In this document: positions 1-64,000 of the stretch, piece by piece
How positions within the stretch are numbered: the first letter of the stretch is position 1
How the letters are laid out: each line of letters starts with the position of its first letter
Translations under genes and position numbers: made by a program
Assembly: GCF_003014535.1 (NCBI RefSeq)
Contig: NZ_PYGD01000004.1
Span: forward strand, 62,001-126,000
Length of the DNA stretch: 64,000 nucleotides
Direction: 5' to 3'
Source: Taibaiella chishuiensis
GTDB lineage: Bacteria > Bacteroidota > Bacteroidia > Chitinophagales > Chitinophagaceae
The notes under the pieces: model-generated
Seen by the model: only the letters and a program-made list of their open reading frames with translations
Databases searched by the model: none
What the model was told of the DNA's origin: nothing

Positions 1-546
1 GTCGGGCTGGAAGCCGCAACGGTCGGCAAATACCTGGTAATAAGGCGGCATATCGCTAAGCAGTGCTTGTTGGGGGAGCAGGGCGGTACGCAGGTCGGTT
101 TGGCCGGCATAAGTGTGCTGGTAAATAGTAGTTGTTGCCAGCTGTAAACCCAGGCCCAGCAATTGATCGACCAGGATGATGCTGTTCCTGTTCCAGTCGG
201 CGAGCTGGCCGGCAGGAGCTTCAAATGCAGGCCTGATGCGGTATTCGAAGTGTTCGAAAAAAGGGGCATTGCCGTAAAGCGATACAATGGTCTTCCAGTG
301 GTTATCCTGCCAGTTGGTACGGTCGGAGATCTGTACCTCCTGCACGGCTATGCGTTGGTTACGGCCGCGGTCGAGCGGCAGGCTCATCAGGAGTTTGCCT
401 TCGGGAGCGGCCAGGTAATAACGGTTGCGGTAACTCATTTTCTGGTAGTGCTCGGCAGCGTCGAACGTTACGCTGCCCGCCTGCAGGGCGTAGGCCCACC
501 AGCTTACCGGCGGGAACGGAATAAAGGAAGAGATCATTGGGGCCAT
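1..546 (-). CDS. WbqC-like family protein (partial, C-terminus outside window)
   Basis: The gene runs off the left edge, so only the N-terminal 182 or so residues are visible. Translation begins MAPMISSFIPFPPVSWW from the ATG at 544-546; a second ATG three codons later (537) is equally possible. Visible motifs typical of Bacteroidota WbqC-like proteins are the PPVSWWAYAL start, the YRNRYYLAAPEGKLLMSLPL strand and the NWQDNHWKTIVSLYGNAPFF segment. The family is linked to polysaccharide or LPS biosynthesis loci in other bacteria, but its reaction is not firmly known. It lies downstream of rel in the same direction, separated by about 1.1 kb of repeats, so co-transcription is unlikely. The family call rests on remembered motif pattern only. 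Confidence 0.72.
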   Translation of the reverse strand, partial: MAPMISSFIPFPPVSWWAYALQAGSVTFDAAEHYQKMSYRNRYYLAAPEGKLLMSLPLDRGRNQRIAVQEVQISDRTNWQDNHWKTIVSLYGNAPFFEHFEYRIRPAFEAPAGQLADWNRNSIILVDQLLGLGLQLATTTIYQHTYAGQTDLRTALLPQQALLSDMPPYYQVFADRCGFQPD

Positions 547-570
547 GTGCGGATCAGGGGGCGGGGAAAT

Positions 571-690
571 TTTGAGTTTTGAGTTTTGAATTTTGAGTGT
601 TGGGTATTGAGTATTGAGTATTGAGTATTGAGTATTGAGTATTGAGTATTGAGTATTGAGTATTGAGTGTTGAGTAATGTGTATTGAAGG
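571..690. repeat. heptanucleotide tandem repeat (GTATTGA)n
   Basis: Nine exact head-to-tail copies of GTATTGA run from 604 to 666. They are followed by degenerate copies (GTGTTGA, GTAATG) and preceded by related TTTTGAG/TTTTGAA hexamer-like text from 571. Copy number of such an array is likely to vary by slippage. It contains no gene. Confidence 0.93.
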
Positions 691-754
691 GATGGATGTC
701 ATGCGGAGTAAAACTAAGCATCTTATCGGTTAGCAGGCTTTGTCTACGGGCGAA

Positions 755-1520
755 TGTTACGCGAGTTATGCTTATCGCTTACCTGCACTTACGCTACCTC
801 CATTGTCATTCTTCGTAAGTAAGGGCTTATTATCGCTTACGCTCCCTCCATTAAGATCCTTCGCTGCGCTCAGGATGACAAAGGGCTCCCTCGGGAAGGT
901 AAGGCTTATTACCGCTTATGCGCCCTCCATTAAGATCCTTCGCTGCGCTCAGGATGACAAGGGGCTCCCTCGGGAAGGTAAGGCTTATTACCGCTTGTGC
1001 GCTCTCTATTAAGATCCTTCGCTGCGCTCAGGATGACAAGGGCCTCCCTCGGGAAGGTAAGGCTTATTACCGCTTATGCGCCCTCTATTAAGATCCTTCG
1101 CTGCGCTCAGGATGACAATGGCTCCCTCTGTAAGGTAAGGGCTTATTACCGCTTATGAGCCCTCTATTAAGATCCTTCGCTGCGCTCAGGATGACAATGG
1201 CTCCCTCCGTAAGGTAAGGGCTTATTACCGCTTATGCTCCCTCCATTAAGATCCTTCGCTGCGCTCAGGATGACAATGGCTCCCTCGGGAAGGTAAGGCT
1301 TATTACCGCTTGTGCGCCCTCCATTAAGATCCTTCGCTGCGCTCAGGATGACAATGGCTCCCTCTGTAAGGTAAGGGCTTATTGCCGCTTGTGCGCCCTC
1401 TATTAAGATCCTTCGCTGCGCTCAGGATGACAGGGGCTCCCTCGGGAAGGTAAGGCTTATTACCGCTTTCGCTCCCTCCAGTAAGATCCTTCGCTGCGCT
1501 CAGGATGACAATGGCTCCCT
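755..1520. repeat. array of nine ~79-bp tandem repeats with internal hairpins
   Basis: The core AAGATCCTTCGCTGCGCTCA recurs with core starts at 851, 930, 1009, 1088, 1167, 1246, 1324, 1403 and 1481, a period of 78-79 bp. A decayed copy lies before the first at about 790-850. Each unit carries two inverted repeats: ATCCT...AGGAT around the core, and GGTAA-GGCTTA-TTACC in the linker. The minus-strand reading of the core gives HPERSEG/ILSAAKDL-like peptides, a pattern often mispredicted as protein in many bacterial genomes. Linkers are repeats too, so this is not a CRISPR array. No gene is supported here. Confidence 0.93.
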
Positions 1521-1634
1521 CTAACATCTCACATCTAACATCTCACATCTAACATCTCATATCTAACATCTCATATCTAACATCTCACATCTCATATCTC
1601 ACATCTCATATCTCATATCTCACATCTCAACATT
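1519..1634. repeat. heptanucleotide tandem repeat (ATCTCAC/ATCTAAC/ATCTCAT)n
   Basis: About sixteen 7-bp units alternate between ATCTCAC, ATCTAAC and ATCTCAT, ending six bases before the stop codon of rel. Together with the GTATTGA array on the other side it brackets the 79-bp repeat block. The 3' end of the rel transcript must run into this array, as no ordinary terminator hairpin was seen before it. Confidence 0.9.
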
Positions 1635-1639
1635 AAACA

Positions 1640-3880
1640 CTACTCATCCCCGGCTTCGATCCTTTCTACCTTGGTAATGCCCGGGATAGCGCCCAGCTTG
1701 ATACACAGCTCGTCGAGTTCTTCGCGGTCGTGTACAAACACCATGATCGTACCTTCGAATACACCGTCGGTAGAGTCGACGCTGATCGAACGCATGTTCA
1801 TGTTGAGCTCGTCGGTAATTACGTTGGTAATGTTGCGGATGATGCCCACGTCGTCAAGCCCGGTAAGCTTTACGCCCGTAAGGAACGATATCTCTTTGTT
1901 CTTGGCCCATTTGGTCTTCACGATACGGTGGGCATAGTTGGCCATCAATTGTGCCGCATTCGGACAGTCGTTACGGTGTATCTTCAGGCCTTCGCCCGAG
2001 GTGATAAAGCCGAATACGGCATCGCCCGGGATCGGCTGGCAACACTGCGCCAGCTTATACAGGATCTTATCGGAACTTTCGCCAAAGATGATCAGCTCGG
2101 TACCTTTGCCAACGGTTTCTTTGTCTTCGTGGTGCTTCTTAGGTTCCGATTTTATCACTTCCTTCACCGGTTGTACCAGCTTGTCGCCGGCAATGGTAAA
2201 GGTTTTGAGCGGTTTCAGATCAAAAGAGCCTACCGCTATGCCATAGTAAAGGTCGAGCGGCGAGGCCAGTTTAAAGAAGTTGGTAATCTCGTTGATGTTG
2301 TGCGATGAGGGCTGCAGGCCCATATGGTCGAGCTTGCGGTGCAGCATATCTTTGCCATCCTCTGCAATGCGCCGTTTCTCTTCACGCAGATAATATTTGA
2401 TCCTCGACTTGGCTTTGGCCGTAACCACGAAGTTGAGCCAGTCTTCGGTAGGTTTTTGTTTCGAAGAGGTAATGATCTCGATCTGGTCGCCGCTTTTCAG
2501 CACATTACTGATCGGTGTAAGGCGGTAGTTAACCTTGGCGCCGATACAACGGGCGCCCAACTCCGAGTGGATGTCGAAGGCGAGATCGAGTGCGGTAGCA
2601 CCTTTGGGCAATACGCGCATATCCCCTTTGGGGGTATATACATAAATTTCTTCGGTAAACAGGTCGAGCTTGAAGTCCTGTACAAAATCGAGCGTATCCG
2701 TATCGGGGTTGTTCAGTACTTCGCCGATATGTTTGAGCCAGGCATCCAGCTTGCTTTCGCTGGTAGCGCCTTCTTTATATTTCCAGTGTGCGGCGAGGCC
2801 TTTCTCGGCAATCTCGTTCATACGCTCGGTACGGATCTGCACTTCCACCCAGCGCCCGCCGGGGCCCATCACCGTGGTATGCAGGGCTTCGTAACCATTA
2901 CTTTTAGGCATGCTCAGCCAGTCGCGTAAGCGCTCGGGGCTTGGCTGGTAATAATTGGTAATGATCGAGTACGCTTTCCAGCAGTCGGCCTTTTCTCTTT
3001 CCCTGGGCGACTTCAGGATAATACGGATGGCAAACAGGTCGTACACCTCGTTAAAGGCCACGTGTTTGGTGCGCATTTTATTCCAGATCGAGTGGATGGA
3101 CTTAGGCCGGCCGTAGATCTCGAAGTCGAAGTCCTGCCCGGAAAGCTCTTCTTTGACCGGTTTGATAAATTCGTTGATATAGCGGGTACGGTCGCGTTTC
3201 GTTTCCTTCAGGCGGCGAACGATGTCGAGGTACACATCGGGTTGGGTATACTTGAGCGCAAGGTCTTCCAGCTCGGTCTTGATCTCGTACAAACCCAGGC
3301 GGTGGGCCAGGGGCGTAAAGATATAAGTCGTTTCCGAGGCGATCTTGAGCTGTTTTTCACGGGTCATACTGGTCAGCGTACGCATGTTATGCAGGCGGTC
3401 GGCCAGTTTGATCAGGATCACGCGGGGGTCTTCGGCCAGGGTCAGCAGGATCTTCCGGAAGTTCTCGGCCTGCATCGAGGCCGTGGCTTTGATGTCCACC
3501 ACGTTCGATATCTTGGTCAGCCCGTCGATAATGCGGGCATAGGTTTCGCCGAATTCATGGCTGATGTCTTCCAGGCTGATCTCGGTATCTTCTACCACAT
3601 CATGCATCAGGGCGCAGCAGGCGGAGGTAACGCCCAGGCCGATCTCTTCCACCACGATGCGGGCTACGGCCAGGGGATGCAGGATATAAGGTTCGCCCGA
3701 TTTGCGGCGCATATCCTTATGTGCATCGGCGGCCAGTTCGAATGCGCGGCGCAGGTGTTTCCGGTCTCCTTTTTTAATTCGCTGTTTGAGGGCACGCAGT
3801 AAGGCACGGTATTCTCTTAAGATCAGTTTCTTCTCCTGTTCCTCATCTATGGGTTGCGTATATAATAACGGGGTACTCAT
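1640..3880 (-). CDS. rel: bifunctional (p)ppGpp synthetase/hydrolase, RelA/SpoT family
   Basis: The 746-residue length and domain order match long RSH enzymes, which make and degrade the stringent-response alarmone (p)ppGpp in the cytoplasm. The HD hydrolase domain is intact, with HD at 93-94 in the motif HDVVEDT. The synthetase domain includes YGRPKSIHSIWNKM (256-269) and GYEALHTTV (329-337). A TGS domain follows at about 410-470 (YVYTPKGDMRVLPKGATALD), and the C-terminal ACT domain covers roughly the last 80 residues. Because both catalytic domains look complete, this is probably a bifunctional Rel rather than a degenerate RelA. It reads toward the repeat array. The start at 3880 (MSTPLLYTQP) has no better alternative nearby. 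Confidence 0.96.
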   Translation of the reverse strand: MSTPLLYTQPIDEEQEKKLILREYRALLRALKQRIKKGDRKHLRRAFELAADAHKDMRRKSGEPYILHPLAVARIVVEEIGLGVTSACCALMHDVVEDTEISLEDISHEFGETYARIIDGLTKISNVVDIKATASMQAENFRKILLTLAEDPRVILIKLADRLHNMRTLTSMTREKQLKIASETTYIFTPLAHRLGLYEIKTELEDLALKYTQPDVYLDIVRRLKETKRDRTRYINEFIKPVKEELSGQDFDFEIYGRPKSIHSIWNKMRTKHVAFNEVYDLFAIRIILKSPREREKADCWKAYSIITNYYQPSPERLRDWLSMPKSNGYEALHTTVMGPGGRWVEVQIRTERMNEIAEKGLAAHWKYKEGATSESKLDAWLKHIGEVLNNPDTDTLDFVQDFKLDLFTEEIYVYTPKGDMRVLPKGATALDLAFDIHSELGARCIGAKVNYRLTPISNVLKSGDQIEIITSSKQKPTEDWLNFVVTAKAKSRIKYYLREEKRRIAEDGKDMLHRKLDHMGLQPSSHNINEITNFFKLASPLDLYYGIAVGSFDLKPLKTFTIAGDKLVQPVKEVIKSEPKKHHEDKETVGKGTELIIFGESSDKILYKLAQCCQPIPGDAVFGFITSGEGLKIHRNDCPNAAQLMANYAHRIVKTKWAKNKEISFLTGVKLTGLDDVGIIRNITNVITDELNMNMRSISVDSTDGVFEGTIMVFVHDREELDELCIKLGAIPGITKVERIEAGDE

Positions 3881-3916
3881 ATTTTAATCTTGTTCTGTAG
3901 TCTAATTTACAAAATA

Positions 3917-3944
3917 AAACGGAAACCTGTGGGGCTTCCGTTTC
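3917..3944 (-). terminator. terminator of the small type IX cargo gene
   Basis: AAACGGAA and TTCCGTTT form an 8-bp stem with an 11-nt loop. On the minus strand it is followed by a TTTTATTTTG tract. It sits just beyond the stop codon at 3972. Confidence 0.65.
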
Positions 3945-3971
3945 AGCAATTCCTTGCAACAGTAGTTTTAT

Positions 3972-4346
3972 TTATCTGCTGATGATCATCTTGGCAGACT
4001 GTATGATTTTACCGAATTTATCGCGGGCAACAACCATGTAAATGCCTGCTGCGGCGCTTCCCAGGTTATTGAAGGTAAACTCGGCGGTATTTTTATCAAA
4101 TACGGATTGCTCGTCTATCTTACGGCCGATCAGGTTTACGATCTCGATCTTGCTCACCTCGTTGCGGAGGGAAGAAGACAGGCGAACGGTCGCAACGGTA
4201 TTGGCCGGGGTAGGGTATACCACGATGGTGCGGTCCTGGTTGGAAATTACATTTTTCTCCCCGTTTTGGGCAAAGGCAGCGTCCGGATTAACCAGCGCTA
4301 TGCCCGCAAGGATCAGTAAAAAAGTAAGCTTGTATATAAGTTTCAT
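3972..4346 (-). CDS. small secreted protein made mostly of a type IX sorting domain
   Basis: Starting at the ATG at 4346, the 124-residue product has a classical signal peptide (MKLIYKLTFLLILAGIALVN then PDAAFAQ). This is followed by a short linker and then a C-terminal domain of the T9SS type A pattern (IVVYPTPANTVATVRLS, then IEIVNLIGRKI and GIYMVVARDKFGKIIQSAKM). Such domains target cargo across the outer membrane through the type IX secretion system. There is almost no passenger domain between signal peptide and sorting domain, which is unusual. A longer frame exists upstream to 4418, but it would bury the signal peptide and place the start inside the likely -7 box, so it was rejected. 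Confidence 0.82.
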   Translation of the reverse strand: MKLIYKLTFLLILAGIALVNPDAAFAQNGEKNVISNQDRTIVVYPTPANTVATVRLSSSLRNEVSKIEIVNLIGRKIDEQSVFDKNTAEFTFNNLGSAAAGIYMVVARDKFGKIIQSAKMIISR

Positions 4347-4415
4347 AGACTGTGTATTAGGATTGTGTTCGTATTGTTTTAACGGATTTCGGCTTATAAA
4401 AAGCAAATTATGATG

Positions 4416-4423
4416 CAAATATA
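4416..4423 (-). promoter_or_regulatory. -7 box TATATTTG for the small cargo gene
   Basis: Exact match to the Bacteroidota sigma-70 -7 consensus TAnnTTTG on the minus strand, about 70 bp upstream of the chosen start. No good -33 TTTG was seen at the right spacing. Confidence 0.5.
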
Positions 4424-4634
4424 GGTACTGGAATTATTTTTTTCTATTTTTTGTGCAAAAAATTACAAAAATTAACCATAGACATATTCTATAATCCGTA
4501 TTGTAACCGCATGCATCATGGCTTCTTTATGGATAACACAAAACATATGCCAATGTTTAAACTTCCTGCAGCGATGACAAAATATTGACTTTTGGCAGGC
4601 CTCCGGGTTTAATCTGTCCCGGTAAAGACAACCG

Positions 4635-4681
4635 GGGAACCTGTTTACCCCTAATCCGTCAGGAAAATAAAACAGGTTCCC
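4635..4681 (-). terminator. 12-bp perfect inverted repeat downstream of sppA
   Basis: GGGAACCTGTTT (4635-4646) and AAACAGGTTCCC (4670-4681) pair perfectly around a 23-nt loop, 12 bp after the sppA stop. There is no strong U-tract, so it may stabilise or terminate the sppA mRNA rather than act as a canonical terminator. Confidence 0.5.
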
Positions 4682-4692
4682 GGCAAAATGGC

Positions 4693-6486
4693 TTAACGGA
4701 TGTCAGGTACATAAGGCATCATCATCCAGATGCGGTTCTTTTGCTCCTGCATGGTCTTCAACATACGGAACCAGCGGTACTCGCGGCCCAGTTCCCTTTC
4801 CAGGAATTGCTCGGCCAGTATTTTTTCGCTGGTGCTGCTGCCCTGCACCATACGCATGAATTTTTCCAGTTTGTCTTCGGCAGCCGGGTAGGTTACCAGT
4901 TTGTAATCTTTAAGTTTGGCAATGGTCGCCGCACTGGCTACCGCGCGGTCGAGACCGCCTATGGCATCTACCAGCCCGTTTTTCAAACCTGCGGTACCGG
5001 TCCATACACGGCCCTGTCCGATGCTGTCCACATAAGCCACATCCATTTTACGGCCGGCAGCCACGCGGCTTTTAAACGTCGCGTAGATGGTATCCACGCT
5101 GTTCTGGATAAATTTCTTTTCCTGTTCGGTCATGGGGCGGTTCATATTCGGGAAGTCGGCGTAAGGAGCGTTTTTCTCGCCGTCGAACGTAACGCCCAGT
5201 TTCTCGTTAAAGAATGCCTGGGTATTAAACATCATACCGAATACGCCGATACTGCCGGTAATGGTATTGGGCAGGGCAAAAATGCTGTCGGCCTGGCAGG
5301 AGATGTAATAACCGCCGCTGGCTGCAAGGTCGCCCATCGATACGACGATTGGTTTTTTCTTGCGCAGCAGTTGCAGTTCGCGCAGGATCACTTCGGAGGC
5401 CAGGGCGCTGCCGCCTGGTGAGTTTACGCGCATTACCACGGCCTTAATCCGGTCGTTGTCCCGCACTTTACGGATCTCTTTGATAAATGTTTCAGAGGCG
5501 ATCTGCTGGCCCGAGCCGGAGCCGGTACCGTCTACGATCTCGCCTTCGGCCACCAGTATGGCGATGCTGTTGTCGCTGGTTTTATCTTTTACCGAGTTTA
5601 CATAGTCGCTGATCGAGCTGAAGCGGATCTTGTCTTTTTCTTCGATACCGGTCTGTTTGCGCAGCAGGCTTTCTACCTCGTCTTTATAACGCAGGCCATC
5701 GGCCAGTTTATAGTTGATGGCATCGTGCGCGGTTTGTACGGCGCCCTGTTTGGCCCAGCCGTTAATGGTGGCGGTATCGGCTTGGGTATGCTCGCTGATG
5801 GCCAGCAGCATTTCGTTCCATACGTCCTGCTGTAATGCGGCCTGCTGTTTGCGGTTGGGCTCGCTCATCTTGTCCATGCGGAAAGGCTCGGTAGCGCTTT
5901 TGAACTGGCCGCAATAGAAGATCTCGGGTTGTACTTTCAGTTTGTCGAGCGCGCCTTTGAAGAAGGTGATCTGCGAGGAAAGGCCCTTCAGCTCTACCGT
6001 TCCGAGCGGGTTGATAAATACGCTGTCGGCTACGGAAGCAATAAAGTAATCGGCCTGGGGAATGAAGTCGCCGTAAGCATAGATGAATTTTTTGCTGGAT
6101 TTAAAATCCTTGAGGGCATTCCTGATCTGCTGGGCCGTGGCCAGGCCATTGGGCGAGCCGCCGGCTTTCAGGTAGATGCCTTTGATATTGTTATCCGTTT
6201 TGGCATAGGCAATGCTCTTCAGCAGGTCGTGGAGGCCGGCCGACTGGCTGTTGCCGCCGGTGAAGAGGGCCAGCGAATTGCTTTCGCCCAGTTCGTGGAA
6301 ATTATCGGTGAGATCAATAAATAGTATAGATTTGTCCTTGACCAGGGATTGTTCTTCTTTAACGGCAGCTCCGGATATAGATTTGGAGATAGAACCGATA
6401 ATGGCGAAGAAAGCTATAAAGAAAATAACTCCTGCAACGACCAGCGCTAAAAGCGAAGCGAAGAAAAACTTAAAAAACTGTTTCAT
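4693..6486 (-). CDS. sppA: signal peptide peptidase SppA, 67-kDa type
   Basis: A 597-residue protein with one N-terminal membrane helix (about residues 8-31) and two tandem SppA/ClpP-fold halves, as in the long 67K form. The catalytic dyad is visible: Lys196 in GQFKSATEPF of the first half and Ser390 in GDLAASGGYYIS of the second half. The enzyme degrades cleaved signal peptides in the inner membrane facing the periplasm. The C-terminal tail after about 540 is family-typical. An exact -7 box TATCTTTG lies about 20 bp upstream, giving a short leader. It is transcribed divergently from cdd. Confidence 0.95.
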   Translation of the reverse strand: MKQFFKFFFASLLALVVAGVIFFIAFFAIIGSISKSISGAAVKEEQSLVKDKSILFIDLTDNFHELGESNSLALFTGGNSQSAGLHDLLKSIAYAKTDNNIKGIYLKAGGSPNGLATAQQIRNALKDFKSSKKFIYAYGDFIPQADYFIASVADSVFINPLGTVELKGLSSQITFFKGALDKLKVQPEIFYCGQFKSATEPFRMDKMSEPNRKQQAALQQDVWNEMLLAISEHTQADTATINGWAKQGAVQTAHDAINYKLADGLRYKDEVESLLRKQTGIEEKDKIRFSSISDYVNSVKDKTSDNSIAILVAEGEIVDGTGSGSGQQIASETFIKEIRKVRDNDRIKAVVMRVNSPGGSALASEVILRELQLLRKKKPIVVSMGDLAASGGYYISCQADSIFALPNTITGSIGVFGMMFNTQAFFNEKLGVTFDGEKNAPYADFPNMNRPMTEQEKKFIQNSVDTIYATFKSRVAAGRKMDVAYVDSIGQGRVWTGTAGLKNGLVDAIGGLDRAVASAATIAKLKDYKLVTYPAAEDKLEKFMRMVQGSSTSEKILAEQFLERELGREYRWFRMLKTMQEQKNRIWMMMPYVPDIR

Positions 6487-6506
6487 ATTAAATTATACAT
6501 TTGGAG

Positions 6507-6514
6507 CAAAGATA
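6507..6514 (-). promoter_or_regulatory. -7 box TATCTTTG for sppA
   Basis: Exact TAnnTTTG match on the minus strand ending 20 bp before the sppA ATG. Confidence 0.6.
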
Positions 6515-6592
6515 GCTTTCTGGCCGGTAAATCATTCACCCCTTTGAGGTGGTTTAGCGTTGCCGGTATGCAGGTTGATAATATTTAACATT

Positions 6593-7078
6593 ATGGATAA
6601 AGCTTTTTCCTTTTCCTACCGGTTGCTGACAGATGCCAGCGGGCTGGAACCCGCAGAGGCAGCGCTGTTGGCGGCAGCCAACGAGGCGCAGCAGCTGGCT
6701 TATGCACCTTATTCCCGCTTCGAGGTGGGCGCCGCGCTGTTGCTCGACGACGGGGCTATTGTAAAAGGGGGCAACCAGGAAAATGCTTCCTACCCGGCGG
6801 GTATCTGCGCCGAACGTACCGCCTTGTCGGCAGCTTCCTCCCTGTACCCCGGCGTGCCCATAAGCGCTGTCGCCATCGCTTACCGCAACCTGGACCGCAA
6901 CGACCAGGGGGAAATGATCCTTTCGCCCTGTGGCATTTGCCGGCAGAGCCTGCTGGAAGCTTTCTCGCGCCAGGAAAAAAAGATAAAAATCATTATGAGC
7001 AGTCCCGCAGGCCGTATAATCGTGCTGGATAGCGTCGAAAACCTGCTCCCCTTCAGCTTTTCAGGCAGTTTTCTATAA
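6593..7078 (+). CDS. cdd: cytidine deaminase
   Basis: A 161-residue protein of the small tetrameric cytidine deaminase class, converting cytidine or deoxycytidine to uridine forms in pyrimidine salvage. The zinc site is complete: Cys72-Ala-Glu74 in GICAERTAL and Cys113/Cys116 in SPCGICRQSL. Substrate-binding FEVGAALLLDDG and GGNQENASYPAG precede it. The start MDKAFSF at 6593 is preferred over an in-frame ATG 33 bp upstream, because the longer form would add 11 residues with no counterpart in the family. It is a single gene, divergent from sppA. Confidence 0.95.
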   Translation: MDKAFSFSYRLLTDASGLEPAEAALLAAANEAQQLAYAPYSRFEVGAALLLDDGAIVKGGNQENASYPAGICAERTALSAASSLYPGVPISAVAIAYRNLDRNDQGEMILSPCGICRQSLLEAFSRQEKKIKIIMSSPAGRIIVLDSVENLLPFSFSGSFL

Positions 7079-7221
7079 AAAAATAAAATGCCCGGGATAG
7101 GGGTGTGGCTTTATTTAATTGTCATATTACGGTAATTGTTGACAGTTCAACTTGATACTATCAACAATTAACGCTATTTTTAGCCCAATTATTAAAGTTT
7201 TTAAATAAAATCTTTGTTTTA

Positions 7222-8307
7222 ATGGCATTATTTGATTATGTATTAGAGCCGCCATCCTATGGGTGGAAAGATGAGCAGGGCAACCTGGTGAAACCAACAC
7301 CAGCAATGATTTTGAAAGAGTTTTCGAGGAGGCTGAACATTTTCCGATGCCGTAAAAACTGGATGACTTTTACCAGCTGGGTACAGTTATTCTGCCTGTT
7401 GCCCTTCCTGTTTGTTTTCCTGTTTTATCATTTCAACTGGTGGTTTGTCGCAGCCGGTTTTGTGTACAGTATGATCCTGATGGGTACCCACGGTACGATC
7501 TGGTATCACCGTTACTGTACCCACGGCGCCTATACCTTCAAAAATAAATTCTGGCGTTTCGTTACCCAGCACCTGGTGATCAAAACGGTATTCGAAGAGA
7601 TCTATGCCGTATCCCACCATGTGCATCATGCCAAATCGGATGAGCCGGGCGATCCCTACAATGCCAGCGCCGGCTTCCTGTATTGCTTCCTGGCCGATGC
7701 CAATCACCAGCCCATTAACCGTAATCTTTCTGAAGAGGACTATAACCGCGTGGTGAACCTGATGAAGCATACCGGCGTTACCCCCAATAGCTATGCACAA
7801 TACAAGCGTTGGGGCAGTATCGACAGCCCTGCACGGGTACTGCTCAGCTGGGCCCTGAACTGGGGCTTCTGGTTCGGCGCCTTCTACCTGCTCGGTCAAT
7901 TCATTTTTAACGATGGTATTGGCTTTGCCTGCGCCCTGTTCGGTTCTGCTTTTGTATGGACGGCCGGTGTACGTACCTTCAACTACGAAGGTCATGGCAA
8001 GGGTAAAGACAAACGTGTGGATGGTGTCGATCATAACCGCAAGGACATGTCGATCAACCAGATCTGGCCGGGTTATGTAGCCGGCGAGTGGCACAACAAC
8101 CACCACCTGTATCCGGCCAGCGCCCGTTCAGGTTTCCTGCCTTACCAGCTCGACCTGGCTTATTGTTATGTAAGACTGCTGAGCCTGATCGGCGGGGTAG
8201 ACTCTTACCGCGATGCGAAAAAGCAATTCCTGGAAAATTATCATGCTCCTTACCTGGCCCAGAAAAAGGCCAATGGTAAGCTGAAAGAGGAAGTAGTGGA
8301 AGCTTAA
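7222..8307 (+). CDS. acyl-CoA/acyl-lipid desaturase (fatty acid desaturase type 1)
   Basis: A 361-residue integral membrane di-iron desaturase that introduces a cis double bond into fatty acyl chains, probably delta-9. All three histidine boxes are present: H90xxxxxH96 with H101 (HGTIWYHRYCTH), H132HxHH136 (HHVHH) and H291NNHH295 (HNNHH). Membrane helices flank the first box (VQLFCLLPFLFVFLFYHF and AGFVYSMILMG) and occur again at about 210-260. It is a single gene followed by a strong terminator. The precise regiospecificity cannot be read from sequence alone. Confidence 0.93.
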   Translation: MALFDYVLEPPSYGWKDEQGNLVKPTPAMILKEFSRRLNIFRCRKNWMTFTSWVQLFCLLPFLFVFLFYHFNWWFVAAGFVYSMILMGTHGTIWYHRYCTHGAYTFKNKFWRFVTQHLVIKTVFEEIYAVSHHVHHAKSDEPGDPYNASAGFLYCFLADANHQPINRNLSEEDYNRVVNLMKHTGVTPNSYAQYKRWGSIDSPARVLLSWALNWGFWFGAFYLLGQFIFNDGIGFACALFGSAFVWTAGVRTFNYEGHGKGKDKRVDGVDHNRKDMSINQIWPGYVAGEWHNNHHLYPASARSGFLPYQLDLAYCYVRLLSLIGGVDSYRDAKKQFLENYHAPYLAQKKANGKLKEEVVEA

Positions 8308-8338
8308 GTTCTTCCGTCTTTTCCAATATAAAAAACTG

Positions 8339-8372
8339 ATGCCGTTTCCGCCCCGGAAACGGCATTTTTTAT
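8339..8372 (+). terminator. terminator of the desaturase gene
   Basis: ATGCCGTTTCCG and CGGAAACGGCAT pair over 12 bp around a CCC loop, followed by TTTTTT. Confidence 0.9.
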
Positions 8373-8493
8373 GCCCGGTATGGAGTCCCCCGGTGTTATA
8401 CCGTGTTGTGGATAGGTAAAGCAGGCACGATCTTTACCAAAGGCCCGGGATTTAGAGCTGATCCGGAGTTTGAAAAAGAGGATAGGAAGAAGA

Positions 8494-8531
8494 ACAAAAA
8501 TGCGCTTTACCCGGCAGGGCAAAGCGCATTA
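8494..8531 (-). terminator. terminator of the symporter gene
   Basis: On the minus strand TAATGCGCTTT pairs with AAAGCGCAT around a GCCCTGCCGGGT loop and is followed by a T-rich tract (TTTTTG), just after the stop of the symporter gene. Confidence 0.8.
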
Positions 8532-8549
8532 GGTAAGGGTAAATTATCG

Positions 8550-10097
8550 TTATGCGGAAACGGTTGCCAGGGTTGTTGTTCCTTTTTTAGAGCAGGCAAA
8601 CAGCAATACATAGGTAATCGCAGCATTGATGATCAGCAGTTCTACACCGATCTTGTACTGGCCAAAGATGCTTTCCGATAAGCCTTTCAGGCTTGCGGCA
8701 CTGGCGGGGGAGAGATTCATCTTCGGCACATACCATTGGTAATTGTTAATCATGTCGAGGCCCAGGGTCAGTACCAGCGCGGCGATACAGATGACCAGCG
8801 GGGCGCCGGGCGCTACGCTCCTGCGTGTAAGGATGCCGAAGGCAAAAAGCCCCAGCAGCGGTCCGTAGGTAAAGCCGGCCAGTTTAAGCAGGATATCGAT
8901 AAGCGAACCATTGTCTACTTCGCGGAAAAAGAAGATGCATAACAGGAATACGAAGGCGAAGATATTGTGCACGATAAGCCGTACCCGGGTCTTCTTCTTT
9001 TCGTCCCAATCTGTTTTCTTTTGTATGCCCAGCATATCGATACAGAACGAAGAGGTAAGCGCGGTAAGCGCGCCATCGGCACTGGGAAACAGGGCCGATA
9101 TCAACCCGATCATAAAACATACTGTAATAGCAAAGGGAATGCCATTGCTCAATATCGCCACCGCGGGGAAGAGATCGTCTCCCTTTACGGTAAGTGCATT
9201 GGCCTGGGCATACATCGTGAGCACGCCGCCCAGGAAGAGGAAGATAAACACGACGATCATCTGCAGGGTACCCATTACGACCATGTTTTTCTGCGAGTCC
9301 TTCAGGTTGCTCACACTGATATTTTTCTGCATCATTTCCTGGTCGAGCCCTGTCATGGCGATGGTAATAAAAGCGCCGCCCAGGATCTGTTTCAGGAAGT
9401 AGTTGCCGGGCAGGGGATCGGTGGCAAATATTTTGGTCATCCCTTTTTCCCTGATAGCGGCCCAGGCCTCGCCCAGTCCGAAGTTGAGCTGGCCAGCCAG
9501 GTATACGAGGCTCACGATAAGGGCCAGGAGCATAAAGGTGGTCTGCAGCGTATCGGTCCATACAATGGTCTTTACACCGCCCCGGTAGGTATAAAGCAGG
9601 ATGAGGCCGAGGATAACAACAGCCGTGAGCTCGAAGGAGATACCCAGGTCGCGGAGCACAAAGGTTTCCAGTACTTTAATAACCAGGTACAGGCGCAAAG
9701 TGGCACCCAGTGTGCGTGACAGGATGAAGAACAGGGCGCCGGTCTTATGGGCGTTTACGCCCAGCCTTCGTTCGAGGTAGGTATAGATCGACGTCAGCTT
9801 CATTTTATAATACACCGGCAGTAGTACATAGGCCACGATAAAATAGCCGATCCAGTAGCCGATCACCACCTGGAAATAACCGAAGGCGCCCGCGCCAACC
9901 GTGCCGGGCACACTGATAAAGGTCATACCCGAAAGCGAAGTGCCGATCATGCCAAAGGCTACCAGCCACCATTTGCTGCTGCGGTTGCCTACAAAGAAAG
10001 ATTCGTTGTTGCTGCCGCGCGAGGTATAAAAAGCTACTCCCAGCAGCAGGAGGAAGTAGGCCAGGATAATAAACAGTAGGATCTGCTGATGATTCAT
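8550..10097 (-). CDS. sodium:solute symporter (SSS family)
   Basis: A 515-residue inner-membrane protein with about 13 predicted helices. Its N-terminus reads QQILLFIILAYFLLLLGVAF, and it carries the family motif region FVGNRSSKWWLVAFGMIGTSLSGMTF. These transporters import sugars, amino acids or vitamins with Na+. The substrate cannot be assigned from sequence. The run TGLDQEMMQKNISV (about 243-256) is typical of the Bacteroidota subgroup often annotated as sodium:solute symporter or putative SSS sodium/iodide-like transporter. It forms a single transcription unit with its own terminator. Confidence 0.9.
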   Translation of the reverse strand: MNHQQILLFIILAYFLLLLGVAFYTSRGSNNESFFVGNRSSKWWLVAFGMIGTSLSGMTFISVPGTVGAGAFGYFQVVIGYWIGYFIVAYVLLPVYYKMKLTSIYTYLERRLGVNAHKTGALFFILSRTLGATLRLYLVIKVLETFVLRDLGISFELTAVVILGLILLYTYRGGVKTIVWTDTLQTTFMLLALIVSLVYLAGQLNFGLGEAWAAIREKGMTKIFATDPLPGNYFLKQILGGAFITIAMTGLDQEMMQKNISVSNLKDSQKNMVVMGTLQMIVVFIFLFLGGVLTMYAQANALTVKGDDLFPAVAILSNGIPFAITVCFMIGLISALFPSADGALTALTSSFCIDMLGIQKKTDWDEKKKTRVRLIVHNIFAFVFLLCIFFFREVDNGSLIDILLKLAGFTYGPLLGLFAFGILTRRSVAPGAPLVICIAALVLTLGLDMINNYQWYVPKMNLSPASAASLKGLSESIFGQYKIGVELLIINAAITYVLLFACSKKGTTTLATVSA

Positions 10098-10179
10098 GAA
10101 GTCTACAGATTAGACGGCGGCCGCCCGGCCGCCCGTTACAGGCAGCAAATGTAATCGTTATTCGTAAAAAAGCGCTGCT

Positions 10180-11169
10180 TTAGTGCATGGTGAATACGGT
10201 AAGGATGCCCAGGCCGGCCAGCAGTACGAAAAACAAGGCCAGGTTAATGAAGAAGATGAAAAACGATTTGAGCGCAGAAATCATCATGCTTTCGCCATAC
10301 ATTTTATGATGCCCGCGGGCAAAGTAATAGACGAACCAGGAGAAAACGAGCAGCGAACTGATCGCGTAAATATAAGTAGCGGTACGTTCGTAGCTGAAGA
10401 CCAGGTTTAAAGGCAACAGCGAATTTACAATATTGAGCAGGGTAAAGGCCAGCAGCAGGAAGGAGAAATAATGCAGCGTAAATATGGCATGATCGAAATA
10501 ATACCATCGCTTCCGGTTATGAAACAGCCCGACTACCAGGGCGAAGACGGGCATATAGACAAAGAGGCCCTTGGGAAAGTTATGCGCAAAAGATTCGTTG
10601 AACTTTTCGGCCAGCTCTTCCTGTTTGTATTTACCGAGTTCGATCATTTTCTTTTCGGTCCAGTAGTCGAAGGCATTGAGTTTATTGCCTGCAGGTAAGG
10701 CCTGTTGCAGGGAGTCGAGCTGCGCCTGCGTATGGTAATGGCTCCGGGCATAAAACTGCGTACCATTCCTGAGCCCGATACCGTAGAGTGCTTCATCGGT
10801 ATGTGCTTCGGCCCGCTGGATAACAGGATCGGGATACTTAAAGTCGCCCGTGAGGTCGGGCAACAGGTAAGGAATAAAAAACGCGACAAAACTGACGAAT
10901 ATATACAGGCGTACCGGCGGCAGGAAGCTGTTGCGTTTGCCGGCCAGGTAGGTTTTGGTCAGGTAGGCCGGGCGGCCCAGCAGGTATTTGATGGTGCGCC
11001 AGAAACTGTTGTCGTAATGGGTTACGTCCTCTGCAAAATGCCTTACCAGGTGCCCGAATGATTGCCGGGTCTCGATATTTTCCTGGCCGCAGTAACTGCA
11101 GTACCGTTGTGGTACTGTGTGCCCGCAATTCTGGCAGGTAGGGTCTTTACGCACATGATGTTTGCTCAT
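10180..11169 (-). CDS. DUF3667 membrane protein, copy 1
   Basis: A 329-residue protein with an N-terminal zinc ribbon: CQNCGH at about 16-21 and CSYCGQ at about 30-35. A conserved ETRQSFGHLVRHFAEDVTHY segment and RPAYLTKTYLAGKR follow. Then come about five membrane helices (YIFVSFVAFFIPYLLP, GLFVYMPVFALVVGLF, FTLHYFSFLLLAFTLLNIV, YIYAISSLLVFSWFVYYF, SFFIFFINLALFFVLLAGLG). This is DUF3667, a Bacteroidota family of unknown function. It is a tandem paralogue of the next gene upstream and shares the same ribbon and motif. Chance of misassignment is low, but function is not known. Confidence 0.9.
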   Translation of the reverse strand: MSKHHVRKDPTCQNCGHTVPQRYCSYCGQENIETRQSFGHLVRHFAEDVTHYDNSFWRTIKYLLGRPAYLTKTYLAGKRNSFLPPVRLYIFVSFVAFFIPYLLPDLTGDFKYPDPVIQRAEAHTDEALYGIGLRNGTQFYARSHYHTQAQLDSLQQALPAGNKLNAFDYWTEKKMIELGKYKQEELAEKFNESFAHNFPKGLFVYMPVFALVVGLFHNRKRWYYFDHAIFTLHYFSFLLLAFTLLNIVNSLLPLNLVFSYERTATYIYAISSLLVFSWFVYYFARGHHKMYGESMMISALKSFFIFFINLALFFVLLAGLGILTVFTMH

Positions 11170-11239
11170 AGGATGCTTGAATGGAAAGCGATTACAAGAA
11201 ATGGAAAAAATGCCGAATCCCCAAGTGCTCCTGAAAAGA

Positions 11240-11275
11240 AAACATCCGCCGGAACATAGCGCCGGCGGATGTTTA
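11240..11275 (-). terminator. terminator of DUF3667 copy 2
   Basis: AACATCCGCCGG pairs with GCCGGCGGATGTT around an AACATAGC loop. On the minus strand it is followed by TTTTCTTTTC. It separates the two DUF3667 copies transcriptionally. Confidence 0.85.
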
Positions 11276-11295
11276 CAGGTAGTTGTGTATTGCTG

Positions 11296-12300
11296 TTAAT
11301 GCAGGTTGACGATGGTAAACATCACGAATGCCAGCAATAAGACCAGGAACAACAGGGTGTTGAGGCCATAGATCACCACGGATTTACTCCAGGAGATGAT
11401 CCGGTGTTCGCCGTACATTTTATGATGTGCCCGGAAGAAATAATAGACACTCCAGGCGGACAGGATCAGGATAAACAGGATGTTCGTCTTGTTGGAGGTC
11501 ATAACCAGGTGCCAGGGCAGCATATTTTTCAGGATGCTGAGTAGGGTAAATAAAAGCAACAGGAACGAAAAATAATGCAGGGTAAAGATCCCGTGGTCAA
11601 AAAAGAACCAGCGTTTTTTACCATGAAACAACCAGATGATCAAAGCGAATATAGGCAGGTAAATAAACAGGGCTTTAGGAAAATTATGGACCAGGTTACT
11701 GTACATTTTTTCCTTCAGCACTTCGCCCGACAGGGTATTGAGGTGGCTCAGGCGCCTGTTGAAATAGCGTTCCAGCCAGTCGTCGCGTTGGGCCGGGGGC
11801 AGGCTGCGTTGTACGGAGTCGTAGGCCTCGGGCGAGCGGAAATCGCTGAAGGTGGCCTGCACTGCCCGGTTGGAATCGGCCGAATGAAAGGTGATCGGTT
11901 CGGGTTCGTTATCCAGGCGTTCGAATGCACTGCCGGCACTGCGCAGACCGGTCTTGAGCAGTGAGGGGCCCTGGCCTTCTTTATTAAAGTGTGGCAATAT
12001 GCCGGGCAGGAAGAAGGCTACGAAACTGATGAAGATATACAGCTTCACCGGCGCCACGTAGCTTACCCGCTTCCCGGCCAGGTAGGTTTTGGTGAGATAC
12101 GCCGGTCGGAATAATAAGTATTTGATGGTCTTCCAGAAATTACCTTCGTAATGTGTAAAGTCTTCGACAAAGTGGCGTACCAGGTGGCCGAACGACTGGC
12201 GGGTCTCAATGTTTTCCTGGCCGCAGGAGTTACAGAAACGGTCTACTTCGTGCCCGCAGTTCTGGCATATTTTTTCCTTGCGTAAATGATGCTTGCTCAT
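11296..12300 (-). CDS. DUF3667 membrane protein, copy 2
   Basis: A 334-residue paralogue of the neighbouring DUF3667 protein, with zinc ribbon CQNCGH and CNSCGQ, the same ETRQSFGHLVRHF segment, RPAYLTKTYLAGKR, and matching membrane helices toward the C-terminus. The middle region (about residues 115-190) differs strongly from copy 1. The start at 12300 (MSKHHLRKEK) aligns with the start of copy 1 (MSKHHVRKDP). A longer frame to 12378 adds an unrelated N-terminus and was rejected. Function is unknown. The arrangement indicates a local duplication. Confidence 0.9.
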   Translation of the reverse strand: MSKHHLRKEKICQNCGHEVDRFCNSCGQENIETRQSFGHLVRHFVEDFTHYEGNFWKTIKYLLFRPAYLTKTYLAGKRVSYVAPVKLYIFISFVAFFLPGILPHFNKEGQGPSLLKTGLRSAGSAFERLDNEPEPITFHSADSNRAVQATFSDFRSPEAYDSVQRSLPPAQRDDWLERYFNRRLSHLNTLSGEVLKEKMYSNLVHNFPKALFIYLPIFALIIWLFHGKKRWFFFDHGIFTLHYFSFLLLLFTLLSILKNMLPWHLVMTSNKTNILFILILSAWSVYYFFRAHHKMYGEHRIISWSKSVVIYGLNTLLFLVLLLAFVMFTIVNLH

Positions 12301-12376
12301 GGATAGGGGATTTGCCCGGTAGATGGGAAAACCGTTGCAAGAAATGGAAAAAAAATGCTTTCTCAAAACATCGGAC

Positions 12377-12412
12377 AAAAAAACGGATCCGCTGCAGGAG
12401 CAGCGGATCCGG
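12377..12412 (-). terminator. terminator of the outer-membrane protein gene
   Basis: CGGATCCGCTG and CAGCGGATCCG pair over 11 bp around a short loop. On the minus strand it is followed by TTTTTTT. Confidence 0.88.
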
Positions 12413-12434
12413 GAATAAATTGATGCGTAAAGGA

Positions 12435-13109
12435 TCAGAAGCCGATATTGACACCGATCCTGAAGTCGATACGGTCGGCATAAGGGCTCAGGGAGTAACG
12501 GTTGCCCTGCTGGTCGCGGCGGGTATTGCCGGGTATATCCTGCAGCACATCGTACAGCGCCATGATCACGAAAGACAGGTGCTCGCCCACGGGCTGGCGG
12601 TAACCGCCACCCAGCAACAGGCAGGGTACATTGTATTTGGTCTTGGTGGAGTACACCCCGTTATAGTCGGAGTAGTAATCGTTAAACGACATGAAATTGT
12701 ACTCGAACTCTGCATGGACAAAAAAGTTTTGCAGGAATACGTACCTGGCCCATAAACCGGTGGAGAATACGCTGGACTTATAGTCGTAGTAATCGTAGCC
12801 CGAAGTCTGGTAGTTGTATACCGGGATATAATTCTTAACCCGGAAATACTGGTACCCCAGGCTTACCCCGGCTGCAAAATTATCGGTAATGCGGTATCCG
12901 AAGATCGGGGCAACGCTTACCGCCGTGGTATTACCGAACGATAAGCCAAGACCACCACCAAAGATCAGGCGATTGGGGTCAAATCCCTTTTTGGTCTGGT
13001 TCGCTTTATACCTGGCTTCGCCCCCGCGGCCGCTGCTGTTGTATACCTCCTGGGCATGCATGCTGTAGCAGGTAAGGCTCAATAGGGTAATCCAAAGGAA
13101 TCTTTTCAT
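12435..13109 (-). CDS. outer-membrane beta-barrel-like protein, unknown function
   Basis: From the ATG at 13109, the 224-residue product has a signal peptide (MKRFLWITLLSLTCYSMHAQ). A series of amphipathic, aromatic-rich strands follows (LIFGGGLGLSFGNTTAVSVA, FAAGVSLGYQYFRV, FFVHAEFEYNFM, CLLLGGGYRQPVGEHLSFVI), and it ends in RIDFRIGVNIGF. The terminal Phe and alternating pattern suggest an outer-membrane barrel of about eight strands. No enzyme motif was seen. A 14-residue upstream extension in frame was rejected because it lacks signal-peptide character. Confidence 0.8.
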   Translation of the reverse strand: MKRFLWITLLSLTCYSMHAQEVYNSSGRGGEARYKANQTKKGFDPNRLIFGGGLGLSFGNTTAVSVAPIFGYRITDNFAAGVSLGYQYFRVKNYIPVYNYQTSGYDYYDYKSSVFSTGLWARYVFLQNFFVHAEFEYNFMSFNDYYSDYNGVYSTKTKYNVPCLLLGGGYRQPVGEHLSFVIMALYDVLQDIPGNTRRDQQGNRYSLSPYADRIDFRIGVNIGF

Positions 13110-13132
13110 AATATTATTTTCAGAATACACAA

Positions 13133-13140
13133 CAAAGGTA
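13133..13140 (-). promoter_or_regulatory. -7 box TACCTTTG for the outer-membrane protein gene
   Basis: Exact TAnnTTTG match on the minus strand, 24 bp upstream of the start. No clear -33 element. Confidence 0.5.
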
Positions 13141-13211
13141 AGGCAATTCACTAATCTGTAGACGATGTGGTTGTCCTTAGCCTTGGCTCGTTAACAATAC
13201 AAAAACGGAAC

Positions 13212-14612
13212 TCAGAATACCTTGCCGGGATTGAGAATGCCATTGGGGTCAAAAACTTTTTTGATCTCGCGCATCAGTCCCAGCTGGATATCATTAAATA
13301 CGATATCCATATAAGGGCGTTGTACATAACCGATACCATGTTCCCCGCTGATCGTGCCTTTTACGGAATGTACATAATGGAATATTTCCCGTATAGCCGT
13401 TGGCAGCTCTTCTTCCCAGGTCTTATCGTCGAGGTCGCCTTTTACGATGTTGACGTGCAGGTTGCCATCGCCGGCATGGCCATAACAAACGGATTTAAAC
13501 CCGTATTTATTGCCTACCGCTTTTACGGTCTGCAGCAGTTCCGGCAGGCGCGACCGCGGCACTACCGTATCTTCTTCTTTATAGATCGACCCGTTCTTAA
13601 CCGCTTCGCCTACGATGCGGCGCAGTTTCCACAGTTCCTGTTTTTGTTCATGACTTTCGGCAAACAATACCTCGCCGGTGCGGAAGGCGCTAAGCACTTC
13701 GCTGATGCCCTCTATTTCGCCAAACAGGACCTCTTTATTATTGCCGTCTACTTCGATCAGCAGGTGGGCCTGTATATCGTCGGGTATGGCTATGGTATTG
13801 CTCTGGTAATAGTTCATGGCGCAGGTGAGGGCATCGCGTTCCATAAATTCAAGCGCCGAAGGGGTAAAGCCCGCCAGGAAGATGCGGTTTACCGCAGCGC
13901 AGGCATCCGATGCCGAATAGAAGGGCACCAGGATCAGCAGGTTTTCCTTGGGGTAGGGTACCAGTTTCAAAACGATCCTGGTAATAACGGCCAGGGTGCC
14001 TTCGCTGCCGGTCAGTAATTGGGTAAGGTTATAGCCGGTGGCGTTCTTAAGGGTGTTGGCGCCGGTCCAGATCACCGACCCGTCGGGCAATACGACTTCG
14101 AGGTTAAGCACCGAATCCTTTACAACACCATACTTTACCGCCCTGGGACCGCCGCTGTTTTCCGCCACATTGCCCCCTATAAAGCAGGAGCCGCGGCTCG
14201 AGGGGTCTACCGGGTAGAACAGGCCTTTTTCTATCACGGCGTTTTGCAATGCTTCGGTGATCACACCGGGTTCGGTGGTCACCTGGAAGTTGTCGGTATC
14301 GATATCCAGGATGTGGTTCATACGGCGCATATCGAGGCATACGCCGCCAAATACCGGTAAGGCGCCGCCGCTCAGGCCGGTGCCTGCGCCCCTGGGCGTT
14401 ACGGCAATATGGTGGGTATTACAATAGGCAAGCACCTGGCTGATCTCATCCGTAGTTTCGGGCTGCAGCACCACTTCCGGCGGGAATACGAAATCTTCCG
14501 TTTCGTCGGAAGCGCAGCGGTCAATATTTTCCTGGTCCACCAGGACACGGTTTTCGGCTAGTATTTTATGGAAAAAAGCAAGGTCCTGTGTCTCTATTTT
14601 TTTAAAGGACAT
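13212..14612 (-). CDS. FAD-linked oxidase, GlcD/D-lactate dehydrogenase type
   Basis: A 466-residue flavoprotein. The PCMH-type FAD-binding domain spans about 30-210, with PRGAGTGLSGGALPVFGGV and DPSSRGSCFIGGNVAENSGG. The C-terminal FAD-linked oxidase domain has GHAGDGNLHVNIV and SGEHGIGYVQRPY. These features fit glycolate oxidase subunit GlcD or a D-2-hydroxyacid (D-lactate) dehydrogenase, which passes electrons to the respiratory chain or another acceptor. No GlcE/GlcF partner lies nearby, so a stand-alone D-lactate dehydrogenase is somewhat more likely. The start MSFKKIETQD at 14612 fits the family length. The open frame continues upstream for 149 codons but overlaps the divergent L,D-transpeptidase gene and is spurious. 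Confidence 0.88.
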   Translation of the reverse strand: MSFKKIETQDLAFFHKILAENRVLVDQENIDRCASDETEDFVFPPEVVLQPETTDEISQVLAYCNTHHIAVTPRGAGTGLSGGALPVFGGVCLDMRRMNHILDIDTDNFQVTTEPGVITEALQNAVIEKGLFYPVDPSSRGSCFIGGNVAENSGGPRAVKYGVVKDSVLNLEVVLPDGSVIWTGANTLKNATGYNLTQLLTGSEGTLAVITRIVLKLVPYPKENLLILVPFYSASDACAAVNRIFLAGFTPSALEFMERDALTCAMNYYQSNTIAIPDDIQAHLLIEVDGNNKEVLFGEIEGISEVLSAFRTGEVLFAESHEQKQELWKLRRIVGEAVKNGSIYKEEDTVVPRSRLPELLQTVKAVGNKYGFKSVCYGHAGDGNLHVNIVKGDLDDKTWEEELPTAIREIFHYVHSVKGTISGEHGIGYVQRPYMDIVFNDIQLGLMREIKKVFDPNGILNPGKVF

Positions 14613-14627
14613 GGGTGAAGTAGCTAT

Positions 14628-15293
14628 ATGCAAAAAATATGCATGATGAATAATGAGCAAAAGTCCGCGATTTATACCGGAATCAAAAGAATATTTTTTC
14701 CGGCGCTGCCGGTAATGATGATGACGGTGGTTTCCTGTACTGCCCAATCCGGCGACCGGCAACCCCGCAACAACAATCATCATAAACCTGTGGAAACCGC
14801 TCCCGCGGCTATTTCCAGGCAACAGGAACTGCGTTGCAGCCCTGGTTTCGATACGGCAGCCCTGCGCCACAGCGTGGATAGCCTTGTGGTGTATAAGGCC
14901 CACAGGACTATGGATGCCTATGCCGGGCGACGAAAACTGAAAACCTATGTGATCTCGCTGGGGCAGGCGCCCGAAGGACCCAAACAACGCAAAGGCGATC
15001 TCAAAACTCCGGAGGGCCTGTATTGTATCGATGGCCGTAATGCGGCAAGCGCCTATCACCGCAATCTTTCCGTATCTTATCCCAATGCTGCAGACCGCTC
15101 AAATGCCCGCCGGAAGGGCTATGCGACAGGTGGCGATATCAAGATACACGGCTTGCCGCAGCAGCGCCGCCATGCTCCGGAGGCCTACCTGTACAGCGAC
15201 TGGACCTGGGGCTGTATCGCGGTATCTGATCGTGAAATAGAAGAGCTTTTTACATATGTACAGCCCGGAACGCCCATCCTTATTGAACCATGA
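14628..15293 (+). CDS. L,D-transpeptidase-family lipoprotein (YkuD domain)
   Basis: A product of up to 221 residues with a lipoprotein signal (VMMMTVVSC, lipidation Cys near residue 37) and a YkuD catalytic domain from about residue 70. The active-site signature is present as IKIHGLP followed by WTWGCIAVSDREIEELF, with the Cys of WGCIAVS as nucleophile. The pattern LKTYVISLGQAPEGPKQRKG and KTPEGLYCIDGRN is typical of the family. Such enzymes make 3-3 cross-links or attach proteins to peptidoglycan in the periplasm. The true start may be 14643 or 14646, as three ATGs lie close together. It is divergent from the glcD-like gene, with only 15-33 bp between starts. Confidence 0.88.
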   Translation: MQKICMMNNEQKSAIYTGIKRIFFPALPVMMMTVVSCTAQSGDRQPRNNNHHKPVETAPAAISRQQELRCSPGFDTAALRHSVDSLVVYKAHRTMDAYAGRRKLKTYVISLGQAPEGPKQRKGDLKTPEGLYCIDGRNAASAYHRNLSVSYPNAADRSNARRKGYATGGDIKIHGLPQQRRHAPEAYLYSDWTWGCIAVSDREIEELFTYVQPGTPILIEP

Positions 15294-15338
15294 TGCTAAA
15301 TTTACATAGACAATGTCTGTTTCTGAATTTCCTTGCCT

Positions 15339-15346
15339 TATCTTTG
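15339..15346 (+). promoter_or_regulatory. -7 box TATCTTTG for ppa
   Basis: Exact TAnnTTTG match, 52 bp before the ppa start. Confidence 0.6.
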
Positions 15347-15398
15347 CAGCCTCAAAATTTACTCATTATTTAATCTTGTTGTGGTTTTAGTACAGTCT

Positions 15399-15941
15399 AT
15401 GCAATTTAATCCCTGGCACACCGTAAGTTATGGCGACCCCTCCGGCGATATCGTCAATGGAATTATCGAAATCCCCAAAGGCTCCCGGGCCAAATACGAA
15501 CTGAATAAAGAAACAGGTCTGCTGATGCTCGACCGCGTACTCTATTCCTCCGTATACTACCCGGCCAACTATGGCTTTATTCCGCAAACCTACTGTGACG
15601 ATGGGGATCCGCTGGATATCCTGATCCTTTCCCAGATCGATATACAGCCCCTGTGTATGGTTCCTGCCAAAATTATCGGTGTAATGCGCATGCTGGACCA
15701 GGGCGAAGCCGACGACAAGCTGATCGCCGTATGTGCCAACGATATGAGCGTAGCCCATATCAACGACATTTCCGAAATGCCGGCACACTTCCTGGCCGAA
15801 ACCCGCCAGTTCTTCGAAGAATATAAAGTACTGGAGAAAAAAGTAGTAAAGATTGAAGAGTTCCAGGGCGCTAAGCTGGCCAAAAAGATCTTCCAGCACG
15901 CGATCAACGATTATAATGAAAAAATAAGGCCTACCCTGTAA
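15399..15941 (+). CDS. ppa: inorganic pyrophosphatase (family I)
   Basis: A 180-residue soluble enzyme that hydrolyses pyrophosphate and drives biosynthetic reactions forward. The signature [10 protein letters not shown] (metal-binding Asp residues) is present, with upstream [16 protein letters not shown] and [12 protein letters not shown]. The start MQFNPWHTV at 15399 is chosen because the preceding 22 in-frame codons from 15333 overlap the -7 promoter box and match nothing in the family. A strong terminator follows, so this is a single-gene unit. Confidence 0.96.
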
Positions 15942-15966
15942 TAAGGGCGGGACAACCGATACAGCA

Positions 15967-16000
15967 AGAGACCATTCTACAGGATGGTCTCTTTTTTTTG
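15967..16000 (+). terminator. terminator of ppa
   Basis: AGAGACCAT and ATGGTCTCT pair around an 8-nt loop and are followed by TTTTTTT. Confidence 0.92.
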
Positions 16001-16095
16001 TCCGGCAGGCGCTTCAGCGGGCCCGGCCGGAATCCGGGGAATGTGATTTTATACTGTCCGCCGCACCGCTGCAGGTACCATAAATAGTTGTTTCC

Positions 16096-16224
16096 CCGCG
16101 AGGTCTCCCGCAGGGACCTTGCGGAGAGGCAACCGGGGCTGTTGGGCATTTCACCCCTGGAAACGCCTGTATTGCGGACTGCTTAAAAGCGGCAGTACAG
16201 GCGCTTTGCCGGCGGTACTGCCGC
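16096..16224. repeat. cluster of three hairpins, two of them mutually exclusive
   Basis: Hairpin 1 spans 16096-16124 (CCGC...AGGT...ACCT...GCGG). Hairpin 2 pairs CGCCTGTATTGC (16164-16175) with GCAGTACAGGCG (16192-16203), with a single G-U type mismatch. Hairpin 3 pairs GCGGCAGTAC (16189-16198) with GTACTGCCGC (16215-16224). Hairpins 2 and 3 share the segment GCAGTAC, so they cannot form together. Confidence 0.75.
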
Positions 16225-16261
16225 CGGGGCTAAAGGACTGGGCGGGCTCCTGTTTTATTTG

Positions 16262-16269
16262 TAAATTTG
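16262..16269 (+). promoter_or_regulatory. -7 box TAAATTTG for polA
   Basis: Exact TAnnTTTG match, 28 bp upstream of the polA ATG. Confidence 0.55.
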
Positions 16270-16297
16270 CGATTCGTTTTTAAAGCAGCGATCCCAC

Positions 16298-19117
16298 ATG
16301 TCAGATAATAACAAGAAACTATTCCTGCTCGATGCCATGGCCCTGGTGTACCGTGCCTATTATGCACTGATCCGCAGTCCGCGGGTAACCAGCCTGGGCC
16401 GTAATACCAATGCGCAGTTTGGCTTTACCAATACCCTCAACGATCTTATCCAGAAAGAAAAGCCCACCCATATGGCAGTGGTATGGGATACCCATGCGCC
16501 CACCGAACGGCATACCGATTTTACGGATTATAAAGCCAATCGCCAGGAAGCGCCCGAAGACCTGCTGGATGCCATTCCCGATATTAAAAGGATCGTGAAG
16601 GGCTTTAATATTCCCTGCCTCGAACTCGATGGTTACGAAGCCGACGATATCGTAGGTACGGTAGCGCTGGACGCGGCTTCCAAGGGGTATACCGTATACA
16701 TGGTAACACCCGACAAGGATTACGGACAGGTAGTGCGCGAAAATGTATTTATCTACAAACCGGGTTATAAGGGCGGTACGTTCGAGATTCTCGGCGAAAA
16801 AGAAGTGTGTGAGAAATGGGGTATACAGCAGGTAAGCCAGGTAATCGATATCCTGGGGCTTATGGGCGATGCGGTAGATAATATTCCCGGCATCCCGGGT
16901 ATCGGGGAGAAGACCGCCGCCAAGCTGCTGGCCGAATACCATACGCTCGAAGAAGTACTGGCCAATGCCGACCATATTAAAGGCGCCCTGGGCGAAAAGG
17001 TAAGGAACGGCAAAGAAAGCGCTATCCTTTCCAAAAAGCTGGCTACGATCATTACCAATGTACCCGTCGAGTTTCATGAAGAAGACTTCAAACTCAAAGA
17101 ATGGAATAAGGAGGAACTGAATACCATTTTCAACGAACTGGAGTTCCGTACCATCGGCGCACGTATCCTGGGCAACGCACCAGGCGCTGCCGGCGCCGCG
17201 GCAACCACCACGGGCCAGACCGACTTGTTTGGCAATGCCGTAATAACTAAAGACAATGGCACAACAGCGCCCGACCTGTTTACCGAAGCAGAACAATTCA
17301 ATACCATCGACAATACGCCGCATAATTATCACCTGGTCGAGACCGAAGCACAGCTGAACGAATTCCTGGCTGCCGCCGCGCAACAACAGGAGATCTGCTT
17401 CGATACCGAAACCACCGGCACGGATGCTATGCTGGCCGAACTGGTAGGCCTGAGCTTTGCCTGGCATAAAGGCGAGGCTTATTATATTCCCTGCAGTACC
17501 GATGCCGGCGAGGTAAAAGCCTTGCTGGAAAAGCTGCGCCCCTTGTTCGACAATGAACATATAATCTGGATCGGGCAAAACCTGAAGTACGACCTGCTGA
17601 TGCTGAAAGGTTATGGCTTCGGGCTTAAAGGAAAACACTTCGATACCATGCTGGCCAATTATGCCATCGAGCCGGAAGGCAAAAGAGGTATGGATATGCT
17701 GGCCATGAAATACCTGAAATACCAGCCGGTAAGCATCGAAACCCTTATCGGTAAAAAGGGTAAGGGACAGGGCAATATGCGCGATGTGCCCCTGGATAAG
17801 ATCAAGGAGTACGCGGCAGAAGATGCCGACATTACCCTGCAGCTGAAAGAAGTGTTTACCCCGCTTTTATCCGAAACGGAAGCAGAAGATTTATTCTACC
17901 AGGTCGAGAACCCGCTGGTGCCGGTGCTTGCCGATATGGAGTTCGAAGGTGTAGGCATTGATGTGAACTTCCTGGCCGACTACTCGAAAGAGCTGGGCCG
18001 CGAGATCAAAGAAGCCGAGGCCAAAGTATACCAGCTGGCCGGTGTGGAGTTTAACCTGGCGTCGCCCAAACAATTGGGTGAAGTGCTGTTCGAGAAGATG
18101 AAGCTCGATGAAAAGGCGAAGAAAACCAAGACCGGGCAATATGCTACCGGCGAGGATGTGCTGCAGAAACTGCGCAGCAAACACGAAATCATCGACAGCA
18201 TCCTGGTGTTCCGCGAATACAGCAAGCTCAAGTCGACCTATGCCGATTCCCTGCCGCTTATGGTAAATCCCAAAACGGGCAGGATACATACTTCCTTTAA
18301 CCAGTCGGTGGTGGTTACCGGCCGCCTGAGCAGCAATAACCCCAACCTGCAGAATATCCCGATCCGCACCGATCGCGGCCGCGAAATCCGTAAAGCCTTT
18401 GTATCCGTTAACGAAGACCATGTGCTGCTTTCGGCCGACTATTCGCAGATCGAACTGCGCGTTGTAGCGGCTATAAGCGGCGATGAGAGCATGATCCAGG
18501 CTTTCCGCGACAACAAGGACATTCACCGGGCTACTGCCGCCAAGGTATACAACGTAACTGAAGAAGAGGTAACCTTCGAAATGCGCCGTAATGCCAAGGC
18601 GGTGAACTTCGGTATCATCTATGGCCAGTCGGCTTTCGGCCTGGCCGAGAACCTGGGTATATCCCGTAGCGAAGCCAAAGAGATTATCGATAACTACTTT
18701 AAGCAATACGCCTCTATCAAGCAATACATGGATGATTCTATCCAGTTTGCCAAACAGCATGGTTATGTACAAACGCTGAAAGGCAGGCGCATCAAGCTGG
18801 CCGATATCAACTCGTCTAATCAGACGGTAAGAGGCTTTGCGGAGCGTGTGGCCATTAATGCACCGATCCAGGGCTCTGCTGCGGATATGATCAAACTGGC
18901 CATGATCCGGATCGATAAGATGCTGAAAGATGCCGGTGTGCGGGCGCGTATGATCCTGCAGGTGCATGATGAACTGGTATTCGATGTGCCGCATACCGAA
19001 CTGGAACAGGTAAGGGCCCTGGTGCTCGAAGGTATGCAGCAGGCTATGGCCTTGCCCAACGATGTGCCGGTTATTGCCGAAGCTGGTTCAGGACATAACT
19101 GGCTCGATGCGCACTAA
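16298..19117 (+). CDS. polA: DNA polymerase I
   Basis: A 939-residue protein with all three classical domains. The 5'-3' exonuclease occupies about 1-300 (LLDAMALVYRAYYAL, ELDGYEADDIVGT, GDAVDNIPGIPGIGEKTA). The 3'-5' proofreading domain covers about 345-530 and keeps its catalytic acidic residues (CFDTETTG near 367-373, YAAEDADITLQL). The family A polymerase domain has motif A SADYSQIELR near 712, motif B RRNAKAVNFGIIYG near 763 and motif C VHDELVF near 889. Unlike Taq polymerase, the proofreading site looks intact. It fills gaps in excision repair and removes Okazaki primers. A small Cys-rich gene follows 47 bp downstream, before the first terminator. Confidence 0.97.
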   Translation: MSDNNKKLFLLDAMALVYRAYYALIRSPRVTSLGRNTNAQFGFTNTLNDLIQKEKPTHMAVVWDTHAPTERHTDFTDYKANRQEAPEDLLDAIPDIKRIVKGFNIPCLELDGYEADDIVGTVALDAASKGYTVYMVTPDKDYGQVVRENVFIYKPGYKGGTFEILGEKEVCEKWGIQQVSQVIDILGLMGDAVDNIPGIPGIGEKTAAKLLAEYHTLEEVLANADHIKGALGEKVRNGKESAILSKKLATIITNVPVEFHEEDFKLKEWNKEELNTIFNELEFRTIGARILGNAPGAAGAAATTTGQTDLFGNAVITKDNGTTAPDLFTEAEQFNTIDNTPHNYHLVETEAQLNEFLAAAAQQQEICFDTETTGTDAMLAELVGLSFAWHKGEAYYIPCSTDAGEVKALLEKLRPLFDNEHIIWIGQNLKYDLLMLKGYGFGLKGKHFDTMLANYAIEPEGKRGMDMLAMKYLKYQPVSIETLIGKKGKGQGNMRDVPLDKIKEYAAEDADITLQLKEVFTPLLSETEAEDLFYQVENPLVPVLADMEFEGVGIDVNFLADYSKELGREIKEAEAKVYQLAGVEFNLASPKQLGEVLFEKMKLDEKAKKTKTGQYATGEDVLQKLRSKHEIIDSILVFREYSKLKSTYADSLPLMVNPKTGRIHTSFNQSVVVTGRLSSNNPNLQNIPIRTDRGREIRKAFVSVNEDHVLLSADYSQIELRVVAAISGDESMIQAFRDNKDIHRATAAKVYNVTEEEVTFEMRRNAKAVNFGIIYGQSAFGLAENLGISRSEAKEIIDNYFKQYASIKQYMDDSIQFAKQHGYVQTLKGRRIKLADINSSNQTVRGFAERVAINAPIQGSAADMIKLAMIRIDKMLKDAGVRARMILQVHDELVFDVPHTELEQVRALVLEGMQQAMALPNDVPVIAEAGSGHNWLDAH

Positions 19118-19164
19118 TAAAAAATAATTATAGAACTTTTTGTTTCTTTTTAAGTTAATCAGGT

Positions 19165-19317
19165 ATGAAAGCTGAAGTGTCCCGGAAGGATGTAGAATTG
19201 ACGCAGTATGGGATCGGGAAGGGATTCCTGATGGCTTGCCGCATCTGCGAGTTTAAGAAGTGCTGTAAAAAATACAAGCATGGAAAGCGATGCAAAAAAT
19301 GTCCGAAAAAGGACTAG
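19165..19317 (+). CDS. 50-residue Cys-rich cationic microprotein
   Basis: The ATG at 19165 opens a 50-codon frame. It starts MKAEVSRKDVELTQYGIGKG and ends in a Lys/Cys-rich half containing CRICEFKKCCKKY and KRCKKCPKKD. Six Cys occur as CxxC, CC and CxxC, suggesting a zinc-knuckle-like or nucleic-acid-binding fold (inference). It begins 47 bp after polA, no promoter box was found between them, and a clear terminator starts three bases after its stop. The layout supports a genuine co-transcribed gene. I do not recognise a named family. Confidence 0.65.
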   Translation: MKAEVSRKDVELTQYGIGKGFLMACRICEFKKCCKKYKHGKRCKKCPKKD

Positions 19318-19319
19318 GA

Positions 19320-19346
19320 AAGAGGGCTATACAGCCCTCTTTTTTA
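19320..19346 (+). terminator. terminator of the polA/Cys-rich microprotein unit
   Basis: AGAGGGCT and AGCCCTCT pair around a 4-nt loop (ATAC) and are followed by TTTTTT. Confidence 0.92.
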
Positions 19347-19649
19347 TTGCATAAAGATTATGAGCAGGATTGGGTAAGCGGGATCAAGCGGAATTTCTGG
19401 GGGATAAAAGTCTTGTTCTTAAAACGAATCATCCTTTTGCCAGACCCTGATTTATTTGCTTAGCTATTCGTAGTGCCTCGTTACGAATTTATCTAGCTTG
19501 GCAGCTAAACTATTTGCAACAGTGGAATACTAGTTTTTTCTCGCAGCGATACGGCGACGTAGCGAACCGGTGCATATTGGTCGTAACATCTGGTCACCAA
19601 CCGCGTAGAAATGCTTTGCTCAAGGCCCATTACATGCACTGCCGGGACG

Positions 19650-19787
19650 TCAAGCAAGGAAACAACCAAACATACCGACCTTTAGAAAAAGGGCGTTAAT
19701 AAAATGCTGCGGAATGCCGTATAGAAAGAAATACAGTTCCCAGAGCCTGGTCCTGTACTTTAGTTCGTTCGTCATTCCTTCGTCCAT
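19650..19787 (-). pseudogene. possible small gene or gene relic, 45 codons
   Basis: The frame starts MDEGMTNELKYRTRLWELYF, continues FLYGIPQHFINALFLKVG and ends in FGCFLA. It reads like natural protein sequence, but is short. A neighbouring frame upstream (MPCTPKRNIPGISKKWTKE, stop overlapping this start) reads similarly, as if a frameshift splits one older gene. No family recognised. Confidence 0.22.
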
Positions 19788-19853
19788 TTTTTACTAATGC
19801 CCGGAATATTTCTTTTAGGCGTACAAGGCATTTTTAGCAATTTTCTACAGTCT

Positions 19854-19899
19854 TGATTTTTGCTTCTTTGTATTAAGACAAAGAAGAATAAAAAATCAG
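19854..19899 (-). terminator. inverted repeat, probable terminator of the lipoprotein gene
   Basis: CTTCTTTGT (19863-19871) and ACAAAGAAG (19878-19886) pair perfectly around ATTAAG. Outer TGATTTTT/AAAAAATCA arms extend the stem. It lies 63 bp beyond the stop at 19962. On either strand the outer arm is T-rich, so it may work both ways. Confidence 0.6.
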
Positions 19900-19961
19900 G
19901 GTAAGTATACCGGAGTCTCCCAATTTTTACGCTTGATCCGGTAAGCGCTGCTATACCGCTA

Positions 19962-20789
19962 CTAGCGCAGTTCTTCGCGGGTGCCGGTCCTGGCCATACG
20001 TATCAGTTCTTCCAGGCCGAAATAGATGCCAACCGTAAAGAGGGCTTCGTTATGATTCCAGTCTACATTGGATAAGGCCTGCGATAGGGTAAGCTGCATC
20101 TGGCATTTTATAAAACGGTAGCCGCCCCTCACGGTAAAACCCGGCTCTACGAACACATAGGTCTGCCCGTCGATACGCTCGCCCTGGTAATTAACCAGGT
20201 TCTTGTCCCTCAGGTATTGCTGGTCGCGGCCCAGGGCATCGAAGTTGCGGTATTTAACCCCCGAAAAGCGCAGGTTGAAAAAGGCATCGAAGTAAGGGCC
20301 TTTCAGTCCGATGCCGGGTTGCAGGAAATACCGGGTTGCATCGGCTGCGATATCGCTTTTCAGCCCACCCGTACCCAGGCCGGCATAGATATCAGTAACC
20401 AGTTTCATACCACGGCGGTTTTCGGCGGCGGTATAATAGCCGCCCACGCCGAGTTCCCAGAGGTGAGCGCTGGCATTGACACTGCCGCTTGCCGGATCCG
20501 GGTTTTCGCGGATGTGATAGTTATAATTGGTATACCCTGCAATAATGCCCAGGTGGTTTACCGGCGAAGCGGCTGCCTGCAGGTTCAGCACCCGCGTACG
20601 CGATTTGGTATCATTGATCTCGTCGTAACCGAACGATCCGTTGGCAACCAGGTGCGCATCGCCGGCATCGGAGAGGGCAGGGGCATTTACACTATTGGGT
20701 TGGTAGTAATACCGGTTGCAGGAAAATAAAGTACAGGAGGCAAGGCCGGAAACCGTACAGGCAAAGAGCAATTGGTAAGGCTTTTTCAT
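19962..20789 (-). CDS. lipoprotein with beta-barrel-like repeats, unknown function
   Basis: A 275-residue product starting MKKPYQLLFACTVSGLASCT. A lipobox-like LFSC lies shortly after (CNRYYYQPNSVNAPALSDAG), so the mature protein is probably an outer-membrane lipoprotein. The body has alternating strands rich in Gly and aromatic residues (HLWELGVGGYYTAAENRRG, YFLQPGIGLKGPYFDAFFNL, YVFVEPGFTVRGGYRFI, LFTVGIYFGLEELIRM). This resembles small outer-membrane barrels. No catalytic motif was seen. A start two codons upstream (20795) is possible. Confidence 0.78.
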   Translation of the reverse strand: MKKPYQLLFACTVSGLASCTLFSCNRYYYQPNSVNAPALSDAGDAHLVANGSFGYDEINDTKSRTRVLNLQAAASPVNHLGIIAGYTNYNYHIRENPDPASGSVNASAHLWELGVGGYYTAAENRRGMKLVTDIYAGLGTGGLKSDIAADATRYFLQPGIGLKGPYFDAFFNLRFSGVKYRNFDALGRDQQYLRDKNLVNYQGERIDGQTYVFVEPGFTVRGGYRFIKCQMQLTLSQALSNVDWNHNEALFTVGIYFGLEELIRMARTGTREELR

Positions 20790-20856
20790 ACACATTAAGT
20801 TTAATGGGGATCAACGATAATGCATAACCAATATTCCTTGTTTTTTTGTTTGCAGG

Positions 20857-20864
20857 CAAATATA
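20857..20864 (-). promoter_or_regulatory. -7 box TATATTTG for the lipoprotein gene
   Basis: Exact TAnnTTTG match on the minus strand, about 68 bp before the start at 20789. Confidence 0.5.
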
Positions 20865-20923
20865 TAGTGTTAATAAAATTACATTGTTTAAACAGAATTT
20901 TCCTTTGATCTTTGCGTTATCTT

Positions 20924-21478
20924 ATGATGCGTAACCCGACTAAAATAATAGGTATTATTGCAGCGCTGAGCGCCGTGATCTTTTATGCATGCAGCAAGTA
21001 CCAGGACCCTCCAAAGGCCGACCCGGTCAATAACGGGCGGCATTACTGCAACGACTCCCGTGCCATTAACTACAACTGGGGTTTTCCCGGTACACCTGAT
21101 AATGATACCTGTGTGTACCCGGTAGATTCGATGCTGGGCGCCTGGGTGTTTACCGATTCGGTGTTCCTGCCTAATGGCAACCTGCAGCAGGTGCAGACCC
21201 GCAACCTTAATTTTACCTCGACAGAAGATACGATACTGACCCATATGGCGGTGGCCGGCTGGTGCCCGGGCGCACCCGTATATGTCACCATCGATAAGTC
21301 GGGACTGGCCCGTGTCGATTCTGTGTTCGCCGGCGGACAACTGCTCTGTACCACGACAGATACGGTGCGCGGCACCTTCCTGAAAAAAACAGACCGGGCA
21401 GATACCCTGGATATCGATCTGTCGGTATCGGGTACGGGGGGCGCAACCCGGCACAAAGGCATGGCATTGCGCCAGTAA
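20924..21478 (+). CDS. lipoprotein, unknown function
   Basis: A 184-residue product. The N-terminus MMRNPTKIIGIIAALSAVIF ends in a lipobox (YACSKY), predicting export and lipidation. The mature part has a short Cys-bearing segment (HYCNDSRAINYNWGFPGTPD, CVYPVDSMLGAWVFTDSVFL) and then a small beta-rich domain. This motif order is common in short Bacteroidota lipoproteins of unknown role. The ATGs at 20924 and 20927 are both possible starts. ribE follows 35 bp downstream in the same direction, but the products have no evident link. Confidence 0.75.
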   Translation: MMRNPTKIIGIIAALSAVIFYACSKYQDPPKADPVNNGRHYCNDSRAINYNWGFPGTPDNDTCVYPVDSMLGAWVFTDSVFLPNGNLQQVQTRNLNFTSTEDTILTHMAVAGWCPGAPVYVTIDKSGLARVDSVFAGGQLLCTTTDTVRGTFLKKTDRADTLDIDLSVSGTGGATRHKGMALRQ

Positions 21479-21513
21479 AAAACGCAGCCCAGGCTCCATA
21501 CAAAATACAAGAT

Positions 21514-22107
21514 ATGTTTACAGGTATAGTAGAATCATTAGGCACGATTGCCGTTATCCGGAAAGAAGGATCCAATGTTCATTTTACGGTGAACAGCCCG
21601 ATCAGCAACGAATTAAAAATAGACCAGTCGGTTGCGCACGATGGCGTATGTCTTACCGTGGTAGCGCTGGACGATCATAGCCATACGGTTACCGCCGTAG
21701 CGGAAACCCTGCAAAAAACAAACCTGGCCGACTGGCAGCAAGGCCGTACCCTCAACCTGGAGCGGGCTATGAAGCTGGGCGATCGCCTGGATGGACACAT
21801 CGTGCAGGGACATGTTGATGATGGTAATGCTGTATGTACCGGCCGCGAAGAAGTGGATGGCAGCCATTTGTTTACCTTCGAATTTCCCGAACGCTTCGCT
21901 GCATTGGTAATCGAAAAAGGGTCGATATGTATCAACGGTACCAGCCTCACCGCATTTAACGTAGGCCGTAATACTTTTGCCGTTACGATCATTCCCTATA
22001 CCATCGAACATACCAATTTTAAACACCTGCAAGCCGGCGACCGGGTCAACCTGGAATTCGATATCCTGGGCAAGTATTTTTTACGCATGAAAGAAGTGGG
22101 CGCCTGA
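21514..22107 (+). CDS. ribE: riboflavin synthase, alpha subunit
   Basis: A 197-residue protein made of the two homologous lumazine-binding repeats of riboflavin synthase. It starts MFTGIVESLGTI. The first repeat carries VAHDGVCLTVV and the second GDRLDGHIVQGHVD then SICINGTSLTAFNVG. The enzyme dismutates two 6,7-dimethyl-8-ribityllumazine molecules to riboflavin in the cytoplasm. The RibBA enzyme earlier in the pathway is encoded about 29 kb away in this window, so riboflavin genes here are dispersed. No FMN riboswitch was recognised upstream. Confidence 0.96.
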   Translation: MFTGIVESLGTIAVIRKEGSNVHFTVNSPISNELKIDQSVAHDGVCLTVVALDDHSHTVTAVAETLQKTNLADWQQGRTLNLERAMKLGDRLDGHIVQGHVDDGNAVCTGREEVDGSHLFTFEFPERFAALVIEKGSICINGTSLTAFNVGRNTFAVTIIPYTIEHTNFKHLQAGDRVNLEFDILGKYFLRMKEVGA

Positions 22108-22139
22108 TCCGGCCCATTGTATAGCCTCCCCTAAGTATT

Positions 22140-22580
22140 ATGATCCAGCTTGCTTTCCCTGCACATGATTTCAGGATAAAAGAGAGCGACACAGGCCGTG
22201 TTATCTTCGATTTTGTAAGACGCAGGTATGTGGCGCTTACGCCCGAGGAATGGGTAAGACAGAACCTGCTGGTCTATCTCTGCGAAGTAATGCAATACCC
22301 CAAAGGACTGATTTCTGTAGAGAAGGAACTTAAGGTCAATAACCTCAAAAGAAGGTACGATATCGTGGTATACAACTCCGATCATATGCCCTGGATGCTG
22401 ATCGAATGTAAAGAGCCGCAGGTACCCATTACAGATCAGACCTTACAGCAATTGCTGGCGTATTACCAGCGGTTGCAATGCCCGTATTGGATGCTGAGTA
22501 ATGGCCGGCAGAACTTCTGCGCCGGCATCAGCGGGGGCGCCGTAAACTGGTTAACGGCCCTGCCCGTTCACAATAGTTGA
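22140..22580 (+). CDS. HsdR N-terminal-like (PD-(D/E)XK fold) protein
   Basis: A 146-residue protein resembling the stand-alone type I restriction enzyme R N-terminal domain (HSDR_N_2) common in Bacteroidota. A probable catalytic core is visible: RRYDIVVYNSDHMPWMLIE followed by CKEP, giving the Asp...Glu-x-Lys pattern of PD-(D/E)XK nucleases. WVRQNLLVYLCEVMQYPKGL precedes it. No HsdM, HsdS or motor subunit lies nearby, so it is not part of an evident restriction system. Its last 30 bp overlap tail-to-tail with the S41 protease gene. Confidence 0.82.
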   Translation: MIQLAFPAHDFRIKESDTGRVIFDFVRRRYVALTPEEWVRQNLLVYLCEVMQYPKGLISVEKELKVNNLKRRYDIVVYNSDHMPWMLIECKEPQVPITDQTLQQLLAYYQRLQCPYWMLSNGRQNFCAGISGGAVNWLTALPVHNS

Positions 22581-24209
22581 GTATTCTTCGCTGCCCAGGA
22601 TGTGCAGGGCACGTTGTACCACCTGGTCTTCCTTATTGATTTGCTGGTAGTACCCGTTGGTACGGAACAACATCCGAGACAGTACCGCTTTCAGGCGGTT
22701 GCTGAGGGAGGCTATTGCCCTTGGGTTACTCCATACATTTTTAACCTGTGCCGGGTAGTCCTTGGCCAGGTTGCTTTTCAGCCGTTGCATCAGTTCGGGC
22801 GTTACCTGGAATGCATTATCGAAGCGGGTAAAATTACCGTACTGGTTCATCTCCCGGCTATGTTGCGAAAAGTATTCGTAAGCCGTATTGAGCAGGGTAG
22901 CGGAACCCAGTATTTCGTATAAGCCGTCAGTAATAAATGCCAGTTCATAGGGCACGTTTACGTCCGGTTTAATACCGCCGCCGCCATACACCACGCGATG
23001 TTTCTGTTCGGTGTAATACTTCATAGTATCGGCTGTGGATAATGTATCCTGGCCGGTAAGCGAACCGTTGCGGAAGCGGTTTATAAAATCATCTTCGTAG
23101 GCATCCTTACCCTTGTTATAAGGGCGCTGGATGCTGCGGCCCGAAGGGGTGTAATAACGGGCAATGGTAAGCCGGAGGGCCGATCCGTCGTCGAGTTCAA
23201 ACTGCTCCTGTACCAGGCCTTTACCAAAGGTGCGCCGGCCGATCACCACACCGCGGTCCCAATCCTGTATGGCGCCGCTCAGGATCTCGCTTGCCGAGGC
23301 CGAACCTTCATCGACCAGTACAGCCAGTCTTCCTTTTTCAAAACGTCCCTTTTGTTCGGCCAGGTATTCCTCTTTTGCCGAAGCCCTGCCCTGGGTATAA
23401 ACCAATAGTTTGTTGCCGCCGATCAGTTCGTCGGCAATAGCCGTAGCTGCATCCAGGTAGCCGCCGGGGTTCTGGCGTAGGTCCAGGATCATCTGCTTCA
23501 TACCCTTGCCCTGCAGGTTGTCGAGCGCATGCGAAAACTCGCGGTAGGTAGTCGCACTGAAACGGTTGATGCGGATATATCCTGTGGCTGTATCGATCAT
23601 ATAAGCGGCATCGACACTGTACAATGGAATGACGCCCCGTTTAACCGAAAGATCCAGCAGTTTATTTTCAGAAGTGCGTAACAGGTGCAGGTGTACGGCG
23701 GTGCCTTCGCCGCCTTTAAGCTGGCTCACGATCTTATCGCTGGTAATGCCGTTACCCGCTACCAGGCTGTCGTTTACCCTGATGATCTTATCGCCGGTCA
23801 GTACGCCGGCATCTGCCGAAGGACCGTTTTTGACCACCGAGGTGATCATGATGGTATCGTTAAGGATATAAAATTCGACGCCGATGCCTTTGAAGTTGCC
23901 TTCCAGGTCTTCGGTAACGGCGGCCATTTCGCGGGCCGGGATATAAATAGAGTGGGGGTCGAGATGTTTCAGGATGCCGCTTACGGCGTCTTCATAAAGC
24001 GAGTCGGCGCTTACCGAGTCTACATACTTGGCGCCGATAATGTCGATAATCTCTTCGAGCCTGTCGTTCCGCTCGATCACGGTGCCGATCGAGCGCTTAT
24101 TACCCATGTATTTATTGAGTTGAAAACCAATAAGTACTCCCAATACCAATACAATGAAGAAGAGAAGCGGCGTCCAGATGCTGGATCGCTTCGACGGGTC
24201 AGCAGGCAT
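22551..24209 (-). CDS. S41 family C-terminal processing protease (CtpA-like)
   Basis: A 552-residue periplasmic protease. One N-terminal membrane anchor (WTPLLFFIVLVLGVLIGF) is followed by a PDZ domain (about 100-185, GIGVEFYILNDTIMITSVV) and the catalytic domain. The Ser-Lys dyad is visible: Ser305 in DEGSASASEI and Lys330 in RTFGKGLVQ, 25 residues apart as expected. The C-terminal extension after about 390 is typical of the Bacteroidota subgroup. The enzyme trims or degrades periplasmic proteins from their C-termini. A second, longer S41 protease lies at 42.9-45.1 kb. Confidence 0.94.
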   Translation of the reverse strand: MPADPSKRSSIWTPLLFFIVLVLGVLIGFQLNKYMGNKRSIGTVIERNDRLEEIIDIIGAKYVDSVSADSLYEDAVSGILKHLDPHSIYIPAREMAAVTEDLEGNFKGIGVEFYILNDTIMITSVVKNGPSADAGVLTGDKIIRVNDSLVAGNGITSDKIVSQLKGGEGTAVHLHLLRTSENKLLDLSVKRGVIPLYSVDAAYMIDTATGYIRINRFSATTYREFSHALDNLQGKGMKQMILDLRQNPGGYLDAATAIADELIGGNKLLVYTQGRASAKEEYLAEQKGRFEKGRLAVLVDEGSASASEILSGAIQDWDRGVVIGRRTFGKGLVQEQFELDDGSALRLTIARYYTPSGRSIQRPYNKGKDAYEDDFINRFRNGSLTGQDTLSTADTMKYYTEQKHRVVYGGGGIKPDVNVPYELAFITDGLYEILGSATLLNTAYEYFSQHSREMNQYGNFTRFDNAFQVTPELMQRLKSNLAKDYPAQVKNVWSNPRAIASLSNRLKAVLSRMLFRTNGYYQQINKEDQVVQRALHILGSEEYSTIVNGQGR

Positions 24210-24228
24210 AATGCGTTTTAGTAGGTTG

Positions 24229-24236
24229 CAAAATTA
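24229..24236 (-). promoter_or_regulatory. -7 box TAATTTTG for the S41 protease gene
   Basis: Exact TAnnTTTG match on the minus strand, 19 bp before the start, giving a short leader. Confidence 0.55.
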
Positions 24237-24490
24237 AGATTTAATTAGGTTAATATTTAAAGCATCTGATAAATAAAATCTACAATGCAATAAAAATTCA
24301 CGCACGGGCTATCCCCAGGTTTTTATGGGTACTATTTTTTTAATGTTAAAATTTAAGCATGCATGGTTTAAATAATTTTTAATATTACGATAAGTTCTAT
24401 TTTTATATGGGCATTTTGCCTGCGCCGAACAAACCTTCCAGGGCGCTGCACCCGCTAAAGACAGGAAGGGTAATCCCTTAAAATCTGTTT

Positions 24491-24688
24491 ATGAAAAAGA
24501 AAAACATCAGGCTGCAGAAAAGGCTGTTTCTCGACAAGGAAACCATTGCAGCGCTTAACAAGCAACAACAGGAAGGCGTAGCCGGTGGAGCTACCATCGG
24601 CCGTATCTGCAACTCGGCCGGTTGCCAGACCTATGATCCGCAGGCTACCTGCGAGACCAATCCCAGGCCGGGTTATGTATGCCTCTAA
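24491..24688 (+). CDS. lanthipeptide-type precursor peptide 1
   Basis: A 65-residue peptide. The leader is Lys-rich (MKKKNIRLQKRLFLDKETIA, then ALNKQQQEGVAGG) and ends in a Gly-Gly cleavage site near residue 36. The core starts ATIGRICNSAGCQTYDPQ and carries four Cys with Thr/Ser partners. This architecture matches Bacteroidota GG-leader natural-product precursors (TIGR04149-like), commonly annotated as class I lanthipeptide. Two more such peptides lie 3.3 and 3.8 kb downstream. No dehydratase, cyclase, radical SAM enzyme or peptidase-containing transporter is in the window, so modification is unproven. A shared terminator follows. Confidence 0.8.
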   Translation: MKKKNIRLQKRLFLDKETIAALNKQQQEGVAGGATIGRICNSAGCQTYDPQATCETNPRPGYVCL

Positions 24689-24751
24689 CACCACGGCGCA
24701 TATAACCGGCCTCCACAAACGGAACAAGAAGGAGCTTAACCGATAAAACAG

Positions 24752-24781
24752 AAGCCCCCGCCTGCAGAGGCGGGGGCTTTA
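24752..24781. terminator. bidirectional terminator between precursor 1 and the SPFH gene
   Basis: AAGCCCCCGCCT and AGGCGGGGGCTT form a 12-bp GC-rich stem around GCAG. The convergent genes end on either side. Confidence 0.85.
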
Positions 24782-24800
24782 TCATAGGGAGCAAGTATAC

Positions 24801-25733
24801 TTACCTGTTATCCTGCACGATCTTGGAAGATTGCGAGATCGACATCAGCTCCTTCATGGTGCGCTGCATATTGTCGTTGCTGCCATCAAGGAATATAGTA
24901 TTGCCTTTGCCGTTTTCTGCAAAATGTTTAATAGCGTCGGTCCACATCGAGAACAGGATGAAAGAGGCGTCCAGCTTGGCCTGCTCCATTTCTTTGGCAG
25001 CTTTGGCCATACCATGCGCCACCTCTTCGCGGAAGAGGGCCACACCCTGGCCGCGCAATTGGGCGGCTTGTCTTTCGGCCTCGGCCTGGATCTTAATGGC
25101 ATTACCTTCGGCTTCGGCAGCCTTGGTCTTGGTGATCAGCAGGGCCTGGCCTTCGTTCTCGGCCGCGGCTTTCAGGTTATTGGACGATACCACCTGGGCC
25201 ATAGAGCGCATAATCACTTCGTCGAAAGTAATATCATTGATCTGGAGGTCGATCAGGTGGTAGCCCCATTCTTCCAGCACTTTATCCAGTTGTTCTTTTA
25301 CATGCAGGATAATTTCGCCGCGCAGGCTCAGGATCTCGGCCTGTTTCTTGGTGGCCACAAAGGCACGTACCGAGCCTTCTACAGAGCGTACCAGGGCCTG
25401 CATCAAACTGCGTTCGTCCATAAATTTGAACGCCACGTTCTTGATCGTTTCCGCTTCCTGGTTAAACACCGCGTAGAGCAGCATGGCAGAGAAGTTGACA
25501 TTGGCCTGGTCCTGGGTAATGGCCTGGAACTTGAGCTCGATCGAACGGTTCTGGATGGAGATCCTGCGGAATATTTTTTCTATTAACGGTATCCTGAAAC
25601 TCAGGCCCGGCCTGAGTATGCGCTGGAACTTGCCGAATATGGTAATGACGGCAACAGTGCCTTGCTGTACGGTTACAAAACAAAGAAAGAGTAAGGCTAC
25701 CAGGACGATAGCGACAATGTACATAGGAGACAT
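24801..25733 (-). CDS. SPFH/Band 7 (stomatin-like) membrane protein
   Basis: A 310-residue protein with an N-terminal membrane helix (MYIVAIVLVALLFLCFVTV). A complete SPFH domain follows (VAVITIFGKFQRILRPGLSF, RISIQNRSIELKFQAIT), and an Ala/Glu-rich coiled coil spans about 175-240 (AAENEGQALLITKTKAAEAE, GNAIKIQAEAERQAAQL). These proteins assemble into membrane scaffolds in lipid microdomains. No NfeD-like partner is adjacent. A second Met at residue 4 could be the start. It is convergent with precursor 1, which does not by itself imply a functional link. Confidence 0.92.
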   Translation of the reverse strand: MSPMYIVAIVLVALLFLCFVTVQQGTVAVITIFGKFQRILRPGLSFRIPLIEKIFRRISIQNRSIELKFQAITQDQANVNFSAMLLYAVFNQEAETIKNVAFKFMDERSLMQALVRSVEGSVRAFVATKKQAEILSLRGEIILHVKEQLDKVLEEWGYHLIDLQINDITFDEVIMRSMAQVVSSNNLKAAAENEGQALLITKTKAAEAEGNAIKIQAEAERQAAQLRGQGVALFREEVAHGMAKAAKEMEQAKLDASFILFSMWTDAIKHFAENGKGNTIFLDGSNDNMQRTMKELMSISQSSKIVQDNR

Positions 25734-25881
25734 AGTATAAGGTTTTAATCGGGTGGAAAGATACTGAAATCGGATGTATTAACCTGTAAAAGCCCTTTTG
25801 ATTTATGTCGCCTGCCGGGTAACCGCGTTTTGTCTTCCTGAAAAAAAGAACCAACTTTGCAGGTAATTAGTCCCTCCCTGC

Positions 25882-26394
25882 ATGGCAAAACTTTTACTCG
25901 ATACCGCGGCTGTTGAAGAAGACTTCTTCGAAGATTGCAAGCTGGCGGCGATCGGTTCCGCCTTGCCCGGGTATGGGCTTTGCTGGACGCTCAACCGCTT
26001 GTTTGGCCTGGATTTCCGGCGTACGCCCGAAAACGATATCTGTATCCTGGCGGGCGAAACGCAGCCCGAAACAAAGGGCACCTTATTTGCCGGCACCTTG
26101 TTTGCACCGGTAAAAGAAGAAGAGGAGGAAATAAAGCGGAAATTCTACTTTCCTATCTATTGTCATAAGTTCAGCTATTTCGAAGGCTGCATTTTTCTGT
26201 ATAAAAACCAGCGGCAGGGCAAAAGGCTCCTGCCCGAACTGAAGCATGCGGACTATCTCCTGTTGGTGCAGTACGCTTCGTTTGTAGCGCCAGAGAACGA
26301 CTTATTGCCCATGCTGTCGCAGGTAGAGCAGATCAGCTGGAACAGCGAGATCGAGATCGATACCCTGAGGTCGCGGCGCAACCTCATTATCTGA
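25882..26394 (+). CDS. IPExxxVDY-like family protein
   Basis: A 170-residue soluble protein. The pattern LLPELKHADYLLLVQ near residues 117-131 resembles the IPExxxVDY signature of a small Bacteroidota family. The N-terminal half (FFEDCKLAAIGSALPGYGLC, LNRLFGLDFRRTPENDI) and the LFAPVKEEEEEIKRKFYFPI segment fit as well. The signature differs at two positions (Leu for Ile, Ala for Val), so membership is likely but not certain. Molecular function is unknown. Highly conserved icd follows after 138 bp with its own promoter. Confidence 0.65.
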   Translation: MAKLLLDTAAVEEDFFEDCKLAAIGSALPGYGLCWTLNRLFGLDFRRTPENDICILAGETQPETKGTLFAGTLFAPVKEEEEEIKRKFYFPIYCHKFSYFEGCIFLYKNQRQGKRLLPELKHADYLLLVQYASFVAPENDLLPMLSQVEQISWNSEIEIDTLRSRRNLII

Positions 26395-26476
26395 TCTGCG
26401 GGGAGGCCTGCCGGCGGCCAGTTTAACGTTTGTGTCAAAAAATATCCGATCAGTGGGCAAAGCATTGGTTTTTTAC

Positions 26477-26484
26477 TATTTTTG
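26477..26484 (+). promoter_or_regulatory. -7 box TATTTTTG for icd
   Basis: Exact TAnnTTTG match, 48 bp before the icd ATG. Confidence 0.55.
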
Positions 26485-26532
26485 CCCGATTTTCTTATTC
26501 AAATAAAAATTTAAATCAACCCTCATAACAAA

Positions 26533-27768
26533 ATGGCTGAAAAAATTAAAGTTGCCAACCCGGTGGTAGAGCTGGACGGCGATGAAATGACGCGAATTAT
26601 CTGGAAATTCATCAAAGACAAGCTGATCCTGCCTTACGTGGATGTGGACGTTAAATATTTTGACCTGGGTATCGAGCACCGCGACGCTACCGACGACCAG
26701 GTAACGATCGATGCAGCCAATGCAATTAAACAATATGGGGTAGGTATCAAATGCGCTACCATTACGCCCGACGAGCAGCGTGTAGAAGAGTTTAAGCTGA
26801 AACAAATGTGGAAGTCGCCTAACGGCACGATCCGTAATATTCTTGACGGTACCGTTTTCCGCGAGCCGATTGTGATCGAGAACATCCCGCGCCTGGTGCC
26901 TAACTGGACTGCCCCGATCTGTATCGGCCGTCATGCCTTTGGCGACCAGTACCGCGCTACCGATTTCGTAACTAAAGGAAAAGGCAAGCTGACCGTTAAA
27001 TTTGAAGGCGAAGATGGTACCGTACAGGAATTTGAAGTATACAACTTCAAAGGCGATGGCGTAGCCCTGACTATGTACAATACCGACGAAAGCATTATCG
27101 GCTTTGCCCGTTCCTGCTTCAACCAGGCCCTGATGAAAAAATGGCCGCTGTACCTGTCTACCAAAAATACCATCCTGAAAAAATATGATGGCCGCTTTAA
27201 GGATATCTTCCAGGATATCTTCGAAAAAGAATTCAAAGCCGAATTCGAAGCAGCCGGCATTACCTACGAGCACCGCCTGATCGATGATATGGTGGCTTCT
27301 GCCCTGAAATGGAACGGTAACTTTGTATGGGCTTGTAAAAACTACGATGGCGACGTACAGAGCGATACCGTTGCTCAAGGCTTCGGTTCCCTTGGCTTGA
27401 TGACTTCTACCCTGGTTACGCCTGATGGTAAAACCATGGAGGCAGAAGCGGCGCACGGTACCGTAACCCGCCACTACCGCGAGCATCAGAAAGGTAACCC
27501 TACTTCTACTAACCCGATCGCTTCCATCTTTGCCTGGACGCGCGGCCTGGAGTTCAGGGGTAAACTGGACGACAACCAGCCTTTGATCGATTTCGCACAT
27601 GCCCTCGAAGCGGTATGTATCGAAACCGTTGCCAGCGGCAAAATGACCAAAGACCTGGCCGTTTGTATCCACGGTAATAAAGTGAACCACGGTGAGCATT
27701 ACCTGTATACCGAAGAGTTCCTGGATGCACTCGATACCAACCTGAAAGCTAAGCTGGGCCTGAACTAA
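26533..27768 (+). CDS. icd: NADP-dependent isocitrate dehydrogenase (eukaryote-like type)
   Basis: A 411-residue enzyme of the homodimeric class related to animal IDH1/IDH2 rather than the E. coli Icd class. Visible motifs are [20 protein letters not shown] at the N-terminus, [19 protein letters not shown] for isocitrate binding, [20 protein letters not shown] for metal binding, and [16 protein letters not shown] with [20 protein letters not shown] at the nucleotide site. It converts isocitrate to 2-oxoglutarate in the TCA cycle and supplies NADPH. Length and start are typical. It is a single-gene unit with a strong terminator. Confidence 0.97.
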
Positions 27769-27791
27769 TCAGTACCTGTCTTTATGATAAC

Positions 27792-27822
27792 AAAGGGCTG
27801 CCCGGATGTTCCGGGCAGCCCT
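27792..27822 (+). terminator. terminator of icd
   Basis: AAGGGCTGCCCGG and CCGGGCAGCCCTT pair over 13 bp around ATGTT. The following TGTCTTTG tract is only moderately T-rich. Confidence 0.82.
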
Positions 27823-27973
27823 TGTCTTTGTAGCTGATATTGCCTCGTACCGGTGTTTTTATATGCCGGAACTGCGCAATGATATAACGCCAATGCACAA
27901 TGGTGTAACGGAGGTTATGTTTCTTATTTTATATTCATTTCTATTTTAATTTTAAGGTATAAAAATGATGATT

Positions 27974-28213
27974 ATGAAAAAGAAAATCGTAAAACTCCAG
28001 AAATTATCGCTGAACAAATCGGCTATTGCCAGCCTGAACGGGCAGCAACAGGGACAAGCCGTCGGCGGCGCTACGGAACTCGGCGTTACCCAGCCTTGCG
28101 CACTTTGTCGTTACACGGAGAACCCAAGTTGCGTGAACTGTCCCACAGTCTATCTTTGCCCGGCTACGGAGCGTTGTCAGCCAACGGGCCGTACCGTGTG
28201 TTTCATCTGCTAA
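27974..28213 (+). CDS. lanthipeptide-type precursor peptide 2
   Basis: A 79-residue peptide. The leader MKKKIVKLQKLSLNKSAIAS followed by LNGQQQGQAVGG ends in Gly-Gly. The core starts ATELGVTQPCALCRYTEN and contains eight Cys, mostly paired as CxxC or CxxxxC, with several Thr and Ser. The leader half is nearly identical to precursor 3, marking them as paralogues. The frame also has an ATG three codons upstream (27965), but the Lys-rich start at 27974 matches the other two peptides. The same product class as precursor 1 is inferred. No processing enzymes were seen nearby. Confidence 0.8.
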   Translation: MKKKIVKLQKLSLNKSAIASLNGQQQGQAVGGATELGVTQPCALCRYTENPSCVNCPTVYLCPATERCQPTGRTVCFIC

Positions 28214-28526
28214 AGGCAAAGTTATGAGCTCCCTGCCGGCGTTCCGGTAAGGTGAAAAGTACTGTTTGTACCAGGCCTTCATTGGCGCTCCAAATACGGG
28301 CAGCCATGAGGGCCTGGTCGTATGCCTTGCTATGGCCTTCACGCTCTGGCCGTAGGGTAACACTACGACCTCTTCGAGTTCATGGGTCCCGCTACTGCTT
28401 TTTGCGCTTTCACAGGTGCAATTGCGCGGTAGTAAGTGGCAGTGGCTGTAGCCCCACCGCAGTTACTCATTCAGTCTTGGTGCGGAAGTAGATAGTACGG
28501 ATATTCGGGAAGCAAAAAAAATATTT
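28214..28526. other. spacer between precursors 2 and 3
   Basis: 313 bp. The minus strand shows a frame fragment that ends at 28203 and reads EREGHSKAYDQALMAARIWS without a good start codon, overlapped by another open frame. One of these may be a decayed gene. Short inverted repeats occur (GGTCGTA...TACGACC around 28317-28373). No functional gene is supported. The promoter of precursor 3 should lie near its right end but has no clear consensus. Confidence 0.4.
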
Positions 28527-28703
28527 ATGAAAAAGAAAAGAATAACCCTGAAAAAATTATCCCTCGACAAAGCTGCCATTGCCAGCCTGAACGGGCAGCA
28601 GCAGGCAAAGGCATTGGGCGGCGCCAGCCAGCTCGGCGAAAGCAAGCCTCCTTGCGGGCATTGTAATAACTCCCAGCAGGATAGCTGTATTTGCTTTCCT
28701 TAA
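28527..28703 (+). CDS. lanthipeptide-type precursor peptide 3
   Basis: A 58-residue peptide starting MKKKRITLKKLSLDKAAIAS then LNGQQQAKALGG. The core ASQLGESKPPCGHCNNSQ ends SCICFP and has four Cys in two CxxC/CxC-like groups plus several Ser. The leader shares IASLNGQQQ with precursor 2, and both cores begin with a short ASQLGE/ATELGV segment. The start codon lies just after an A-rich tract. A hairpin with a T-tract follows at 28737-28768. No modification enzyme is adjacent. Confidence 0.78.
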   Translation: MKKKRITLKKLSLDKAAIASLNGQQQAKALGGASQLGESKPPCGHCNNSQQDSCICFP

Positions 28704-28736
28704 TGCGGGTATCAAATGCTGGGGTATACCTTACCA

Positions 28737-28768
28737 GGTCGTAGCATTCCGCTACGGCCCTTTTTTTG
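28737..28768 (+). terminator. terminator of precursor 3
   Basis: GGTCGTAGC and GCTACGGCC pair (one mismatch) around ATTCC, followed by TTTTTTTG. Confidence 0.85.
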
Positions 28769-28859
28769 TCCACGATAGCAGACTTAATTGGTTGTAAACA
28801 TTTAGTATAAATAATGTTCCCGGTTTCCTGGCTAATTTCAATTTTGAAAAATAAAGCAT

Positions 28860-30272
28860 ATGAAACAGGCAATGTTTTTACTGATTGTTTTACCATTCTA
28901 TTTATGGTCCTGCTCAAAAGCCGCACCGGATCAGCCCCCTGACAATAGCGGGTATGATCCCGCCCTGCCGGTAACCCATACCATAGTCCAGGTACAGGCC
29001 CTGCCCGCAGGCCAGCAGATTAGCGAAGACATCGTGATATCCGGTATCGTGATCATGGATGACCACAGCGGCAACTATAACCGTAAACTGGTGATCCAGG
29101 ACAGCAGTGGCGGCATCGAAGTACTCGTCGACCAGGGAGAACTTTTTCGCGACTATCCTATAGGGCGGCGGCTGTATATCCGGTGCCGCGGGCTTTTTAC
29201 CGCAGCGCCCGGCCAGAACCCGCAACTGGGTTATACGCCCGACGAGACAGGCATCCTGTCGGGTATACCGGTGGTGCTTGCCGATCAATACCTGGTTAAA
29301 GGCAATTTTGCCGGAACGGTGGCGCCCGATACCCTGAGCATCGACAGGCTGGTTATGCCCGACAGGGCGCGCCGCTACCTCAATACCCTGGTGGTGCTGA
29401 AAGATATACAGTTCTCCGATAGCGAACTGGTGCGGTCTTATGCCCAGCCGGTTATGCTGGCTTCGGCTACCAACCGTATGCTAGAGGATTGCAATAACGG
29501 CTCGATCAGTTTGCGGAGCAGTGGCTACGCCCGTTTCCAGGCTTTGCCCGTACCGCCCGGCCGTGGTATGCTCACTGCTGTGTATACCCGGTACAATGGC
29601 CTCGCGCAACTGTATATCCGTGATACCGGCGATGTGCATTTTTATGGGCCGCGTTGCGGCATCCCGCCTGCGGCCGAGCTTACCCCCATTGCACAGGTAC
29701 GCGCACTGGCGCCTGCGGTCACCGACTCGATCGATCTGCTGCCGGTATACAAGATCGCCGGTGTGGTGATCTCTGATCGCCTGGGCGGCAATGTGGCGGC
29801 ATCGGGACTCAACCTGCAGGATGGCGGCCAGGGCATTTATCTCCGCTTTAATGGCAACCCTTTTTATTATCTGGGCGACTCGCTGGTCGTCAATATTACC
29901 GGTGGCAAACTGTCGCGTTTCAACGGCCAGCTGCAGGTATCCAATATCCCGCTTACCGCCGTAAACCTGGTTACCGCCGGGCGTACGGCGCCGGTACGCA
30001 CAGCCAGTATTGCTATGATCAGGCAACACTATGCCGAATGGGAGTCTACCCTGGTAAAGGTGCCCGGGGCAAAGGTTACAGCCGGTGGCAACTATTCCGG
30101 TTATAAGACGCTGAGCGATAGTACCGGCACCCTTACGCTATTTACGCTGGCCGGCGCCTTGTTTGCCCCGGCTTTCGTACCGGCGCAGCCTGCGGCCTTT
30201 ACGGGCATACTCGGTAGTTCGGCGCAGGGACCTTTGTTGCAGTTACGCAATAGTAATGATGTTGTTCCCTGA
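28860..30272 (+). CDS. DUF5689 domain lipoprotein
   Basis: A 470-residue exported lipoprotein. The N-terminus MKQAMFLLIVLPFYLWSCSK contains a lipobox (LWSC). Two OB-fold-like DUF5689 units follow: one around 40-260 (VISGIVIMDDHSGNYNRKLV, IQDSSGGIEVLVDQ) and another around 280-465 (YKIAGVVISDRLGGNVAASG, LNLQDGGQGIYLRFNG). In other Bacteroidota the family consists of surface-exposed lipoproteins found near carbohydrate or nucleic-acid utilisation genes, but no function is proven. It lies 157 bp after precursor 3 and past that gene's terminator, so it is probably an independent gene. Confidence 0.82.
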   Translation: MKQAMFLLIVLPFYLWSCSKAAPDQPPDNSGYDPALPVTHTIVQVQALPAGQQISEDIVISGIVIMDDHSGNYNRKLVIQDSSGGIEVLVDQGELFRDYPIGRRLYIRCRGLFTAAPGQNPQLGYTPDETGILSGIPVVLADQYLVKGNFAGTVAPDTLSIDRLVMPDRARRYLNTLVVLKDIQFSDSELVRSYAQPVMLASATNRMLEDCNNGSISLRSSGYARFQALPVPPGRGMLTAVYTRYNGLAQLYIRDTGDVHFYGPRCGIPPAAELTPIAQVRALAPAVTDSIDLLPVYKIAGVVISDRLGGNVAASGLNLQDGGQGIYLRFNGNPFYYLGDSLVVNITGGKLSRFNGQLQVSNIPLTAVNLVTAGRTAPVRTASIAMIRQHYAEWESTLVKVPGAKVTAGGNYSGYKTLSDSTGTLTLFTLAGALFAPAFVPAQPAAFTGILGSSAQGPLLQLRNSNDVVP

Positions 30273-30282
30273 ACCTGCTGTA

Positions 30283-30311
30283 TAAAAAAACAGCCGGCAT
30301 AAGCCGGCTGT
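30283..30311 (-). terminator. terminator of ftsY
   Basis: CAGCCGGC and GCCGGCTG pair around ATAA. On the minus strand it is followed by TTTTTTT, 26 bp after the ftsY stop. Confidence 0.88.
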
Positions 30312-30336
30312 TGCACATTTCTTTATAGAGGCGATA

Positions 30337-31323
30337 TTAGTTGTTGCTGCTTTCCAGCGAAAACAGGCTGTCTACGAATTCTAATTTATTAAAGATCTGG
30401 AGGTCTTCCATACGTTCGCCTACGCCTATATATTTTACGGGTATCTTGAACTGGTTGGCGATGGCCAGCACTACGCCGCCTTTAGCGGTACCGTCGAGCT
30501 TGGTAATGGCCAGCGAGGTAACTTCGGTAGCCGCGGTGAAATGACGCGCCTGTTCCAGGGCATTCTGTCCTGTGCTGCCATCCAGCACCAGCAATACCTC
30601 GTGTGGGGCATCGGGTATCTTTTTGCTGATCACCCTTTTGATCTTCGACAGTTCTTCCATCAAGTGGGCTTTATTGTGCAGGCGGCCGGCAGTGTCGATA
30701 ATGATCACGTCCGAATTACGGGCCAGGCCGCTTTCTACCGTATCATAAGCTACCGAACTGGGATCGCTGCCCATTTCTTTTTTCACGATAGGCACGTTTA
30801 CCCGGTCGCTCCAAATAGTCAGCTGGTCTACCGCAGCGGCCCTGAAGGTATCTGCTGCGCCCAGTAATACTTCCTTACCGTTCTTTTTAAAATTATAAGC
30901 GAGCTTACCGATCGTCGTGGTTTTACCTACACCGTTCACGCCCACTACCAGGATCACGTAAGGTTTTTTACCGGCGGGTACTTCAAAGGTTTCGAATTCG
31001 CTGGAAGGTGCATTGGTCAGTATAGCGGCGATCTCTTCCTGTAAGATGCGGTTCAGCTCGGAAGTGCCCATATATTTATCACGGGCTACGCGGTCTTCGA
31101 TCCTTTTAATAATGGCAACGGTGGTTTCGATACCCACGTCGGCAGTTACCAGGGCTTCTTCCACGCTGTCCAGTACTTCATCATCTACCGAGCTTTTGCC
31201 TGCGATCGCTTTCGTGATTTTCGAGAAAAAACTCTGTTTGGTCTTTTGGAGCCCTTCATCGAGCGCTACTTTTTGCTCCTGCTGTTCTTTATTACGTTTA
31301 AAGAGTTTATCAAAAAATCCCAT
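30337..31323 (-). CDS. ftsY: signal recognition particle receptor FtsY
   Basis: A 328-residue SRP GTPase that docks the SRP-ribosome complex at the inner membrane. It starts MGFFDKLFKRNKEQQEQKVA at 31323. The N domain is followed by the G domain with GVNGVGKTTTIGKLAYNFKK (G1), ADTFRAAAVDQL, DTAGRLHNKAHLMEELSKIK (G3), TKLDGTAKGG (G4) and GVGERMEDLQIF. The acidic A domain is short, as in many Bacteroidota. An open frame extends 14 codons upstream but lacks family support. It is divergent from zapA, with promoters between them. Confidence 0.97.
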   Translation of the reverse strand: MGFFDKLFKRNKEQQEQKVALDEGLQKTKQSFFSKITKAIAGKSSVDDEVLDSVEEALVTADVGIETTVAIIKRIEDRVARDKYMGTSELNRILQEEIAAILTNAPSSEFETFEVPAGKKPYVILVVGVNGVGKTTTIGKLAYNFKKNGKEVLLGAADTFRAAAVDQLTIWSDRVNVPIVKKEMGSDPSSVAYDTVESGLARNSDVIIIDTAGRLHNKAHLMEELSKIKRVISKKIPDAPHEVLLVLDGSTGQNALEQARHFTAATEVTSLAITKLDGTAKGGVVLAIANQFKIPVKYIGVGERMEDLQIFNKLEFVDSLFSLESSNN

Positions 31324-31373
31324 GATATGGTTTAAAAAGGTTAAATGTCGTAACAAGTAGGACATTAAGGCTG

Positions 31374-31381
31374 CAAAAATA
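31374..31381 (-). promoter_or_regulatory. -7 box TATTTTTG for ftsY
   Basis: Exact TAnnTTTG match on the minus strand, 51 bp upstream of the ftsY start. Confidence 0.55.
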
Positions 31382-31419
31382 CTTTTTTAGAAGGTTAAGG
31401 AAAACTTTTTCTTATTTGT

Positions 31420-31427
31420 TACTTTTG
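31420..31427 (+). promoter_or_regulatory. -7 box TACTTTTG for zapA
   Basis: Exact TAnnTTTG match, 22 bp upstream of the zapA ATG and back-to-back with the ftsY promoter. Confidence 0.55.
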
Positions 31428-31449
31428 ATAGGTAACTAAAGAAAAAGTA

Positions 31450-31737
31450 ATGGAAGATTTAATCCCGGTTACGCTCTGGATTGCAGGCAGGGGGTACCGG
31501 ATCCGGATCCGGAAAGAAGATGAGGCAGCGGTACGGCTGGCCGTTAAGATCGCCGACGAGCGGGTTAACGAGCTGCGCAACAGCTTCGCCGGGAAGGACG
31601 ACCAGGACTTTATCGCTATGTGCCTGCTTATGTACGCCACCGACCAGGTAACCGAAGCCAATGCGCTTAACCCCGTACAAAAAGAACTGGTGGGCAATAT
31701 GACCGCCAAAATAGACAAGCTTATCGGGGAGGGGTAG
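31450..31737 (+). CDS. zapA: cell division protein ZapA
   Basis: A 95-residue protein with the ZapA pattern: an N-terminal beta-strand head (IPVTLWIAGRGYRIRIRKED) followed by a long helical tail (EAAVRLAVKIADERVNELRN, DDQDFIAMCLLMYATDQVTE). It bundles FtsZ filaments at the division site. The M28 peptidase gene follows 27 bp later in the same direction, so the two may be co-transcribed, although their functions are not obviously linked. Confidence 0.9.
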   Translation: MEDLIPVTLWIAGRGYRIRIRKEDEAAVRLAVKIADERVNELRNSFAGKDDQDFIAMCLLMYATDQVTEANALNPVQKELVGNMTAKIDKLIGEG

Positions 31738-31764
31738 TGCTTCTTTGCGCTTAAACAGCAGCCT

Positions 31765-33066
31765 ATGATCCGCCGTTTGTGCTTCCTTATGGTACTGTTA
31801 TGGGTTGCGGGCCATGCCGGCGCCCAGGATCTTCCGGCCTTGCGGCACGATATCGATACCCTGTGCTCGCCTTATTTTGCCGGCCGCGGTTATGTAGCGC
31901 AGGGTATGGCTAAAACCGCAGACTGGCTTAGCGCACGCTTCGCGCAATTGGGGCTCCGCTCCTTTACAGATAATTATCAGCAATCCTATACTTTTCCGGT
32001 TAATACCTTTCCCGGCAATATGAGCCTGCAGCTCGATGGCAGGACCATACCGGCCGGTACGGGTTTCCTGGTCCTGCCCGGCAGCCGCAGTATCACTTGT
32101 AATGATTTACGGATCGTTCCCGTCGACCTGTCGAAGGTGCGGGACGAAAAGACCTGGTTACAACGCTGTGCGAAAATGGGCAGGCAGGAACAGGCGGCTT
32201 ATCTTTTACAGGACATCGATGTGGCGGGAAAAGCTATGGGTAAGAGCAGGGAACAGTTACTGGCCGGCCTGCAGCGCGGGTTGTACCTGTTGTCCGAAAG
32301 CGGGTTGCCCCTGTGGTCGGTAGCGACCGATACGCTGCCGGCTACCGTATTACAGGTTTACGACTCTGCTTTATCTTCATCTTTACCACGACGTATCACT
32401 GCCGATATCGAAAGCCTTTTTGTACCGCATTTCCGCGCAGCCAATATAGCCGGTTATGTACCAGGCCGCGAGCAGCCGGATAGTTTTATAGTGATTACGG
32501 CACACTACGATCACCTGGGTAAAATGGGCCGGGAGGCCTTATTTCCCGGCGCCAGCGATAATGCCAGCGGTACCGCTATGTTGCTGGCCCTGGCCCGGTT
32601 TTATGCCGCGCACCCGGGCCGGTACTCCATTGCCTTTATCCTTTTCGGGGGCGAAGAGGCCGGCCTTGTGGGCTCTTCTTTTTATGTAGCGCACCCGCTT
32701 TTTCCCCTGCAACAGATCCGTATGCTGCTTAACCTCGATATACTCGGCGATGCGCCGAAAGGGATTGTGATGGTCAATGGAAAAGCCTATCCCGAAGTGG
32801 TGCAGGAACTGGAAACGCTGAACAGGATGGACAACGAAGGCCGCAGCAGCAGGACTTATGTGCCGGAGATCAGGTTACGCGATAATGCCCCTAACAGCGA
32901 TCATTACCCCTTTAGTCTAAAAGGCGTGCCCGCCTTTTTTATCTACAGTGTAGGCGGTAAAGGCTTTTACCACAATACCTATGACGAGGCCGCATCGCTT
33001 GGGCTCGAAAATATACCGGCCTTATCCAGCCTGCTCAAACAATTTATATCGGCGCAACAACAATAA
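31765..33066 (+). CDS. M28 family zinc peptidase
   Basis: A 433-residue secreted aminopeptidase-type enzyme. The signal peptide is MIRRLCFLMVLLWVAGHAGA with cleavage near AQDLP. A PA-like insert probably lies before the catalytic part. The metal ligands are recognisable: His in VITAHYDHLG, Asp in GASDNASGTA, Glu-Glu in FGGEEAGLVGS, Asp in NLDILGD, and a terminal His in GFYHNTYDEAAS. These match the co-catalytic two-zinc site. It acts in the periplasm or outside the cell on peptides. It may be co-transcribed with zapA. Confidence 0.92.
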   Translation: MIRRLCFLMVLLWVAGHAGAQDLPALRHDIDTLCSPYFAGRGYVAQGMAKTADWLSARFAQLGLRSFTDNYQQSYTFPVNTFPGNMSLQLDGRTIPAGTGFLVLPGSRSITCNDLRIVPVDLSKVRDEKTWLQRCAKMGRQEQAAYLLQDIDVAGKAMGKSREQLLAGLQRGLYLLSESGLPLWSVATDTLPATVLQVYDSALSSSLPRRITADIESLFVPHFRAANIAGYVPGREQPDSFIVITAHYDHLGKMGREALFPGASDNASGTAMLLALARFYAAHPGRYSIAFILFGGEEAGLVGSSFYVAHPLFPLQQIRMLLNLDILGDAPKGIVMVNGKAYPEVVQELETLNRMDNEGRSSRTYVPEIRLRDNAPNSDHYPFSLKGVPAFFIYSVGGKGFYHNTYDEAASLGLENIPALSSLLKQFISAQQQ

Positions 33067-33068
33067 TA

Positions 33069-33094
33069 ATATTTTCAAAAAATATTGAAAATAT
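33069..33094. promoter_or_regulatory. perfect 10-bp inverted repeat upstream of the GbsR gene
   Basis: ATATTTTCAA and TTGAAAATAT are separated by 6 bp. The repeat ends 24 bp before the GbsR/MarR ATG, where an autoregulatory operator would be expected. Confidence 0.6.
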
Positions 33095-33118
33095 CGAAAA
33101 CTCTATTACCTTTACGTT

Positions 33119-33625
33119 ATGAACCTGAATGAAGCCAAGCAACAATTTATACAAAGCTGGGGTGTACTGGGCTCCTCCTGGGGTATAAACCGTACTATGG
33201 CACAGATCCATGCCTTGTTGCTGATCGCTCCGGAGGCGTTGAATGCCGACGAGATTATGGAGGCGCTGCAGATCAGCCGGGGTAATGCGAATATGAATAT
33301 CCGCGAGCTGATCAATTGGGGCATTGTAGAGAAAGTGCTGAAGCCCGGCGATCGTAAGGAGTATTTCTCCGCCGAGAAAGATATCTGGAAAGTGGCCATG
33401 CGCATTATGAAGGAGCGCAAGAAGCGCGAGCTGGACCCGATGATCACCGTAATCGAGCAGATCAAATCGGTTGATGAAAATAAAAAAGATGCCGAGACCA
33501 AAGCCTTTATCGATACCATCAGCCAGATCCAGAAGTTTGCCAAGCAGGCCGACAGCGCGCTGGGCGGGTTGATTAAGGCCGACGAAAACTGGTTTACCGG
33601 TACCTTGCTCAAGCTATTTAAATAA
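33119..33625 (+). CDS. GbsR/MarR family transcriptional regulator
   Basis: A 168-residue winged-helix regulator. The DNA-binding domain spans about 10-95: WGINRTMAQIHALLLIAPEA, DEIMEALQISRGNANMNIRE (recognition helix), and the wing VLKPGDRKEYFSAE. The C-terminal part is helical and charged, likely for dimerisation. GbsR proteins control osmoprotectant or membrane-related genes in other bacteria. Here two small membrane proteins of one family follow. Palindromes with TATTTTC/GAAAATA arms lie before this gene and before the next, suggesting autoregulation and control of the neighbours (inference). Confidence 0.88.
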   Translation: MNLNEAKQQFIQSWGVLGSSWGINRTMAQIHALLLIAPEALNADEIMEALQISRGNANMNIRELINWGIVEKVLKPGDRKEYFSAEKDIWKVAMRIMKERKKRELDPMITVIEQIKSVDENKKDAETKAFIDTISQIQKFAKQADSALGGLIKADENWFTGTLLKLFK

Positions 33626-33674
33626 CACAGTAGAACCGGGTTGTCCCGGTTTTTATTGGAACTCATTATTTCAA

Positions 33675-33689
33675 TATTTTCTGAAAATA
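33675..33689. promoter_or_regulatory. inverted repeat TATTTTC-T-GAAAATA upstream of the four-helix membrane protein
   Basis: Perfect 7-bp arms around one base. They use the same TATTTTC/GAAAATA half-sites as the repeat before the GbsR gene and lie 41 bp before the next ATG. Candidate operator. Confidence 0.55.
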
Positions 33690-33729
33690 CAATCTGTTCA
33701 ATAGTATTAATCTTTTTAAATCCTTTGTT

Positions 33730-34131
33730 ATGAGCCGTCATTTCGATACCGTCGCCAATGTAAAGGTTGCCGACGCCGTAATACAGGTACTGGTATTCGC
33801 CTTCCTGCTGGCGACTATTGTGCTGAAGCTTTCTTTATTCGCGTATGGCATTTATGCCATGGCAGGTATACAGGTACTGAGCTGCCTGCTCTGGAGCCTG
33901 TACTTCACCGCTGAGGTGCCCAGGCTCAAAGCCGGCACTTTTATACGCCGTGCTTTTTTTATTACGCTGGGTATCCTGGGGCTTAGCCTGTTGTTGTTTA
34001 AAAGTTACTTCCTGCTCTTGCTCTACCTGATGATCTTTGCCGGACCCATACAGGGTTTTGCTTATTTCTTTATTACCCTCCGGGAAATCAGTTTCTTTCG
34101 CAAGGCCCGTAAACCTTACTATCTTTTATAG
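33730..34131 (+). CDS. four-helix membrane protein, paralogue 1
   Basis: A 133-residue protein with about four membrane helices (VIQVLVFAFLLATIVLKLSL, AGIQVLSCLLWSLYFTAEVP, AFFITLGILGLSLLLFKSYF, LYLMIFAGPIQGFAYFFITL) and a charged tail (REISFFRKARKPYYLL). It resembles the next protein in length, helix order and the GPxxGFAYF/GPVYLLLTF-x-x-EI ending, so the two are probably paralogues. No family name is recognised. It lies 105 bp after the GbsR gene with a candidate operator between them. Confidence 0.72.
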   Translation: MSRHFDTVANVKVADAVIQVLVFAFLLATIVLKLSLFAYGIYAMAGIQVLSCLLWSLYFTAEVPRLKAGTFIRRAFFITLGILGLSLLLFKSYFLLLLYLMIFAGPIQGFAYFFITLREISFFRKARKPYYLL

Positions 34132-34174
34132 GCTATAGAGGCAATTGCTTACCTGGTGTTGTAATGATTAGAAT

Positions 34175-34567
34175 ATGAGAAAAACATATAAGCGTATACT
34201 GGCGGGCAAACGCCTGGATGCCTTGTTGCAACTGCTTTTTGGCCTGGCTATCCTGGTAGCGCTGCGTTGTACTCCAGAGGTGCTTTTCCGCCTGCTGTGC
34301 GGCCTGTGTGCCGTACAGGGAATCAGTACCATTCTTTGGTTATACTTTTTACGGGAGGAGCCCAACCGGCTATGGATCGGTATGCCGGTACGTTTTACTT
34401 TCGTGTTGGTAGCGGCCATATGCCTGGCTGCAGGCTGTAATAACGATACGCATTTTAGGAATTACCTCGCGTTACTTACCTATCCCGTACTGGGACCGGT
34501 ATACCTGCTGCTTACCTTCGACGAAATTCTTTACTACCGCAGGTTGTACGAAAAAGAAGCCGTCTGA
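34175..34567 (+). CDS. four-helix membrane protein, paralogue 2
   Basis: A 130-residue protein starting MRKTYKRILAGKRLDALLQL. Membrane helices are LFGLAILVALRCTPEVLFRL, LCAVQGISTILWLYFLREEP, MPVRFTFVLVAAICLAAGCN and LTYPVLGPVYLLLTFDEILY. Architecture and C-terminal pattern match the preceding gene, indicating tandem duplication and divergence. It lies 43 bp downstream and is probably in the same operon. Function is unknown; a role in membrane or osmotic stress is only a guess from the GbsR neighbour. Confidence 0.72.
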   Translation: MRKTYKRILAGKRLDALLQLLFGLAILVALRCTPEVLFRLLCGLCAVQGISTILWLYFLREEPNRLWIGMPVRFTFVLVAAICLAAGCNNDTHFRNYLALLTYPVLGPVYLLLTFDEILYYRRLYEKEAV

Positions 34568-34659
34568 AAGCAGTTGCTTTGTAGCGTGTATGCCCGGTAC
34601 AAAGCAGATAACCTGGTGTTGCATTTTAAAAAGTAAATGCCCATTTTAGTACATAATAA

Positions 34660-34684
34660 AAGGACGTTCCCAGAACGTCCTTCT
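34660..34684. terminator. bidirectional terminator between membrane paralogue 2 and the dioxygenase gene
   Basis: AAGGACGTTC and GAACGTCCTT pair over 10 bp around CCA, with T-rich tracts on both strands. Confidence 0.82.
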
Positions 34685-34713
34685 TATCGCTTAGTAAAAT
34701 TGTTTTACCTGTA

Positions 34714-35241
34714 TTATTTAACCGCTACCGGCGGTTGCATTACGGTGCCGCATTGGCTGCAGGTACGTTTGGCTTCATCGGCATAAAAGGCGTTCATTAC
34801 CGGCGGCAATTGTTTTACGATATCGTTTACCGGCATAAACTCTTCGTACAGTTTATGCGAACAGTTTTCGCAATACCAGGAAAAGGAATCCAGCACATCG
34901 CCCGAACGCACTTTTTCGATCACGAGTCCTACCGTATTGGGGCCGCGCTGCGGGGAGTGGGGCACCCGTGCCGGCAGCAGGAACATATCGCCGGCTTTGA
35001 TCTCGATCGGTACGATTTTGCCGTCTTCGATAATTTTTACGACGATATCACCTTCCAGCTGGTAGAAGAGTTCTTCGGTTTCGTTGTAGTGAAAATCCTT
35101 GCGGCTGTTGGGACCGCCTACCACCATAACGATAAAATCCTGTACATCTTTATAGACCTGTTGGTTGCCCACAGGCGGTTTCAGCAGGTGACGGTGCTCA
35201 TCGATCCAGTTATGAATATTAAAAGGGCGTATTACGGACAT
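34714..35241 (-). CDS. nbaC: 3-hydroxyanthranilate 3,4-dioxygenase
   Basis: A 175-residue cupin dioxygenase that opens 3-hydroxyanthranilate to the precursor of quinolinate in the kynurenine route to NAD. Fe(II) ligands are His51, Glu57 and His95 (RKDFHYNETEELFYQLEGD, LLPARVPHSPQRGPNTVGLV). A C-terminal rubredoxin-like metal site is present with Cys124, Cys127, Cys161 and Cys164 (SWYCENCSHK, RTCSQCGT), typical of bacterial enzymes. No other kynurenine gene is in the window. It is divergent from the AtpZ/AtpI-like gene. Confidence 0.96.
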   Translation of the reverse strand: MSVIRPFNIHNWIDEHRHLLKPPVGNQQVYKDVQDFIVMVVGGPNSRKDFHYNETEELFYQLEGDIVVKIIEDGKIVPIEIKAGDMFLLPARVPHSPQRGPNTVGLVIEKVRSGDVLDSFSWYCENCSHKLYEEFMPVNDIVKQLPPVMNAFYADEAKRTCSQCGTVMQPPVAVK

Positions 35242-35312
35242 GATGTGAAATATTTGGGCTAAAGATAGGCTATTTTGAAAAAAGGAATATTTCTGCTACA
35301 TTTATTATTCCA

Positions 35313-35540
35313 ATGAGCACAGCCGACAAAGACAACGAGAATCGCAGCAAAACCACGAATGCACTGCGTTACGCCTCCTGGGGCACCCAGATGATGGTAC
35401 TGCTTGCCCTGGGCGTATGGGGTGGTCTTAAACTCGACGAACGCCTGCATACCAAACCGCTGTTCCTGATCCTGTTTCCCTTGCTGGCACTTACTTTCAG
35501 CCTGGTACAACTGTTCCGGCAACTGACCAGCCGCAAATGA
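35313..35540 (+). CDS. AtpZ/AtpI family small membrane protein
   Basis: A 75-residue protein with two membrane helices (YASWGTQMMVLLALGVWGGL, PLFLILFPLLALTFSLVQLF) separated by KLDERLHTK. This hairpin with a conserved Gly-rich first helix and LDE turn matches AtpZ/AtpI proteins, which usually precede ATP synthase genes. No atp gene follows here. The ComEA-like gene begins 49 bp downstream in the same direction. Confidence 0.75.
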   Translation: MSTADKDNENRSKTTNALRYASWGTQMMVLLALGVWGGLKLDERLHTKPLFLILFPLLALTFSLVQLFRQLTSRK

Positions 35541-35589
35541 AAAGAATATCGCCAACCGCACTGCATCACCCTTTTAAAAAGCGATACAG

Positions 35590-36522
35590 ATGGCGACCAA
35601 CCCTACTCCCGATCAACACCTCACCCGCAACCGCAGGACCGGTATCCTTGTACTGGCGGGACTTTTAATGATTCTGCTGGCGCTATGGCACTGGTTGCCC
35701 GACCTGTTGAAGCCTCCTGCCGATAAGGAAGCGCCGGTCTTACAGGCAGCCTGGGCGCAATTCAAAGCAGCACAGGGCGAGGAAGATGATGAAGCGGGCG
35801 ATACCCCTGGCGCAACCGTTGCAGCAACAACGCCTGTTGCCGTTGTGACGCAATTGTTTCCCTTCGATCCCAATACGGCATCCGAACAAGACCTGCTGCG
35901 CCTGGGGCTGCCGCCGGGTACGGTACGCACGCTGATCAAATACCGGAGTAAAGGCGGGCACTTTTACCGTACCGAAGACCTGCGCAAACTTTATACCCTG
36001 AAGCCTTCGGATTATGAACGCCTGGCGCCGTATGTGCGCATAACGGGTGGTGCTGTACTGCAGGACAAACCCTACGAAAGGCAAACGTATCCTGCTTACC
36101 CGGCGCGGTCTGCAGCCACACCGGCAAGCCTGGAGCTGAACAGCGCCGATATGGCCGCCCTGGTGCGGCTGAAAGGGATCGGGCCTGTTTTTGCCGGGCG
36201 CATACTCCGTTACCGCGATGCCCTGGGCGGCTTTGTCGATGTGGCGCAGTTAAAAGAAGTATACGGTTTGCCGGACAGCGTGTACCAGCAATGCAGTGCC
36301 ATATGTACTGCAGATCCGGGGAGGGTACAGTTAATTAATGTAAATACCACGACCGAAGCCGAACTGGCGCGGCACCCTTATATCCGCGCAAAACTGGCGT
36401 CGGGTATAATTAAACTGCGCAACGACCTGGAACGCTTTCGTGAAATAGCACAAATACGGCAGGTTCCCTTGATAAATGACGAAAAATATCGTAAAATTGC
36501 GCCTTATTTGCGTATACATTAA
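35590..36522 (+). CDS. membrane-anchored helix-hairpin-helix protein (ComEA-like)
   Basis: A 310-residue protein with one N-terminal membrane helix (GILVLAGLLMILLALWHWLP), an acidic linker, and three helix-hairpin-helix units. These are about 95-150 (FDPNTASEQDLLRLGLPPGT), 180-235 (LELNSADMAALVRLKGIGPV, FAGRILRYRDALGGFVDV) and 245-310 (INVNTTTEAELARHPYIRAK). HhH repeats bind DNA without sequence specificity. ComEA homologues act in DNA uptake, but in Bacteroidota the triple-HhH form is widespread and its role is unproven. No comEC is nearby. Confidence 0.85.
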   Translation: MATNPTPDQHLTRNRRTGILVLAGLLMILLALWHWLPDLLKPPADKEAPVLQAAWAQFKAAQGEEDDEAGDTPGATVAATTPVAVVTQLFPFDPNTASEQDLLRLGLPPGTVRTLIKYRSKGGHFYRTEDLRKLYTLKPSDYERLAPYVRITGGAVLQDKPYERQTYPAYPARSAATPASLELNSADMAALVRLKGIGPVFAGRILRYRDALGGFVDVAQLKEVYGLPDSVYQQCSAICTADPGRVQLINVNTTTEAELARHPYIRAKLASGIIKLRNDLERFREIAQIRQVPLINDEKYRKIAPYLRIH

Positions 36523-36574
36523 ACATACTGAACAGGAAAACGGCCTTCACGCTATTTTTCGAAAATGAAATACT

Positions 36575-37717
36575 ATGGATTTTAATCAAACCGAAACGCA
36601 GGTTCAGATCACGGAAATGATCCGTGATTTTGCTAATAAGCACATCCGCCCCGACATGATGGAATGGGACGAAAGCCAGACCTTCCCTGTGGAGCTTTTC
36701 CGTAAAATGGGCGAACTGGGCCTTATGGGTGTACTGGTACCCACAGAATATGGCGGTTCGGGCCTGAGTTACTTTGAGTACGTTACCGTGGTCAGTGAGA
36801 TCGCTAAAGTATGCGGTTCTATCGGCTTGTCCGTGGCGGCGCACAACTCGCTCTGCACCGGTCATATCCTCTATTTCGGCAATGAAGAGCAAAAGAAGAA
36901 ATACCTGCCTAAGCTGGCTTCCGCCGAGTGGATCGGTGCGTGGGGCCTTACCGAAGCTAATACCGGCAGCGATTCCGGCAATATGCGTTGTACCGCGGTA
37001 CGCGATGGCGATGACTGGATCCTGAACGGTACCAAAAACTGGATTACCCACGGTAAAACCGGTAATGTGGCCGTAGTACTGGCCCGCACCGGCGAACCCC
37101 GTACCCGTAATAACGTTACCGCCTTTATCATCGAGCGCGGCACACCGGGCTTTAGTGCCGGTAAAAAAGAAAATAAACTGGGTATGCGTGCTTCCGAAAC
37201 TACGGAGCTGATCTTCGACAACTGCCGTATCTCCGATGCGCAGCGTATGGGCGAAGTAGGCGAGGGTTTCAAACAGGCGATGAAAGTGCTTGACGGTGGC
37301 CGTATCTCTATTGCAGCCCTGTCGCTGGGTATTGCCAAAGGTGCTTACGAAGCTTCCCTGCAATATGCCAAAGAGCGCGAACAGTTTGACCAGCCCATCG
37401 CTAACTTCCAGGCTATCGCCTTTAAGCTGGCCGATATGGCTACTAAGATTGCCGGCGCTGAACTGCTGATCTACCAGGCTGCGGATATGAAAAACCGTGG
37501 CGTGAAAATGACCAAAGAATCTGCTATGGCTAAATACTACGCTTCCGAAGTATCTGTAGAAGTATCTACCGACGCGGTACAGATCTTTGGCGGTTATGGT
37601 TACACCAAAGATTTCCCTGTGGAGAAATACTACCGGGATTCCAAACTGTGTACCATCGGAGAAGGTACCTCCGAGATCCAGAAACTGGTTATCTCCAGGG
37701 ATATCCTGAGTCAATAA
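36575..37717 (+). CDS. acyl-CoA dehydrogenase (short-chain type)
   Basis: A 380-residue FAD enzyme of fatty-acid beta-oxidation that forms the trans-2-enoyl-CoA. Family motifs are GAWGLTEANTGSDSGNMRCT (FAD and substrate binding) and QIFGGYGYTKDFPVEKYYRD near the C-terminus. The catalytic base is Glu in TIGEGTSEIQ, the position used by short/medium-chain enzymes. Gene neighbours do not belong to the pathway, and it has its own terminator. Substrate chain length cannot be fixed from sequence. Confidence 0.94.
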   Translation: MDFNQTETQVQITEMIRDFANKHIRPDMMEWDESQTFPVELFRKMGELGLMGVLVPTEYGGSGLSYFEYVTVVSEIAKVCGSIGLSVAAHNSLCTGHILYFGNEEQKKKYLPKLASAEWIGAWGLTEANTGSDSGNMRCTAVRDGDDWILNGTKNWITHGKTGNVAVVLARTGEPRTRNNVTAFIIERGTPGFSAGKKENKLGMRASETTELIFDNCRISDAQRMGEVGEGFKQAMKVLDGGRISIAALSLGIAKGAYEASLQYAKEREQFDQPIANFQAIAFKLADMATKIAGAELLIYQAADMKNRGVKMTKESAMAKYYASEVSVEVSTDAVQIFGGYGYTKDFPVEKYYRDSKLCTIGEGTSEIQKLVISRDILSQ

Positions 37718-37745
37718 GGCATAAAGCACAAGTAGGAATATAATA

Positions 37746-37778
37746 AAAGAGCAGGCCCATTCATGGACCTGCTCTTTG
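37746..37778 (+). terminator. terminator of the acyl-CoA dehydrogenase gene
   Basis: AAAGAGCAGG and CCTGCTCTTT pair over 10 bp, with further CCAT/ATGG pairing inside the loop. A short T-run closes the stem. Confidence 0.85.
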
Positions 37779-37783
37779 CCTTT

Positions 37784-37819
37784 AAAAAAGCGGGGATAGA
37801 CAACACCGCCATCCCCGCC
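37784..37819 (-). terminator. terminator of the fasciclin gene
   Basis: On the minus strand GCGGGGAT pairs with ATCCCCGC and is followed by TTTTTT. Confidence 0.82.
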
Positions 37820-37883
37820 GACCAATCACACAACACACACAATTTTAAAACCAGGTTATCCGTCCTGGTATACGTTATGCCCG

Positions 37884-38447
37884 TTAAGGCATCAATACTG
37901 TATCAATCACATGGATCACACCATTGGATTGGTGTACATCTTTAATCGTTACTTTAGCTTTATTGCCTTTGGCATCCATTACCCAAAGCTCATTGCCTTT
38001 CTGCATCAGCGTAAGCGCGCCACCCTGTACGGTAGTCAGCGTTGCTTTGCCTTTACCTTCTTTTATTTTCGCCATCAGCGACTTGGCATCCATATTACCG
38101 GCTACTACATGGTAAGTAAGAATGGTAGTCAGTTTGCCTTTATTTTCCGGTTTTACCAGCGTTTCCACCGTGCCTTTGGGCAGCTTGTTGAAGGCTTCGT
38201 TGGTAGGGGCAAACACCGTAAAGGGACCAGGGCCGGAAAGCGTTTCTACCAGGCCCGCTGCTTTAACGGCGGCTACCAGGGTGGTATGGTCTTTGGAGTT
38301 TACTGCGTTCTGCACGATGTTTTTAGAAGGGTACATAGGCGCACCGCCTACCATTACGGTATGTTCTTTTTGGGCAAAGGCGCTACCGGCGCTGAATGTA
38401 GAGCAGATGATGGCAACCAGGGCGAGCATTTTGTTTGCAGTTTTCAT
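37884..38447 (-). CDS. fasciclin (FAS1) domain exported protein
   Basis: A 187-residue protein with a signal peptide (MKTANKMLALVAIICSTFSA then GSAFAQ) and one FAS1 domain. The FAS1 motifs are FTVFAPTNEAFNKLPKGTVE and ILTYHVVAGNMDAKSL, ending in the H2-type strand NGVIHVIDTVLMP. FAS1 domains mediate adhesion or matrix interactions. In mycobacteria FAS1 lipoproteins are controlled by SigK/RskA, and a SigK-like/RskA-like pair is encoded 2.2 kb away here. No shared promoter motif was found by eye, so this link is only a hypothesis. Confidence 0.93.
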   Translation of the reverse strand: MKTANKMLALVAIICSTFSAGSAFAQKEHTVMVGGAPMYPSKNIVQNAVNSKDHTTLVAAVKAAGLVETLSGPGPFTVFAPTNEAFNKLPKGTVETLVKPENKGKLTTILTYHVVAGNMDAKSLMAKIKEGKGKATLTTVQGGALTLMQKGNELWVMDAKGNKAKVTIKDVHQSNGVIHVIDTVLMP

Positions 38448-38791
38448 AATTCTGTTTTTGCTTGTTGTTTGCTATCATATACGGGGGCGGTAACCGGCTG
38501 GTTTTAAGGAAACGTAAAAAAAATTATAAAGGGCAATGGGAGTCGTAAGGATACCTTCTGCTGCGGGGCAATGTTTAGGTGCCAGTTAAAAAAGCGGTAT
38601 ACAACGCTATCGGAGTATCGCCCGCGCTTCTTATGCAAGGATTACCCCAACATCATTCATTCGGTTGCCGGGGAGTTCTACCCGCTTGTCGAAGTACTAT
38701 TAAAGACACATTATTTAAATTTTGAAAATAAATTTATTGTTTTATATCTTTGTTTTACATCTTTAGTTGTTATCTTTTAAATTATTTAAAA
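38448..38791. other. promoter-bearing intergenic region
   Basis: 344 bp between divergent genes. The left part holds the fasciclin leader. The middle has no convincing gene, although a short open frame exists at 38571-38780 that overlaps the promoter. The right part holds a full consensus promoter at 38721-38752. Confidence 0.6.
38721..38752 (+). promoter_or_regulatory. full Bacteroidota promoter TTTG-N20-TATCTTTG
   Basis: The -33 TTTG at 38721-38724 and -7 TATCTTTG at 38745-38752 have 20-bp spacing, close to the published consensus. It lies 39 bp before the lipoprotein ATG. Confidence 0.78.
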
Positions 38792-39538
38792 ATGAAACAG
38801 ACTATTCAGCTAATCGCCATCTGTTGTATCCTGTTTTGGGCTAATGCCTGCGATAAGCCACCGGCTACGGATCATGCCGGCAACGCGGTGCTATCGTCTG
38901 TAATGACCGTGTCTGTGGCAACAATAGGTAAGCAACACAACACGGCACTTGGCCGGTATCAAACCAATTACGGTTTCAATACGGTACCAGCATCACTTAC
39001 TAAAGCGCAGGTCGAAACGATCATAAACAGTGCCAACCAGGTCATGATAGACCTGGGTATATTAACCGGTACAACGGCAGCGCAACAAACAGCGGATGAT
39101 ATGACCATGTATACCAGCCTTGGTTTCTTCGATGCTTCCGATAACCTGATGAGCCAGGAGGAAATTATAATCATCATGTTGGGGCAGATACAGAATGCGG
39201 CTATTAAAACAGCGCATGTAAATATGATCAACTATACGGGTAATGACTTTGGCACGTATGCTATGGGCCAGTTCAACGCGTTACTGGCTAACGCTACATT
39301 GAGCACAAGCGAAAAAGGAATGATTACTGGTGCAAAAAGTATTTTTTCCGCATCGCTGGACTTCTGGAATACGTTGCCGGCCGAAGCCATGAACGGCGGC
39401 AGGCAGGCGCTTATGGATGAAATGGGATATATGGTCGGGTTTATAATGGCGAAAGCTAACGGGCAGACAGATGGTATGGCTACTGTTTTTGGTCTTTATA
39501 ACGGTATTCGCTTGTCCACGATGGCGGGTATGATGTGA
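38792..39538 (+). CDS. lipoprotein, unknown function
   Basis: A 248-residue product. MKQTIQLIAICCILFWANAC ends in the lipidation Cys at residue 20. The mature part is mostly helical, rich in Ala, Met, Thr and Asn, with few charged residues (AQVETIINSANQVMIDLGIL, MLGQIQNAAIKTAHVNMINY, GMITGAKSIFSASLDFWNTL). No known family was recognised. An in-frame extension to 38750 was rejected because it overlaps the promoter. A small membrane-protein gene follows after 42 bp and is probably co-transcribed. The strong promoter suggests good expression. Confidence 0.78.
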   Translation: MKQTIQLIAICCILFWANACDKPPATDHAGNAVLSSVMTVSVATIGKQHNTALGRYQTNYGFNTVPASLTKAQVETIINSANQVMIDLGILTGTTAAQQTADDMTMYTSLGFFDASDNLMSQEEIIIIMLGQIQNAAIKTAHVNMINYTGNDFGTYAMGQFNALLANATLSTSEKGMITGAKSIFSASLDFWNTLPAEAMNGGRQALMDEMGYMVGFIMAKANGQTDGMATVFGLYNGIRLSTMAGMM

Positions 39539-39580
39539 TTTATTTTTGATGGTTTAAACATATTAAAATAAATTTGACAT

Positions 39581-39814
39581 ATGGACATGCGACAAATCGA
39601 TACCAGTAGGTTCAGCACGATTAAAGACCCCATGGACCGGGCTATATGCAGAACTGCGTATGAAAGGTCGATAAACGGGGAAACGGGAAATGCGATATTG
39701 GTCGTTTATGGTACCGCTATTTTCCTGGTCTTGTTTTCTATATCGGTTATCTTGCTGGCCCTGCGTACCTACCGGAAAAACAATCCCAGGGTTAAAATGC
39801 ATAGCGTAATATAA
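39581..39814 (+). CDS. small single-span membrane protein
   Basis: A 77-residue protein with an N-terminal soluble part (MDMRQIDTSRFSTIKDPMDR), one membrane helix (ILVVYGTAIFLVLFSISVIL) and a short basic tail. It lies 42 bp after the unknown lipoprotein gene in the same direction. An alternative start is Met3 (39587). No family recognised. Reality is supported by its position and a plausible membrane topology. Confidence 0.6.
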   Translation: MDMRQIDTSRFSTIKDPMDRAICRTAYERSINGETGNAILVVYGTAIFLVLFSISVILLALRTYRKNNPRVKMHSVI

Positions 39815-39876
39815 TGGGATAAACGCGGTACTAAAGGCAGATAGCCTGGCAGTACACAGGGCCGTAAGTAGGGTCA

Positions 39877-40425
39877 TCATGCTTCGCGGTCGTACTGTTT
39901 GAAGCCTATTTTGTTTCTTGGCGTAGCAGGCACGTTTTGTTGTGCGATCAGTTCTTTAAGCACGGCAAAAATATGATCGATATCGCTCGTATTCGCTTTC
40001 ACTTCTTTTTCCAGTTTGGCCAGTTGTATCAATATATCTTTATGTGTAAGCGCATATTCCCTGAGCCGTGTAAATACACGGATGATGCGAATGTTGACTT
40101 CTATGGCCGTTTTACTATTCAGAATACTGGATAACATGGCTACGCCCTGCTCGGTAAATACATTGGGCCTGTAGCGTGGACCGCCCCAACTTGAGGTCAC
40201 AAATTGTGACCTCAAGTTGGTCCATTCTTTTTCTGTCAGGGCAAACATAAAATCCTTGGGAAAGCGTTCTATGTTTCTCTTTACGCTTTGATTAAAAACC
40301 TTGGTTTCTACGCCATACAATTGGGCCAGGTCGCGATCGAGCATTACTTTCTGGCCCCGGATGATGTAAATAAGGTTCAGAATTTTTTGCTCGGCTACTA
40401 AGGTTTGCAATGCTGCTTTTGCCAT
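39877..40425 (-). CDS. ORF6N domain protein
   Basis: A 182-residue protein. The N-terminal ORF6N DNA-binding domain (about 15-100) contains IIRGQKVMLDRDLAQLYGVE, NQSVKRNIERFPKDFMFALT and RPNVFTEQGVAMLSSILNSK. A coiled-coil C-terminal part follows. The family comes from phage antirepressors and is widely scattered in Bacteroidota chromosomes, where its role is unclear. Codons for TNLRSQFVTSSWG carry a perfect 35-nt palindrome. No phage or plasmid genes lie nearby, so it may be a domesticated or transferred single gene. Confidence 0.9.
   Translation of the reverse strand: MAKAALQTLVAEQKILNLIYIIRGQKVMLDRDLAQLYGVETKVFNQSVKRNIERFPKDFMFALTEKEWTNLRSQFVTSSWGGPRYRPNVFTEQGVAMLSSILNSKTAIEVNIRIIRVFTRLREYALTHKDILIQLAKLEKEVKANTSDIDHIFAVLKELIAQQNVPATPRNKIGFKQYDREA
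40186..40220. repeat. perfect 35-nt palindrome inside the ORF6N gene
   Basis: Arm CCAACTTGAGGTCACAA (40186-40202), one central A, and arm TTGTGACCTCAAGTTGG (40204-40220). The 17-bp arms match perfectly, and TGGACC/GGTCCA extend the pairing outward after a short interruption. Confidence 0.95.
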
Positions 40426-40692
40426 AGGGTATCTGCTTTAAATATTATCGGGTACTTCAACCGCTTCATGATATTTTTATAGTGTGAATTTAATTTATTT
40501 ATACTATATATCATGTAAATGAGGTCTGAAAATATAATATTAAAGCTCCTGTTCCATTCCTTTGGCATCTTTTCTAATTGAGTACTGCTATATTAAGATA
40601 GGCTGAAAATAGCTCTAGGCAAAGGTTAGGACGGACACAAAAAAGCCCCGCAATATCTGCAGGGCTTCTATATTTTTGAGCGTAAGGGTTTT
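40426..40692. other. AT-rich intergenic region
   Basis: 267 bp between ORF6N and the RskA-like gene. Apart from the terminator at 40640-40668 nothing was recognised. Confidence 0.5.
40640..40668 (-). terminator. terminator of the sigK-rskA-like operon
   Basis: On the minus strand AAGCCC...GGGCTT pair, with further GCA/TGC pairing inside, followed by TTTTTTG. Confidence 0.75.
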
Positions 40693-41529
40693 TTATACTT
40701 TGCCCGCTACATACATTTCGGTAAGGGTTGGGGTAGGGCTGCCACCTTCTTTTTCGAGGGTAATAGCAAACATCTGCGCTGCAGGAATCACCTTCATCTT
40801 CTGCATCATTTCCCCGGTGTTCATATCGTACACACCGGCATCAACGGGTTTGCCGTCTACGATGGCCCAGAGCTGGTATTGCTTGCCGGCCGGCGGTTTG
40901 GGCAGGTCTTTAAGCGAGAGGTATACATCTTTGGTGCGGGTATCCCACATCAGCATGGCATTATTGGTTACATGGTCGCCTACGCCGGCCAGGTGCACCG
41001 GTTTCATGGCCGGGTCCATCATCATAGCCATATGTTTGCGGTTCTGCTCCATTTGTTGCTGCAATTGCCGGTTGCCCGCCAGTATGTTTTCCTGCTGCGA
41101 TTTTATGGCGGCCAGTTCGTGCTCCGATGAGCGCGTACGTTGCCAGGACATTACATTAAACACCAGGCTGATCACCAGCAGGGCTACAGCTGCAGCAAGC
41201 GGGGTGTACAGTCTCCTTGTTTTGGTCTCGGCCTGCGGCAGGGTAGTAACGGGTTGTTCCTGCGCGGCAGGAGCGGCAGGGAAAGGTACAGCCTTACCGG
41301 TAGCTTCCTGCTCCAGTTTATCCCAGATGCTTTCTTTAAGTCCTTCCGGTGGAGGCAGGTGGTAAGACGAAGCAAAATCTTCCATCAGCCGCTGTTGCTC
41401 TTCTATAGCAGCAGCGATCTCCGGATGTTGTGCAGACAACAATTCCAGCTCACGCACTTCCTCACCGGAGGCGATACCCAGTACGTATGCCTCGATGATT
41501 CCTGATGATATATATTGTTGAACGTCCAC
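40693..41529 (-). CDS. RskA-like anti-sigma factor
   Basis: A 278-residue single-span membrane protein. The cytoplasmic N-terminal region (IIEAYVLGIASGEEVRELEL, GLKESIWDKLEQEATGK) resembles anti-sigma domains. One membrane helix follows at about 108-130 (LYTPLAAAVALLVISLVFNV). The periplasmic part carries the RskA C-terminal domain (GKQYQLWAIVDGKPVDAGVY, FAITLEKEGGSPTPT). It lies 8 bp after the ECF sigma gene and should hold that sigma factor inactive at the membrane until signal-dependent proteolysis. Confidence 0.9.
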   Translation of the reverse strand: MDVQQYISSGIIEAYVLGIASGEEVRELELLSAQHPEIAAAIEEQQRLMEDFASSYHLPPPEGLKESIWDKLEQEATGKAVPFPAAPAAQEQPVTTLPQAETKTRRLYTPLAAAVALLVISLVFNVMSWQRTRSSEHELAAIKSQQENILAGNRQLQQQMEQNRKHMAMMMDPAMKPVHLAGVGDHVTNNAMLMWDTRTKDVYLSLKDLPKPPAGKQYQLWAIVDGKPVDAGVYDMNTGEMMQKMKVIPAAQMFAITLEKEGGSPTPTLTEMYVAGKV

Positions 41530-41537
41530 CTTATTAA

Positions 41538-42083
41538 TTAATTCATTAAACTTTTTAATTGCGCCAGAGCCGCCCTGGCACGCGTTTTTACTGTACCCAG
41601 CGGCATATTCAGCGCCTGGGCAATCTCCTCCTGGGTATAACCGTTAAAGTATGCCAGTTCTATGATCCGGCGATGCTCCTCTTTCAGCCCTTCCACCAGT
41701 TTCTTCAGGCCCATATGGTCGGTCCTGATGGCGGTAGAGAGGGCAGATGTATCGGTATATACGCTATTTTCGAGCGTAGAGATTTTCTTATCCTTGTTAA
41801 AGCCTGCAGACCGGAATACATCGATGGCCGCATTGCGGGCAATGTTCAGCATCCAGGTGTAGAGCCTGCCTTTACCGGCATCATAACTTTCGATATGCTG
41901 CCATATTTTTACAAATACTTCCTGTAAAACGTCCTTTGCCGCCTCTTCTTTGTTAAGAATCTTCATGATAATACCATACAGCGCGCCGCCATAGTTATCG
42001 TAGAGATAACTATAAGCCTGCCTGTCCCTGGTTTTAAGCAGGGCAATCAGTTCTTCTTCTGTATTAGCGGAGAATGGAGGCAA
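41538..42083 (-). CDS. ECF RNA polymerase sigma factor, SigK-like
   Basis: A 181-residue ECF sigma factor. Region 2 reads AYSYLYDNYGGALYGIIMKI with DVLQEVFVKIWQHIESYDAG and TWMLNIARNAAIDVFR. Region 4 has HRRIIELAYFNGYTQEEIAQ and LNMPLGTVKTRARAALAQLK, a helix-turn-helix. The start is TTG at 42081-42083. The first internal ATG is about 40 codons later and would remove much of region 2, so TTG is preferred. Pairing with an RskA-like anti-sigma factor 8 bp downstream supports the SigK/RskA type. A housekeeping -7 box lies 24 bp upstream. Confidence 0.9.
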   Translation of the reverse strand: MPPFSANTEEELIALLKTRDRQAYSYLYDNYGGALYGIIMKILNKEEAAKDVLQEVFVKIWQHIESYDAGKGRLYTWMLNIARNAAIDVFRSAGFNKDKKISTLENSVYTDTSALSTAIRTDHMGLKKLVEGLKEEHRRIIELAYFNGYTQEEIAQALNMPLGTVKTRARAALAQLKSLMN

Positions 42084-42106
42084 TAGATGTTGGTCTTTTC
42101 AGGTGT

Positions 42107-42114
42107 CAAATATA
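42107..42114 (-). promoter_or_regulatory. -7 box TATATTTG for the sigma-factor operon
   Basis: Exact TAnnTTTG match on the minus strand, 24 bp before the TTG start. Confidence 0.5.
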
Positions 42115-42192
42115 AGCCGGCAGACTTTATAAAACTGAAAACATTAAAAAAATATTTATTAAGGAAAACACAAACCTGGTCCGACACCCCGC

Positions 42193-42831
42193 TTATGCAT
42201 ACTGCTGTAGTAAATGCCGGTACTCCTCCATGGGGATCATTTCAGCGCCCAGGCTCATCAGGTGTTCATTGGGCATCTGGCAGTCGATAAGCGGGTATTG
42301 GTTTTGCCGGCAAAGCCATATCAGCGCGGTTTTCGATGCGTTGGGCTCCAGGCTGAACATGCTTTCGCCGCAGAACACCCTGTCGGTTACTATACCATAG
42401 AGGCCACCGGCCAGCCGGCCATCGCGCCATACCTCCACGCTGTGGGCATGCCCGCTTTCGTGCAGCCGCATGTAAGCCTCCTGCATATCAGGCCCGATCC
42501 AGGTGCCGGTCTGCCCTTTGCGGCTTATGCCGGCGCAGTGTCCGATCACCGCTCCGAAGGCCTGGTTAAAGGTCACTTCGAAGAGGCCTTTACGCAATAC
42601 CTGCTGCATGCTTTTGCTCACCTTTACCCGTTCGCTAAAGATGACGCAACGCGCTTTGGGAGCGTACCAGCAGATAGGATCTTCTTCGTTGTACCAGGGA
42701 AATATGCCCTGCCGGTAAGCCTGTAGTAAACGGGCTTCCGACAGGTCGCCGCCTATGGCCAGCAGGCCGTCTTCGTCGGCCAGTGCAGGGTCTGGAAATG
42801 TTATAACCTTCGGGGATAACCGGAATACCAT
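42193..42831 (-). CDS. aat: leucyl/phenylalanyl-tRNA-protein transferase
   Basis: A 212-residue enzyme that adds Leu or Phe to N-terminal Lys or Arg, marking proteins for ClpAP via the N-degron pathway. Motifs include FPDPALADEDGLLAIGGDLS, YRQGIFPWYNEEDPICWYAP, HSVEVWRDGRLAGGLYGIVT, GESMFSLEPNASKTALIWLC and LIDCQMPNEHLMSLGAEMIP. Length is as expected. The -7 box ends only 5 bp before the ATG, so the message is probably leaderless. Confidence 0.96.
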   Translation of the reverse strand: MVFRLSPKVITFPDPALADEDGLLAIGGDLSEARLLQAYRQGIFPWYNEEDPICWYAPKARCVIFSERVKVSKSMQQVLRKGLFEVTFNQAFGAVIGHCAGISRKGQTGTWIGPDMQEAYMRLHESGHAHSVEVWRDGRLAGGLYGIVTDRVFCGESMFSLEPNASKTALIWLCRQNQYPLIDCQMPNEHLMSLGAEMIPMEEYRHLLQQYA

Positions 42832-42835
42832 CGGG

Positions 42836-42843
42836 CAAAATTA
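42836..42843 (-). promoter_or_regulatory. -7 box TAATTTTG for aat
   Basis: Exact TAnnTTTG match on the minus strand. It ends 4 bp before the ATG, so transcription would start at or next to the start codon. Confidence 0.5.
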
Positions 42844-42875
42844 GAGATAAAAGGGACAGGCCCGGGTAAAAAGAA

Positions 42876-42910
42876 AAACGGTTGCTCCCGAGCGGGAAGC
42901 AACCGTTTAC
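42876..42910 (-). terminator. terminator of the tail-specific protease gene
   Basis: On the minus strand AAACGGTTGCT pairs with AGCAACCGTTT around a CCCGCTCGGG-type inner stem, followed by a TTTTTC tract. Confidence 0.88.
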
Positions 42911-42926
42911 CTGTTGTTATGCCATA

Positions 42927-45125
42927 TTACTGGTGGCTGGCATTCATATGTAATACTTTGGCACTGCTGGTCAGCCAGTCGTCGATTACGTTGGCCGTTT
43001 CAGCGATATAAACGTCTTTCTTCAGCGCTTTCAGCCATTCTTCGTTCTTGGCTTTGGATGAGGTATCCACATTGATCCTGCGCATATCCGCTTTCAGGTT
43101 TTTGACCATAATGGGCGATCCCATTTTATCGAGCTCCTCCAGTTTTTTGGAGATGGCTTCCGATTCTTTTTGTTTCGCAACAAAACGCTGCTCGTTCAGC
43201 GGCACTACGTAATTGTCCTGCTGCAGCTTGAGACGGTCGGCGGTTTGCCTGATGATGCGGAAGGTTTCATTGGCGCTAACCCTGGCCTTGCTGCTGGCAG
43301 CCAGCGAAGCGATAGCCGGTGGTTTATCCCAGAGTTTGAAAGATGCCGCTGCAATCTTATCCCAGGGCAGTGCCTGTTTATCTTTGCGTTCGCCGATATT
43401 GTCGAGTTGCTCGTAAGCATCCGGCAGTATAATATCGGGTGTTACCCCTTTCAACTGGGTAGAACCGCCGTTGATCCGGTAGAATTTCTGGATGGTCAGT
43501 TTGAGGGAGCCGATACCGTCGTATACCGCATCGCCGCCTTTGGCTTTATTAAAGGCCATTACGATCTGGTCGCGTACCGAGGCATTCACAAACTGGTCGA
43601 GCGATACGAGCTTCTGTACGGTACCTTTACCAAAAGTATTGGTGCCGATAATAACAGCGCGGCCATAGTCCTGCATGGCTGCTGCCATTATCTCGGAAGC
43701 AGAAGCGCTGCCGTTGTTGACCATAATAGCCAGCGGACCGTCGTAGATCGGTGCGTTGTTGGAGCTTTTTAAGATGGTATTCTGGCTGCCGCTGCTGCGT
43801 ACCTGTACCACGGGGCCTTTGCCGATAAAGATGCCCGCCATGTCAACTACATCGCTCAGCGATCCGCCGCCATTGTTGCGCAGGTCGAGTACGATACCGT
43901 CTACTTTTTCTTCTTTTAATTTGATCACTTCGTTGGCCACATCCTGGCCGCTGCGCCTGCCGCCGTTTTCGCCGCTAAAGTCGGCGTAGAACTCGGGCAG
44001 GTAGATATACCCTACGCGTTTACCTTTATTTTCGATAATGGCCGATTTGGCAAAAGTATCTTCCATTTCCACTTTACCGCGCAGGATGGGGATCACTTCA
44101 TTGGTACCATCGGCGTGTTTTACGGTAAGCCTTACCTCGGTGCCTTTTGGACCGCGGATCAGTTTTACCACTTCGTCGATCTCGAAGCCTTCTACCTCTA
44201 CCGGCTGCGCATCGCCCTGGGCCACTTTAATGATAATATCGTCGGCCTTCAGGTGGCCTTGCTGCCAGGATGGGCTGCCGGTAATAATGGCGGCTACTTT
44301 GATCTTACCATCCTCCTGCTGTTGCAGGGAGGCGCCGATACCGATAAAGGAACCGGACATCATCTCGTCGAATTTCTTCTTGTCGGCCGGTGGCAGGTAA
44401 TCCGTATGCGGATCTTCGGTGCCGGTAATGCTGTTTACGAATAAAGAGAAACGGTCGTTATCGTTCATCTTTTTCAGCCTTTTGAAATAGCGGTCCTGGA
44501 TCTTCAGGATGCTTTCGCGGGCTTCTTTTTCGAGGGTTGCAAAATCCCTGACTTTATAATTGGCCGAGTCTTTTGCCTTTTTATCTTCCCCTTCTTTCAG
44601 GTCGATGTATTTAGCCAGCACGCGGTATTTCATTGCCTGGTTCCAGCGGGCTTTCATTTCGGTATCGTTTTTGGCATAGGCCAGTTTCTTACCGTCCAGC
44701 TGGATGCTGTCGTTCTGGTCGAAGCGGAAGGGCTGCTGCAGGCTTTCCTTGTAGTAGTGCTCGGCTTCGTTCACGCGTTTTACGAATACGGCGCTTACCT
44801 TTTCGTAGAACTCGAGCGAATTGTCCATAATCTCGTTGTCGATCTGGTTGCGGTAGCCGGCCAGCCCGTCTATATCGGATTGGAAAAAGAATTTCTTTTC
44901 AAAGTCGAGGTTCTCGAGGGTCTTGTCGTAAATGGATTGGGAAAAGGCGTCGTCGATGGGCCGTGGGGAGTAGTGCCCCTGTTCCATAATACCCATTACC
45001 GTCTGGAGAATTGTTTTCTGTTCCTGTGCACCGCCACCTCCTTCTGTTCCTCCTGCATAACGGAATGAAAAGAAAACAGCCAGGCCCGTCAGAATAAGTG
45101 CAGGTATTAGAATTTTATTTTTCAT
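42927..45125 (-). CDS. carboxy-terminal processing (tail-specific) protease, Prc type
   Basis: A 732-residue S41 protease. It has a signal anchor (MKNKILIPALILTGLAVFFS), a long helical N-terminal domain typical of Prc, and a PDZ domain (FIGIGASLQQQEDGKIKVAA, ITGSPSWQQGHLKADDIIIK). The catalytic domain has Ser in NNGSASASEIMAAAMQDYGR and Lys in NTFGKGTVQ. A C-terminal DUF3340-like tail follows. It degrades or trims periplasmic proteins and murein hydrolases. The start at 45125 (MKNKIL) is preferred; an ATG four codons upstream is possible. Confidence 0.94.
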   Translation of the reverse strand: MKNKILIPALILTGLAVFFSFRYAGGTEGGGGAQEQKTILQTVMGIMEQGHYSPRPIDDAFSQSIYDKTLENLDFEKKFFFQSDIDGLAGYRNQIDNEIMDNSLEFYEKVSAVFVKRVNEAEHYYKESLQQPFRFDQNDSIQLDGKKLAYAKNDTEMKARWNQAMKYRVLAKYIDLKEGEDKKAKDSANYKVRDFATLEKEARESILKIQDRYFKRLKKMNDNDRFSLFVNSITGTEDPHTDYLPPADKKKFDEMMSGSFIGIGASLQQQEDGKIKVAAIITGSPSWQQGHLKADDIIIKVAQGDAQPVEVEGFEIDEVVKLIRGPKGTEVRLTVKHADGTNEVIPILRGKVEMEDTFAKSAIIENKGKRVGYIYLPEFYADFSGENGGRRSGQDVANEVIKLKEEKVDGIVLDLRNNGGGSLSDVVDMAGIFIGKGPVVQVRSSGSQNTILKSSNNAPIYDGPLAIMVNNGSASASEIMAAAMQDYGRAVIIGTNTFGKGTVQKLVSLDQFVNASVRDQIVMAFNKAKGGDAVYDGIGSLKLTIQKFYRINGGSTQLKGVTPDIILPDAYEQLDNIGERKDKQALPWDKIAAASFKLWDKPPAIASLAASSKARVSANETFRIIRQTADRLKLQQDNYVVPLNEQRFVAKQKESEAISKKLEELDKMGSPIMVKNLKADMRRINVDTSSKAKNEEWLKALKKDVYIAETANVIDDWLTSSAKVLHMNASHQ

Positions 45126-45174
45126 GAATTGCAACATATCTTTAGCGTAATGTTTTTTCTTTAAACGTAAAAAG

Positions 45175-45182
45175 CAAATGTA
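45175..45182 (-). promoter_or_regulatory. -7 box TACATTTG for the tail-specific protease gene
   Basis: Exact TAnnTTTG match on the minus strand, 50 bp before the start. Confidence 0.5.
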
Positions 45183-45342
45183 AAGTATTTTTGAGTTAAC
45201 AAAAGGCTAAGTGTCAAAATCACCCTATGCGGGTGAGCGCCTTGTCCAGAAAGGGTTTCAGGGCTTCCTATAAGCTCTGTCTATGCCCCGATTTCCGGGC
45301 TGTCCCGGGTTTTACTATCGCTTAACACGTCGTATCTTAATA

Positions 45343-45380
45343 CAAAAAAATACCCGGATAAGTTGTCCGGGTATTTTTTT
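45343..45380. terminator. bidirectional terminator after trmB
   Basis: AATACCCGGA and TCCGGGTATT pair over 10 bp, with A7 before and T7 after, so it works on both strands. It lies 22 bp after the trmB stop on the minus strand. Confidence 0.92.
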
Positions 45381-45401
45381 ACGGGTATTCCGTATGCTGC
45401 C

Positions 45402-46127
45402 TTAGTCAGCGCTTTCAGGTTCTTTTTCCCCGCTTTCGCCTTTAAACATTTCTTTCAGGATCTCATCCTTTTCCAGCGGCAAAGGTTTATTGACGCGGAA
45501 CCGCAGGTAGTGTATGCGGTTGCTGCCCGCGATATCGAGGCCTTCGTAATGGGTCTTGATGGCCAGTTCGGGCGATACTTCGCCTTTGGCATAAATATTA
45601 TCGTCGTCGTGTAAGAGTTCCAGTCCGTAAAGTTCGATTACCGCTTTGGTAAAGCCGTACAGGGCCGGGCTGTCTGTTTTGAGGTTGACTACGCCGCCGG
45701 GCGCAAGCACTTTATCGTACAGGCGCAGGAACCTCGGATGGGTCAGTCTTTTCTTCATGCGGGAAGCGCGCAGTTGCGGATCCGGGAAGGTGATCCAGAT
45801 CTCCGATACCTCGCCGGGTTCGAAGTAATCGTTCAGTTTATCGATATGCGACCGCAGGAAGGCGACATTGTTCAAACCGTCGTCCAGTGCGGTTTTAGCG
45901 CCACGCCAGATGCGGTTGCCTTTAAGGTCGATACCCAGGAAATTGCGTTCGGGGTACAGCCTGCCCAGGCCTACGGAGTATTCTCCTTTGCCACAGGCGA
46001 GTTCGAGGGTAAGCGGGTTTTCGTTTTTAAAAAAGGTATGCCATTGGCCTTTCATATCCTGCGGATATTCCAGCACATTATTGAATTCCTTAATGGCATT
46101 GAAACGGATTAGTTTTTTTTGTCCCAT
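45402..46127 (-). CDS. trmB: tRNA (guanine-N7-)-methyltransferase
   Basis: A 241-residue SAM-dependent methyltransferase that makes m7G46 in tRNA variable loops. Family motifs are LTLELACGKGEYSVGLGRLY (SAM binding), FLGIDLKGNRIWRGAKTALD, EIWITFPDPQLRASRMKKRL (the FPDPxxK-type catalytic motif) and HPRFLRLYDKVLAPGGVVNL. The tail beyond about 215 is charged. The CNT transporter gene lies 60 bp upstream in the same direction with no terminator seen between, so co-transcription is possible. Confidence 0.95.
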   Translation of the reverse strand: MGQKKLIRFNAIKEFNNVLEYPQDMKGQWHTFFKNENPLTLELACGKGEYSVGLGRLYPERNFLGIDLKGNRIWRGAKTALDDGLNNVAFLRSHIDKLNDYFEPGEVSEIWITFPDPQLRASRMKKRLTHPRFLRLYDKVLAPGGVVNLKTDSPALYGFTKAVIELYGLELLHDDDNIYAKGEVSPELAIKTHYEGLDIAGSNRIHYLRFRVNKPLPLEKDEILKEMFKGESGEKEPESAD

Positions 46128-46187
46128 CTAAATTGTAAATGCATTAAAAGCTGCGTTGCAGCACCAGCGCATATTTCCGGGCAGGGC

Positions 46188-47465
46188 TTACATCAGTATG
46201 CCGGCAATGGCCCCGGAAAGGTACGACGCTAAAGTGCCGCAAAGTAAAGCCTTTAATCCCAGACGGGCAAGGTCGGCCCTGCGTTCGGGCGCCAGGGCGC
46301 CGATACCGCCGATCTGCATACCCACGCTGCTGAAGTTGGCAAAACCGCAGATGGCGGTTGTTACGATCAGCAGCCCTTTTTCGGTAATGATGGGCACTTC
46401 TTTCGTGGTGAGGCTTTTGAAGGCGAGAAATTCGTTGACGGACAGCTTCTGTCCCAGCAGGGTGGCGGCGCTGCTGATATCGGCTTCGGGAACACCCATA
46501 GCCCAGGCAAAGGGGTAGAACACTTTGCCGAATATCCAGTTAAGCGACAGGTCGAAACCAGGATTGAATACATGACCCGCTTTGAGCAATACCCAGTCGA
46601 GCAGGGCGATCAGCGCGATAAAACCGATCAGCATAGCGATCACGTTCATGGCAATCTTAAAGCCGTCGGCAGCCGCATGCGAAATGGCGTCGATCAGGTT
46701 GGTATATTCGCTTTTTACTTCCAGTTTTACTTTGCCCAGGGTTTGCGATTCTTCAGTCTCGGGCATCACGATCTTCGAGATGACGAGCGCGCCGGGCGCG
46801 GCCATCAGGCTGGCCATAATCAGCTTGGGCGCCAGGTTCAATCCTGCCTGTGCGCCCATATTGGCATACACGATCAGGATACCGCCGGCAATACAAGCCA
46901 GGCTGCCGCTCATGGAGGCCAGCAGTTCGCTTTTGGTCATACCCTTAAGATAAGGACGGATCATCACCTGCGCCTCAACCTGGCCAACAAAGGCGCTGGC
47001 CACATTACTCAGGGCTTCGGCGCCGCTTACCCGCATAATAAAATTCATACCCCGGGCAATTACGGATACGATCCGCTGCATGAGGCCGATATGGTAAAAA
47101 ATAGCCACCAGCACACATACGAGGATAATGGCTGCTGTAACACTAAAGCCGAATACAAAGGGATTATCGCCGGAGATCTGCTCGCGGTAGGGCACATTGC
47201 CATGACTATTGGTCTGGGTAATGATGCCGCCGTATACAAAGGCAGCGCCCTGTTTGGCAAACTCCTCGATCTTTTGCATGCCCTTACCCAGGTAGGTAAA
47301 GAAGGTGCGCACGGCCGGTACCTTAAGGATGAGTACGGCGATAATAGCCTGGAGGGCCAGCCCGCTGATTACAAGTCTTGCATTGATCTTTTTCTTATTG
47401 CTGGAAAATAAGAAAGCGATACCCAATATCAACACCACGCCAATAAGTCCTGTAAATCGTTCCAT
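46188..47465 (-). CDS. concentrative nucleoside transporter (NupC/CNT family)
   Basis: A 425-residue inner-membrane transporter with about ten helices. CNT motifs are FVFGFSVTAAIILVCVLVAI, GAEALSNVASAFVGQVEAQV, MSGSLACIAGGILIVYANMG, FYPFAWAMGVPEADISSAAT and ICGFANFSSVGMQIGGIGAL. It imports nucleosides using H+ or Na+. It may feed salvage by Cdd, encoded about 40 kb away. The start MERFTGLIG at 47465 has no competitor in frame. Confidence 0.93.
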   Translation of the reverse strand: MERFTGLIGVVLILGIAFLFSSNKKKINARLVISGLALQAIIAVLILKVPAVRTFFTYLGKGMQKIEEFAKQGAAFVYGGIITQTNSHGNVPYREQISGDNPFVFGFSVTAAIILVCVLVAIFYHIGLMQRIVSVIARGMNFIMRVSGAEALSNVASAFVGQVEAQVMIRPYLKGMTKSELLASMSGSLACIAGGILIVYANMGAQAGLNLAPKLIMASLMAAPGALVISKIVMPETEESQTLGKVKLEVKSEYTNLIDAISHAAADGFKIAMNVIAMLIGFIALIALLDWVLLKAGHVFNPGFDLSLNWIFGKVFYPFAWAMGVPEADISSAATLLGQKLSVNEFLAFKSLTTKEVPIITEKGLLIVTTAICGFANFSSVGMQIGGIGALAPERRADLARLGLKALLCGTLASYLSGAIAGILM

Positions 47466-47815
47466 TAAGGAGGCTTAATTTTTTAGTAAGGTGCAAAATA
47501 AATTATTGTTGATTATTATCTTGTATTTTATGTTAAATAAATAAGGTAAAGATAACATTGGCATGACCGGGTGCTGCCGGCTCTATAGTCTGGAAATGGC
47601 TTCCGTATTGGTTTTCTGCGGTTTGGATGGTGTCCGGCCCTGCACTGGTAGCAGCGTTTACCCTTGCAAAGCGAAGCCCCGTGGGTAAATAAACCTCGAT
47701 TTCTGACAAACTTTCCGCAACTTTGCAGCCCTCTGTACACCCCTGTGCCCATCTGCGCGCGGGTGTATGCGGGATGGCGAGCCCATACCGGGCGCCTAAA
47801 CCAGCTGTTTACCTA
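47466..47815. other. CNT-prfC intergenic region
   Basis: 350 bp between divergent genes. It holds a possible 58-codon TTG-start frame (47533-47709, minus). A CAACTTTGCAG segment near 47718-47728 resembles, but does not match exactly, the -7 consensus for prfC. Confidence 0.45.
47533..47709 (-). CDS. possible small protein with TTG start
   Basis: The frame reads [20 protein letters not shown] and ends [10 protein letters not shown], 58 residues, with codon use like neighbouring genes. The start must be TTG or another rare codon, because no ATG is in frame. The open frame continues upstream to 47811 and crosses the prfC promoter area. It could be a small gene upstream of the CNT gene or the 3' remnant of a lost gene. 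No family recognised. Confidence 0.28.
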
Positions 47816-49393
47816 ATGAAATATATTAACGAGATCAACCGCCGCAAAACCTTTGCCATCATTTCGCACCCGGATGCGGGTAAAACCACCCTTACCGAGA
47901 AGTTCCTGCTTTTTGGCGGCGCGATACAGGTGGCCGGTGCGGTAAAAAGTAATAAGATCAAGAAAGGAGCGACCTCCGACTTTATGGAGATCGAACGCCA
48001 GAGGGGTATCTCGGTAGCTACCTCGGTAATGACCTTTGAATATAAGGACATGCTCATCAACCTGCTGGATACGCCGGGTCACAAGGACTTTGCCGAAGAT
48101 ACTTACCGCACGCTTACCGCGGTGGACAGCGTAATCCTGGTGGTGGACAGCGTAAACGGGGTGGAAGAACAGACCCGCCGCCTGATGGAAGTGTGCCGTA
48201 TGCGCGATACCCCGGTAATCGTGTTCATCAATAAAATGGACCGCGACGGTAAATTCCCCTTCGACCTGCTCGATGAGATCGAAAAAGAACTGAATATTTC
48301 CCTGCACCCGCTTACCTGGCCTATCAATATGGGTAAGGAGTTTAAAGGGGTATATAACCTGTACGATAAGAGTCTGAACCTGTTTACACCCGGCCAGAAA
48401 GCCACGGATGAAAACAGTGTGCCGATACACGACCTGGCCGACAAACTGCTGGATGAGAAAGTAGGGGATCGTGACGCCGCCCAGTTGCGGGAAGATGCCG
48501 AACTGCTGTCGGGCGTATATGGCGACCTGGATGCTGAGGACTACCTGAAAGGCAGGGTAGCACCGGTGTTCTTTGGTTCGGCGGTCAACAACTTTGGTGT
48601 AAAGGAAATGCTGGATACCTTTATCCGTATTGCTCCTACCCCCGAAGACCGCCAGACCGACAAGGGCCTGGTAAAACCTACGGACGATAAGTTCAGCGGT
48701 TTTATCTTCAAGATCCACGCCAACCTCGATCCCCGTCACCGCGACCGTATCGCGTTCCTGCGGGTATGTTCCGGCAGGTTTGAACGCAATAAGAATTACC
48801 ATCATGTAAGGCTCGATAAGGATGTGCGGTTCAGCGCGCCTTATAGTTTTATGGCCCGCCAGAAGGAGGTAATCGACGATGCTTACCCCGGCGATGTGGT
48901 CGGTTTGTTCGATACCGGCAACTTTAAGATCGGAGATACGTTAACAGAAGGAGCGGATTTTTACTTTACCGGTATGCCCAGCTTCTCACCCGAGATTTTT
49001 AAAGAGGTGGTAAACAAGGACCCGATGAAGACCAAACAACTGGAAAAAGGCCTGCGCCAGCTTACCGACGAAGGTGTGGCCCAGCTGTTTACCCAGCATA
49101 ACGGTAACCGTAAGATCATCGGTTGTGTGGGCGATCTGCAGTTCGAGGTAATCCAGTACCGCCTGTTGCAGGAGTACGGGGCCTCGGTAAACTTTGTGCC
49201 GCTTGCCTTTTATAAGGCCTGCTGGATAACCGGCGAAAAGAAAAAACTGGAAGATTTTGTACGGTTCAAACAGGCCAATGTAATGGAAGATAAGGATGGT
49301 AACCTGGTATACCTGGCGCAAAGCGAATGGTTCCTGAATACGGAAAGACAGAATAATCCCGATATCGAGTTCCATTTTACCAGCGAGTTTTAA
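47816..49393 (+). CDS. prfC: peptide chain release factor 3
   Basis: A 525-residue translational GTPase that recycles RF1/RF2 after termination. The GTPase domain shows [20 protein letters not shown] (G1), [17 protein letters not shown] (G2), [20 protein letters not shown] (G3) and [12 protein letters not shown] (G4). EF-Tu-like domain II and the RF3 C-terminal domain follow ([40 protein letters not shown]). The start [14 protein letters not shown] at 47816 fits the family. 31 in-frame codons upstream from 47723 are not conserved-looking and overlap the promoter area. Confidence 0.96.
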
Positions 49394-49405
49394 AAAAAAG
49401 ATCCA

Positions 49406-49861
49406 ATGAAGGGCGGAACCATCTGGTACGATCGGGCTGATGTCAACAAAGCCATCGTGATCTGGTCGGTTGTTTTTGCCCTGCTGGCGGGCGGTAACCT
49501 CTGGGTAGCCGCCCACCAGCCAACGGGAAGCGTGCCTGCACTGTCCGGCCTGGAGTTATTGTTGCTCCTGCCTTACTGGATAGCCTGCCTGGCCTATACT
49601 TTAGTTCTGTTTGCCGGCTTAAAAGACGGCAGTACCTGGTTACCCTGGCCTTTGTTTATCCTGTTGCAGCTGGCTATACTGTGGCTGGACGAGGGAAAAG
49701 AAACGATAAGCTGGGTAGCCGAAACCTGGGAGAGCGACCGTTACCTGCTCGTCCCGTTTTTTTATTCTGTAGTGGTATACCTGATTACCCTCTGTCTCCG
49801 GAAGCGGTTGCGTTTATATAATGAAGCGGCCTACCGGGAGCAGGAGCAAGAAGATGTTTAG
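49406..49861 (+). CDS. four-helix membrane protein, unknown function
   Basis: A 151-residue protein starting 12 bp after prfC and probably co-transcribed with it. Helices are VIWSVVFALLAGGNLWVAAH, LELLLLLPYWIACLAYTLVL, WLPWPLFILLQLAILWLDEG and LVPFFYSVVVYLITLCLRKR, with a charged C-terminus (REQEQEDV). No family recognised. No functional link to RF3 is evident. Confidence 0.7.
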   Translation: MKGGTIWYDRADVNKAIVIWSVVFALLAGGNLWVAAHQPTGSVPALSGLELLLLLPYWIACLAYTLVLFAGLKDGSTWLPWPLFILLQLAILWLDEGKETISWVAETWESDRYLLVPFFYSVVVYLITLCLRKRLRLYNEAAYREQEQEDV

Positions 49862-49906
49862 TTCATTACGAGAATCAATAAAATTGGCTATTTTGCCGCC
49901 TGTTCA

Positions 49907-50548
49907 ATGAATTTTTCCGAAGCGGTCATAAAAGGAGTATTGCTGGGCCTGTTCATGGCTATATCGGTGGGGCCTACGCTCTTCGCCGTTATCCGCTATA
50001 GCATGCACCATAGCTATAAGGCCGGTATCGCCTTTATATTCGGCGTTTCCTTCAGCGATATCATCTATGTAACGCTGGCCAATATTGCGACCAACTGGCT
50101 CAATTTTCTCGAAGCCCACCAAAAGACCGTAGGATATATCGGTTCCGTATTGTTTATCGGCATGGGCCTGCTGAGCCTGTTGCGCAAGTACAAGCCCAAA
50201 CGCCCCAGCCAGGGCAAAGCGCTCGATATCAGCGCCGGCGCTTATTTCAAGATCTGGGGCACCGGTTTCCTGATGAATGCCCTTAACCCGGCCGTAATCC
50301 TGTTGTGGGTAGGCTCTGCCATATCGGTTGCCGGGGCTGCTTTGCCGCCGCGTATCGTCTTCTTCGGCGTATGCCTGGGTATCGTACTGGGGTTCGATAT
50401 CCTTAAAGTATTCCTGGCCGATAAGATCCGCCGCAGGCTTACCCTGCGCCGCATCATGTACCTTAACCGTATTTCGGCCGTCTGCATCCTCGTATTTGGC
50501 TTTATCCTCTTAGCCAAAGTTTATTTCAATATAGAATTGAGTCATTAG
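49907..50548 (+). CDS. LysE-family exporter
   Basis: A 213-residue inner-membrane protein with about six helices. It has the LysE/RhtB pattern: GVLLGLFMAISVGPTLFAVI with the SVGPT motif, GIAFIFGVSFSDIIYVTLAN, GTGFLMNALNPAVILLWVGS, GVCLGIVLGFDILKVFLADK. These proteins export amino acids or related small molecules. The substrate cannot be assigned. It follows the previous gene by 45 bp in the same direction and precedes ribBA, which has its own promoter. Confidence 0.87.
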   Translation: MNFSEAVIKGVLLGLFMAISVGPTLFAVIRYSMHHSYKAGIAFIFGVSFSDIIYVTLANIATNWLNFLEAHQKTVGYIGSVLFIGMGLLSLLRKYKPKRPSQGKALDISAGAYFKIWGTGFLMNALNPAVILLWVGSAISVAGAALPPRIVFFGVCLGIVLGFDILKVFLADKIRRRLTLRRIMYLNRISAVCILVFGFILLAKVYFNIELSH

Positions 50549-50578
50549 GCATTTGCCCTTTTTGCCGATTCCTTGTCT

Positions 50579-50586
50579 TACCTTTG
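50579..50586 (+). promoter_or_regulatory. -7 box TACCTTTG for ribBA
   Basis: Exact TAnnTTTG match, 73 bp before the ribBA ATG. The leader shows no recognisable FMN riboswitch. Confidence 0.55.
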
Positions 50587-50659
50587 CATTTTTAACATTG
50601 AAAGTTGAGAATGGAAGTTTGAAATCCAGGATTAAGTTTCACAAATCTTAATTAGTTTC

Positions 50660-51859
50660 ATGCTTAACACTATTGAAGAAGCATTGGAGGACATCAGGAA
50701 CGGCAAGCTGGTGATCGTTGTGGATGATGAAGACCGTGAGAACGAAGGCGATTTTATTACCGCTGCCCGGAATGTGACCCCCGAGATCATTAATTTCATG
50801 TCCAAACACGGACGGGGACTGATCTGTGCGCCGATCACCGAAGAAAGGGCAGCCGCTTTGAACCTGACCCTGATGGTGGAAAACAACACCGTGCTGCACC
50901 AGACGCCTTTTACCGTATCGGTCGACCTGATCGGTCAGGGCTGCACTACCGGTATATCGGCCCAGGACAGGGCCAAGACGGTACAGGCGCTCATCAATCC
51001 CGAAACCAAACCCGAAGATTTGGGCCGCCCGGGGCATATTTTCCCGCTGCGCTCCAAGCCGGGCGGCGTACTGCGCCGTATCGGCCATACCGAAGCCACG
51101 GTTGACCTGGCCCGCCTGGCCGGTTTCGAACCTGCCGGCGTACTGGTAGAGATCATGAACGACGACGGGACTATGGCCCGTTTGCCCGAACTGATCGAGA
51201 CCGCCAAAAAATTCGACCTGAAGATCATTACTATTAAAGACCTGATCACTTACCGGCTCGAAAAAGAAAGCCTGATCGAGGAAGAAGTACGTGTAAAAAT
51301 GCCGACCAAACATGGTGTGTTCGACCTCGTAGCCTTCCGCCAGAAAAATACCGGCGAACAGCATATTGCCCTGATCAAAGGTACCTGGGAAGAAGATGAA
51401 CCCGTACTGACCCGCGTACACAGCTCCTGCTTTACCGGCGATATCCTGCACTCCCTGCGTTGCGACTGCGGCGAACAGCTGCAGGCTGCCATGGAAATGG
51501 TAGAGCGCGAAGGCAAAGGCTGTGTCTTGTACATGAACCAGGAAGGACGCGGCATCGGCCTGATCAATAAACTGAAAGCCTACAAGCTGCAGGAAGAAGG
51601 TAAAGATACCGTAGAAGCCAACCTGGCCCTGGGTTTCAAAATGGACGAACGCGATTACGGCGTAGGCGCGCAGATCCTGCGTCACCTGGGCATTACCAAG
51701 TTAAGACTGATGAGCAATAACCCGCGCAAACGTGCAGGCCTGCTCGGTTATGGTATCGAAATCGTGGATACCGTGCCGATCGAGATCGCGCCCAATCCAC
51801 ATAACGAGTTTTACCTGCAGACCAAAAGGGATAAACTGGGACACGAGATATTAAAGTAA
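50660..51859 (+). CDS. ribBA: bifunctional RibBA: DHBP synthase and GTP cyclohydrolase II
   Basis: A 399-residue fusion that supplies both branches of riboflavin synthesis. The RibB half (about 1-205) shows [20 protein letters not shown] and [20 protein letters not shown]. The RibA half (about 206-399) has zinc ligands Cys257, Cys268 and Cys270 ([20 protein letters not shown]), followed by [20 protein letters not shown] and [20 protein letters not shown]. Both active sites look intact. The final pathway enzyme, RibE, is encoded at 21.5 kb. Confidence 0.97.
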
Positions 51860-51888
51860 TTGGCATTACGTATGCTATTCATAGCGAA

Positions 51889-51927
51889 GAACAGGCAGGC
51901 TCAGTAACCTGCCTGTTTCTTTTTTAC
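51889..51927 (+). terminator. terminator of ribBA
   Basis: AACAGGCAGG and CCTGCCTGTT pair over 10 bp around CTCAGTAA, followed by TCTTTTTT. Confidence 0.9.
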
Positions 51928-51983
51928 AGGACCTATGGCCCCGCTTCGGCGCCTGCCGGGCGGCTTTACCCCGTCTTTTCCCT

Positions 51984-51991
51984 TATCTTTG
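51984..51991 (+). promoter_or_regulatory. -7 box TATCTTTG for the glycosyltransferase gene
   Basis: Exact TAnnTTTG match, 24 bp before the ATG. Confidence 0.55.
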
Positions 51992-52015
51992 AGCCCTGAG
52001 CTGTTTTAATTTTTA

Positions 52016-53197
52016 ATGAAGCTACTTTTTACCGCAAATCGATTTCCTTACCCGCCTTACCGCGGCGACAAGCTTAAAATATATCATTTGGCCAAGCGAT
52101 TGGCTAAGCGCCACGAGTTACACCTGGTTACCTTCCTGCAGGATAAAAAGGACCTGCGTTACCTGCCCGAGCTACAGCAAATCTTTACCGAAATACACCT
52201 GGTGCCCCTGCCCAGGATGGCCTCCTACTGTAATAGTCTTATGGCCCTGTTTCGCCGCGAACCTTTCCAGGTAAGGTATTTCAGCTCGGCGGCTATGCAA
52301 AAACAGATCGAAACGCTGCAGGCGCAACACCGCTACGATGCCGTGCATGTACAACACCTGCGCATGGCCCAGTATTGGGCCGGTATTAAAGAGGTGCCCC
52401 GCATTCTCGATCTGCCCGATGCCTACTCCCTGTACTGGAAACGGCGGGTGGCCGCCAAAAAGGGCATCATGAAATGGTTTACCCAAACCGAGCAGCAACG
52501 CGTATTTGCCTACGAACAGGTACTGGAAGACTATGACCTGTCGCTGGTATGCTCGCGCGAAGACCAGGCTTACCTGCGCGAGGAACGCGGCATCAGCAAT
52601 GTACAACTCCTGCCCAATGGGGTAGACCTGGCCACCTTTTCGCAGCAAGCCCACGATTATACCCACGCTAAACATATACTCTTTACCGGCAATATGGACT
52701 ATGCGCCCAATGTGGACGCGGTCGGCTATTTTGTCCGCGACATTTTTCCCCTGATCCGAGAACAGGTGCCCGGGGTACGGTTTATTATTGCCGGGCAGCG
52801 GCCGGTGAAAAAAGTGCTCGAGCTTGCCGGGCCCGATATCGAAGTAACCGGTTTTGTAAAAGACCTGTCGGCCATGTACCGCAAAGCCTCGATTGTGGTG
52901 GCGCCGCTGCGCTTCGGCGCCGGCACGCAGAACAAAGTGCTGGAAGCCATGGCCATGGGAGTACCGGTGGTAAGCCGCAACATCGGGTTTAACGGCCTGG
53001 ACATCAGTTCGGGCGAAGGCGTGATCCTGGCACTCGAAACCGAAGTATTTGCCGGGGCCTGTATCCGGCTGCTGGGATCGGAACAACTGCGGCGCGATAC
53101 CGGTGAGCAGGGCAGGGCGGTGATCCGCAGCCGCTTCGACTGGGATGTGGTGGCCGCCACACTGGAGGGTTATTTCCGGCAGGTACAACGGCATTGA
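52016..53197 (+). CDS. glycosyltransferase, GT4 family
   Basis: A 393-residue GT-B fold enzyme. The N-terminal acceptor domain starts MKLLFTANRFPYPPYRGDKL. The C-terminal donor domain has LLPNGVDLATFSQQAHDYTH, ILFTGNMDYAPNVDAVGYFV, PGVRFIIAGQRPVKKVLELA and the GT4 signature PLRFGAGTQNKVLEAMAMGV. The overall pattern is like the sugar transferase group sometimes labelled PEP-CTERM/EpsH1-associated, but no such system is nearby. It probably builds a cell-surface glycan. The sugar donor cannot be read from sequence. Confidence 0.9.
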   Translation: MKLLFTANRFPYPPYRGDKLKIYHLAKRLAKRHELHLVTFLQDKKDLRYLPELQQIFTEIHLVPLPRMASYCNSLMALFRREPFQVRYFSSAAMQKQIETLQAQHRYDAVHVQHLRMAQYWAGIKEVPRILDLPDAYSLYWKRRVAAKKGIMKWFTQTEQQRVFAYEQVLEDYDLSLVCSREDQAYLREERGISNVQLLPNGVDLATFSQQAHDYTHAKHILFTGNMDYAPNVDAVGYFVRDIFPLIREQVPGVRFIIAGQRPVKKVLELAGPDIEVTGFVKDLSAMYRKASIVVAPLRFGAGTQNKVLEAMAMGVPVVSRNIGFNGLDISSGEGVILALETEVFAGACIRLLGSEQLRRDTGEQGRAVIRSRFDWDVVAATLEGYFRQVQRH

Positions 53198-53273
53198 GCA
53201 TAGGTATAAAAAATATTTACGGCTTACCAAACCCTTAACCGGTTTATACCCCCACATTTCCAATATATCGTCT

Positions 53274-53281
53274 TAACTTTG
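53274..53281 (+). promoter_or_regulatory. -7 box TAACTTTG for rpiB
   Basis: Exact TAnnTTTG match ending 7 bp before the rpiB ATG, so the transcript is probably leaderless or nearly so. Confidence 0.5.
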
Positions 53282-53288
53282 CAATCTT

Positions 53289-53735
53289 ATGCAGACTACA
53301 TTCAATACCTCATTGCCTATTGCCATCGGCAGCGACCACGCCGGCTTCAAATACAAAGAGCAGCTGAAACAGTACCTGATCCAGAAGGGGATGACTGTGG
53401 AGGATAAAGGTACCTTTTCGGAAGAGTCTACCGACTATCCCGATTATGCCCACCCGGTGGCCACTATGGTAGAAGAAGGTGCGGCGGCAGCCGGTATCCT
53501 GATCTGCGGCAGCGGCAACGGCGTATGTATGACTGCCAATAAACACCAGGGTATCCGTGCGGCTTTATGCTGGAATGAAGAACTGGCCATGCTGGCCCGC
53601 CAGCACAACAATGCCAATGTACTGTGTATGCCTGAGCGTTTTGTAGATTATGCTACGGCGCAGAAAATGGCTGAACTGTTCCTGAGCACTCCCTTCGAAG
53701 GAGGCAGGCACGAACGCAGGGTAGAGAAGATCTGA
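53289..53735 (+). CDS. rpiB: ribose 5-phosphate isomerase B
   Basis: A 148-residue RpiB/LacAB-type isomerase that interconverts ribose 5-phosphate and ribulose 5-phosphate. Motifs are IAIGSDHAGFKYKEQLKQYL (Asp16, His17), DYPDYAHPVA, and the active-site loop LICGSGNGVCMTANK with Cys73 and the phosphate-binding GSGNG. RHERRVEKI closes the protein. The start MQTTFNTSLP has no alternative ATG nearby. Its message probably has almost no leader. Confidence 0.96.
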   Translation: MQTTFNTSLPIAIGSDHAGFKYKEQLKQYLIQKGMTVEDKGTFSEESTDYPDYAHPVATMVEEGAAAAGILICGSGNGVCMTANKHQGIRAALCWNEELAMLARQHNNANVLCMPERFVDYATAQKMAELFLSTPFEGGRHERRVEKI

Positions 53736-53792
53736 TCTGCTCCCTGCTTAAAATCCGCAATGGTTGCACAAGCCTAAAATCATCCGTTTCCT

Positions 53793-54653
53793 TTGAGTAT
53801 TCTTGATAAATTCCTGGAAAAGCGCAGCAACAGTAATCCGAACGCCGAAATGGGCTTTACGGATCATATTGAAGAATTGCGCTGGCATATTGTAAGATCG
53901 CTGGTAGCCATTATCCTGGGCGCGCTGGTGGTGTATTTCAATATCGATTTCGTATTCCAGAAAATCATCCTGGGCCCTGCCAACAACGATTTTATTTCGT
54001 ACAAAGGTTTATGCAGCCTGGGTAAAATGATGAACATCGATGCGCTATGCCTCGGCGATGTCAATATTAAATTCCAGAACAACCAGCTGTCGGGACAGTT
54101 CATGATGAGCTTTTCCGTATCCTTTATGCTGGGCTTTATCCTGGCTTTTCCCTATGTATTCTGGGAGTTCTGGAAATTTTTCAAACCGGCGCTCAAACCC
54201 TCGGAGCTAAAATATGCCAAGGGCATCGTTTTCTGGTCATCAACCCTGTTCTTCGTGGGGGTGGCCTTTGCCTATTTCCTGATCGCCCCTTTTACCATCA
54301 ACTTTTTTGCCAATTACCAGCTCAGTCCGCAGTTCGAGAATATTATCACGATCGATAACTATTACGATACTATGAGCGACCTGATCCTCGGTATGGGCAT
54401 CGTTTTCGAACTGCCGATCCTGGTCTATTTCCTGTCCCGCCTGGGTATCCTTACGCCCAAGGTTATGCGCGATCAGCGCCGTATCGCCATCGTGATCATC
54501 ATGGTGCTGGCTGCGGTTATTACGCCGCCCGACTGGTTCAGCATCTTCCTGGTGGCTATCCCGCTGGCCTTTCTTTACGAAGCAGCCATTATGGTCAGCG
54601 CCCGTATCCTGAAAGAGAAGAAAGCCAAAGAAGATCAAACATTGGACTGGTAG
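53793..54653 (+). CDS. tatC: Sec-independent protein translocase TatC
   Basis: A 286-residue protein with six helices and the TatC signature near the N-terminus (MGFTDHIEELRWHIVRSLVA) and in the first periplasmic loop. Further motifs are FILAFPYVFWEFWKFFKPAL, GMGIVFELPILVYFLSRLGI and VLAAVITPPDWFSIFLVAIP. It recognises twin-arginine signals and, with TatA, exports folded proteins. The start is probably TTG at 53793 (MSILDKFLEKRSNSNPNAEM), because a stop lies 18 bp upstream in frame. The ATG at codon 20 is the alternative. No tatA is in the window. Confidence 0.94.
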   Translation: MSILDKFLEKRSNSNPNAEMGFTDHIEELRWHIVRSLVAIILGALVVYFNIDFVFQKIILGPANNDFISYKGLCSLGKMMNIDALCLGDVNIKFQNNQLSGQFMMSFSVSFMLGFILAFPYVFWEFWKFFKPALKPSELKYAKGIVFWSSTLFFVGVAFAYFLIAPFTINFFANYQLSPQFENIITIDNYYDTMSDLILGMGIVFELPILVYFLSRLGILTPKVMRDQRRIAIVIIMVLAAVITPPDWFSIFLVAIPLAFLYEAAIMVSARILKEKKAKEDQTLDW

Positions 54654-54720
54654 GCAAATATTTGTTGTTAATTTTTAGCCTATTGCGTAAAATTCCCGGA
54701 TAAATCCATCCGGCATTGTA

Positions 54721-54728
54721 TATCTTTG
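54721..54728 (+). promoter_or_regulatory. -7 box TATCTTTG for ddl
   Basis: Exact TAnnTTTG match, 26 bp before the ddl ATG. Confidence 0.58.
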
Positions 54729-54754
54729 GTCTTCTATTTGCTGTTTCCTATTTT

Positions 54755-55744
54755 ATGAAGAAAAAAATTGCCCTGGTGGCCGGTGGTTATTCCGGCGAAT
54801 ACGTGATATCGATCGGTACTGCACAAACCATTGAAAAAAACCTGGATCCCGAGCGATTCGAAGTTTATAAGATCATCATCAATGCCGAAGCCTGGTGGCA
54901 CGAAACGGCAGACGGCGGCAAGGTAAACGTGGATAAAAATGATTTTTCCATCACTGTGGACGGCCGGCATATTACCTTCGATGCGGTATTTATAGCAGTA
55001 CACGGCTCGCCTGGCGAAGACGGCAAGCTGCAGGGTTACCTCGATATGCTGCGTATCCCGTACACCACCTGCAACTCCATCGTGTCGGCACTTACCTTTA
55101 ATAAAAGCTTTTGCAACAAGGTCGTAAAAGATCATCATATTGTCAATATCGCCAACTCGGTGGTATTGTATAAACATGCCTCCTATTCGCTGGGCGCGGT
55201 ATTCGAACAACTGAAATTACCGGTATTCGTAAAACCCAACGAAAGCGGCTCCAGCCTGGGCGTAAGTAAAGTAACCGCACCCGAGCAACTGGTGGGCGCT
55301 ATCGAAAAAGCCTTTAGCGAAGACAGCCAGGTACTGATCGAAGAGTTTATCGGGGGGCGGGAACTGACCATTGGCGTATATAGTCTCAAAGGACAGGTCT
55401 ACACCCTGCCGGCTACCGAGATCGTGAGCAAAAATGAATTTTTCGATTACGAGGCCAAATACACCGTTGGCGTTACCAACGAGATTACGCCTGCACCGGT
55501 CGATTCCCATATCAGCGGGCAGCTGAACCGCAAAGCCGAAGCTATTTATCAGCAACTGAACTGCCGCGGCGTGGTGCGTATGGACTTTATACTGGAGGAA
55601 AAAACAAACGAACTCTATTTCCTCGAGGTCAATACCATGCCGGGCCAGAGCGAGAACAGCATAGTGCCGCAACAGGTAAGGGCTGCAGGCATGGACCTGG
55701 AAACCTTCTATGGCAACCTGCTCGACGAGATCCTGGCTTCCTGA
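54755..55744 (+). CDS. ddl: D-alanine--D-alanine ligase
   Basis: A 329-residue ATP-grasp enzyme that makes the D-Ala-D-Ala dipeptide for peptidoglycan. The start MKKKIALVAGGYSGEYVISI is chosen because the preceding 13 in-frame codons overlap the -7 box. Motifs are FIAVHGSPGEDGKLQGYLDM, PVFVKPNESGSSLGVSKV for ATP, and CRGVVRMDFILEEKTNELYF with LEVNTMPGQSENSIVPQQVR. The SGEYVIS segment replaces the more common SxEHxVS. A PASTA protein gene follows, and both may act on the cell wall. Confidence 0.95.
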   Translation: MKKKIALVAGGYSGEYVISIGTAQTIEKNLDPERFEVYKIIINAEAWWHETADGGKVNVDKNDFSITVDGRHITFDAVFIAVHGSPGEDGKLQGYLDMLRIPYTTCNSIVSALTFNKSFCNKVVKDHHIVNIANSVVLYKHASYSLGAVFEQLKLPVFVKPNESGSSLGVSKVTAPEQLVGAIEKAFSEDSQVLIEEFIGGRELTIGVYSLKGQVYTLPATEIVSKNEFFDYEAKYTVGVTNEITPAPVDSHISGQLNRKAEAIYQQLNCRGVVRMDFILEEKTNELYFLEVNTMPGQSENSIVPQQVRAAGMDLETFYGNLLDEILAS

Positions 55745-55816
55745 ACGGGACAGCCCTGCACGATGATATACCGGCCGCCTTGTGCTGCCAGAGTTGAACA
55801 ATAAGTGAGTTTAAAC

Positions 55817-56581
55817 ATGTCAAGACCTTTCCGTAAAACCTTTTTAGGCAACCTGCTGATTATTATCCTGATCTGTATCGGTTTATACTGGCTCTTCTTT
55901 GCTTCGCTGGGCTGGATCACCGGTCATGGTGAGGAAGTAAAGGTACCCGACCTGAAAGGAAAAAATCTTGCTGAAGCAGTTGCTTTGCTCGAAAAGGCAG
56001 GATTTGAAATAGATATCGATTCCACCTATGTACCCGAGGAGAAGCCCATGGCTATCCTGGACCAACAGCCCGAAGGCGGTACTACGGTAAAAAGCGGCCG
56101 CACTATTTTTCTTACGATCAACAAGCAAAGCCCGCTGAGCATTCCCATGCCCAACCTGGTTAATATGTCGTACCGCAGCGCAGAGATGTTGCTCAAGAGC
56201 AATAAGCTATTGCTCGGCGATACCACCATGCGCCCCGATATGGCCCGGGGAGCCGTGCTGGTCCAGATGTTTAACGGCAAAGAGATTGCACCGGGACAAC
56301 CGATACCGCAGGGCAGCAAAATTGACCTCGTGATCGGCGACGGGCTTGGCAATAAAGAGATTAATGTACCGGACCTTACCGGTATGACCTATCCCGAGGC
56401 CATTGCCGTGCTGAGTGGCAGCAACCTGCAGTATACCGCCAGCTTTGAAGGTCCCATTACGGATACCACTACAGCAGTAGTATATCTGCAACAACCCGAA
56501 GCGATCAACGAAATGAACGAACCCAATAAGGTGCCCGAGGGCGATAATGTGGATATCCATATCAAACAGAGCATGGATTAA
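55817..56581 (+). CDS. PASTA domain membrane protein
   Basis: A 254-residue protein starting MSRPFRKTFLGNLLIIILIC. One membrane helix (LLIIILICIGLYWLFFASLG) is followed by three PASTA repeats: 42-107 (VKVPDLKGKNLAEAVALLEK), 110-180 (IPMPNLVNMSYRSAEMLLKS) and 184-254 (INVPDLTGMTYPEAIAVLSG). PASTA domains bind peptidoglycan fragments. Unlike Ser/Thr kinases or PBPs that usually carry them, this protein has no catalytic domain. It follows ddl by 72 bp in the same direction, a neighbourhood common in Bacteroidota. An upstream ATG at 55805 adds four residues. Confidence 0.9.
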   Translation: MSRPFRKTFLGNLLIIILICIGLYWLFFASLGWITGHGEEVKVPDLKGKNLAEAVALLEKAGFEIDIDSTYVPEEKPMAILDQQPEGGTTVKSGRTIFLTINKQSPLSIPMPNLVNMSYRSAEMLLKSNKLLLGDTTMRPDMARGAVLVQMFNGKEIAPGQPIPQGSKIDLVIGDGLGNKEINVPDLTGMTYPEAIAVLSGSNLQYTASFEGPITDTTTAVVYLQQPEAINEMNEPNKVPEGDNVDIHIKQSMD

Positions 56582-56604
56582 CCCGGTAGCCATAGGGTAA
56601 AATA

Positions 56605-56639
56605 AAAGCGGAAAGTCCTTCAGGACTTTCCGCTTTTAT
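56605..56639. terminator. terminator of the ddl-PASTA unit
   Basis: AAAAGCGGAAAGTCCT and AGGACTTTCCGCTTTT pair perfectly over 16 bp around TC, giving a near-perfect palindrome. It also encodes the last residues and stop codon of the small gene on the minus strand. Confidence 0.93.
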
Positions 56640-56877
56640 GTGTTGCACTTTCTATATCGTTGAATGCCTCCCCCCAAAGGTTCTTCGTGTAAGGGCCGCT
56701 GCGGCCCTTACCTGGTTGTTGCATCTCGCTGCAAACGGTAATGGCGCCGCAGGGAAACTGTTCCGGTGCATAAGGGGTTACGAACGTAGCATTCTGGGCT
56801 GCGGTTTCGGTATTTTGCACCAGCAGGACTGCCAGGAGGAATACAAAGCCGGTATAAAGTAATCGTGCAGACTTCAT
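56620..56877 (-). CDS. small secreted protein, unknown function
   Basis: An 85-residue product with signal peptide MKSARLLYTGFVFLLAVLLV then QNTETAAQ. The mature part is FVTPYAPEQFPCGAITVCSE followed by MQQPGKGRSGPYTKNLWGEA, with two Cys. The stop lies within the terminator hairpin of the PASTA gene, so the last seven residues (ATHKSGKS) are read from hairpin sequence. This may mean the ORF is a real gene sharing a bidirectional terminator, or that its end is accidental. ATGs further upstream (56889, 56937) are in frame but spoil the signal peptide. Confidence 0.5.
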   Translation of the reverse strand: MKSARLLYTGFVFLLAVLLVQNTETAAQNATFVTPYAPEQFPCGAITVCSEMQQPGKGRSGPYTKNLWGEAFNDIESATHKSGKS

Positions 56878-57435
56878 AAAGGGTATCATGAAAGTATGGT
56901 CCCGGTTTTTTCGCCTATGGTTATCAACCTGCTGCATTGCAGCCTCCGGGTAAGCATATTGCGTAAAAGGGGAATGAAATAGGGATTAATGTATTTTTTT
57001 GTTACCAGTTGTTTCGAGTTGTGATATCTTTTTCGTCGTTTAAGCCGGACCGCTTTTATCCGGGGGCATCTGCTGGTTTACGAACCTGTAATGCCTGTAA
57101 TAAAAGACACCTCGCAGTGAAGAACGGACCAGTGGCTGGTATAATTTTAGAAATTGCTTAAATTGTAAATTTTTTGTTATTTACTGGCTGACAAAGAAGA
57201 ACCTATAAATTTTCTTGATTTTTCAATAAATGATCTCTAAAATCCATTTTTGGAACAAAATTTGCTGAATAAAATTTTCTTTTGTAACTTTGCTTCCCCT
57301 TAATTGGGAGAACATACGTGCAAAAAAACTTTTGGTCCAACTTTTTTAAAATTTATTGCTAAACCTATCTCAAAAAGAACCCTCTTTTTGGGGTGGGATT
57401 ATTTTGTTCTTTGCAAATAATTAGTGTAAAATACT
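56878..57435. other. long leader and upstream region of rpoB
   Basis: 558 bp without a supported gene. The left 350 bp show nothing recognisable. The right part holds the rpoB promoter at 57261-57292 and a leader of roughly 140 nt containing an imperfect CCCTCTTTTTGGGG hairpin near 57380. No rplJ or rplL gene precedes rpoB. Confidence 0.65.
57261..57292 (+). promoter_or_regulatory. strong promoter TTTG-N20-TAACTTTG for rpoBC
   Basis: The -33 TTTG at 57261-57264 and -7 TAACTTTG at 57285-57292 have 20-bp spacing, an almost ideal Bacteroidota promoter. It lies 144 bp before the rpoB ATG. Confidence 0.78.
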
Positions 57436-60400
57436 ATGTCTAACGTCTCAAAACGCACACAAACCGGCCGCGTCAACTTTGCTAAAATCCATGATGTAGC
57501 AGATAGCCCCGATTTGCTTGCCATTCAGCTGCAGTCTTTTCAGGATTTCTTCCAACTCGAAACCACGCCCGATAAGCGTGATGTAGAAGGCCTGTTCCGC
57601 GTGTTCAAGGAGAACTTCCCGATCACGGATACGCGTAACATCTTTGTGCTGGAATTCCTCGACTATTTCATCGATCCGCCGCGCTACACCATCGAAGAGT
57701 GTATGGAGCGTGGGTTGACTTATTCGGTGCCGCTGAAAGCGAAGCTCCGTTTAAGTTGTAATGACGAAGAGCACGTTGATTTCGAAACCATCGTACAGGA
57801 TGTGTTCCTGGGTAATATCCCATACATGACCCCGCGTGGTACTTTCGTGATCAATGGTGCAGAGCGTGTTGTAGTATCGCAGCTGCACCGTTCGCCGGGT
57901 GTGTTCTTTGGACAGAGCACGCACCCGAACGGAACCAAGATCTACTCTGCCCGTGTGATCCCGTTCAAGGGCGCCTGGATGGAGTTCGCTACCGATATCA
58001 ACAACGTGATGTATGCGTACATCGACCGTAAGAAGAAATTCCCGGTTACTACGCTGCTGCGTTCTATCGGTTACGAAAACGATAAAGACATCCTGAACCT
58101 GTTCGGCATGGCTGACGAGGTACGTGCCGACCGCAAATCGCTCGAAGCGAATATCGGTCGCCGCCTGGCAGAACGCGTACTGCGCAGCTGGACAGAAGAC
58201 TTCGTAGATGAAGACACCGGTGAGGTTGTTTCCATCGAGCGTAACGAGGTGATCCTCGAGCGCGACAGCATCCTGAGCGGAGACGATATCGATACCATTA
58301 TCGAAATGGGCGCCGATTCGATCTATATCCAGAAAGAAGAGCTGAGCGGTGATTATTCCATCATCTACAATACCTTAAATAAAGATACCTCCAACTCCGA
58401 GCTGGAAGCGGTACAGCATATCTATCGCCAGCTGCGTGGTTCTGACGCACCGGATGATGAGACTGCCCGTGGTATTATCGAAAAACTGTTCTTCTCCGAC
58501 AAACGTTATGACCTCGGTGAAGTAGGCCGTTACAAGATCAACCGTAAACTGGAACTCGACCAGGACAACGATAAAAAAGTATTATCCAAAGAAGATATCA
58601 TTGCGATCATCAAATACCTGGTTCGCCTGTCGAACGGTAAAGCGGAGATCGACGATATCGATCACCTGAGCAACCGTCGTGTACGTACCGTAGGCGAGCA
58701 GTTGTACGCCCAGTTCGGTGTAGGTCTGAGCCGTATGGCCCGTACCATCCGCGAGCGTATGAACGTAAGGGATAACGAGGTATTTACGCCGATCGACCTG
58801 ATCAACGCCCGTACCCTGAGCTCCGTAATCAACTCTTTCTTTGGTACTTCGCAGCTGTCCCAGTTCCTCGACCAGACCAACCCGCTGTCTGAGATCACGC
58901 ACAAGCGTCGTATCTCTGCCCTCGGACCAGGCGGTCTGAGCCGTGAGCGTGCCGGCTTCGAGGTGCGTGACGTACACTACTCCCACTATGGCCGTCTGTG
59001 TACGATCGAAACACCGGAGGGACCAAACATCGGTCTGATCTCCACCCTTTGCGTACACGCAAAGATCAACGATATGGGCTTTATCGAAACTCCGTACCGT
59101 AAAGTAAAAGAAGGTAAAGTAGATCTGAAACATGAGTTCTACCTGAGTGCTGAAGAAGAAGATGATAAAAAGATTGCGCAGGCTAACGTTCCGCTGGACG
59201 AAAAAGGCGCATTCCTGGAAGATAAAATCAAATCACGCGAAACCGGCGACTTCCCGATCCTGGAGCCGGAAGAAGTGGAGTACATGGACGTTGCCCCGAA
59301 CCAGATCGTTGGTTTGTCTGCATCCCTGATCCCCTTCCTCGAGCATGACGATGCCAACCGTGCCTTGATGGGTTCGAACATGCAACGTCAGGCCGTACCG
59401 CTGATCCGTCCGCAGGCGCCTATCGTAGGTACCGGCCTGGAAGCTAAAGCGGCGCGCGATGCCCGTATCCAGATCCATGCCGAAGGCCCTGGTGTGGTAG
59501 AATATGTAGATGCCAACGAGATCCACGTACGTTACAACCGTACCGAAAAGCAACGTCTTGTTTCTTTCGAGGATGATCTGAAAATATACAAACTGACCAA
59601 GTACAAGAAAACGAACCAGAGCACGAGCATCAACCTCAGCCCTGCCGTTCGCAAAGGTCAGAAAGTAGTGGAAGGCGACTTCCTGACCCAGGGTTATGCC
59701 ACCCAGAACGGTGAGCTGGCACTGGGCCGTAACCTGAAAGTGGCGTTCATGCCATGGAAAGGGTACAACTTCGAGGATGCGATCGTAATCAACGAGAAAG
59801 TGGTGCGTGAAGATCTGTTCACCTCTGTGCATATCGACGAATACGAACTCGAGGTACGCGATACCAAACTGGGTGAAGAAGAGCTGACCGCAGATATCCC
59901 GAATATCTCCGAAGACGCTACCAAAGACCTGGACGAAAACGGTATCATCCGTATCGGCGCTCATGTTAAAGAAGGCGATATCCTGATCGGTAAGATCACT
60001 CCGAAAGGGGAGAGCGATCCGACTCCAGAAGAAAAACTGCTCCGCGCGATCTTCGGCGATAAAGCCGGCGATGCGAAAGATGCTTCCCTGAAAGCCTCTC
60101 CGTCTGTAGAAGGGGTGATCATCGGTAAACAACTGTTCCAGCGTGCGAAGAAAGATAAGAATGCCAAAGTAAAAGAGAAGACCGAACTGGAGAAGATCGA
60201 TAAAATACACCACCAGAACGTAGAAGAGATCAAGAAACTGTTGCTGGAAAAATTACAGGTACTGCTTGCCGAGAAATCCTCTGCGGGTGTAACCAACTCT
60301 TATGGTGAGCCTGTGATCAGCAAAGGCGGTAAGTTCTCTGCCAAAGTACTGAACTCTGTAGACTACCAGAACGTTCACCCGCTGGGCTGGACCGGAGAGG

Positions 60401-61254
60401 CAGAAACAGATGACCAGGTAAACCAGATGTTGCACAACTACAACATCAAGTACAACGAGGAGCTGGGCCGTTACAAGCGTGAGAAATTCAACCTGTCTAT
60501 CGGTGATGAGCTGCCAACCGGCGTACTGAAACTGGCTAAAGTATACCTGGCAGTTAAGCGTAAGCTGAAAGTAGGTGATAAAATGGCGGGTCGTCACGGT
60601 AACAAAGGTATCGTTGCCAAGATCGTTCGTGCCGAAGATATGCCGTTCCTGGAAGACGGAACACCGGTAGATATCGTACTGAATCCGCTGGGTGTACCTT
60701 CGAGGATGAACCTTGGCCAGATCTACGAAACCATCCTCGGATGGGCTGGTGAGAAACTGGGTCTGCGTTTCGCAACACCGATCTTCGACGGTGCTTCTTC
60801 CAACGAGATCAAGCATTATATCGAAGAAGCCGGACTGCCGAGCTTCGGTCACACTTACCTGTATGATGGTGAAACCGGCGAGCGCTTCCACCAGAAGGCT
60901 ACCGTGGGTATCATCTACATGATCAAGCTGCACCACATGGTGGACGATAAGATGCACGCCCGTTCTATCGGACCATACTCGCTCATTACACAGCAGCCGC
61001 TGGGTGGTAAAGCCCAGTTCGGTGGCCAGCGTTTTGGTGAGATGGAGGTGTGGGCCCTCGAAGCCTACGGTGCATCCAACATTCTGCAGGAGCTGCTTAC
61101 CATCAAATCTGATGATATCGTGGGCCGTGCAAAAGCATACGAGTCTATTGTTAAAGGTGATAACATTCCTAAAGCAGGCATACCGGAATCCTTCAATGTA
61201 TTGGTGCACGAGCTGCGTGGTCTGGGTCTGGAACTGACTTTCGACAACAAGTAA
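57436..61254 (+). CDS. rpoB: RNA polymerase beta subunit
   Basis: A 1272-residue beta subunit. The rifampicin-binding region is conserved ([40 protein letters not shown]) and keeps the residues that contact the drug in E. coli, with Met515-to-Leu and Asn518-to-Thr substitutions (E. coli numbering). Catalytic and switch regions follow ([58 protein letters not shown]). It is the first gene of an rpoBC operon with its own promoter. A 10-bp hairpin separates it from rpoC. Confidence 0.98.
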
Positions 61255-61267
61255 TCAACCAGTTTAA

Positions 61268-61293
61268 GGCAGGACGTTGCAAGACGTCCTGCC
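61268..61293 (+). other. intercistronic hairpin between rpoB and rpoC
   Basis: GGCAGGACGT and ACGTCCTGCC pair perfectly over 10 bp around TGCAAG. No U-tract follows directly, so mRNA processing or partial attenuation is more likely than full termination. Confidence 0.75.
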
Positions 61294-61339
61294 CCGTTGA
61301 AATAATTTTTTAAATTCTTTTTAAAATTTCCTTGCTGAC

Positions 61340-64000
61340 ATGGCAATTAAAAAAGACAACCGTCCAAAATCCGGTTTCGACAGAATTACGATAAGCCTGG
61401 CTTCGCCAGATGGTATTCTTGACCGCTCTTACGGTGAAGTGCTGAAGCCGGAAACCATCAACTATCGTACTTATAAACCAGAGCGTGATGGTCTTTTCTG
61501 TGAGAAGATATTCGGCCCTGTTAAGGATTATGAGTGCTATTGCGGTAAATACAAGCGTATCCGTTATAAAGGCATCGTGTGCGATCGTTGTGGTGTAGAA
61601 GTTACAGAGAAAAAGGTACGTCGTGAGCGTATGGGTCACCTTAAACTGGTTGTACCTGTAGTGCATATCTGGTATTTCAAAAGCCTGCCGAACAAGATCG
61701 GCTACCTGCTGGGATCCAGCTCCAAAAAATTAGAAAGTATTGTTTATTATGAGCGCTATGTAATCGTTCAGGCCGGTGAAGCCGAAGAGCTGATCCGTCA
61801 GAAACTGAGCATGAAAGATAGCGAAGATACTTACATGGCCCTGCTTTCCGAAGATGAGTTCCTGGACATCCAGGATGCCCTGCCTAAGGAAAACCAGTAC
61901 CTGCCTGATGATGATCCGAATAAGTTCATCGCCAGGATGGGCGCCGAAGCGATCCAGGACCTGCTCAGCAGGCTCAACCTGGACCAGCTGTCCTACGACC
62001 TGCGTAATGCCGCTGCCAACGAAACATCGCAGCAGCGTAAGCAGGAGGCTCTGAAACGCCTGGGCGTGGTAGAAGCATTCCGCGATGCCAACACCCGCGT
62101 AGAGAACAAACCAGAATGGATGGTGATGCAGTATATCCCGGTTATTCCACCGGAACTGCGCCCGCTCGTTCCCCTGGATGGCGGCCGTTTTGCCTCTTCC
62201 GATCTGAACGATCTTTACCGTCGTGTAATTATCCGTAACAACCGTCTGAAGCGTCTGCTCGAGATCAAAGCGCCGGAAGTGATCCTGCGTAATGAAAAAC
62301 GTATGCTGCAGGAAGCGGTAGACTCCCTGTTCGATAACTCCCGTAAATCTAACGCCGTTAAGGCTGAAGGCGGTCGTGCCCTGAAATCCCTTTCCGATGT
62401 ACTGAAAGGTAAACAAGGCCGTTTCCGTCAGAACCTGTTGGGTAAACGTGTGGACTACTCCGGCCGTTCGGTAATCGTGGTAGGTCCTGAAATGCAGCTG
62501 CATGAGTGTGGTATCCCTAAAGATATGGCTGCCGAGCTGTTCAAACCGTTTATCATCCGCAAGCTCATCGAGCGTGGTATCGTAAAAACGGTAAAGAGCG
62601 CTAAGAAATTAGTAGAACGTAAAGAAGCCGTAGTTTGGGATATCCTGGAAAATGTACTGAAAGGACACCCGGTTATGCTTAACCGTGCCCCAACGCTCCA
62701 CAGGTTATCTATCCAGGCCTTCCAGCCTAAAATGATCGAAGGTAAAGCCATTCAGCTCCACCCGCTCGTATGTTCGGCGTTCAACGCGGATTTCGATGGT
62801 GACCAGATGGCGGTACACGTGCCTTTGAGCAATGCCGCAATTATGGAAGCCCAGATGCTGATGCTGGCCTCTCACAATATCCTGAACCCACAGAACGGTA
62901 CGCCGATCACCCTGCCTTCCCAGGACATGGTACTCGGTCTGTATTACCTGACAAAAGGTAAACGTACTATGGGCGACGAGATCATCAAAGGTGAAGGTAA
63001 AGTGTTCTATAGTGCAGAAGAGGTGATCATTGCCCACAACGAGGGCCGTGTAGACCTGCATGCCTGGATCAAAGTAAAAACCGTAGTTCGTAGTAAAGAA
63101 GGCGAGCTGGAAAATAAACTGCTCGAAACCACAGTAGGCCGCGTACTGTTCAACCAGACCGTACCGAAAGAAAATGGTTTCGTAAACGCCCTGCTGACCA
63201 AGAAATCACTGCGTGAGATCATCGGTTCTATCCTGAAAAATACCAATATCCCGCAAACTGTTAAGTTCCTGGATGATGCGAAAACACTTGGTTTCCGTAC
63301 CGCATTCCGTGGTGGTCTGTCGTTTAACGTAAACGATCTTACCATCCCCGATGTGAAAGAGCAACTGGTGGATGAAGCGCAGGGCGAAGTGGATGAAGTT
63401 TGGGATAACTATAACATGGGTCTGATCACCAATAACGAACGTTATAACAAGATCATCGATATCTGGTCCGGTGTGGACATCAAAGTTACCGAGACCCTGA
63501 TCCGCGAGATGGCAGCCGACAAACAAGGCTTCAACTCCGTATACATGATGCTGGATTCCGGTGCCCGTGGTAGTAAGCAGCAGGTTAAGCAGCTTGCCGG
63601 TCTGAGGGGCCTGATGGCAAAACCACGTCGTAGTGGTTCTACCGGTTCAGAGATCATCGAAAACCCGATCCTTGCAAACTTTAAAGACGGTCTGAGTGTA
63701 TTGGAGTACTTTATCTCCACCCACGGTGCCCGTAAAGGTCTTGCGGATACGGCCCTTAAAACAGCGGATGCGGGTTACCTTACCCGTCGTCTCGTGGATG
63801 TGGCCCAGGACGTGGTTATCGTGGAAGAAGATTGCCTGACCCTGCGCGGCCTGGCTACTTCAGCCCTTAAAGACAACGAAGAGATCGTAGAACCGCTGTT
63901 CGACCGTATCCTCGGCCGTACTTCCCTGCACGACATCTACCATCCGCATACCGATGCGCTGATCGTAAATGCCGGTGTGGAAATCGACGAAGATATCGCC
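61340..64000 (+). CDS. rpoC: RNA polymerase beta' subunit (partial, 3' end outside window)
   Basis: The first 887 codons are present and open to the right edge. The N-terminal zinc site is visible ([20 protein letters not shown]). Lid, switch and clamp segments follow. The catalytic [16 protein letters not shown] (about 480-495) carries the three Asp residues that hold Mg2+. [20 protein letters not shown] and [20 protein letters not shown] mark the bridge-helix and trigger-loop region. It begins 85 bp after rpoB and shares its promoter. The start is ATG at 61340 ([20 protein letters not shown]). Confidence 0.98.

Follow-up and report, generated by a model that had tools for sequence, protein, structure and literature searches.

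Class I lanthipeptide precursors of the Bacteroidetes are described, in the part of PMC7268733 considered here, with an LxLxKx5L leader and a GG site, and were found in clusters. Pinensins from Chitinophaga pinensis and the PedA peptides of Pedobacter lusitanus are class I lanthipeptides of the Bacteroidota (excerpts of PMC7268733 and PMC12328550), to which the peptides studied here are likened by class and phylum alone. For marine cyanobacteria, the excerpt of PMC10783134 reports prochlorosins and synechococsins, with 83 and 79 precursors in the richest strains that it names.

The peptides reported here, from Taibaiella chishuiensis, share with the Bacteroidetes precursors of the PMC7268733 excerpt a leader ending in GG, a C39 protease/exporter and the presence of LanB and LanC in the genome, and on visual inspection the L.L.K motifs are similarly spaced. 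Those precursors are clustered, whereas 11 of the 63 precursors above cut-off in this genome have a LanB, LanC or C39 gene within 10 kb. With the prochlorosins and synechococsins, as presented in the PMC10783134 excerpt, they share tens of precursors per genome, scattered as single genes with a common leader and variable cores, and few enzymes; both the scattering and the numbers are matched. However, the cyanobacterial peptides are class II, with a ProcM-type LanM and leaders of the Nif11 family, while separate LanB and LanC proteins and an NF038153 leader are found here, and, unlike in that description, purifying selection acts on the cores of those orthologue pairs that were tested. We consider it likely (probability of roughly 0.77) that the genes described below encode class I lanthipeptide precursors of a dispersed, genome-wide library that is processed in trans, with the pairing of LanBs and precursors being our inference. 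The library is best read as a class I counterpart of the prochlorosins.

The window, meaning the whole stretch of 64,000 nucleotides that was analysed (contig C4, NZ_PYGD01000004.1, 62001-126000), contains the following features, where G001, G101 and G147 are the three other genomes of the genus:

22551-24209, minus strand: S41-type peptidase gene, left end of the synteny region; also upstream in G147 and G001, absent from the ORF list of the G101 stretch
24420-24473, plus strand: predicted H-type pseudoknot in the presumed 5' leader of precursor 1, from upstream-sequence comparison
24491-24688, plus strand: precursor 1, 65 aa, made up of a leader (24491-24589) that ends in GG and a core (24590-24685) with 4 Cys and 5 Ser/Thr; NF038153, 50.8 bits
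24752-24779, plus strand: GC-rich, terminator-like inverted repeat 3' of precursor 1, identified by inspection of the letters; arms of 12 nt around a 4-nt loop, lacking a long run of T
24801-25733, minus strand: SPFH-domain gene, separated from the peptidase gene by precursor 1
26533-27768, plus strand: icd, the synteny anchor, 93-94% identical in three genomes of the same genus
27974-28213, plus strand: precursor 2, 79 aa, with its leader up to 28069 and a core (28070-28210) containing 8 Cys and 8 Ser/Thr; NF038153, 40.6 bits
28527-28703, plus strand: precursor 3, 58 aa, with its leader up to 28622 and a core (28623-28700) containing 4 Cys and 4 Ser/Thr; NF038153, 37.1 bits
28860-30272, plus strand: lipoprotein-like gene, directly after icd in G147, G001 and G101

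The names S41-type peptidase, SPFH-domain gene and icd were given by recognition and are presumed (icd also comes from the initial annotation).

The three peptides with GG leaders, which the initial annotation had noticed, are present as ORFs, and their motifs could be read directly: IAxLN as IAALN, IASLN and IASLN in precursors 1, 2 and 3, followed by QQQ, the GG site and cores with 4, 8 and 4 Cys, with Ser/Thr at least equal to Cys in each. Precursor 2 has further in-frame ATGs from 27965; a start at 27974 puts its leader in register with the other two. The leaders of precursors 2 and 3 are closely similar to each other. All three peptides exceed the 22-bit cut-off of NF038153, the model of class I lanthipeptide leaders (E = 1.4e-13, 2e-10 and 2.6e-9), and 14 control genomes gave no match above this cut-off. 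The three matches are far beyond chance, given these E-values against the absence of matches in the controls and in G147. The other leader family that had been proposed as a check, TIGR04149 (radical-SAM target peptides), was rejected, as it gave no match in the genome and, with E allowed up to 10, none for the three peptides; the model found nothing in the controls either, which tempers the genome-wide negative.

No LanB, LanC or C39 gene was matched in the window at E up to 0.001, in agreement with the claim that no maturation gene lies nearby, and the motif CxxxCxxC does not occur in a non-overlapping set of window ORFs of at least 120 aa. The genome encodes three LanBs, six LanCs and a C39 exporter, all outside the window; the nearest LanC is also on contig C4, approximately 165 kb from precursor 3. 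Both Pfam domains are present in the LanBs and LanB2 matches NisB structures, while the LanC alignment shows WCYG and CHG, which we take to be the zinc-ligand pattern. One LanB is divergent and the LanCs outnumber the LanBs, therefore the enzymology may be more complex. As to class I LanA membership, leaders above cut-off, core Cys with at least as many Ser/Thr, and LanB and LanC in the genome were all found, and clustering was not; clustering of enzyme genes with their precursor is usual but is not essential to the definition of class I lanthipeptides. Separate LanB and LanC proteins and an NF038153 leader do not fit the prochlorosin-type combination of a LanM with a Nif11-type leader.

The description of the peptides as three orphans does not hold, as they are 3 of the 63 precursors above cut-off, located at 37 loci, and both these siblings and the enzymes were found by the whole-genome search. 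With E up to 0.01, NF038153 matched 71 times in this genome, 60 in G001 and 98 in G101, and these three precursor-bearing members of the genus all have LanB and LanC; the fourth, G147, has no match at this threshold and no LanC. The suggestion that enzymes encoded elsewhere act on the peptides is thus supported by the leaders, by the enzymes outside the window and by homology in Chitinophaga. In the sets analysed below, the 44 and 60 precursors of G001 and G101 are those in the stretches examined, and the 79 of this genome (G000) come from a permissive home-made profile and include a Cys-less microviridin-like precursor (L022:5652-5915), which was kept in the core-composition, orthologue, flank, palindrome and dN/dS counts. 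The family and phylum surveys scored at most the best 49 and 19 candidates per genome, respectively, and large counts there mean 'at least'.

The position around icd and the SPFH gene had been regarded as odd for a natural-product cluster, and this turned out to be the usual pattern here. The gap between icd and the lipoprotein-like gene holds precursors (2 and 3) in this genome alone when compared with G147, G001 and G101, and no precursor was found in the peptidase/SPFH gap in the stretches of the relatives, where precursor 1 is located in this genome. Different gaps of the icd region are occupied in different species, with two related genomes carrying other precursors in a neighbouring gap. 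Intergenic gaps would acquire and shed precursor genes, one or a few at a time. Close core relatives of precursors 2 and 3 are absent among the genomes compared; the G001 peptide that is the reciprocal best hit of precursor 2 is 35% identical to it in the core.

Precursor 1, including its core, is homologous to nine Chitinophaga precursors (54-64% identity), with C.TYDP..TCE..PRP...C invariant, and each of the nine loci holds LanC-LanB-C39, in that order, near the precursor. These belong to eleven Chitinophaga clusters (L144-L154), 9 of which have precursor 1 homologues, with the same pseudoknot before the precursors and related LanB and C39 proteins; in contrast to this genome, the precursors there are within a few kb of the enzymes, with arrays in L146 and L147. 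LanB2 shares 50-57% identity with the eleven Chitinophaga LanBs, and LanB1 37-39% with the three compared. The LanB scan of named genomes gave no match with a single-protein query and succeeded with an alignment query. As precursor 1 homologues cluster with related enzymes in Chitinophaga, the likeliest partner of precursor 1 would be the LanB2/LanC pair at C1:1017-1022 kb.

The pseudoknot upstream of precursor 1 would consist of P1, pairing 24423-24426 with 24442-24445 (CGCC/GGCG), and P2, pairing 24434-24439 with 24464-24469 (CCTTCC/GGAAGG). The window element scores E = 2.1e-7 against the pseudoknot model, being itself one of its 28 training sequences, of which the first 25 were chosen partly for P1/P2 pairing and three more were added by hand. 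In genome searches, in which the best 150 candidates per genome were scored, 44 of 45 matches stood 10-26 nt before a short GG/GA-type ORF, and some stood in graspetide-type operons. Upstream of precursors 2 and 3, neither a pseudoknot nor a palindrome was found. A known Rfam cis-regulatory RNA was rejected, since no Rfam 15 model came near its gathering score in the sequences scanned (positions 24200-28800 of the window, six loci from Taibaiella and a section of a single Chitinophaga locus), and the element is apparently uncatalogued.

Double changes preserving pairing occupied 28 cells, compared with 8.1 in shuffles, in the set selected partly for pairing, which biases this count. With a sequence-only model on 28 loci, mostly picked by the paired model, there were 9 double changes against 0.9; the sequence-only alignment has 37 rows, one of which (L266:16563) is a training sequence. 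When this model was applied to 79 loci chosen by LanB alone, 23 of 23 P1 helices paired, with the outer pair being C-G in 12 and A-T in 11 and one inner G-C changed to A-T. P2 was nearly invariant (one double change, one broken row), therefore this set supports P1 and says little on P2; the automatic covariation count on its trimmed alignment was uninformative. Within the limits set by how the loci were selected, these comparisons point to a structured RNA with compensatory base changes in both helices, which may influence translation, or the processing or stability of the RNA.

Other upstream signals were considered and not retained as the common element. A simple palindrome explains only part of the precursors: inverted repeats with arms of at least 6 lie upstream of 21/79, 10/44 and 18/60 precursors in G000, G001 and G101, compared with 10.2, 4.3 and 7.25 in block shuffles. 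The -7 promoter box TAnnTTTG occurs within 75 nt 5' of 16 of 66 pseudoknots (2.3 in shuffles), all 16 among the 44 Taibaiella elements and none among the 22 of other genera.

The peptides could instead be secreted, GG-cleaved and disulfide-rich, sharing a leader with lanthipeptides and undergoing no dehydration, which is close to the distinct class of Cys-rich peptides that the initial annotation had offered; that reading survives as the weaker one, and we regard it as unlikely. Cys makes up 13.0% of core residues with Pro the commonest after it, and Ser is slightly enriched (7.1%, compared with 5.5% in window ORFs over 250 aa), all of which would suit disulfides, but Thr is about doubled (12.2%). 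Ser+Thr equals or exceeds Cys in 76/79, 42/44 and 57/60 cores of G000, G001 and G101. A correlation between Cys and Ser+Thr as proof of lanthionine had to be discarded, as it vanishes at fixed core length (partial r of 0.15, -0.06 and 0.04 in the three sets), and therefore this test does not favour lanthionine over disulfide. Against the absence of dehydration stand the NF038153 leaders on all three window peptides, the co-occurrence of precursors, LanB and LanC within the genus, and the conservation of the precursor 1 core near LanC-LanB-C39 in Chitinophaga.

It is improbable that the scattered copies represent degenerate or selfish remnants, disseminated by a mobile process, whose products have little function, even if precursors come and go within the icd region far from the enzymes, one copy is cut to 29 aa (L035:9790-9879) and another has an in-frame stop in its leader (L258). 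Pooled dN/dS across 24 G001-G101 orthologue pairs was 0.088 for cores (0.130 without Cys codons) and 0.141 for leaders, indicating strong purifying selection on cores, in pairs biased to conserved ones by selection on reciprocal best hits and score, and with dS near or above 1 making the ratios rough. The upstream elements are also conserved, and a mobile origin was rejected by an all-against-all comparison of 400-nt flanks in G000, which showed no long DNA shared between distant loci: there were overlaps between neighbours, tandem duplicates and short distant-locus matches (22 to 76 nt) that fall within or close to the leaders and upstream elements, the longest between distant loci being 102 nt at 78%, at two loci of the C1 cluster. 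Modification by another RiPP enzyme is more improbable still, for example by ATP-grasp ligases such as grasp-with-spasm ligases or the MvdC/MvdD-like pair that adjoins LanB2. The pseudoknot is also found on graspetide-type precursors, but these have a leader different from the NF038153 type of the window peptides, and the MvdC/MvdD-like pair has its own precursor alongside, the microviridin-like one mentioned above.

For the preferred reading, processing in trans, a mechanism can be proposed from the genomic comparisons. A small set of LanB dehydratases and LanC cyclases would recognise the common NF038153 leader, dehydrate Ser/Thr and close (methyl)lanthionine rings, and the C39 ABC transporter would then cleave after GG and export the product. 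The conserved pseudoknot, which a subset of precursors carries just 5' of the start, would act on the RNA. On balance, we lean slightly towards a wider role for this element as a new cis-regulatory RNA class in Chitinophagaceae, for RiPP precursors of any class (class I lanthipeptides and graspetides), which could regulate the precursor cistrons one by one through their RNA and thereby match the expression of tens of scattered precursors to that of a single remote enzyme set. A second precursor set, present in two species of the genus, would bear a 19-bp palindromic operator in place of the pseudoknot, so that one peptide library would be split between two regulons. A candidate to bind this palindrome is the protein with a cyclic-nucleotide-binding domain encoded next to the exporter genes (L068:16740-17342).

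If the library is a class I counterpart of the prochlorosins, a small number of tolerant LanB/LanC enzymes would naturally generate dozens of ring topologies, and genome mining based on clusters would miss most precursors in such genomes. The pseudoknot could serve as a sequence handle for RiPP precursors without nearby enzymes, having found non-lanthipeptide precursors too, and it makes the co-regulation of scattered precursors with remote modification machinery testable.

The three short ORFs reported in the initial annotation were all present, and each peptide carries the Lys-rich start, IA(A/S)LN segment, QQQ motif and GG site ascribed to it:

24491-24688, peptide 1, 65 aa, core with 4 Cys
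27974-28213, peptide 2, 79 aa, core with 8 Cys
28527-28703, peptide 3, 58 aa, core with 4 Cys

The leader check agreed with this, as NF038153 (class I lanthipeptide leader) scored them at 50.8, 40.6 and 37.1 bits, all above its cut-off of 22; no Pfam family passed its cut-off for any of the three. The reported absence of maturation genes nearby was found to hold for the whole window, in which LanB (dehydratase), LanC (cyclase) and C39 (GG-cutting peptidase/exporter) had no match, and no CxxxCxxC motif was found in our own set of window ORFs of at least 120 aa. However, the peptides cannot be called orphans, because a whole-genome search located LanB, LanC and C39 genes elsewhere, together with 63 precursors over the cut-off.

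These 63 (one of them passing only when neighbouring stretches are counted) belong to 79 NF038153 matches at E<=1 in the 5.84 Mb genome, whose contig C4 contains the window at positions 62001-126000. All but one of the 79 were translated, the omitted match sitting in a 3614-aa frame; the 78 translated matches group into 45 loci separated by more than 10 kb and the 63 into 37, with a LanB, LanC or C39 gene within 10 kb of 11 of the 63. From the sequence data, we give a probability of about 0.77 to a library of class I lanthipeptides that would be processed in trans.

Three LanB genes were found, at 1005.6 kb (LanB1) and 1018.2 kb (LanB2) of contig C1 and, in divergent form, at 238 kb of C7, against six LanC genes. 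One C39 exporter was clear (C1, 1000.4 kb), and a VKOR-type protein gave a weak C39 match. The stretch of C1 from 994 to 1028 kb holds two LanB and three LanC genes, a C39 ABC transporter, an HlyD-type adaptor and an MvdC/MvdD-like ATP-grasp pair. LanB2 matched NisB structures, and its LanC, which contains WCYG and CHG segments, matched NisC and the LanC-like structure 8byk. The ATP-grasp pair directly adjoins LanB2 (L022:3515-5915), placing two RiPP pathways side by side, and a microviridin-like precursor with three K[YV]PSD repeats, a GG leader and no Cys is found at L022:5652-5915. At 254-257 kb of C4 (L027:4092-7190), two precursors are followed by a ThiF-like gene and LanC, without LanB.

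Core composition was determined in a pooled library of 183 peptides, collected with a permissive home-made leader profile: 79 from this genome (one being a microviridin-like row), and 44 and 60 from fetched stretches of two genomes of the same genus, G001 and G101. The cores (median 43 aa) contain 13.0% Cys, 12.2% Thr and 7.1% Ser, the corresponding figures for window ORFs longer than 250 aa being 0.8%, 5.4% and 5.5%, and Cys makes up 0.1% of the leaders. Ser plus Thr equals or exceeds Cys in 76 of 79, 42 of 44 and 57 of 60 cores, respectively; the partial correlation between Cys and Ser+Thr given length was not significant in any of the three genomes. G001 and G101 share 27 reciprocal best precursor pairs. 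In 24 G001-G101 pairs of at least 90 bits, hence picked for similarity, pooled dN/dS was 0.088 for cores (0.130 with Cys codons removed) against 0.141 for leaders, and the low core value indicates that the cores of these pairs are kept. Prochlorosin precursors are described as hypervariable in the excerpt of PMC10783134.

The placement of the window peptides around icd and SPFH was regarded as odd in the initial annotation. The gene names used for this region were assigned by recognition and are presumptive. This genome and another of the genus, G147, have the order S41 peptidase, SPFH, hypothetical gene, icd, lipoprotein-like gene and ftsY-like gene. In G001 the peptidase gene is followed by an extra gene and then by the same order from the hypothetical gene on, an antisense frame covering SPFH in the ORF list. 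In G101 the stretch runs from SPFH through ftsY, plus two more genes beyond SPFH. No precursor is present at this region in G147. The genome of the window has one in the peptidase-SPFH gap and two right after icd, ahead of the lipoprotein-like gene, and the gap between the lipoprotein-like gene and ftsY contains three in G001 and five in G101. Each of the three in G001 pairs as a reciprocal best hit with one of the five in G101; the window peptides have no such partner among these G001 and G101 precursors. Precursors are thus gained and lost in intergenic gaps, which explains the odd placement.

Peptide 1 aligns over leader and core with precursors in 9 of 11 Chitinophaga LanC-LanB-C39 loci (L144-L154) at 54-64% identity, with C.TYDP..TCE..PRP...C invariant throughout. 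Those precursors sit 2.3-6.5 kb upstream of LanB, and the order LanC, LanB, C39 was found in all 11 loci. LanB2 is 50-57% identical (best segment) to the eleven Chitinophaga LanBs; LanB1 shows 37-39% identity to three Chitinophaga LanBs, 57% to the G001 LanB and 56% to that of G101. The C39 exporter shows 84% identity with its counterparts in G001 and G101, and 78% with the Chitinophaga niastensis exporter. Given the kinship of LanB2 and the clustering of peptide 1 homologues with enzymes, LanB2 and its LanC are the likely partner of peptide 1. The same comparison names no enzyme partner for peptides 2 and 3.

Just upstream of some precursors lies a conserved segment predicted to fold into an H-type pseudoknot, the peptide 1 copy being at 24420..24473. 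It comprises P1 (generally YGCY/RGCR), the loop GAACAA, a P2 helix of 4-7 pairs and the loop AAGACA, and ends 16-31 nt ahead of the start codon; no credible Rfam match was obtained where searched. A pairing-aware search of the 183 upstream regions gave 25 instances and three were added by hand. In the resulting 28-row alignment, whose rows were chosen in part for pairing, 99.6% of cells were paired (at most 61.2% when slid), with 28 double-change cells versus 8.1 in shuffles. A sequence-only model gave 37 matches (one a training sequence) in 28 further loci, mostly found with the paired model, with 98.6% paired (at most 62.9% when slid) and 9 double-change cells versus 0.9. The 79 loci picked by LanB alone yielded 23 matches with this model. 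Every one of them keeps P1 paired, with C-G as the outer pair in 12 and A-T in 11; a single inner G-C is changed to A-T. The P1 pairing thus has support free of selection. P2 is CCCC/GGGG in 21 of the 23; of the remaining two, one shows a compensatory change and the other, from Mucilaginibacter, has two pairs broken. An automatic test on a trimmed alignment of LanB-locus rows counted a single double change, and 33 of 500 shuffles reached its covariation score. The covariation in P2 comes from the Taibaiella sets.

A genome search with the paired model (E<=0.01) gave 45 matches over the window's genome, G001 and G101; G147 had no match (best E 0.318). For 44 of the 45, a short ORF begins 10-26 nt downstream; 43 of these ORFs have a GG site and one a GA-type site. 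At random positions of these loci, the corresponding rates are 1.8% for GG and 5.2% for any site. Eighteen of the 45 matches were absent from the training list, and 17 of these have the ORF. The exception, L258:3185-3225, has behind it a leader-like start (MKKAK...) whose leader is interrupted by an in-frame stop, the G101 counterpart (L266, element at 2723) being open; L258 is perhaps a broken precursor. Among the weaker rows checked (E 0.028, 0.029 and 0.163), one of three has an ORF behind. The 79 LanB loci contain 28 matches at E<=1, and an ORF lies behind 22 of the 24 with E<=0.019 (21 in Chitinophaga, one in Mucilaginibacter). No short ORF was found behind the other two, in L176 and at L149:8125-8180 (Chitinophaga sp. 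GbtcB8, 44.3 bits). A promoter element would be the alternative to an RNA; in the L146 array, the element lies in the spacer right after the stop codon of the preceding precursor, which argues for RNA action per cistron. We lean, by a small measure, towards the pseudoknot being a functional RNA regulator of RiPP precursors.

The element is not restricted to lanthipeptides, since seven graspetide-type peptides behind it, in six operons, have a different leader (e.g. MKLESLNAPAF...VLGG). Those operons continue with a protein whose N-terminus is signal-like and with an ATP-grasp enzyme, and five of the six enzymes pass the grasp-with-spasm cut-off (TIGR04192), the sixth scoring 222.6 against 230.

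Element-bearing precursors beside grasp-with-spasm-type ATP-grasp genes
L254:2195-2477
L257:2886-3184
L261:3091-3398
L261:3718-3775
L263:2832-3153
L267:2973-3304
L253:6870-7150

By eye, a box like ACAGGAAGAC...AACCTG.ATAAA, possibly an extra stem, precedes the pseudoknot in L254, L255, L257, L263, L267, L253 and L021:16499, which are graspetide-type and some other elements.

Other precursors have a palindrome instead. ACTGCA-N6..8-TGCAGT (up to one mismatch) occurs at 27 sites in 557 kb of G001 and G101 locus DNA, and at 23 of these sites (11 of 14 in G001, 12 of 13 in G101) a precursor starts 35-46 nt downstream; the loci were picked around precursors, which biases the DNA sample but not the fixed spacing. 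Examples of the 19-bp form with N7 are L108:1802-1820, L120:1709-1727 and L126:2011-2029. The loci of the window's genome contain one such site, not near a precursor, and 12 sites of GGCAT-N0..3-ATGCC, of which four precede a precursor start by 42-44 nt; G101 has four of the latter, none near a precursor. The GGCAT-N3-ATGCC form is thus another palindrome at about the same position. No precursor has both a pseudoknot (28 listed) and a palindrome (up to two mismatches), the palindrome precursors forming a second, non-overlapping set. A gene with a cyclic-nucleotide-binding domain adjoins the LanB-C39-HlyD genes in G001 and G101, and its product is a candidate regulator.

Across the four genomes of the genus, NF038153 gave 71, 60 and 98 matches (E<=0.01) in three and none in G147, which has no LanC; G001 and G101 have four LanC each. 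In a family survey of 147 genomes, 11 had any leader match, the highest count outside the genus being 7, and LanB was present in 21 of the 147, a set that does not include G147. A phylum survey of 395 genomes found leader matches in 9. In G347, another member of the class, at least 19 matches, many equal in score, lie within 3.3 kb (C1:2257066-2260358), a clustered counterpart of the dispersed library. Among the genomes sampled, an expansion this large over many loci is therefore found in this genus only.

Class I leaders of Bacteroidetes with LxLxKx5L and GG are already described (excerpt of PMC7268733), and scattered libraries are known for class II prochlorosins, the richest strains in the excerpt of PMC10783134 having 83 and 79 precursors. 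Our literature search found no paper joining Taibaiella with lanthipeptides, and the single paper that it returned on the subject of the RNA element, a lanthipeptide review, mentions neither pseudoknot nor riboswitch. The peptide class is therefore known, its arrangement is new, and the RNA element is a candidate new one.
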